Positions 1 to 27,222 of a stretch of DNA of 27,222 nt are shown one piece after another. Origin of the DNA: Pseudomonadota bacterium. Its GTDB lineage: Bacteria > Pseudomonadota > Gammaproteobacteria > Xanthomonadales > Rhodanobacteraceae. The notes under the pieces are model-generated. The model searched no databases. It had not been told where the DNA came from and worked only from the letters and a program-made list of their open reading frames with translations. Every line of letters begins with the position of its first letter. The first letter of the stretch is position 1. The translations under genes and the position numbers were made by a program. The stretch spans positions 1 through 27,222 of the forward strand of contig JAJXTX010000004.1 of assembly GCA_021783385.1 (NCBI GenBank), written 5' to 3'.

Positions 1-1
1 C

Positions 2-529
2 GCGCTGTTCGAGTTCCTCTGCCTGGAAGGGGCGCAGGCCGGGCTGTCGTGGCGCACCGTGCTGGCCAAGCGCGCGCACTACCGGCAGGTGTTCCACCAC
101 TTCGAGATCGCCCGCGTCGCCGCGATGACCGAGCGCGAGCTGGAAAGCCTGCTGCTCGATCCCGGCATCATCCGCAACCGGCTGAAGGTATGGGCGACCC
201 GCGACAACGCGCTCGCCGCGCTTGCGGTGATTGCCGAGTTCGGCAGTCTGGACGGCTATCTGTGGTCGTTCGTCCACGGCCAGCCGCTGCTCAACCGCTG
301 GCGCGAAAAGAGCGACGTGCCCGCCAGCACGCCGCTGTCCGACCGCATGAGCAAGGCGCTGAAACAGCGCGGCTTCCGCTTCGTCGGCAGCACCATCTGC
401 TACTCGCTGCTGCAGGCCACCGGCATGGTGAATGACCATGTGGTGGGGTGCTTCCGACATGCGGCTCGTGCAGGGGGAGATGAGAGGCTGGGGCGACAGG
501 CGGCTATCGACCATTTGAGCCAGTCGTGA
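2..529 (+). CDS. tag: DNA-3-methyladenine glycosylase I, 5' end outside the window
   Basis: Base-excision repair enzyme that removes 3-methyladenine from alkylated DNA. The frame is already open at the first bases and reads ALFEFLCLEGAQAGLSW, a block typical of the Tag family just N-terminal to the helical core; a Met-like GTG inside this block (59) is not the start. Further family blocks are GIIRNRLKV, SFVHGQPL, RGFRFVGSTICYSLLQA and NDHVVGCF, the last holding the His and Cys that join an N-terminal Cys/His pair as zinc ligands in E. coli Tag. The C-terminus runs about 20 residues past NDHVVGC, normal for the family. The 5' third of the gene is off the window. It lies next to the 3' end of intI, so the integron sits immediately beyond it. 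Confidence 0.93.
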   Translation, partial: ALFEFLCLEGAQAGLSWRTVLAKRAHYRQVFHHFEIARVAAMTERELESLLLDPGIIRNRLKVWATRDNALAALAVIAEFGSLDGYLWSFVHGQPLLNRWREKSDVPASTPLSDRMSKALKQRGFRFVGSTICYSLLQATGMVNDHVVGCFRHAARAGGDERLGRQAAIDHLSQS

Positions 530-682
530 ACGGCCGTTTTGCGGGAGTCCATTTTTCCGAGAGTGGCGGGAAACATTGGTCGCGCGAACAGATCCGATGC
601 GAGACCTGCGTTTCCCGGGGCATGCCGGCGCGAGCCCTGTTATGACGATCAGCGCTCCAGGGGCGCACGCAGCGACGGCCAA

Positions 683-1690
683 TCATCGATCCAACGGACT
701 CAGGACCCCGCTGGCGTTGCGATTGAGGACGTGGGTATAGATTTGAGTTGTGGCGACATCCCGGTGCCCGAGCAGCTCTTGGACGGTCCGGATGTCATAG
801 CCCATTTCGAGCAGGTGGGTTGCGAATGAATGCCGCAGGGTGTGCGCGCTCAGTGGCTTGACGATGCCCGCACGAAGACGCGCCGCTTTCAATCCACGCG
901 CCAGGATGGCGTCGTCGAAGTGATGGCGGCGCTCGATGCCATCGTTCGGATCGATCGACCGCTGCACGGACGGAAACACATACTGCCAGCCGAAGTCGCG
1001 CGCTGCCGAGGGGTACTTGCGTGCCAGTGCGTACGGCAGGGCCGCTGCGCCAAACCCTGCAGCCAGATCGGCAACATGCAGCATCCGCGCACGTTCGACT
1101 TCACGCTGCAACGGCTCGACCAGCGATTTGGGCAAGACGGTATGGCGATCCTTGGCTCCCTTTCCACCACGTATCGTGATCTCGTTGCGCGAGAAATCCA
1201 CATCCTTGACCCGCAGGCGCAGGCATTCCATCAAGCGCATGCCGGTGCCATAGAGCAGGCTTGCCAGGAGTTGTGGCCGTCCATCCATGTGCGCCAGCAG
1301 GGATCGCGCCTCGTCTTGCGATAGCACCGTCGGCACGTGCTTTGGCCGCTTGGCGCGCACGACACCCTCCAGCCACGGCAACTCGATCCCCAGGACCACC
1401 CGATACAAAAACAGCAGGGCCGACAGCGCCTGGTTCTGGGTGCTGGCGGCGACCTTCCCCTGGACGGCAAGGAGTGACAGGAACGCCTCGACCTCCGCCG
1501 CGCCCATCTCGCGGGGGTGACGCTTGGCGTTGGCCAGGATGAACCGCCGTATCCAGCCGATGTAGATCTTCTCGGTGCGCAAGCTGTAGTGTTTGACCCG
1601 CATGTGCCGGCGAACTTCATCGAACAGGCGTGGAACGGGTGGGGTCGCAACAGGCCCGGATATCCCCGCGGATTGTGGTGGATAAGACAT
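683..1690 (-). CDS. intI: Integron integrase (tyrosine recombinase)
   Basis: Site-specific tyrosine recombinase that inserts and excises cassettes by attI x attC recombination. The 335-residue length fits IntI. The N-terminal SAM-like domain has RVKHYSLRTEKIYIGWIRRF (31-50). The catalytic set is visible: Arg152 in GTGMRLMECLRLR, Lys in the GGKGAKDRHTVLP loop, His283 and Arg286 in HTLRHSFATHLLEMG, His309 in LLGHRDVATTQ and nucleophile Tyr318 in IYTHVL. The IntI-specific insertion between patches II and III is present around 218-240 (ALARKYPSAARDFGWQYVF), which separates it from XerC/D. The ATG at 1690 is the longest start; Shine-Dalgarno is weak. No truncation is seen. I saw no clear LexA box upstream. 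It is divergent from the cassettes, the usual integron arrangement. Confidence 0.95.
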   Translation of the reverse strand: MSYPPQSAGISGPVATPPVPRLFDEVRRHMRVKHYSLRTEKIYIGWIRRFILANAKRHPREMGAAEVEAFLSLLAVQGKVAASTQNQALSALLFLYRVVLGIELPWLEGVVRAKRPKHVPTVLSQDEARSLLAHMDGRPQLLASLLYGTGMRLMECLRLRVKDVDFSRNEITIRGGKGAKDRHTVLPKSLVEPLQREVERARMLHVADLAAGFGAAALPYALARKYPSAARDFGWQYVFPSVQRSIDPNDGIERRHHFDDAILARGLKAARLRAGIVKPLSAHTLRHSFATHLLEMGYDIRTVQELLGHRDVATTQIYTHVLNRNASGVLSPLDR

Positions 1691-1857
1691 AGCGTCCCGG
1701 ATAAAAAGGTGTGTGTGGCAGCGTATCGACGATGCCGATTCCGGGAATACCAGATAAGGTCTTGATCTCGTGTAGGATTAAGGCGGGAAAGGGGTGCACA
1801 GGGAAGCTGAACATCCCGTGCATATTGCGGAATCAAGGCACTACTGAAGCGTTAGGC
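1691..1857 (+). other. attI region between intI and first cassette
   Basis: This 160-bp non-coding stretch separates the intI start from the first cassette. It ends with the simple core GTTAGGC at 1851-1857, which matches the attI/attC crossover consensus, so cassette 1 begins at 1852. By family rule the cassette promoter Pc should lie here or in intI, but I find no convincing -35/-10 pair; TAGGAT at 1773-1778 has no partner. Confidence 0.7.
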
Positions 1858-1885
1858 TTGGCTTCGACTCATCATAAGGATTGAG

Positions 1886-2131
1886 ATGGATAATCAAAAA
1901 AGATACTGGTTCCCCGCAAAAAAATATGGCTGGGGTTGGAGCTTTCCAAGATGCTGGCAAGGCTGGGTTGTGTTCGTTGCGTACGCTGCATCCCTGTTGC
2001 TGCTCAACCATTTCTTGCCCTTGGCCAGCGAACATGCCACCCGCCTCGCTGGCACCGGTGTATTCACTATCGCTCTTCTAGCAATTTGTTGGCTGAAGGG
2101 TGAGCCGCCCGGTTCTCGTTCAGGCCAGTAG
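1886..2131 (+). CDS. Cassette 1: small two-helix membrane protein, function unknown
   Basis: 81 residues. A basic, aromatic N-terminus (RYWFPAKKYGWGWSFP at 6-21) is followed by a hydrophobic segment at about 26-46 and a second at about 55-71, ending in a short polar tail, so it is probably an inner-membrane protein with two spans. The start at 1886 is supported by AAGGA at 1876-1880, five bases upstream. The aromatic motif RYWFPAK-YGWGW is one I have seen in hypothetical proteins of proteobacteria without assigned role; no function can be inferred. It is the first cassette after attI and thus the most likely to be expressed from Pc. The stop is five bases before the attC. Confidence 0.75.
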   Translation: MDNQKRYWFPAKKYGWGWSFPRCWQGWVVFVAYAASLLLLNHFLPLASEHATRLAGTGVFTIALLAICWLKGEPPGSRSGQ

Positions 2132-2135
2132 TCGC

Positions 2136-2191
2136 GCCTAACCCGTCATCCAAGCGGACGGCTCCGCCGCCGCTTAATTCCAGCGTTAGGC
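2136..2191 (+). other. attC1 recombination site
   Basis: 56 bp. R'' is GCCTAAC (2136-2142) and R' is GTTAGGC (2185-2191), perfect complements. The inner arms AAGCGG and CCGCTT enclose GACGG/CCGCCG palindromic sequence, so the bottom strand can fold into the usual attC hairpin. The crossover is at 2185/2186. Confidence 0.93.
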
Positions 2192-2198
2192 ATCATAA

Positions 2199-2576
2199 AT
2201 GGAAGATCTGAGCCGCCCACCAACTAAGATCGAGCGCATTGTGGCTTCGTTCCTGTCGGCTGTAGCTACTCTCATCTTCGGCGCAGTCTCAGTCTTCATT
2301 TTTAGCAGCGTACCCATTTCATATCCGGCGCTTGCTATCTTCACGGTTCTGTTTCTAGTCAGCGCCGTTATGTTCTGCCGGGCTGCTTTTACTTCACGGC
2401 GGCGTCTTTCAAACAGAGGCCTGTCTCGTCTCGCTTGGGTGCTGTTAGTTGGTGGCGTCGCTTGTGCGGCGCTGGCTTTACTTTTTGGCTCGGGCACGCA
2501 CCGCCTATTGCTCCTAGGCTCAAGCCTCTCTTGTGTCGCGTATGGGCTTGCGGGTCTTCGTGGCCGCGCGCAATGA
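2199..2576 (+). CDS. Cassette 2: four-helix membrane protein, function unknown
   Basis: 125 residues with four predicted membrane spans at about 14-37, 42-63, 78-96 and 103-120, separated by a basic loop SRRRLSNRG near 66-74. I do not recognise a family. The ATG lies only 13 bases after the cassette crossover, and no Shine-Dalgarno is visible in the cassette's own 5' end, so translation may be leaderless or coupled to upstream translation. Base composition is less GC-rich than the bio and ilv genes, in keeping with a cassette of foreign origin. The stop is one base before the attC. Confidence 0.65.
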   Translation: MEDLSRPPTKIERIVASFLSAVATLIFGAVSVFIFSSVPISYPALAIFTVLFLVSAVMFCRAAFTSRRRLSNRGLSRLAWVLLVGGVACAALALLFGSGTHRLLLLGSSLSCVAYGLAGLRGRAQ

Positions 2577-2577
2577 T

Positions 2578-2634
2578 GCCTAACATCTCGTTCAAGGCGG
2601 ACGGCTTTGCCGCCGCTTAACTCAAGCGTTAGAG
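2578..2634 (+). other. attC2 recombination site
   Basis: 57 bp. R'' GCCTAAC (2578-2584) complements the TTAGGC that opens cassette 2. R' is GTTAGAG (2628-2634), whose last bases belong to cassette 3. Inner arms AAGGCGG and CCGCCGCTT flank a GACGGCTTTG centre. It is close to attC1, attC3 and attC5. Confidence 0.93.
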
Positions 2635-2644
2635 GGCAAAGCCA

Positions 2645-2959
2645 GTGTCTTGCAAGGATTGCGAAGATCTTAGTGTCGAGTATCGAATCGTCTCACCCAG
2701 CGATCTTCGTCAAGCTATTGCGGTCGTACGTGACAGCATCGAGGCCGGGACCATCCAAGAGATTCCGTCTCAGCCCAAGGCTTACGGCGGCAATGCATCA
2801 TTCCAAGACATCGCCAATGGCGGCGCATGGGACGATTTCGTCTGCTTTGATTTTCAGTGCGGTCAATGCGGGCAACGGTTCAAACTATCTGCCGAGACGT
2901 ACCATGGCAGCGGTGGAGCTTGGCGACCTGTCACGGCGGAGGTCGCACATGCCCTCTAA
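2645..2959 (+). CDS. Cassette 3: small protein with zinc-ribbon-like cysteines
   Basis: 104 residues from a GTG start. The start is supported by AGAGGG at 2631-2636, eight bases upstream; part of this ribosome site is the attC core itself. Two CxxC pairs, CKDC at 3-6 and CGQC near 72-75, could bind one zinc ion, and the C-terminal half QRFKLSAETYHGSGGAW resembles a conserved tail of unassigned proteobacterial proteins. No enzymatic motif is seen, so no function is proposed. The TAA stop lies inside the R'' core (CTCTAAC) of its own attC, and the insertion sequence starts three bases after the stop, so the coding region is intact. Confidence 0.7.
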   Translation: MSCKDCEDLSVEYRIVSPSDLRQAIAVVRDSIEAGTIQEIPSQPKAYGGNASFQDIANGGAWDDFVCFDFQCGQCGQRFKLSAETYHGSGGAWRPVTAEVAHAL

Positions 2960-2962
2960 CAG
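2954..2962 (+). other. attC3, left fragment (split by insertion sequence)
   Basis: CTCTAAC at 2954-2960 is the perfect complement of GTTAGAG that begins cassette 3, so it is the R'' core of this cassette's attC. Two bases (AG) follow before the insertion sequence. Joined to 4486 onwards it gives a spacer of exactly the same length as in attC2. Confidence 0.85.
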
Positions 2963-3302
2963 TTCCGTAAGAGACTTCCCGTCAATACCGCCCGCTTGAT
3001 GTTCTTGCCTTGAGCTTTCAGGCGTTCGCTGGTCATCGTGTTTCCTTCTGTACTGCGTCGTGCGTGTCAGTGCTGCGCGGTGCTGAACGTTGCCAGACTG
3101 CATTTCCGTAAACGGTCTTGTTGCATCGCTGCTGCTGATGCGGACCACGGCATAAACCGCGCCCGGAGACCTCATTCGTTCATCGGTGTCGTCGGTGTTC
3201 GGGGATCGGCCGAAACACTTTGTAGACGTCCAAACGGTTAGTCAGGTTCTCTCCGGGTGGGTCTGACCCGTTGCTACCGCTTCGCGCTGACGTGGAACCT
3301 TT
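2963..3302 (-). ncRNA. Candidate bridge RNA (seekRNA) region of the insertion sequence
   Basis: IS1111-group elements encode a guide RNA in the non-coding end downstream of the transposase, which is this 340-bp stretch. Read on the minus strand, it contains CGAATGAG (3178-3171), identical to the eight attC bases directly abutting the transposase-proximal end of the element (4493-4486), and about 60 nt further 3' TTACGGAA (3111-3104), identical to the last eight bases of the element itself (2970-2963). A target guide followed by a donor guide is the order known for bridge RNAs. Both matches stop exactly at the independently inferred junctions. I did not find clear guides for the opposite half-sites, and RNA ends are unknown. 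A small hairpin GGGTCTGACCC is at 3259-3269. Confidence 0.65.
2969..2979 (+). repeat. Subterminal inverted repeat, transposase-distal end
   Basis: AAGAGACTTCC, 11 bp, exact inverted match to 4471-4481. It lies six bases inside the proposed end of the insertion sequence. Confidence 0.85.
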
Positions 3303-4404
3303 TCATGCCATGGCGGCTGCCGTCGTGGCGTGTTCGCCGACCGGGGGCTTCGCCATCGGGTGCTTCACGCAGGCGTGTGGATCGTAGTCAAGATCGTGCG
3401 CGAGCATCGCCCACAGTTGCCGTGCGTGCTTGTTGGCGATCGCCACCAGCACTTTTCCAAAGGGCATCCGGCCATCGAGCTGGCGTATCCATAGTTGTTC
3501 GGGCGTGGACTTTTCCACGCTGACCGCCTGGGCTCGCTGCAGGCTGCTGCGCGCGCCCTGGATCAGCAAGGTGCGCAGGTACGCATCGCCGCGGCAGCTG
3601 ATCGTGCCCAGCCGTGCATGCCCGCCGCTGGAGTGCTGGGTCGGTACGAGACCGACCCAGGCGGCGAGCTGACGTCCGTTCCTGAACTCCCGTGCGTTGC
3701 CGACGCTGGCGACCATCGCATCGACCGTGATCGGCCCGACGCCGACGATCGCGCCAATCCGCACGCACCGCGCGTCCTGTCGGGCGTGGGCGTCGATGCG
3801 TGCGCCGCACGCGTCGATGGCCGCGCGCAACTGCGCCCAGTGGGCGCTGAGGTCACGCAGCAGTTCCTTGAACTCGCCCGGCAGCGCCTTGTGCGGGTCC
3901 AGGTCCGCCAGCGCTCGCCGCAACGCCACGTCGCCCTTGGCGATCACGATGCCGAACTCGGCCAGCAACCCGCGCAGGCGATTGCCGATGGCCAGCGACT
4001 CAGTCTTGTAGCCTTCGCGCACGCACCCGATGCCAGGACAACCGGACCTGCTGATCGACATCCTTCACCGGCACGAAGCGCATGTTGCCCTGGCGCGCCG
4101 CCGTGGCGATCGCCTCGGCGTCGTTGCGGTCGTTCTTGGCGTTGCGGCTCTTGCGGAACGGGGTGACGAACTGGGCCGCCATCAGTCGTGGCTGCAGGCC
4201 GTACTCCAGGCAGCGCCGCGCCCAATGGTGCGCCCCACTGCACGCCTCCATCGCCACCACCGAGCCGGCCGGCCGCTGGGCCAGCCACAGCGCGAACGCC
4301 TCGCGGCCCAGATCCTGCCGCCGCAACACATGCCCCGCGTCATCGACCTCACAGGTCGAAAAGGTGCTCTTCGCCAAGTCCACGCCAATGGTTATAGTGC
4401 TCAT
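3303..4404 (-). pseudogene. IS110-family DEDD transposase, frameshifted
   Basis: The N-terminal piece (4404 down to about 4027) holds the RuvC-like DEDD domain: Asp in TIGVDLAKSTF, Glu in VAMEACSGAHHWA and the pair of Asp in AKNDRNDAEAIA. The C-terminal piece (from about 4018 to 3303) has the Tnp_20 domain with GVGPITVDAMVASVG, the QHSSGG serine motif and RGDAYLRTLLIQGARS. The frame breaks inside what should read HRVREGYK. At 4019-4026 the plus strand has GCACGCAC, a tandem 4-bp duplication; removing one copy restores HRVREGYKTESLAIGNRLRG without any other change. Together the pieces would give about 365 residues, typical for the family. All catalytic residues remain, so the lesion looks recent. 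A programmed shift is unlikely because the break is +1 equivalent at a non-slippery site in mid-gene. Confidence 0.9.
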
Positions 4405-4470
4405 GGAGACTTCCTCTTCTGCTGACGGATGTTTCGCAACACCATCATGGCCCTCGAGGCCGAAAGGGGA

Positions 4471-4481
4471 GGAAGTCTCTT
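4471..4481 (-). repeat. Subterminal inverted repeat, transposase-proximal end
   Basis: On the plus strand GGAAGTCTCTT, the exact inverse of 2969-2979. Four bases separate it from the proposed end of the element at 4485. Confidence 0.85.
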
Positions 4482-4485
4482 TTTA

Positions 4486-4533
4486 CTCATTCGAGGCGGA
4501 CGGCTCCGCCGCCGCTCAACTCCAGCGTTAGGC
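4486..4533 (+). other. attC3, right fragment
   Basis: CTCATTCGAGG followed by the arms GGCGG and CCGCC and the R' core GTTAGGC at 4527-4533. It is the remainder of the attC begun at 2954. Cassette 4 starts at 4528. Confidence 0.88.
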
Positions 4534-4541
4534 TCCTCCCG

Positions 4542-4910
4542 GTGCACGAGTACTTCACCCTCAAGGAAGCAATCACTGGTCTCGGGATCTCACCGAGCCT
4601 AGAGGAACTGCATCCAGATGATTTCGGGAACGCATTCTGCATTTTCGATGTAGGCGTGGAGACACCATTCCGGCTGATTTGGGATGGCAAGGACGGCTGT
4701 GGGTTCCTCCAAACCCCTGATGGCTCGGGCGGGTGGAGTGATGCTGGTCCATTCCTTCCAGAGGGTGCGTATCCCGGATCCGATCAATTCCAGGCTTTCG
4801 TCTCAAAAGCTTATTCATTAGCCTTTGGTCATGAGCGGCCTAACTACTCCATGCAGCCGACGGTACCGCTGCGCGGTCCCGCGGCTGATGTCGAACGTTG
4901 GCGGTCATGA
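4542..4910 (+). CDS. Cassette 4: soluble hypothetical protein reading through its attC
   Basis: 122 residues from a GTG nine bases after the R' core; no clear ribosome site. The first 100 residues look like a compact soluble protein (LEELHPDDFGNAFCIFDVGV, PFRLIWDGKDGCGFLQTPDG) that I do not recognise. From about residue 97 the frame runs through the whole attC4, giving the tail RPNYSMQPTVPLRGPAADVER, and ends with TGA at 4908-4910 in the next cassette. If another cassette beginning TTAG followed, codon 120 would become TAG, so the last three residues (WRS) depend on what lies downstream. The stop overlaps the start of cassette 5 as ATGA, so the two could be translationally coupled. Confidence 0.65.
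   Translation: MHEYFTLKEAITGLGISPSLEELHPDDFGNAFCIFDVGVETPFRLIWDGKDGCGFLQTPDGSGGWSDAGPFLPEGAYPGSDQFQAFVSKAYSLAFGHERPNYSMQPTVPLRGPAADVERWRS
4838..4903 (+). other. attC4, divergent recombination site
   Basis: 66 bp. R'' GCCTAAC (4838-4844) complements the start of cassette 4; R' is GTTGGCG (4897-4903). The centre CAGCCG-CGG-CCGC and GCGG-CCG-CGGCTG is a long, nearly perfect palindrome that differs in sequence from the other four sites, so the cassette probably came from another lineage. Confidence 0.88.
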
Positions 4911-5191
4911 AATTTTCGCCATCAAATTTAGGGGTCATCATCTGCTGCCACGTCTTCGACAAGTCGAGGCCAATCTTGCTCGTGGCGCACGATGAGGGTT
5001 ACTGGAATTTTTCTTGCGGTCAGAACGACCACGGTGGAGTTGAGGATTTCCACAATGTCGGTATTGGGCATTTATCCAGTCACGACCCTTCAATCAACGC
5101 CTGTGCCGACATGCAAGATGGCTATGTTGCTGAGAGGCAAGATCAAGATCATCCTTGGGTCAAAGTAGCGCTGCTTCCGGGCAGCCGCTAA
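4907..5191 (+). CDS. Cassette 5: small soluble hypothetical protein
   Basis: 94 residues from ATG at 4907. An upstream TTG at 4898 is part of the attC core and is not needed. The protein begins MKFSPSNLGVIICCHVFDKSRPILLVAHDEGYW and has a pattern of alternating strands with FSCGQNDH and GIGHLSSHDPSI. Similar short proteins with VFD-RPILLVxHxEGxW-F-CG-xDH are common in bacterial genomes and have no assigned role, as far as I know. The start overlaps the stop of cassette 4 (ATGA). The TAA stop is inside the R'' core of attC5. It is the last cassette. Confidence 0.7.
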   Translation: MKFSPSNLGVIICCHVFDKSRPILLVAHDEGYWNFSCGQNDHGGVEDFHNVGIGHLSSHDPSINACADMQDGYVAERQDQDHPWVKVALLPGSR

Positions 5192-5242
5192 CAATTCGTT
5201 CAAGGCGGACGGCTACGCCGCCGCTCAATTCCAGCGTTGGAC
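5186..5242 (+). other. attC5, terminal recombination site of the array
   Basis: 57 bp. R'' CGCTAAC (5186-5192) pairs with the cassette's own GTTGGCG through one T:G wobble. R' is GTTGGAC (5236-5242). The spacer AATTCGTTCAAGGCGG and the GACGGCTACGCCGCC centre match attC2. Beyond it the sequence runs into the 3' end of bioC with no further cassette. Confidence 0.9.
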
Positions 5243-5272
5243 CTGCACGTAAAATATAGCGTCACTGACACC

Positions 5273-6154
5273 TCACCCCCGCCGCGAGCCACGCAAACTG
5301 TCCACCGAAAAGCTGGCGATGGCGTTGCCGTCGGCGCCGCGGCGCGGCTGGCCGGGCGGTGGGCCCCAGGCGTGCGCGGTCACCACTTCCCAGGTGGCCG
5401 GAATGCGGCCGTCCACGCGCATCGCCTCGTAGGCCTGCAGCATGCGGCGGTAGTGGCTCTTGCCGGTGAGGCCGCGGCCGCGCGTGCTGTCGGCGTTGGT
5501 GGCGCCGAGGCCCTGCAGTTCCTCCAGCAGCTTGCGCGGCTCGCTGTAGGTGAGCGTGTAGCGGCACACGTCGAGCACCGGGTCGCGCAGGCCAGCGGCG
5601 AGCAGTGCGTCGCCGACGTCGTGCATGTCGAGGAAGCGGCTCACGTGCGGCTGCTGGTCGGCGCCGGCCCACGCCGCGCGCAGTTCCTTCAGCGTGTCCG
5701 GCCCGAAGGTCGAGAACAGCAGCAGGCCGCCGGGTCGCAGCACGCGCACGCATTCGCCGAAAAGTGCGGGCAGGTCGTCGATCCACTGGAAGCACAGGTT
5801 GGAATGCAGCACGTCGACGCTGTGGTCGGCCAGCGGCAGCGCGGTGGCCTCGGCGCACACGCGGGTGAACGGCTTCAGCCAGCTGCTGTGCTGGCGGGCT
5901 GCACGCAGCATCGGCAGCGCCAGGTCCAGCGCGAGCACCTCGGCGCGGGGATAGCGCTTCTTCAGCAGCGCGCTGCCGCGGCCGGTGCCGGCGCCGACGT
6001 CGATCACCCGCGCCGGTTCGGCCGTATAGAAGTCCAGCCGTTCCAGCAGGAGCTGCTGCACCTCGCGCTGCAGCACGTCGTGCTGCTCGTAGGTTCGCGC
6101 GGCGCGGCCGAAGTTGCGGCGCACCTGACGGCGGTCGAGGTGGAACTCGTTCAT
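5273..6154 (-). CDS. bioC: Malonyl-ACP O-methyltransferase, biotin synthesis
   Basis: SAM-dependent methyltransferase that masks the free carboxyl of malonyl-ACP so that fatty acid synthase can make the pimeloyl chain. 293 residues. The start block NEFHLDRRQVRRNFGRAARTYEQHDVLQREV is typical of BioC, then motif I VIDVGAGTGRGSALL (50-64), the acidic residue of motif II at ALDLALPMLRAAR, and HSNLCFQWIDDLPALFGECVRVLRPGGLLLFSTFGPDTLKEL. The ATG at 6154 overlaps the TGA of bioH as ATGA, which fixes the start and suggests coupling. It is the last gene of the bio operon; its stop is only 31 bp from the end of the integron array, with which it converges, and I see no terminator between them. Confidence 0.95.
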   Translation of the reverse strand: MNEFHLDRRQVRRNFGRAARTYEQHDVLQREVQQLLLERLDFYTAEPARVIDVGAGTGRGSALLKKRYPRAEVLALDLALPMLRAARQHSSWLKPFTRVCAEATALPLADHSVDVLHSNLCFQWIDDLPALFGECVRVLRPGGLLLFSTFGPDTLKELRAAWAGADQQPHVSRFLDMHDVGDALLAAGLRDPVLDVCRYTLTYSEPRKLLEELQGLGATNADSTRGRGLTGKSHYRRMLQAYEAMRVDGRIPATWEVVTAHAWGPPPGQPRRGADGNAIASFSVDSLRGSRRG

Positions 6155-6951
6155 GGCGACGGACTCGGTGAAGCAGGGCGGAGGCGGGGATCGTCCAGCA
6201 GCGGTGCCAGCGCCAGCACCACGGCCTCCACGTGGCCGAAGAACGGCGCATGGCCGGCCCGTTCGATCTCGTTGTAGCGGCCGTCGCACTGGCTGGCCGA
6301 CCATGCCATCGCCGGCGGCGGCACCAGCCGGTCGCGGCGGCCGGCGATCCACACACTGGGCACGCGCAGCTCCGCCAGGGCGGCGCGGCGATCGGTGTTT
6401 TCCAGCAGCGCGATGCCTTCCTGCAGCACGCGCAGCTCCGGCTCGCCGCGGGCAAACACCTGCGCACGCAGCTGGCGCAGCTCGGCGCGCGGATCAGCGC
6501 TGCCGATCGCCTCCAGCGCCAGGAAGCGCTCCAGCGTGGCGTGGTAATCGGTTTCCAGCTCGGTGGCCAGCTGATGCACCAGCGTGGCGTCGCTGCCGTG
6601 CGGCCAGCTGGCGTCGCGCACGAATTTCGGCGTGGCGCACAGCATCGCCAGGCCGCGCGCCTGCTGCGGCATCTCGAGCGCCGCGGTCAGCGCGACCAGC
6701 CCACCCAGCGACCAGCCCAGCCAGATCGCCGGCGGCGTGGCCGCGGCGATCGCGCGGGCGCAGGCGTGCGGCTCCAGCGGCAGCGCGCAGTCACGCGAGT
6801 AGCCGTGACCGGGCAGGTCGACCACATACATCGTGCAGTGCGCAGCCAGCGCCTCGACCAGCGGCTGCAGCACGCCGCCATGCATCGCCCAGCCGTGGAT
6901 CAGCACCAGCGGCACGACGCCGTGGCCATGGGTTTCGATATGCAGGGTCAC
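6151..6951 (-). CDS. bioH: Pimeloyl-ACP methyl ester carboxylesterase
   Basis: Alpha/beta hydrolase that cleaves the methyl ester of pimeloyl-ACP and so ends the BioC-started chain. 266 residues. The oxyanion block LVLIHGWAMHGG (16-26), nucleophile Ser81 in GWSLGG, Asp207 in GRRDRLVP and His234 in RAGHAPFF form the catalytic triad. The open frame continues much further upstream but only as a shadow of trhO; VTLHIETHGHGVVPLVLIHG is where family similarity begins, so I choose the GTG at 6951, with AGGAAG about 11 bases upstream. Seven bases separate it from trhO, and it overlaps bioC by four bases. The C-terminal PASPSPSP tail is low complexity. Confidence 0.93.
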   Translation of the reverse strand: MTLHIETHGHGVVPLVLIHGWAMHGGVLQPLVEALAAHCTMYVVDLPGHGYSRDCALPLEPHACARAIAAATPPAIWLGWSLGGLVALTAALEMPQQARGLAMLCATPKFVRDASWPHGSDATLVHQLATELETDYHATLERFLALEAIGSADPRAELRQLRAQVFARGEPELRVLQEGIALLENTDRRAALAELRVPSVWIAGRRDRLVPPPAMAWSASQCDGRYNEIERAGHAPFFGHVEAVVLALAPLLDDPRLRPASPSPSP

Positions 6952-6958
6952 GGCGCGG

Positions 6959-7714
6959 TTACTTCCTTTCCCCGCAGGGGAGAGGAGGTGCAGGTAACAG
7001 CGCTTTGTCGACGGCCCCGCGCTCATCGAACACGAAGCAGTCGCCGTGCCAGCCGGCGCCGTCGGTTTGCTCCAGATAGCCCAGGATGCCGCCGTCGAGC
7101 TGGTAGACGTGCGCGAGGCCGAGTTCGCGCAGATGCAGCGCGGCCTTTTCGCAGCGGATGCCGCCGGTGCAGTACGACACCACGGTCTTGCCTTCGTAGC
7201 GCGCGCGGTCGGCGGCGATCGCGGCGGGGAAGCCGGTGAAGCTGGCGAGGCGGTAGTCGACCGCGCCATCGAACGCGCCGAGCGCGGTTTCGTAGGCGTT
7301 GCGGGTATCCAGCAGCACCAGCTCGCGGCCGTCGTCGTCGTGGCCCCATGCCAGCCAGCGCCGCAGCGTGGGCGGATCCAGCGCCGGCGCGCGGCCGCCT
7401 TCGGGGCGGATCGTGGGTTGGCGCATGCTGATGATCTCGCGCTTGATGCGCACCCGCAGGCGGCCGAACGGCACCTGCTCGGAGCGCGACTCCTTCGCCG
7501 TGATGCCGGCAAAGCGGGCGTCCTCGCGCAGCCACGTCATGAACGCATCGACCGCCGCGCGCGGGCCGGCCAGAAACAGGTTGATGCCCTCCGGCGCCAG
7601 CAGCACGGTGCCTTTCAGCGCCAGCGCGCTGCAGCGTTCGAGCACGCGCTCGCGCAGCGCGGGCAGCGAGTCCAGGCTGACGAAGCGATAGGCGGCGATA
7701 TTGACGATGGGCAT
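6959..7714 (-). CDS. trhO: tRNA uridine(34) hydroxylase, rhodanese-like (TrhO/YceA family)
   Basis: Family members make 5-hydroxyuridine at position 34 of certain tRNAs with O2 and were formerly called rhodanese-like sulfurtransferases. 251 residues, shorter than the roughly 350 of E. coli TrhO, which has an extra C-terminal region. N-terminal acylphosphatase-like domain with KGTVLLAPEGINLFLAG (34-50); rhodanese domain with VLLDTRNAYETALGAFDGA (133-151) and active loop YCTGGIRCEKAA (181-192), in which Cys182 is the catalytic-position cysteine; then YQLDGGILGYLE. It lies between bioF and bioH on the same strand. Perfect TATAAT at 7743-7748 on the minus strand suggests its own promoter. The last 12 residues (LPAPPLPCGERK) are encoded by a GC-rich hairpin of REP-like type and are probably an extension. 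Confidence 0.9.
   Translation of the reverse strand: MPIVNIAAYRFVSLDSLPALRERVLERCSALALKGTVLLAPEGINLFLAGPRAAVDAFMTWLREDARFAGITAKESRSEQVPFGRLRVRIKREIISMRQPTIRPEGGRAPALDPPTLRRWLAWGHDDDGRELVLLDTRNAYETALGAFDGAVDYRLASFTGFPAAIAADRARYEGKTVVSYCTGGIRCEKAALHLRELGLAHVYQLDGGILGYLEQTDGAGWHGDCFVFDERGAVDKALLPAPPLPCGERK
6966..6984. repeat. Short GC hairpin, REP-like
   Basis: An 8-bp stem (TTTCCCC with GGGGAGA, one wobble) closes a GCA loop. The core CCCCTGCGGGGA recurs at 19492-19503. Here it forms the end of trhO, just before bioH. It has no T-run, so it is not a standard terminator. Confidence 0.45.
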
Positions 7715-7742
7715 GAGGTGAGCGCGCGGCGGTCAGCCGGCG

Positions 7743-7748
7743 ATTATA
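7743..7748 (-). promoter_or_regulatory. Candidate -10 element for trhO-bioH-bioC
   Basis: Perfect TATAAT on the minus strand, 29 bases before the trhO ATG and inside the 47-bp bioF-trhO gap. No matching -35 is visible at 16-18 bp, so this is a partial promoter call. Confidence 0.4.
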
Positions 7749-7761
7749 CGTGGCGCGGTGC

Positions 7762-8958
7762 TCAGCCCCGCGCGGCGGCCGGTGCGGGCAGGCTGGCCAG
7801 CGCATCGAGCAGCTGGTCGACCTGCTCCTCGCTGTGCGCGGCGGACAGCGTGATGCGCAGGCGCGCCTGGCCGGCTGGCACGGTCGGCGGGCGGATCGCG
7901 CCGACCAGCAGGCCGCGCTGCTCCAGCGCCTGCGCCGCGTCCAGCGCCGCCTGCGCGTCGCCCAGCCGCAGCGGCTGGATCGCGCTGGCGGAAGGCAGCA
8001 GCGGCAGGCCGAGCTGCCGCGCGCCCTGGCGGAAGCGTTCGATCAGCGCGCCGAGCTTGTCGCGCCGCCACGACTCGGCCTGGGCCAGCTGCACCGCGGC
8101 GAGCGCGGCGGCGGCCAGCGCCGGCGGCATCGCGGTGGTGTAGATGTACGGCCGCGCGAACTGCGTCAGCCCCTCGATCAGGTCGACCGAACCGGCCACG
8201 AACGCGCCCGCGCAGCCCAGCGCCTTGCCCAGCGTGGCCATCAGCACCGGCACCTCGCGCGAGCCGAGGCCGGCGGCCTCGACGCTGCCGCCGCCGCGTT
8301 CGCCGAGCACGCCCAGGCCGTGCGCGTCGTCCACCATCAGGGTGGCGTGTTCGCGCGTGCACAGCGCGGCCAGCTCGCGCAGCGGCGCGGTGTCGCCGTC
8401 CATGCTGAACACGCCGTCGGTCGCCAGCAGCGCGGCCGCGTCGCGACGGCTGGCCAGCTGGCGCGCGGCGGCGGCCACGTCGGCGTGCGGATAGCGCTTC
8501 AGTTCGGCGCCGGACAGCTGCGCGCCGTCCAGCAGGCAGGCGTGGTTGAGCTTGTCCTGCACGCACAGGTCGCCGCGCTCCAGCAGCGCCTGCAGCACGC
8601 CCAGGTTGGCCATGTAGCCGGTCGAGAACAGCAGCGCGCGCGCGCGCCCGGTCCACGCCGCCAGCGCCTCTTCCAGCGCGGCATGCTCGGCGCGATGGCC
8701 GCAGATCAAGTGCGCCGAGGTGCTGCCGACGCCCTCGTCATCGGCCACCCGCTTGAACGCGGCGATCACCTGCGGATGCTGCGCCAGCCCCAGATAGTCG
8801 TTGCTGCAGAAGCCGAGCAGGCGGCGCCCGCCGCATTCCAGCCACGGCCCGTCCGCATGCTCGATGGTGCGCAGCCGGCGCAGCAGCTGCGCGCTTTCGC
8901 GTTCGGCCGTCCGGACGGCCAGACGATCGAGCAGGTCAGGCCGCGGCGCTGCAGCCAC
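7762..8958 (-). CDS. bioF: 8-amino-7-oxononanoate synthase
   Basis: PLP enzyme that condenses pimeloyl-ACP with L-alanine to give 8-amino-7-oxononanoate (KAPA). 398 residues, normal length. Family blocks are [16 protein letters not shown] (47-62), [11 protein letters not shown] (78-88), [24 protein letters not shown] (210-219, Asp210 and His213 near the cofactor) and PLP-binding Lys245 in [13 protein letters not shown]. The start is a GTG at 8958 that overlaps the end of bioB by 23 bases; no ATG is better placed. Residues 14-19 (AVRTAE) are encoded by a perfect 16-bp palindrome that recurs elsewhere in the window. Confidence 0.96.
8905..8920. repeat. 16-bp palindromic motif, copy A
   Basis: GGCCGTCCGGACGGCC, a perfect palindrome inside the 5' end of bioF. 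It fits the shared pattern GGNCGTCYRGNYGNCC found also at 11503, 17796 and 25643. Confidence 0.6.
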
Positions 8959-9994
8959 AGCCGTGTCCGCAGCCGGAGTTGTCAGTCGCGATGGCGGCGG
9001 GATGCAGGATATCGGCGTGCGCGGTGCTGGCGGCCTCGACGACCTCCAGCGGATGCAGGTCGAGCCGGCGGAACAGCGCGCGATCCTGCGCCACGTCCGG
9101 GTTGCCGGTGGTCAGCAGCTTCTCGCCGTAGAAGATCGAGCCGGCACCGGCGAAGAAGCACAGCGCCTGCACCGCGTCGTCCATCTGCTGGCGCCCGGCC
9201 GACAGCCGCACCACCGAGGCGGGCATCAGCAGCCGCGCGACCGCGATCGTGCGCACGAACTCGAACGGGTCCAGCTTCTCCGCATTGGCCAGCGGCGTGC
9301 CCGGCACCGGCACCAGCTGGTTGATCGGCACCGACTGCGGGTGCTCGGGCAGGTTGGCCAGCGCCTGCAGCAGGCCGGCGCGCTGGTCGCGCGTCTCGCC
9401 CATGCCGACGATGCCGCCGCAGCAGGTTTTCAGGCCGGCGTCGCGCACCTGCTCCAGCGTGCCGAGGCGGTCCTGATATTCGCGCGTGTGGATGATCTCG
9501 CCGTAGAACTCCGGCGCGGTGTCGATGTTGTGGTTGTAGTAGTCGAGCCCGGCCGCCTTCAGCGCCTGCGCGTGGCCGTCGCCCAGCAGGCCCAGCGTGG
9601 CGCAGGTTTCCAGGCCCAGGTCCTTCACCGCGCGCACGATCGCGGCGACCCTGGGAATGTCGCGATCCTTCGGCCCGCGCCACGCGGCGCCCATGCAGAA
9701 GCGGCTGGCGCCGGCGGCCTTGGCGGCGCGCGCGCGCTCCAGCACGTCGTCGATCTCCATCAGCTTCTGCGCGGTGACGCCGGTGTCGTAGCGCGCCGCC
9801 TGCGGGCAGTAGGCGCAGTCTTCCGGGCAGCCGCCGGTCTTGATCGACAGCAGCGTGGACACCTGCACCGCGTTCGGATCGTGATGCGCGCGATGCACCG
9901 AGTGCGCCCGATGCAGCAGCTCGTTGAACGGCAGGTCGAACAGCGCACGCACCTCGTCGCGGCTCCAGTCGTGGCGGATGGCGGCATTCGTCAT
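8936..9994 (-). CDS. bioB: Biotin synthase (radical SAM)
   Basis: Inserts sulfur into dethiobiotin. 352 residues. The radical-SAM cluster CxxxCxxC is Cys56, Cys60 and Cys63 ([12 protein letters not shown]), followed by [44 protein letters not shown] and [15 protein letters not shown], which supply the conserved Cys ligands of the sacrificial [2Fe-2S] cluster together with the Arg in [13 protein letters not shown]. The ATG at 9994 is chosen because family similarity begins with the [17 protein letters not shown] block; the open frame further upstream is a shadow. The C-terminus is Cys/His-rich ([12 protein letters not shown]). First gene of the operon; a BirA-like operator lies 55 bases upstream. 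Confidence 0.97.
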
Positions 9995-10048
9995 GGGGCA
10001 GCAACTCCGGGGCGTGAGGGCGGAAAGTGTGGGAGCCGTTCCGGGGTG

Positions 10049-10080
10049 TGTCAACTCGATCTCCGCAGGTCCGGTTGACA
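10049..10080. promoter_or_regulatory. Candidate BirA operator between bioB and comF
   Basis: TGTCAAC at 10049-10055 and GTTGACA at 10074-10080 form a perfect 7-bp inverted repeat with an 18-bp spacer. The E. coli bioO operator, TTGTAAACC-N16-GGTTTACAA, has the same 18-bp distance between the corresponding TGTAAAC and GTTTACA arms, and BirA sites with TGTCAAC arms occur in other proteobacteria. Each arm also contains TTGACA on one strand, so the site could cover -35 elements of both divergent promoters. The role is inference. Confidence 0.65.
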
Positions 10081-10147
10081 TGCGCGTTGCGGACGCGATG
10101 CCGCTACCATCCGGGCATCGCATGCCGGCGCCGCCGAGGTCAGGGAG

Positions 10148-10861
10148 ATGATGCGCATCGACGCGCTGGTGCAACGGCTGCAGCGCTTCGTGCTGCCCCT
10201 GCGCTGCCTGCTGTGTGCCGGCGCCGGCGCCGACGGCATCGACCTGTGTGCCGACTGCGCCGCCGAGCTGCCGCGCAACCCCGGCTGCTGCGCCCGCTGC
10301 GCCCTGCCGCTGGCAGCCTCGGCGCCGCTGTGCGGCGAGTGCCAGCGCCGGCCGCCGCCGTGGGATGCGGCGTGGGCGCCGTTCCGCTACGGCTGGCCGC
10401 TGGACCGGCTGGAGTCGCGCTACAAGTTCGGCGCCGATCTGGCGGCCGGGCGCGTGCTGTCGACGCTGTGGCGGCGCGAGCCGCGCGGCATCGAGCTGCC
10501 GCAGCTGCTGCTGCCGGTGCCGCTGCATCGCCAGCGGCTGCGCCAGCGCGGCTACAACCAGGCGCTGGAACTGGCCCGGCCGCTGGCGCGCGAGTTCGGC
10601 GTGCCGCTGCGCCACGAGGTGCTGCAGCGCACCCGCCGCACCGACGCGCAGACCGAGCTGGACGCTGTCGGCCGCTGCCGCAACGTGCGTGGTGCGTTCG
10701 CGCTGTGTCCGGGTACGCCGCTGCCACCGCACGTGGCGCTGCTCGATGACGTGATGACCACCGGCGCCACCCTCGCCGAATGCTCCCGCGTGCTGAAGCG
10801 CGCGGGCGTGCAGCGAGTCGACGTGTGGGCGCTGGCGCGCGCGCCGTCACCGCGCGGCTAA
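10148..10861 (+). CDS. comF: ComF family phosphoribosyltransferase-like protein
   Basis: 237 residues. The N-terminus has a zinc-finger-like cysteine set (CLLC at 20-23, CADC, CCARC, CGEC up to about 62), followed by the double-zinc-ribbon-to-PRTase linker [20 protein letters not shown], then [25 protein letters not shown] and the PRPP loop [17 protein letters not shown] near 199-215. ComF proteins help bring transforming DNA into the cytosol in naturally competent bacteria; in gammaproteobacteria the homologue is often next to bio genes (bioH-gntX in E. coli). ATG ATG at 10148 is chosen; AGGGAG lies just upstream. It is divergent from bioB and convergent with ubiA (22 bp apart). Confidence 0.92.
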
Positions 10862-10883
10862 AAGTGCCCCTTCACACCAGCGT

Positions 10884-11912
10884 TCAGCGCACCGCCAGCG
10901 CCAGCACGATGCCGATCCACAGCGCCAGCCCGAGCCAGTTGTTGTGGCGGAATGCGGCGAGGCAGGCGTCGCGGGCGCGGCCGCGGATCAGCCACAGCTG
11001 GTAGCCGAACAGTCCGGCCGCCACCAGCAGGCTGAGCCAGTACGGCCAGCCCAGCGCCGCGCGCTGGCCGACAAACAGCATCGCCAGCAGGAAGGTGCCC
11101 ATCAGCATGGCCAGGATCGGCAGGTCGGCGTCGCCGAACAGGATCGCGGTGGACTTGGCGCCGGCCTTGAGATCGTCGTCGCGATCGACCATCGCGTACT
11201 CGGTGTCGTAGATCACCGACCACAGGATGTTGCCGAGGAACAGCAGCCAGCCCAGCGGCGGCACCGTGTGCATCACCGCGGCAAACGCCATCGGGATCGA
11301 CCAGCCGAACGCGGCTCCCAGCACCACCTGCGGCAGGTAGGTCCAGCGTTTGGTGAACGGGTAGATCGCTGCCAGCGCGGCGCCGGCGAACGACAGCTTG
11401 ATCGTCAGCGCATTGGTGAACAGCACCAGCACGAACGCGAACGCCAGCAGCGCGGCGAACACCAGCAGCGCCTCGCGCGGGGTTACCCGCCCGCTGGCGA
11501 TCGGACGTCCGGCCGTCCGCGCCACCTGCGGGTCGAGCTTGCGGTCGGCGTAGTCGTTGATGGCGCAGCCGGCCGCGCGCATCGCGAACACACCCAGGGT
11601 GAAGATGATCAGCGGCTTCCAAGGCGGAAAGTCGCCGGCCGCCAGCCACAGCGCCCACCACGTCGGCCACAGCAGCAGCAGCGCGCCGATCGGCCGGTCC
11701 ATCCGGGTCAGCACCAGGTAGTCCAGCACCTTCGCGCGATAACGCGCCGGCAGCCGCTGCAGCAGCTTCAGCAGCACCCGCGTGGCGCGGGTCGAGCTGT
11801 CCGCCGGCTGCGGCGGCGTTTTCGCCGTCGGCCGCGGTGCCCCGGGGCGCGGACGCGGCGCCGGCGACGAGGCCGGCCGGCGCGGCTGGCGTTTGCGTGT
11901 GCTGGAAGACAT
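10884..11912 (-). CDS. ubiA: 4-hydroxybenzoate polyprenyltransferase
   Basis: Integral membrane enzyme of ubiquinone synthesis that joins the polyprenyl chain to 4-hydroxybenzoate. 342 residues. Core similarity starts near LDYLVLTRMDRPIGALLLLWPTWW. The first aspartate motif is NDYADRKLD (119-127), the second DTEYAMVDRDDDLKAG (236-251), and several long hydrophobic helices follow the UbiA pattern. The first 45 residues are Pro/Arg/Ser-rich and are not part of the family fold; a shorter start is possible, but no good alternative ATG lies between residue 1 and Met71. Residues around VARTAGRP are encoded by another copy of the 16-bp palindromic motif. Confidence 0.94.
   Translation of the reverse strand: MSSSTRKRQPRRPASSPAPRPRPGAPRPTAKTPPQPADSSTRATRVLLKLLQRLPARYRAKVLDYLVLTRMDRPIGALLLLWPTWWALWLAAGDFPPWKPLIIFTLGVFAMRAAGCAINDYADRKLDPQVARTAGRPIASGRVTPREALLVFAALLAFAFVLVLFTNALTIKLSFAGAALAAIYPFTKRWTYLPQVVLGAAFGWSIPMAFAAVMHTVPPLGWLLFLGNILWSVIYDTEYAMVDRDDDLKAGAKSTAILFGDADLPILAMLMGTFLLAMLFVGQRAALGWPYWLSLLVAAGLFGYQLWLIRGRARDACLAAFRHNNWLGLALWIGIVLALAVR
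11503..11518. repeat. 16-bp palindromic motif, copy B
   Basis: GGACGTCCGGCCGTCC within ubiA. It fits GGNCGTCYRGNYGNCC; half of it could be fixed by the conserved RT-x-RP protein motif. Confidence 0.45.
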
Positions 11913-12080
11913 CGGCGGAGTCTAGCGCGCGGCTGTGCGCGCTCCAACGCGGCGCGGGTGCGACAGGTCACGGTTGCAGGCGCTGCACCATATTCGACGC
12001 ACGGTCCCTGCCGAAGGCACCGCATGTCCGGCCATCGGCCACACCGAAGCAGGCGAGCGGCGGGTCGAGGCATTCGTGGC

Positions 12081-12086
12081 TACAAT
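12081..12086 (+). promoter_or_regulatory. Candidate -10 element for mntA-hepT
   Basis: TACAAT (five of six bases of TATAAT) 57 bases before the mntA start, in the 231-bp gap after the divergent ubiA. No clear -35 is seen. Nothing else is recognised in this gap. Confidence 0.35.
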
Positions 12087-12143
12087 CGGGCAAACGCGGT
12101 CGAATCAGTGTTCGACATATCGCCGGGTCGAGAGGTCATTGCC

Positions 12144-12434
12144 ATGCTGCTTGACGCGTTGCATGAAAAGAAGGATGCCATCCACGCGGCGTGCCGCCAG
12201 TTCGGCGCGCGGCGTATCCGTGTATTCGGCTCGGTGGCGCGCGGCGAAGAACGAGCGGACAGCGATATCGACTTTCTGGTGGATTTCCCGCCGGGCTACG
12301 ATCTGTTCACCCAGCGCCTGCCGCTGGCCGAACGGCTGGCTGAAATCACCGGGCGGCGTCTCGACATCGTCCCCGAGCACGAACTCAACCGCCATCTGCG
12401 CGAGGCCGTGCTGAACGAGGCGGTGGATCTGTGA
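12144..12434 (+). CDS. mntA: MntA-type minimal nucleotidyltransferase antitoxin
   Basis: 96-residue MNT-domain protein. The nucleotidyltransferase signature is complete: GSVARGEERADSDIDFLV, with Gly29-Ser30, Asp41 and Asp43, and the third acidic residue Asp74 in GRRLDIVPE. In MntA/HepT toxin-antitoxin modules the MNT protein AMPylates a tyrosine next to the HEPN active site of its partner and so blocks the RNase. ATG at 12144 follows GAGAGG at a suitable distance (12130-12135). The stop overlaps the GTG of the partner gene as GTGA, the standard arrangement of these operons. Base use is similar to neighbours. Confidence 0.9.
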   Translation: MLLDALHEKKDAIHAACRQFGARRIRVFGSVARGEERADSDIDFLVDFPPGYDLFTQRLPLAERLAEITGRRLDIVPEHELNRHLREAVLNEAVDL

Positions 12435-12769
12435 GCAAGGCGTGACAGGCTTATGCGCGGCATATTCTGGACACGATCGAGAAGATCCACCGCATTCAGC
12501 AACGAGGCGATCTGACCCGTGATGAGATGCTCTACGACGCTACCTTGCGCAATCTGCAAACCCTGTCCGAGGCCACGCAACGGTTGCCTGACGCGTTGAA
12601 GCGAGCGTGGCCGCTGATGCCATGGCAGCAGATCAGCGGCTTCCGCAACATTCTGGTACACAACTATCTGGGTGACATCGACCCACAAACCGTGCTCACC
12701 GTCGTGCAGCAACACCTGCCGCCGCTGGAGATTGCCATCCGCGCCATGCTTGCAGCGGATGGCAAATAG
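12431..12769 (+). pseudogene. hepT: HepT-type HEPN toxin with a stop at codon 5
   Basis: The reading frame starts with GTG at 12431 (overlap GTGA with mntA) and reads VSKA, then TGA at 12443-12445, then continues without further stop QAYARHILDTIEKIHRIQQRG... to 12769. Family members have Trp in the mutated place as far as I recall, so a single TGG-to-TGA change explains the stop. The HEPN RNase motif is intact: RNILVHNY with Arg72, His77 and the AMPylation-target Tyr79. The next ATG in frame is at 12527 and would give an 80-residue protein without the first helix. Either the toxin is dead, or a truncated product is made. The intact antitoxin beside it fits loss of a toxin. Confidence 0.85.
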
Positions 12770-12935
12770 ACCCCGTCGTCAGGCATGACACATGTTCCCC
12801 CCAAGCTGCGCTGATGCCGCATGTCGATGTTGTGGAGATCCCTATCCATCGCGTTGAGCAAGTTATGCGATGTGGCAAAACAGGAGCAGTGCTGGGCATG
12901 GCTATTCGCCACGCAGGTGGCGCTGCGCCATTCCG

Positions 12936-14486
12936 CTATCCCCGCAACAACAGCCGATACGCCGGATTCTCGCTCTCGTCGCCGTGGGGATAGCCGAGCG
13001 TGCCGAGGAACTGGCGGAACATCGGGCGTTCGTCGGCGGGCACCTGCAGGCCGACCAGGATGCGGCCGTAGTCGGCGCCGTGGTTGCGGTAGTGGAACAG
13101 GCTGATGTTCCAGTGCGGGTGCATGCGGTCGAGGAAGCGGGTGAGCGCGCCGGGGCGTTCGGGGAAGTCGAAGCGGTACAGCAGCTCGTCGTGCGCCAGC
13201 GGCGAGCGGCCGCCGATCATGTGGCGCAGGTGCAGCTTGGCCAGCTCGTCGTCGGTGAGGTCGAGCACGCCGAAGCCATGCTGGCGGAACGCGGCCAGCA
13301 GCGCGTCGCGGTCGTCGCGCTCGGTGATTTGCACGCCCACGAAGATGTGCGCGGAGCGGGTGTCGCCGATGCGGTAGTTGAACTCGGTGATGCTGCGCTG
13401 GCCCAGCGTGGCGCAGAAGCGGCGGAAGCTGCCGCGCTCCTCGGGAATGGTCACTGCGAACACCGCCTCGCGCTGCTCGCCGACTTCGGCGCGCTCGGCG
13501 ACGAAGCGCAGGCGATCGAAGTTCATGTTGGCGCCGGAGTTGATCGCCACCAGCGCCTGCTCGCGCACGCCGTGGCTGGCGACGTACTGCTTGAGCCCGG
13601 CCAGTGCCAGCGCGCCGGAGGGTTCGGGCACGCTGCGGGTGTCCTGGTAGACGTCGCGGATCGCCGCGCAGATCGCGTCGGTGTCGACGCGCAGCATCGC
13701 ATCCACATGCTGCCGGCACAGCGCGAAGGTATGGCTGCCGACCTGCTTCACCGCGGTGCCGTCGGCGAACAGGCCGACCTCGTCCAGCAGCACGCGCTGA
13801 TCCTGTTCGAGCGAGCGCGCCATCGCGTCGGAGTCCACCGTCTGCACGCCGATCACGCGCACCTGCGGGCGCAGCGCCTTGACGTACGCGGCGACGCCGG
13901 CGAGCAGCCCGCCGCCGCCGACCGGCACGAAGATCGCGTGCAGCGGCTGCGGATGCTGCTGCAGGATCTCCCTGCCCACCGTGCCCTGGCCGGCGATCAC
14001 GTCAAGGTCGTCGAACGGGTGCACGAAGGTGAGCCCGCCGCCGGTCTGGCGCCGCGCGGCTTCGGCCTGGGCGTCGCTGTAGGAGTCGCCGGCCAGCACT
14101 ACCTCGACCATCGCGCCGCCGATCGCGCGCACCGCGTCCACCTTCACCTGCGGCGCGGTGGACGGCATCACGATCACCGCGTGGATGCCCAGGCGGGACG
14201 CGGCCAGCGCCACGCCCTGCGCGTGGTTGCCGGCCGAGGCGGTGATCACGCCGCGCGCGCGCGCGCCGGCATCCAGCCCGACCATCTTGTTGTAGGCGCC
14301 GCGCAGCTTGAACGAGAACACCGGCTGGTTGTCCTCGCGCTTCAGCAGCACGCGGTTGCCGAGCCGCGCCGACAGCCGCGGCGCCGGCTCCAGCTCGGAC
14401 ACGCGCGCCACCTCGTACACGCGCGCGTCGACGATCCGCTGCAGCAGGTCGTCGCGCTCGATGCTGCCGGCCTGCAGCGCGGGCAT
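12936..14486 (-). CDS. ilvA: Threonine deaminase, biosynthetic
   Basis: PLP enzyme converting threonine to 2-oxobutanoate, first step to isoleucine. 516 residues, full length for the biosynthetic form with two C-terminal ACT-like regulatory subdomains. PLP-binding Lys60 sits in PVFSFKLRGAYN, SAGNHAQGVA follows, and the phosphate loop is PVGGGGLLAGV. The regulatory part begins near AVFAVTIPEERGSFRRFCATLG and repeats at RFDFPERPGALTRFLDRM, so feedback inhibition by isoleucine is expected. The ATG at 14486 shares one base with the ilvN stop (TGATG). It is the last gene of the supercluster; no terminator is visible downstream (12770-12935 holds nothing I recognise). Confidence 0.96.
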   Translation of the reverse strand: MPALQAGSIERDDLLQRIVDARVYEVARVSELEPAPRLSARLGNRVLLKREDNQPVFSFKLRGAYNKMVGLDAGARARGVITASAGNHAQGVALAASRLGIHAVIVMPSTAPQVKVDAVRAIGGAMVEVVLAGDSYSDAQAEAARRQTGGGLTFVHPFDDLDVIAGQGTVGREILQQHPQPLHAIFVPVGGGGLLAGVAAYVKALRPQVRVIGVQTVDSDAMARSLEQDQRVLLDEVGLFADGTAVKQVGSHTFALCRQHVDAMLRVDTDAICAAIRDVYQDTRSVPEPSGALALAGLKQYVASHGVREQALVAINSGANMNFDRLRFVAERAEVGEQREAVFAVTIPEERGSFRRFCATLGQRSITEFNYRIGDTRSAHIFVGVQITERDDRDALLAAFRQHGFGVLDLTDDELAKLHLRHMIGGRSPLAHDELLYRFDFPERPGALTRFLDRMHPHWNISLFHYRNHGADYGRILVGLQVPADERPMFRQFLGTLGYPHGDESENPAYRLLLRG

Positions 14487-14782
14487 CAGGCGCCGCGGTC
14501 GAGCGGCAGCGCCGGCTCGGTTTCCGCCGCGTGGCGGCGCAGCGCGTGCGGGTGCAGCTCCACCGCCTCGATCACGTCGACCAGCTTGCGCGCCTGCTTC
14601 ATCACCTGGTCGATCGAGGTCTCGTTGCCCTGCAGCACCAGGGTCAGTCGCGACACCTCGGTATCGGCGGTGGCGGCGACGGTGAGCGAGTCGATGTTGT
14701 AGCCGCGGGCGGCAAACAGGCCGGCCACGCGCACCAGCGCGCCGGCTTCGTTCTGCAGCAGGATCGATAGCGTGTGCTTCAT
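14486..14782 (-). CDS. ilvN: Acetolactate synthase small (regulatory) subunit
   Basis: 98 residues made almost only of one ACT domain: KHTLSILLQNEAGALVRVAGLFAARGYNIDSLTVAATADTE. This resembles IlvH/IlvN more than IlvM, but lacks the second C-terminal domain of IlvH (about 163 residues), as small subunits of Xanthomonadales do. It activates the large subunit and may confer valine sensitivity. The tail after residue 75 is not conserved. Start ATG 14782 lies 11 bases after the ilvG stop; it ends in a one-base overlap with ilvA. Symbols ilvM or ilvH would also be defensible. Confidence 0.88.
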   Translation of the reverse strand: MKHTLSILLQNEAGALVRVAGLFAARGYNIDSLTVAATADTEVSRLTLVLQGNETSIDQVMKQARKLVDVIEAVELHPHALRRHAAETEPALPLDRGA

Positions 14783-14793
14783 GGCGATGGCGT

Positions 14794-16662
14794 TCAAAAC
14801 ATGCTCGTGGGGCTGGCTTCGGGCAGCGCGGCGGCGCTGCGCGAGGCGATGAAATCGCCGGTGATCATCTGCGCGTAGGTGGCGCCGGGACCGACCATCG
14901 GATACACGCCGGCGTCGGGATCGATCATCACCTCGAGAAAGGCCGGGCCGTCGAAGGCGAGGAAGTCGGCGACCACGCGCTCGATGTCGCCCGGCTCGCT
15001 CAGCCGCTGCGCCCATTCGAAGCCGTCGGCCTCGGCGGCCTTGATGAAATCCTTCTTGTGCAGGCTCTTGTCGGAGGCAGCGAAGCGGCCCTTGAAGAAC
15101 AGCTTCTGCCACTGCCGCACCATGCCGTCGCCCATGTTGTTCATCACCACCACCTTCACCGGCAGGCGGTAGGTGGTGACGGTTTCCAGCTCGCCCAGGT
15201 TCATGCGGATGCTGGCATCGCCGTCGATGTCGATCACCAGCGCATCGCGGCGGGCGAACTGCGCGCCGATCGCCGCCGGCAGGCCGAAGCCCATCGTGCC
15301 CATCGAGCCGGAGGTGAGCCACTGGCGCGGCTGGCGGAAGTCGAAATACTGCGCCGCCCACATCTGGTGCTGGCCCACGCCGGTGCTGATGATGGCGCGG
15401 CCATCGGCGATGCGGTTGATCGCCTCGATCACCGCGTACGGCTGGATCAGCGCGCTGGTACGGTCGTAGTTCATCGCGTGCACGCGCTTTAGTTCGGCCA
15501 CGTGCGCGTGCCACGGCGCGTAGCGGCGATCCTCCAGCGGATGAAAGCCGCGTGCCTTGCCATGGCGCAGCAGCCGTTCCAGCGTGCGGATCAGCGGGCC
15601 GCAGTGATGCCAGTCCACCGCCTTCACCTTGCCGATCTCGGCCGGGTCGATGTCGACCTGGGCGATGAACTTCGCGCGCGGTGCGAACTGGTTCGGCACG
15701 CCGGCAACGCGGTCGTCGAAGCGCGCGCCCAGCGCCAGCAGGAAGTCGCAGTCCTCCACCGCGTAGTTGGCGTAGGCGGTGCCGTGCATGCCCAGCATGT
15801 GCAGCGCCAGCGGCGCGGTGGTGTCGACCACGCCCAGCCCCATCAGGGTGGTGGTGACCGGCAGCCCGAACGCCTCGGCGAACGCGCGCAGCGCCGCCGC
15901 CGCTTCCGCCGCGATCACGCCGCCGCCGGCGTAGATCAGCGGCCGTTGCGCGCGCTCCAGCGCCGCGAAGAACGCCGCGCAGTCGGCATCACCCAGCGTG
16001 GCCTGCTCCACCGCACGCAGCCGCGCGCGATAGCCGGGAATCGCCAGCACCCCTTCGCCCTCGAAGGTGAGCAGGGTGTTCTGCACGTCCTTGGGAATGT
16101 CCACCACCACCGGCCCGGGACGGCCGCTGCGGGCGATCTCGAAGGCGGTGCGCAGGGTCGATTCCAGCCGGCTCGCGTCGGTGAGCAGGAACACGTGCTT
16201 GGCGCAGGCGCCCATGATGTTGCTGATCGGCGCCTCCTGGAACGCATCGCTGCCGATGGCCGCGGTGGGCACCTGGCCGCAGATCACCACCAGCGGGATC
16301 GAATCGGCCATCGAGTCGCGCACCGGCGTCACCATGTTGGTGGCGCCGGGGCCGGAGGTGACCACCGCCACGCCGACCTTGCCCGACGCGCGCGCGTAGC
16401 CGGCCGCCATGAAGCCGGCACCCTGCTCGTTGGCGGGCACGATCAGCGGCATCGGCTCGCTGCCGTCGGTGCGGGGATGTTCGGCGTTGTAGCGGAAGAT
16501 CGCGTCGTACACCGGCAGGATCGCACCGCCGGAGTAGCCAAAGGTGACATCGACGCCCTCGTCCGCGAGCACCTGCACCACGATGTCGGCGCCGCTCATT
16601 GCGGTGCCGGCGAGCGGGTGTCGTTTGCCTTCAGGTGCAGCTTTCAGCGATTGCGCATCCAT
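14794..16662 (-). CDS. ilvG: Acetolactate synthase large (catalytic) subunit
   Basis: ThDP-dependent synthase of acetolactate and acetohydroxybutyrate. Catalytic Glu79 lies in PANEQGAGFMAAGYARA. The FAD region and central domain show YAGGGVIAA and LGARFDDRVAG, and the ThDP/Mg motif is GDASIRMNLGELETVTTY...NN. The chosen ATG at 16662 gives 622 residues and has AAGGA seven bases upstream; family similarity begins about 22 residues later. A longer form from ATG 16692 or GTG 16701 (adding MFFALLKDSL) is also open and has GGGGAG upstream, so the start is not settled. It follows ilvC after about 80 bases and precedes ilvN. Confidence 0.95.
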   Translation of the reverse strand: MDAQSLKAAPEGKRHPLAGTAMSGADIVVQVLADEGVDVTFGYSGGAILPVYDAIFRYNAEHPRTDGSEPMPLIVPANEQGAGFMAAGYARASGKVGVAVVTSGPGATNMVTPVRDSMADSIPLVVICGQVPTAAIGSDAFQEAPISNIMGACAKHVFLLTDASRLESTLRTAFEIARSGRPGPVVVDIPKDVQNTLLTFEGEGVLAIPGYRARLRAVEQATLGDADCAAFFAALERAQRPLIYAGGGVIAAEAAAALRAFAEAFGLPVTTTLMGLGVVDTTAPLALHMLGMHGTAYANYAVEDCDFLLALGARFDDRVAGVPNQFAPRAKFIAQVDIDPAEIGKVKAVDWHHCGPLIRTLERLLRHGKARGFHPLEDRRYAPWHAHVAELKRVHAMNYDRTSALIQPYAVIEAINRIADGRAIISTGVGQHQMWAAQYFDFRQPRQWLTSGSMGTMGFGLPAAIGAQFARRDALVIDIDGDASIRMNLGELETVTTYRLPVKVVVMNNMGDGMVRQWQKLFFKGRFAASDKSLHKKDFIKAAEADGFEWAQRLSEPGDIERVVADFLAFDGPAFLEVMIDPDAGVYPMVGPGATYAQMITGDFIASRSAAALPEASPTSMF

Positions 16663-16743
16663 CAAGGAGTCCTTCAATAGTGCGAAAAACATGGCGCCCA
16701 CTCCCCGCGGCTTCGTCGCCGGGCGAGAGGGCTCAAGCGGCGT

Positions 16744-17757
16744 TCAGCCGACTTTCTTCAGCGGTGTGGCCGCGGGTGCCGCCGTGTGCAGCCATGGCAT
16801 CTGCGCGCGCAATCTGGCGCCGACCTGCTCGATCGGGTGCTCGAGATCAGCCTGCTTGAGCTTCTTGTAGTTCGGCAGGCCGGCCCGGTATTCGGCGGTC
16901 CAGTTGCGGGCGAAGGTGCCGTCCTGGATGTCGCGCAGCACGTCCTTCATGCGCGCCTTGACGCCGGCGTCGATCACCCGCGGGCCGCTGACGTAGTCGC
17001 CGTACTGCGCCGTCTCGGAGACGAACTGCAGCATCTTGGTCAGGCCGCCCTCGTAGAACAGGTCGACGATCAGCTTCAGCTCGTGCATCACCTCGTAGTA
17101 GGCGATCTCCGGCTGGTAGCCGGCCTCGACCAGCGTCTCGAAGCCGGCGATCACCAGCTCGCTGGCGCCGCCGCACAGCACCGCCTGCTCGCCGAACAGA
17201 TCGGTCTCGGTCTCTTCCTTGAAGTCGGTCTTGATGATCATCGCGCGGCCGCCGCCGATGCCGTCGGCGTAGCCCCTGGTCTTCGCCTCGGCCTCGCCGC
17301 TGACGTCCTGCTGCACCGCCCAGATGCACGGCACGCCGCGGCCGCGCTCGTACTCGCTGCGCACCAGCGCGCCGGGACCCTTGGGCGCGACCAGGATCAC
17401 GTCGATGTCGGCGCGCGGCACGATCTGCCCGAAGTGCACGTTGAAGCCATGCGCGAACAGCAGCGCGGCGCCGGGCTTGATGTTCGGCTCGATCGACTCC
17501 TTGTACAAAGTGGGCTGCACCATGTCGGGTGTCAGCACCGCCACCAGGTCGGCGCCTTTCACCGCCTCGGCCGGCTCCATCACGCGCAGGCCGTCGGCCA
17601 GCGCCTGGTGCCAGGTCGGGCCGTTCGGGCGCAGGCCCACTACCACGTCGAGGCCGGAATCACGCAGGTTGAGCGCGTGCGCGCGGCCCTGGCTGCCATA
17701 GCCGAGCACCGCGATGCGCGCCTTGGCGAGGGGGTTGGATGTTTTGCTGGTGCTCAT
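16744..17757 (-). CDS. ilvC: Ketol-acid reductoisomerase, class I
   Basis: Rearranges and reduces acetohydroxy acids with NADPH and Mg. 337 residues, class I length. Rossmann motif [17 protein letters not shown] (19-35) with the downstream Arg in VVGLRP that binds the NADPH phosphate; then [31 protein letters not shown], and the metal-binding [13 protein letters not shown] and [15 protein letters not shown]. The N-terminus is about 15 residues shorter than in E. coli but of the Xanthomonas type. ATG at 17757 overlaps the ilvD stop as ATGA. It is followed by ilvG. Confidence 0.96.
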
Positions 17758-19460
17758 GCGATGACTCCTTGGTCGGATTTCACGGGTGTGTGTCTGGCCG
17801 TCTGGACGGCCGTATCGGGATGGGTGGTGGCGCCGTCGGAGGCGGAGCCGACCAGCAGCGCGTATTTGGCGAGTGCGCCGCGGGTGACTTTCGGGGCGGG
17901 CGGCTGCCAGCCGGCGCGGCGGCTTTCCAGGTCGACGCCAGTGCGCAGTTCGCGGCGCTCGCCGTCGATGACCACGCGGTCGCCGTCCTGCAGCAGGGCG
18001 ATCGGTCCGCCGCGCGCTGCTTCCGGCGCGATGTGGCCCACCATGAAGCCATGGGTGGCACCGGAAAAGCGGCCGTCGGTGATCAGCGCCACGTCGTCGC
18101 CCAGGCCGCGGCCGATCAGCGCGGCGGTGACGCCGAGCATCTCGCGCATGCCGGGGCCACCGGCCGGCCCCTCGTTGCGTATCACCAGGATGTCGCCCTT
18201 GACGATGCGGCCACCCTGCACGGCGGCGAAGGCGGCTTCCTCGCTCTCGAACACGCGGGCCGGGCCCTCGAACTGCGCGCCGGTCTTGCCGGCCAGCTTG
18301 AGGATGCAGCCATCCGGCGCGAGATTCCCGTAGAGGATCGAGTAGCCGCCGCGCGGCTTCAGCGGCGCGCTGACCGGATGCACCACGTCCTGCTGTCCGG
18401 CGCGCGGGGCGGCGGCGGCCTCCTCGAACAGCGAGCGGCCGGTGACGGTGGGCGCGTCCTGCAGCATGCCGGCGGCGATCAGTTCGCGCGCCACGCAGGC
18501 GCTGCCGCCGGCGCCGAACAGCTCCACCGCGGTATAGCGTCCGCCGGGCAGCAGGTCGGCGATCACCGGCGTATCTGCCGAGGCCGGCTCGAAATCCTCG
18601 ATCGTCCACGGCACCCCGGCTTCGCGCGCGATCGCCAGCAGGTGCAGCACCGCGTTGGTGGAGCCGGCGGTGGCGGCGACCATGCGTGCGGCGTTGCGCA
18701 GCGAGGTGCGCGTCAGCAGCTCACGCGGCGTGCGATTGGCGCGCAGGCACTCCATCACCAGCTCACCGCAGCGCCGCGCCGCTGCGGGCTTGGCCGGGTG
18801 CGTGGCGGGGATGTCGTTGAAGCCCATCGGCGACAGTCCCAGCGTGGTCAGCACCATTGCCATGGTGTTGGCGGTGAACTGGCCGCCGCACGCGCCGGCG
18901 CCGGGGCAGGCGTCGCGCTCGACGCTGGCCAGCTCGGCGTCGTCGATCTTGCCGGCGCCGTGCGCGCCGACCGCCTCGAACACCTGCTGGATGGTGATCG
19001 GATGGTGGTCGTGGGTGCCGTGCGCGATGCTGCCGCCGTACAGCGCCACTGCCGGAATGTTCAGCCGCGCCATCGCCATCGCGGCGGCGGGGATGGTCTT
19101 GTCGCAGCCGCACAGCACCACCATCGCATCCAGCGAATGGCCATCCACCGCCAGCTCGATCGAGTCGGCGATGACTTCGCGGCTGACCAGCGAGGCGCGC
19201 ATGCCCGGCGTGCCCATCGCCATGCCGTCGGTGATGGCGATGGTGTTGAACTCGATCGGCGTGCCGCCGGCCGCGCGCACGCCCTCGATCGCCGCGTTGG
19301 CCAGCTCGCGCAGGTTGAGGTTGCACGGGCTCACGTTGGACCAGGTGTGCACCACCGCCACCAGCGGCCGCGCGATCGCCGCATCGTCGAGGCCGGTGGC
19401 GCGCATCATGGCGCGCGCCGGCGCGCGGTCGGGACCGCTTTTCATCACATCACTGCGCAT
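17754..19460 (-). CDS. ilvD: Dihydroxy-acid dehydratase
   Basis: Fe-S dehydratase that gives the 2-oxo acids of valine and isoleucine. 568 residues. Cluster ligands lie in [12 protein letters not shown] and [17 protein letters not shown]; other family blocks are [34 protein letters not shown] and [20 protein letters not shown]. The frame extends upstream into the gap, but family similarity begins close to [21 protein letters not shown], so ATG 19460 is chosen. The C-terminal tail [22 protein letters not shown] includes copy C of the 16-bp palindromic motif. In Xanthomonas the integron sits next to ilvD; here it does not. Confidence 0.96.
17796..17811. repeat. 16-bp palindromic motif, copy C
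   Basis: GGCCGTCTGGACGGCC near the 3' end of ilvD; differs from the perfect palindrome at 8905 by one base. In ilvD it encodes AVQTA, and in bioF the same register encodes AVRTA. Confidence 0.6.
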
Positions 19461-19470
19461 GGGTGCTCCG

Positions 19471-19595
19471 GGTGTTGAACAGGTGAATGTCCCCCTGCGG
19501 GGAGGGCCGTGGAGGGTTGGCGCCGAGGAGAGTCGGTGGCCACAGGGGGCAGATACCCGGCCGCCTGCCCGCAGGGGGAACAAGTGTTGGACACG
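19471..19595. repeat. Long imperfect inverted repeat in the leuB-ilvD gap
   Basis: CCCCCTGCGGG at 19491-19501 is repeated inverted and without mismatch as CCCGCAGGGGG at 19568-19578. The sequences outside also pair in part (GTTGAACA at 19474-19481 with the region ending TGTTGGACAC). The whole could fold into a 125-base hairpin, like a small MITE- or BIME-type element. A second compact hairpin GGACACG-GCA-CGTGTCC is at 19589-19605. Neither has a T-run. No leader peptide is evident here, and the rest of the 166-bp gap holds nothing I recognise. Confidence 0.55.
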
Positions 19596-19626
19596 GCACG
19601 TGTCCGGATTCGAGCGGGTGCGCGCA

Positions 19627-20720
19627 TCAGCCGCATGCGCGTACCCCGGCAAAAATAGCGCGATGGATGCAGGCGTGCTGCTCCAGCGCGACCAGCACGG
19701 CGTCGCGCACCGCGGCGGTACCGGCACTGCCGCCGAGATCGCGGCTGCGCGGGCCGTGCTGCAACACTTCGTGGACCGCAGCCTCGACCGCCCGGGCCTC
19801 TTCCTCCAGCGCCAGCGAGTGGCGCAGCAGCAGCGCGACGGAGAGGATCGCGCCGACCGGGTTGGCCACGCCCTGGCCGGCGATGTCCGGCGCCGAGCCG
19901 TGGATCGGCTCGTACAGGCCATGCGTGCCGTTGCCCAGCGAGGCGGATGGCAGCAGCCCGAGCGAGCCGGCCAGCGCGGCCGCCTCGTCGGTGAGGATGT
20001 CGCCGAACAGGTTTTCGGTGACCACCACGTCGTAGCGCGAAGGCTGGGTCAGCAGCAGCATCGCCATCGAGTCGACCAGCTGGTGCTCGACCTTCACGTC
20101 GGGGTAGTCGGCGGCCACGCGCTGCACCGTGCTGCGCCACAGCCGCGAGGTCTCCAGCACGTTGGCCTTGTCGACCGAGGTCAGCTGGCGCCGCCGGCCG
20201 CGCGCCAGCTCGAACGCGCGGCGCACCACCCGTTCGATCTCGGTCACGGTGTACTTGCACTCGTCGGTGGCGCTGTCGGCGCTGCGCGTCTTGGCACCGA
20301 AGTAGGCGCCCCCGGTGAGTTCGCGCACGAACAGCACGTCGACGTCCTTCAGCTTTTCGTTCTTCAGCGGCGACAGGTTGGCCAGCGCCGGATGCACCTG
20401 CAGCGGGCGCAGGTTGGCGTACACGCCGAGCGCGGCACGCAGTGCCAGCAGGCCCTGTTCGGGACGCACCGGCGCGTTCGGATCGGACCACTTCGGCCCG
20501 CCGACCGCGCCCAGCAGCACCGCATCGGCACGCTGGCAGGCGGCCAGCGAGGCGGCCGGCAGCGGTTCGCCGAAAGTGTCGATGGCGCCACCGCCGATGG
20601 CGTGTTCCTCGAACGCGAAATGATGGTCGTAGTGTTCGGCCACGCCCTGCAGCACGGCGACCGCAGCGGCGGTCACCTCGGTGCCGACGCCGTCGCCGGG
20701 CAGGGTGACGATATGCGCTT

Positions 20721-20724
<4 letters not shown>
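19627..20724 (-). CDS. leuB: 3-isopropylmalate dehydrogenase
   Basis: NAD-dependent oxidative decarboxylase of the leucine branch. 365 residues. Start LPGDGVGTEVT, substrate loop ANLRPLQVHPALANLSPLK, ELTGGAYFGAKTR, catalytic Tyr and Lys in KYTVTEIERV and SVDKANVLETSRLWR, Asp ligands in NLFGDILTDEAAALAGSLGLLPSASLG, and the NAD motif EPIHGSAPDIAGQGVANPVGAILS are all present. ATG 20724 overlaps the leuD stop as ATGA. The C-terminal tail after the SAGTAAVRDAVLVAL block is slightly long. The 166-bp gap that follows before ilvD is the only sizeable break inside the supercluster. Confidence 0.96.
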
Positions 20725-21316
<592 letters not shown>

Positions 21317-21320
<4 letters not shown>

Positions 21321-22732
21321 GCCGCCACCTCCACCAGGTAGTCGCGCGGATCGGCGATGCTGCCGGCCACGGCCGACGCGGCCGCCGTCGCCGGACTGGC
21401 CAGCACGGTGCGCGCGCCCTTGCCCTGGCGGCCCTCGAAGTTGCGGTTGGAGGTGCTCACCACCAGCTGTCCCGGTTGCGCCAGATCGCCATTCATGGCG
21501 ATGCACATCGAGCAGCCGGGCACGCGCCACTCGGCGCCCGCGGCGGTGAACACCTGGTGCAGGCCCTCGCGCTCGGCCTCGCGACGCACCGCCTCGGAGC
21601 CGGGCACCACCAGCATGCGCACCCACGCTGCCACGCGGCGCCCGCGCAGCACATTGGCCGCCTCGCGCAGGTCGGACAGGCGCGAGTTGGTGCAGCTGCC
21701 GACGAACACCACGTCCACCGGCGTGCCCTGCATCGGCTTGCCAGCCTCGCTGTGCATGTAGTCGAGCGCGCGGCGCTCCTGCGCGTTGCGCGCGGCCGGC
21801 ACCGGCGCATCCATCGCGATCGCCATGCCCGGATGGGTGCCGTAGGTGACGGTGGGCTTGACTGCCGTGGCGTCGATGCGCACTTCGCGGTCGAAGCGGG
21901 CGCCCGCGTCGGTGGGCAGCCGGCGCCAGCGCGCCACGGCGGCGTCCCACGCCGCGCCCTGCGGCGCGTGCGGCCGGCCGCGCAGCCATGCAAATGTGGT
22001 GTCGTCCGGGGCGATCAGGCCGGCGCGGGCGCCCGCTTCGATCGACATGTTGCACACCGTCATGCGCTCCTCCATCGACAGCGCCGCGATCGCCGGGCCG
22101 CGGTATTCGATGACGTGGCCGGTGCCGCCGTCGACGCCGATTTGGCCGATGATGTGCAGGATCAGGTCCTTCGCGCCGACGCCTCTGGGCAGCGCGCCGT
22201 CGACGTGGATCGCCAGCGTTTTCGGCCGGCGCTGCAGCAGGCACTGGGTGGCCATCACATGGCCGACCTCGGTGGTGCCGATGCCGAAGGCCAGGGCACC
22301 GAACGCGCCGTGGGTGGAGGTGTGGCTGTCGCCGCAGACGATGGTCATGCCGGGCTGGGTGACGCCCAGCTCCGGCCCGATCACGTGCACGATGCCGCGG
22401 TCGGCGCTGTCCCAGCCATGCAGCGCGACGCCGAACTCGCGGCAGTTGGTTTCCAGCTGGGTGACTTGCGCCTTCGCCTCGTCGTTCGCGTACGATCGCT
22501 CGCCGTTGGCGGCCGTCGGCAGCGTCGGGGTGGAATGATCCAGTGTGGCCAGCATGCGGTCGGGCCGGCGCAGCGGCAGGCCGCGTTCGCGCAGTTCGGT
22601 GAACGCCTGCGGCGAGGTGACCTCATGCACCAGGTGCAGGTCGACGTAGAGGATCGCCGGCGTGTCGGTGCTCTCGGCCGCCACCACGTGGGCGTCCCAG
22701 ATTTTCTCGAACAGGGTTTTCGGAGCAGTCAC
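21317..22732 (-). CDS. leuC: 3-isopropylmalate dehydratase large subunit
   Basis: Aconitase-family [4Fe-4S] enzyme of leucine synthesis. 471 residues. Cluster cysteines are in [14 protein letters not shown] and [13 protein letters not shown]; other blocks are [47 protein letters not shown]. The start is GTG at 22732, overlapping the ilvE stop as GTGA. LeuD follows directly. Confidence 0.96.
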
Positions 22733-23724
22733 GCTGAAATCTCCATGGTCTGGTGCAGTGGTTCAAGGGGGCGGGCAGCGGCGGGCAGCGCGCTGTGTTC
22801 GTGGCTGTCCGCGCCGACCAATTCCAGCCAGCCCCAGCGGTCCTCGGTGCGGCCGTCGAACAGCCCGAAGAAGGCGTCCTGCAGCGCGCGGGTGATCGGG
22901 CCGGGCTTGCCGGCGCCCACCGTCTTGCGGTCGACCGAACGCACCGGGGTGATTTCGGCGGCGGTGCCGGTCATGAAGATCTCGTCGGCGGTGTACAGGG
23001 CCTCGCGCGGCAGGTCGCGCTCTTCCAGCGTCAGCCCCATCTGCGCCGCCAGCGTGATCACCGAATCGCGGGTGATGCCGGCGAGGATGCCGGCGCTGGT
23101 CGGCGGCGTCAGCAGCTTGCCCTTCCTGACCAGGAACAGGTTTTCGCCGGCGCCTTCGCTGAGCAGGCCGTTGTGGCCCAGCGCGATGCCCTCGTCGTAG
23201 CCGCCGCGGCGCGCCTCGGCGGCGATCAGCTGGCTGGAAAGATAGTTGCCGCCGGCCTTGGCCCAGCTCGGCAGCGTATTCGGTGCGGGGCGCTGCCACG
23301 ACGACACGCACACGTCGGCGCCTTTTTCGCGCGCGTCGCCGAGGTAGGCGCCCCATGTCAGCGCCATGATCGCCACGTCCACCGGCGCGCCGTCCTTCGG
23401 CAGCACGCCCAGCCCGCCCGCCCCGCGGAACACGATCGGGCGCACGTAGGCCGATGGCATCTCGTTGGCGCGGATCAGTGCGAGGCAGGCGGCGTTGATC
23501 TCGTCGGCGCTGTAGCCGATGTCGATGTCGTACACGCGGGCGGATTCGAACAGCCGCGCGGTGTGGTCGGCAAGGCGGAAAAACGCGGGCCCGCGCGGCG
23601 TGGCGTAGACGCGCTCGCCCTCGAACACCGAGGAGCCGTAGTGCAGCGCGTGCGTGCTGACGTGGGTGGTGGCGTCGGCCCAGGGTTTGAGGCGGCCGTT
23701 GTGCCACAGGAAAGGCGTGTTCAT
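22729..23724 (-). CDS. ilvE: Branched-chain amino acid aminotransferase
   Basis: Class IV PLP aminotransferase, last step for leucine, valine and isoleucine. 331 residues. [19 protein letters not shown] is the N-terminal family block; PLP-binding Lys156 is in [49 protein letters not shown] and [16 protein letters not shown] complete the fold. ATG 23724 has GAGGAG upstream in the 13-base gap after leuA. Its position between leuA and leuC is not the usual E. coli order. Confidence 0.95.
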
Positions 23725-23737
23725 GCAAGCTCCTCGA

Positions 23738-25321
23738 TCAGGATGTGGCGACAACCGCCGGCTGCGCGGCCGGTGTCTGTCGTTCGATGCGGTTGACGAT
23801 GTCGAGCGCGGCCAGCGCGGTCGCCTCGACGATATCGGTGCTGACGCCGTGGCCGCGCCAGTCGCGCCCGGCGTGTCGCGCGGTGAGCTGCGCGTGGCCC
23901 TGGGCATCGCCACCCTCGCTTACCGAGCGCACGCTGAAGTCGGTCAGCTGCAGCCGGTGGCCGGCAGCGCGCTCGATCGCACGCAGCACCGCATCCACCG
24001 GACCGTCGCCGATCGCCGCCTCGCTGGACTCGTGGCCGTCGGTGTGCGCCAGCCGCACCGAGGCCGAGGCGCTGCCGCCGAGGTGGGTGGCGCTGGTCAG
24101 CTGCACGATGCGCCACGGCCCGAGCGCGTCCGGATCGTGGCCCAGCGCCAGCGCCTGCAGATCCTCGTCGTGGATCTCGCGCTTCCTGTCGGCCAGCGTC
24201 TTGAAGCGCGCGAACAGCTCGTCCAGCGCGGCGTCATCCGGCGTGTGGCCCAGCGTCTGCAGTCGCTGGCGCAGCGCGGCGCGGCCGGAGTGCTTGCCCA
24301 GCACCAGCCGCGTCTCGGCGATGCCGACGTCCTGCGGCCGCATGATTTCGTAGGTGCCGCGGTGCTTCAGCATGCCGTGCTGGTGGATGCCGGACTCGTG
24401 CGCGAACGCGTTGTCGCCGACGATCGCCTTGTTGCGCGGCACCGCCTGGCCGGTCAGCTGGGTCAGCAGGCGCGAGGTGGGAAACAGCTTGCGCGTGTCG
24501 ATGCGGGTGTCCACGCCGAAGTGCGGCGCGCGCACCTTCAGCGCCATCACCACCTCTTCCAGCGCCGCATTGCCGGCACGTTCGCCGATGCCGTTGATGG
24601 TGCATTCCACCTGGCGCGCGCCGGCGCTGACCGCGGCCAGACTGTTGGCCACCGCCATGCCCAGGTCGTCGTGGCAGTGGGCGGAGAAGATCACCCGCTC
24701 GGCGCCGCGCACGTGGCGGCGCAGGTACTCGAACAGCTCGACGACTTCCGCCGGCGTGGTGTAACCCACCGTGTCCGGCGCATTCAGCGTGGTAGCGCCG
24801 GCAGCCACCGCGGCGCTGAACACTTCGACCAGAAACTCGGGCTCGGTGCGCAGCGCGTCTTCGGCGGAAAACTCCACTTCGTGGCACAGCCCGCGCGCCC
24901 GTTCGATCGCCGCCACCGCGGTGTCCAGCACCTGCGCCCTGCTCATGTTGAGCTTGTGCTGGCGATGCAGCGGGCTGGTCGACAGGAACAGATGGATGCG
25001 CGCGTGCTGCGCCTGCTCCAGCGCGCGCCCGGCGGCCTCGATGTCGCCCGTCTGGCAGCGCGCCAGGCCGCATACGGTGGTGGTTTTCAATGTGCGCGCG
25101 ATTTCGGCCACGGCGGCGAAATCGTCCGGCGAGGCCTGCGGAAAGCCTGCTTCGAGCACGTCCACGCCCAGCGCTTCGAGTGCCTGCGCCATGCGCAGCT
25201 TGGCCCGGCGATCCATCGAGAAACCGGGCGCCTGCTCGCCGTCGCGCAGCGTGGTGTCGAAGATGCGCACGCGATCGGCGTCGGGCATGGGCTGGGCGGA
25301 TACGTCGTGGTCGGAATTCAT
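23738..25321 (-). CDS. leuA: 2-isopropylmalate synthase
   Basis: First committed enzyme of leucine synthesis: acetyl-CoA plus 2-oxoisovalerate. 527 residues. IFDTTLRDGEQAPGFSM (29-45 region) opens the TIM barrel; FLSTSPLHRQHKLN, AHCHDDLGMAVANSLAAV (metal His) and HESGIHQHGMLKH follow; the C-terminal leucine-binding domain includes GHGVSTDIVEATALAALDIVN, so feedback inhibition by leucine is expected. The start ATG 25321 has AGGA nine bases upstream; an upstream in-frame GTG/ATG at 25354 lies within the terminator and is unlikely. It is the first structural gene after the attenuator. Confidence 0.96.
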   Translation of the reverse strand: MNSDHDVSAQPMPDADRVRIFDTTLRDGEQAPGFSMDRRAKLRMAQALEALGVDVLEAGFPQASPDDFAAVAEIARTLKTTTVCGLARCQTGDIEAAGRALEQAQHARIHLFLSTSPLHRQHKLNMSRAQVLDTAVAAIERARGLCHEVEFSAEDALRTEPEFLVEVFSAAVAAGATTLNAPDTVGYTTPAEVVELFEYLRRHVRGAERVIFSAHCHDDLGMAVANSLAAVSAGARQVECTINGIGERAGNAALEEVVMALKVRAPHFGVDTRIDTRKLFPTSRLLTQLTGQAVPRNKAIVGDNAFAHESGIHQHGMLKHRGTYEIMRPQDVGIAETRLVLGKHSGRAALRQRLQTLGHTPDDAALDELFARFKTLADRKREIHDEDLQALALGHDPDALGPWRIVQLTSATHLGGSASASVRLAHTDGHESSEAAIGDGPVDAVLRAIERAAGHRLQLTDFSVRSVSEGGDAQGHAQLTARHAGRDWRGHGVSTDIVEATALAALDIVNRIERQTPAAQPAVVATS

Positions 25322-25352
25322 CGGGGATTTCCTGGGGTGCGTTGCGAGGGCC

Positions 25353-25384
25353 AAAAAAAACCCCGCGCCAGTGTCGGTGCGGGG
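25353..25384 (-). terminator. Attenuator terminator ahead of leuA
   Basis: On the minus strand a CCCCGC stem (25384-25379) pairs with GCGGGG (25366-25361) across a 12-base loop and is followed at once by eight U (25360-25353), a canonical intrinsic terminator 31 bases before the leuA ATG. Its 5' arm together with the loop start (CCCGCACC, 25383-25376) can pair instead with GGTGCGGG (25442-25435), which lies over the last codons of the leader peptide, giving an antiterminator. Confidence 0.9.
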
Positions 25385-25430
25385 TCTTGGGGAGTCTCAG
25401 GTTTGTTGCTTGGTTACCTGGACACAGCCG

Positions 25431-25571
25431 TCAGCCCGCACCTCCGCTGGTAATGAGGAGTACGAGTACAAGGGGAAGCCGAAGGGTGGTGCCGCCGCCC
25501 AGACGCGGGTCACCCACCGTCGTGGGACGACGGCTCAGGGCGAGGCTATGGTGGCTGCTGCGTTGCGACAT
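25431..25571 (-). CDS. leuL: Leader peptide of the leu/ilv operon
   Basis: 46 codons from ATG at 25571, with AAGG eight bases upstream. Residues 30-40 read LRLPLVLVLLI: six Leu, two Val and one Ile in eleven codons, just before the stop. This is the signature of a branched-chain leader peptide. The downstream GGTGCGGG segment sits over codons 43-45, so a ribosome that finishes translation covers it and lets the terminator form, while a ribosome stalled at the Leu/Val/Ile codons leaves it free to form the antiterminator. The first 29 residues are not constrained in an obvious way; a shorter start is possible. The multivalent control (Leu, Val, Ile) fits an operon that holds genes for all three amino acids. 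Confidence 0.85.
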   Translation of the reverse strand: MSQRSSHHSLALSRRPTTVGDPRLGGGTTLRLPLVLVLLITSGGAG

Positions 25572-25642
25572 GCGGCTGACCTTAGGGCAGGTTCGCAGAG
25601 CACGTCAACAGTTTCATGTGTATCCATCGCGGTTTTGCGTTC

Positions 25643-25658
25643 GGACGTCCAGATGTCC
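25643..25658. repeat. 16-bp palindromic motif, copy D
   Basis: GGACGTCCAGATGTCC in the gap between the leader peptide and the divergent hydrolase gene, fitting GGNCGTCYRGNYGNCC. This is the only copy outside a gene. The rest of the 251-bp gap (25572-25822) should hold the leu/ilv promoter; TTGACG (minus strand, 25608-25603) is a possible -35 without a good -10. Confidence 0.5.
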
Positions 25659-25822
25659 GTTCGCCGAAGCGCGCGCGTCGGCATGCGCGAACCGGCCGCG
25701 CGCCGCTGGTGGCCTCGGCATTGGCCTGGCGCAGGTTCCTGCGCCAGCGGCGGGACGTGCGGGCCGGTTGCCGGATCGGTTACAACGCAGGGCGACGATC
25801 ACGGCAGCTGAGGAGACATTGC

Positions 25823-26392
25823 ATGGACAAACTCGATTCGCAAGGCACCGCGCTGGTGCTGATCGACCTGCAGAAAGGCATCGTGCCGCTGGCCGGCGGC
25901 CCGCACGCGGTGGCCGACGTGCTCGGCCGCGCCGGCGCGCTGGCGGCGCGCTTTCGCGAACTCGGCGCGCCGGTGGTGCTGGTGCGGGTGGGCTGGTCGG
26001 CTGACTTCGGTGACGCGCTGAAGCAGCCGGTCGACCGTCCGGCGCCGGCGCGCACGTTGCCGCACGACTGGCTGGAATACGCCGACGAGCTGGGCGTGGC
26101 CGCCAGCGACATCTGCATCACCAAGCGCCAGTGGGGCGCGTTCCACGGCACCGAGCTGGATCTGCAGTTGCGCCGGCGCGGCGTCAGCCGGATCGTGCTG
26201 GGCGGCATCTCCACCAACATCGGGGTGGAATCCACCGCGCGCGCGGCGTGGGAGCACGGCTACGCGCTGATCCTGGCCGAGGACGCGATGAGCGCCGCCA
26301 GCGCCGAGCAGCACCATTTCACCGTCGAGCACATCTTCCCTCGGCTCGGCCGCGTGCGCCCGACCGCCGGGATTCTCGACGCGCTGCGCTGA
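25823..26392 (+). CDS. Isochorismatase-fold hydrolase, YecD-like
   Basis: 189-residue cysteine-hydrolase-fold protein. Asp15 in LVLIDLQKG and Lys101 in [15 protein letters not shown] are the two conserved active-site residues. The position of the nucleophile Cys in [21 protein letters not shown] is Gly134, so the usual thioester chemistry is absent; E. coli YecD has the same [13 protein letters not shown] block as far as I recall. The substrate is unknown. Start ATG 25823 with GAGGAGA seven bases upstream; TACAAC at 25781-25786 is a possible -10. It is divergent from the leu/ilv operon and convergent with thrC (16 bp apart). Confidence 0.9.
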
Positions 26393-26408
26393 AAAGTCCC
26401 TGCGGACT

Positions 26409-27222
26409 TCAGCCGGCCGCGCGCAGCAGCCACTGGCGCAGCGCGCCGTCGTCAGCCGCCAGCGGCTCGGCGCGGGCGGGTCGTGCCAGCATCGCGGCCA
26501 GCGCGGCGGGGACCTCCAGCGGATGTCCCAGCAGCGGCTCGACCACGCTGTCGAACTTGGCCGGATGCGCGGTGGCGACCACCGCCCAGGCTGACGCATC
26601 GCCGTCGGCGCGCCGCCGATCGAGCCGGTGCATCGCGGTGGCGGTATGCGGACAGAACACTTCGCCGTGATCGCGCGCATGGCGGGTGATGGTCTGGCGG
26701 ATGGTGGCGTCGTCGACGCTGTGCGCCTGCAGCTGCGCGCGCAGCGTGCGCTCGTCGGGAACGGTCCAGCGCAGGCGCTCGAAGTTGCTCGGGGCACCCA
26801 CGTCCATCGCGTTCGCCACGGTGGCGACCGCTTCGCGCGGTCGGTAGTCGTTGCCCGCGAAAAAATCGGGCAGGGTGGCGTTGGCGTTGCAGCTCAGCTG
26901 CACTTCGCCGATCGGCAGCCCGAGCGCCCGCGCCCACAGGCAGGCCAGCGCGTTGCCGAGGTTGCCGGTGGGCACCATGAAGTTCAGTGGCGTGCCGTGC
27001 GCATACCACCAGCCCAGCGCGGCATGCGCGTGGTAGCTCATCTGCGGCAGCAGCCGGCCGAGGCTGATGCTGTTGGCCGACGACAGCGGTACGGTGTCCT
27101 GCAGCATCGCATCGCCGAGTGCGGCCTTGACCATCCGCTGGCAGTCGTCGAAGCGGCCGGCCACGCGCAGCGCGCTGACGTTGTCGCCGAAGCAGCCGAG
27201 CTGGTGCGCCTGGCGTGGCGAC
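26409..27222 (-). CDS. thrC: Threonine synthase, 5' end outside the window
   Basis: PLP enzyme that turns O-phosphohomoserine into threonine. The window holds the last 271 codons; the frame is open to the edge (SPRQAHQLGCFGDNVSALRVAGRFDDCQ). Family blocks are SISLGRLLPQMSYH, FMVPTGNLGNALACLWARALGLP (phosphate loop), ANATLPDFFAGNDYRPR, SNFERLRW and ATAHPAKFDSVVEPLLG near the end. An internal GTG at 27164 is not the start. Its nearness to the ilvA-containing supercluster links supply of threonine to isoleucine synthesis, but it is on a separate transcript. Confidence 0.94.
   Translation of the reverse strand, partial: SPRQAHQLGCFGDNVSALRVAGRFDDCQRMVKAALGDAMLQDTVPLSSANSISLGRLLPQMSYHAHAALGWWYAHGTPLNFMVPTGNLGNALACLWARALGLPIGEVQLSCNANATLPDFFAGNDYRPREAVATVANAMDVGAPSNFERLRWTVPDERTLRAQLQAHSVDDATIRQTITRHARDHGEVFCPHTATAMHRLDRRRADGDASAWAVVATAHPAKFDSVVEPLLGHPLEVPAALAAMLARPARAEPLAADDGALRQWLLRAAG

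Follow-up and report, generated by a model that had tools for sequence, protein, structure and literature searches.

The window, by which we mean the whole stretch of 27,222 nucleotides analysed here, holds a chromosomal integron with its integrase IntI encoded on the minus strand at 683–1690 (TIGR02249, 472 bits against a cut-off of 265). One attC site of this integron is split by an IS1111-type insertion sequence of 1523 bp, which occupies positions 2964–4486 and, read on the minus strand, runs from GTAAAAA to TTACGGA. Both domains of an IS1111 transposase are present on the same strand, as two pieces in different frames: an N-terminal piece at 4000–4404 matches DEDD_Tnp_IS110 (PF01548, E=4.1e-11) and a C-terminal piece at 3303–4061, containing the motif GLVPTQHSSG, matches Transposase_20 (PF02371, E=1.4e-23), while relatives with an intact frame encode about 360 aa, for instance 364 and 356 residues in L011 and L037, the two elements of Dyella sp. 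S184. Against the NCBIfam model NF033542 ('IS110 family RNA-guided transposase', cut-off 140), the C-terminal piece scores 179.9 bits, the N-terminal piece alone stays under the cut-off with 128.9, and the intact relative L007 reaches 305.5 bits; the window protein thus resembles the family in its C-terminal piece but differs from it in being divided between two frames. Since the gene is frameshifted (or misassembled), the window copy is probably unable to make its own transposase. It looks inactive and is probably crippled, whereas the family is very probably functional.

The ends of the element are those of the IS1111 group, with subterminal inverted repeats and 7-base terminal extensions. 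On the minus strand, the left-end extension GTAAAAA (4480–4486), shared by most relatives in which the left end can be read, adjoins the left subterminal inverted repeat GAGACTTCC (4471–4479), and at the other end the right repeat GGAAGTCTC (2971–2979) is followed by the right-end extension TTACGGA (2964–2970), which covaries with positions 3111–3105, the left donor guide that reads it. Further IS1111 traits are the non-coding region downstream of the transposase gene (3302–2964, compared with 82 bases upstream of the first ATG) and the lack of a target duplication: the flanks, when the element is taken out, keep the GA-NNN-GTTAG spacing of intact attCs. The interrupted attC consists of a larger part at 4487–4533, whose spacer was compared with intact sites, and a smaller part, CTCTAACAGT, at 2954–2963, both on the plus strand. 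Among 45 readable left flanks of relatives, 43 are attC-like as judged by eye and share the same junction, so that place and orientation in attC are fixed; the exceptions are L010 and L088. Transposase domains, ends and attC-like flanks of relatives altogether support the initial annotation in its view of the locus as an IS1111-group element homing to attC. Its junctions need a small correction: the terminal strings stand where it had put them, but the ends are better shifted by one base. G precedes TAAAAA in 25 of the 26 copies of the first set whose left end is well recognised, as against A, C, G or T at that position in the listed spacers of intact attCs, and copies also differ in the eighth base that follows the right subterminal repeat. 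For these two reasons we place the element at 2964–4486, and the empty attC is best read as CTCGAATGA joined to ACTGTTAG.

Relatives were collected with three queries, the genome of the window being counted each time. The RNA-region query hit 40 of 149 related genomes, a second query 71 of 233 genomes of the family and a third 46 of 398 genomes of the order, the sets overlapping. The 114 loci gave 68 distinct copies, the window included, in which the right end could be read, and 32 of these also have a candidate left end. Sixteen full-length relatives of the first round could be aligned through both ends, with varying right-end extensions, that of L007 being interrupted. A scan of named genomes, in which the best 80 of 357 places were taken, yielded 21 further guide-region copies after removal of duplicates and fragments; one of them, L132, duplicates L108 in the first set and was excluded, leaving 20 held-out copies. 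The relatives reside mainly in Rhodanobacter, Dyella, Frateuria and other Lysobacterales. A search of the genome to which the window belongs returned, in addition to the copy described here, four lesser matches, two being fragments of the RNA region and two being 31–35 bases long; the fragments (L002, ~1501–1610, and L003, ~1501–1615) are decayed remnants of related elements, and the guide strand of L002 reads GAATGAACGAG. In plasmid DNA 48 records matched, none spanning 80% of the query, the best-ranked place being 72.7% identical over 31%; five plasmid records outside the matches listed reach 80–95% identity over shorter stretches. A protein search of plasmids with the C-terminal piece returned at least 5000 records, none of which reached 60% identity at its best-matching place. 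No feature named ISKpn4, ISPst6 or ISPa25 occurs among the plasmid matches listed.

Two minus-strand strings had been proposed as the guides of a bridge RNA: CGAATGAG at 3178–3171, repeated at 4493–4486, and TTACGGAA at 3111–3104, repeated at 2970–2963. Both are exact in position and identity, and neither recurs on the minus strand within the 332 nt of 3302–2971. Dinucleotide shuffling of this stretch produced CGAATGAG in 148 and TTACGGAA in 96 of 20,000 shuffles, about the one-in-190 expectation given at the time for an 8-mer. As each string alone thus turns up in 0.5–0.7% of shuffles and the transposase gene is broken, one might regard them as chance 8-mers in the unrelated non-coding tail of a dead element. 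Yet both together appeared in none of the 20,000 shuffles and, above all, the fold is conserved and the guides covary across relatives. This covariation refutes a chance origin, to which we assign a negligible probability.

The donor string was borne out as a guide, in the form TTACGGA (3105–3111, minus strand). We compared the seven bases that follow the right subterminal repeat with the seven at the place of TTACGGA (3111–3105) in all 68 copies, none being dropped. The two are identical in 48, and the mean match of 6.21 of 7, against 5.28 when shuffled, was reached by none of 10,000 shuffles, which ignore kinship; the 26 distinct pairs alone give 5.0 against 4.16, again with none of 10,000. 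Exact pairs of guide and end exist in seven versions (TTACGGA, CTAAGGA, CCAAGGA, CTACGGA, TTGAGGA, TTATGGA and CTACAGA), and an eighth, CTAGGGA, stands at both places in the later locus L136. Among the held-out copies 15 of 20 pairs are identical (16 of 21 if the duplicate L132 is counted), the others being L120, L142, L143, L147 and L152. The 20 non-identical pairs of the 68 include guides with insertions of ~25 nt, decayed copies, a misread register (L109) and nested elements (L007, L036). Close pairs of elements, at least 85% alike outside the guides and compared over the first six bases, tell the same story: guides differ in 30 of 39 pairs with different right ends and in 10 of 77 with equal right ends, counts that include overlapping, non-independent pairs and disturbed right ends. 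L025 and L027, 91.5% alike outside the guides, have CTAAGGA/CTAAGGA and TTACGGA/TTACGGA, respectively; L008 and L078 (91.1%) have TTACGGA/TTACGGA and CCAAGGA/CCAAGGA.

The candidate right donor guide is TTTATGC (3150–3156, minus strand), which faces the left-end GTAAAAA by a complementarity read from the sequence. Relatives carry TTTATAC or TTTTTAC at this place; TTTTTAC is fully complementary to GTAAAAA, TTTATAC is one base off, and the TTTATGC of the window is off by one base and a G-U pair. TTTATGC is probably the right donor guide, its partner GTAAAAA being nearly invariant. The donor loop would thus match the joined ends of the element, with a left guide that covaries, a right guide that is complementary and closing stems without compensatory changes.

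Some copies carry an extra stretch of ~25 bases within the donor guide, which splits the guide in two and has runs of CCC and GGG that might pair into a hairpin (L021, L023, L029, L033, L043, L051, L086, L095, L143 and L152); this may be the multi-loop form described for IS1111 elements in PMC11208160. In L007 (~1830–3310) and L036, both of genome G030, the right-end extension harbours a second transposon with its own 467-aa frame. The two nested transposons are 99.6% alike over 1473 bases and sit in opposite orientations, after TTAC and CTAA.

On the target side, the guide that covaries with the left flank is TGAACGA (3176–3182, minus strand), which pairs with the bottom strand of the left half; no other scanned register covaries with this flank. 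A first set comprised 27 elements, five of the 32 left-end candidates having been dropped because they were without the GTAAAA junction. The register of CGAATGAG (3171–3178, minus strand), which overlaps the guide strand outside the covarying register, matched at 5.556 of 8 against 5.389 shuffled, a value equalled by 470 of 5000 shuffles, whereas four bases upstream the match was 6.333 against 5.675 and was equalled by none of 5000. The identification of CGAATGAG as the target guide is therefore not supported; the neighbouring register 3174–3182, also pointed out in the initial annotation, turned out to contain the covarying guide. This was seen again when 18 held-out loci were added and seven bases were compared in 13 registers over 45 elements: the upstream register gave 6.222 of 7 against 5.750, with none of 5000 shuffles (one of 5000 for the 21 distinct pairs; the shuffles ignore kinship), and the best of the eleven registers other than these two gave 456 of 5000. 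With U-G pairs allowed, the upstream register matches perfectly in 29 of the 45. In the 18 held-out loci alone it is perfect in 8, compared with 1 for the register of CGAATGAG, and better in 13 and worse in 2; covariation within these 18 is not significant (1534 of 5000) because most flanks there are alike.

The guide of the window matches the occupied attC, CGAATGA, at 5 of 7 bases (6 of 7 when a U-G pair is counted), and both attC2 (2594–2588) and attC5 (5202–5196) at 7 of 7. Of the two elements whose left flank is not attC-like, L010 reads CCGACAGA at the guide as well as at the flank, and the guide of L088 matches at 6 of 7. Could CGAATGAG in its exact register nevertheless be the guide that reads attC left of the element? 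Its 8-base identity in the window is exact and its match level of 5.333 of 7 is the second-highest of the 13 registers scanned. However, this level does not covary with the flank (5.285 shuffled, 1720 of 5000, 45 elements), perfect matches number 5 of 45 as against 19 four nucleotides upstream, with the upstream register better in 26 elements and worse in 5, and at the non-attC flank of L010 the CGAATGAG register matches at 4 of 7, the upstream register at 7 of 7. We thus consider a guide role of CGAATGAG highly improbable and retain TGAACGA as the left target guide. The match of CGAATGAG is consistent with a near-repeat inside the guide strand, GAACGA-ATGAG.

The joined flanks of L010 (also L195) were also observed as an uninterrupted 19-mer elsewhere in the same genome (L197), the sole match in 233 genomes. 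L197 was considered as the empty site of L010 and rejected, as its surroundings fail to align with the L010 contig.

The opposite strand of the target loop carries the right target guide CTAACCGT (3234–3241, minus strand), which pairs with the top strand of the right half and whose sixth base covaries with the right flank. This 5' strand starts with CTAAC, followed by C in the window (CTAAC+C, 3241–3236), and its expected partner is the GTTAG of the right flank. Of the 68 copies 42 were usable, 25 having been dropped and one having too short a right flank. In these 42 the base directly following CTAAC varies with the flank (0.524 against 0.291, 3 of 20,000 shuffles, which ignore kinship), the second does so weakly (642 of 20,000), and the three bases together give 14 of 20,000, or 224 of 20,000 when the 31 distinct pairs are taken. 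When registers were scanned in 52 copies, that of CTAAC stood out with 17 of 5000, the next best giving 636 of 5000. With the held-out copies included (60 copies), none of 20,000 shuffles reached the value of the first base and 143 reached that of the second; for the third base there was no covariation with the right flank in either the 42- or the 60-copy set. Within the 18 held-out copies alone, where flanks vary little, the first base is not significant (1092 of 5000) and the second gives 198 of 5000. The CTAACCGT of the window agrees with its own flank (CTAACAGT reversed) at 7 of 8 bases. One and the same guide is found at differing right flanks in L063, L081 and L082, and matching must therefore be loose at those bases.

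An alignment of 42 regions, from which insertion-bearing and truncated copies were left out, yields a consensus fold for a predicted bridge RNA/seekRNA core with two internal loops at 3088–3262 (minus strand; these boundaries delimit the core only). It comprises 36 pairs, 15 of them with compensatory changes, and 97.5% of 1510 cells are paired. None of 500 shuffles reached the observed value on any of five measures, and slid versions pair at 34–47%. The two target guides lie opposite each other in the first internal loop, and the second has TTACGGA on its 3' side and TTTATGC on its 5' side; hence the suggestion that the guide regions fall in internal loops agrees with the fold of the relatives. 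Stems 6 and 7, which close the donor loop, show no compensatory change in the 42-sequence alignment, and the RNA of the window folded alone does no better than shuffles (z −0.66). Rfam gives no match at gathering score in the window and, for 2950–3310 up to E 10, one chance-level hit (E 9.1). The strand order is that of IS1111 elements, the top-strand match (3241–3234) lying 5' of the bottom-strand match (3182–3176) in the sense of the transcript, and the two target guides stand on opposite strands of one loop and covary with the insertion sites. Because guides covary with ends and flanks and the two-loop fold is conserved, we interpret the region as a bridge RNA or seekRNA; the presence of such an RNA downstream of the transposase had been proposed from the window alone and is upheld by the relatives. 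The target loop comes first, as proposed, and the donor guide follows the target guide at ~65–70 nt.

A simpler RNA should be weighed against this, namely a single-loop seekRNA in whose region the copy of TTACGGA is incidental or is a protein-binding copy of the end. Indeed, an 82-nt RNA with target matches is enough for transposition of ISEc11 (PMC11187229). The internal copy and the end nevertheless agree in seven versions, and they change together, as is not expected of a protein-bound repeat, in three clean pairs 88–92% alike among the pairs listed (L025/L027, L008/L078 and, with one mismatch, L016/L024). Moreover, the copy lies in an internal loop in which the opposite stretch is complementary to the other end of the element. 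A single-loop RNA is thus quite unlikely, and the two-loop RNA remains our reading.

We consider it very likely, from comparison of the sequences, that this attC-homing IS1111-group element works by an RNA with two reading loops. Within loop one, CTAAC+C on the 5' side matches the right half of the attC spacer and TGAACGA on the 3' side its left half; within loop two, TTACGGA on the 3' side matches the right end of the element itself. By analogy with published relatives, the excised element would close into a circle, whose joined ends would form a promoter, TTGACG-17 bp-TAAAAA, transcribing the transposase gene and the RNA. The putative −35-like TTGACG lies at 2980–2985 (minus strand), in the circle 17 bp from the −10-like TAAAAA (4485–4480), and TTGA is kept at the place 2985–2980 in 62 of 68 copies. 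The transposase would bind the RNA, with the circle junction held by the second loop and the attC spacer by the first, around a shared GA core, and junction and attC would be recombined without target duplication, again as suggested by the relatives. That RNA guidance explains how such elements find attC gains support from the covariation in relatives, but the idea is not new, as it was published in 2024 (PMC11187229). Beyond this, we lean towards a full two-loop bridge RNA in IS1111 in which both loops evolve, the donor guide and right end having passed through at least eight versions and L010, in Rhodanobacter, having switched to a non-attC site with its target guides changed to match. If so, the family would preserve a natural history of how an attC-seeking element is reprogrammed.

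ISKpn4, ISPst6 and ISPa25 are said to have been described as elements of an IS1111-attC group by Tetu and Holmes in 2008 and Post and Hall in 2009. RNAs that co-purify with the ISKpn4 and ISPst6 transposases match attC, and an attC-matching RNA was predicted for ISPa25 (Siddiquee et al. 2024, PMC11187229). According to the same paper, the downstream RNA region is essential in ISEc11, for which an 82-nt RNA sufficed, top-strand matches lie 5' of bottom-strand matches, and ISEc11 makes a junction promoter. Bridge RNAs were predicted in 93.0% of IS1111 elements, mostly at the right end, and many have a multi-loop containing bases that could bind the donor (Durrant et al. 2024, PMC11208160). Given these reports on ISKpn4 and ISPst6 and the family-wide predictions, RNA-guided attC homing as such is not new. 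The window element shares with ISKpn4, ISPst6 and ISPa25 an IS1111-type transposase, subterminal inverted repeats and an RNA region downstream of the transposase gene, as well as, likened by description, the attC target and a top-strand match 5' of the bottom-strand match; it differs in that a donor guide also covaries, whereas the main text of PMC11187229 describes target matches and no donor guide. With the IS110/IS621 bridge RNA (PMC11208160; structure in PMC11208158) it has in common two internal loops, target then donor, guides to opposite strands and a shared core dinucleotide. Unlike in IS110/IS621, the RNA lies at the right end, the subterminal repeats are long, the strand order of the guides is reversed, and the core would be GA rather than CT.

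In the literature matches listed and the article passages covered, there is no covariation analysis of attC-homing IS1111 RNAs. The gain thus consists of one more member, the correction of the guide register and evidence from a single attC-homing family that both target and donor guides covary, together with four specific guide sequences for an element that homes to attC in a chromosomal integron. Whether IS1111 RNAs have a working donor loop is left open by the main texts of the two published accounts, and the covariation supporting such a loop is a modest advance on that point. As attC insertions were suggested to freeze cassette arrays (PMC11616780), the way in which attC sites are located is relevant to integron dynamics.

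Genomes of the genus differ greatly in their cassette arrays, judging by the attC spacer pattern, which occurs between 0 and 89 times per same-genus genome (89 in G016, 87 in G017, 84 in G009; 0 to 7 for the reversed control). Finally, a branch with GGAAGCTCC or GGAGCTTCC as its right subterminal repeat still targets attC (L108, L109, L131, L133, L136, L137, L140, L141, L143, L144, L145, L147, L152 and L156). Its hosts belong to other genera, e.g. Stenotrophomonas, Pseudoxanthomonas, Lysobacter and Luteimonas, and it is also seen on contigs binned as Akkermansiaceae (L131) and Azonexus (L147). Most members of this branch carry the guide TTACGGA, with CTAGGGA in L136 and TTATGGA in L147.
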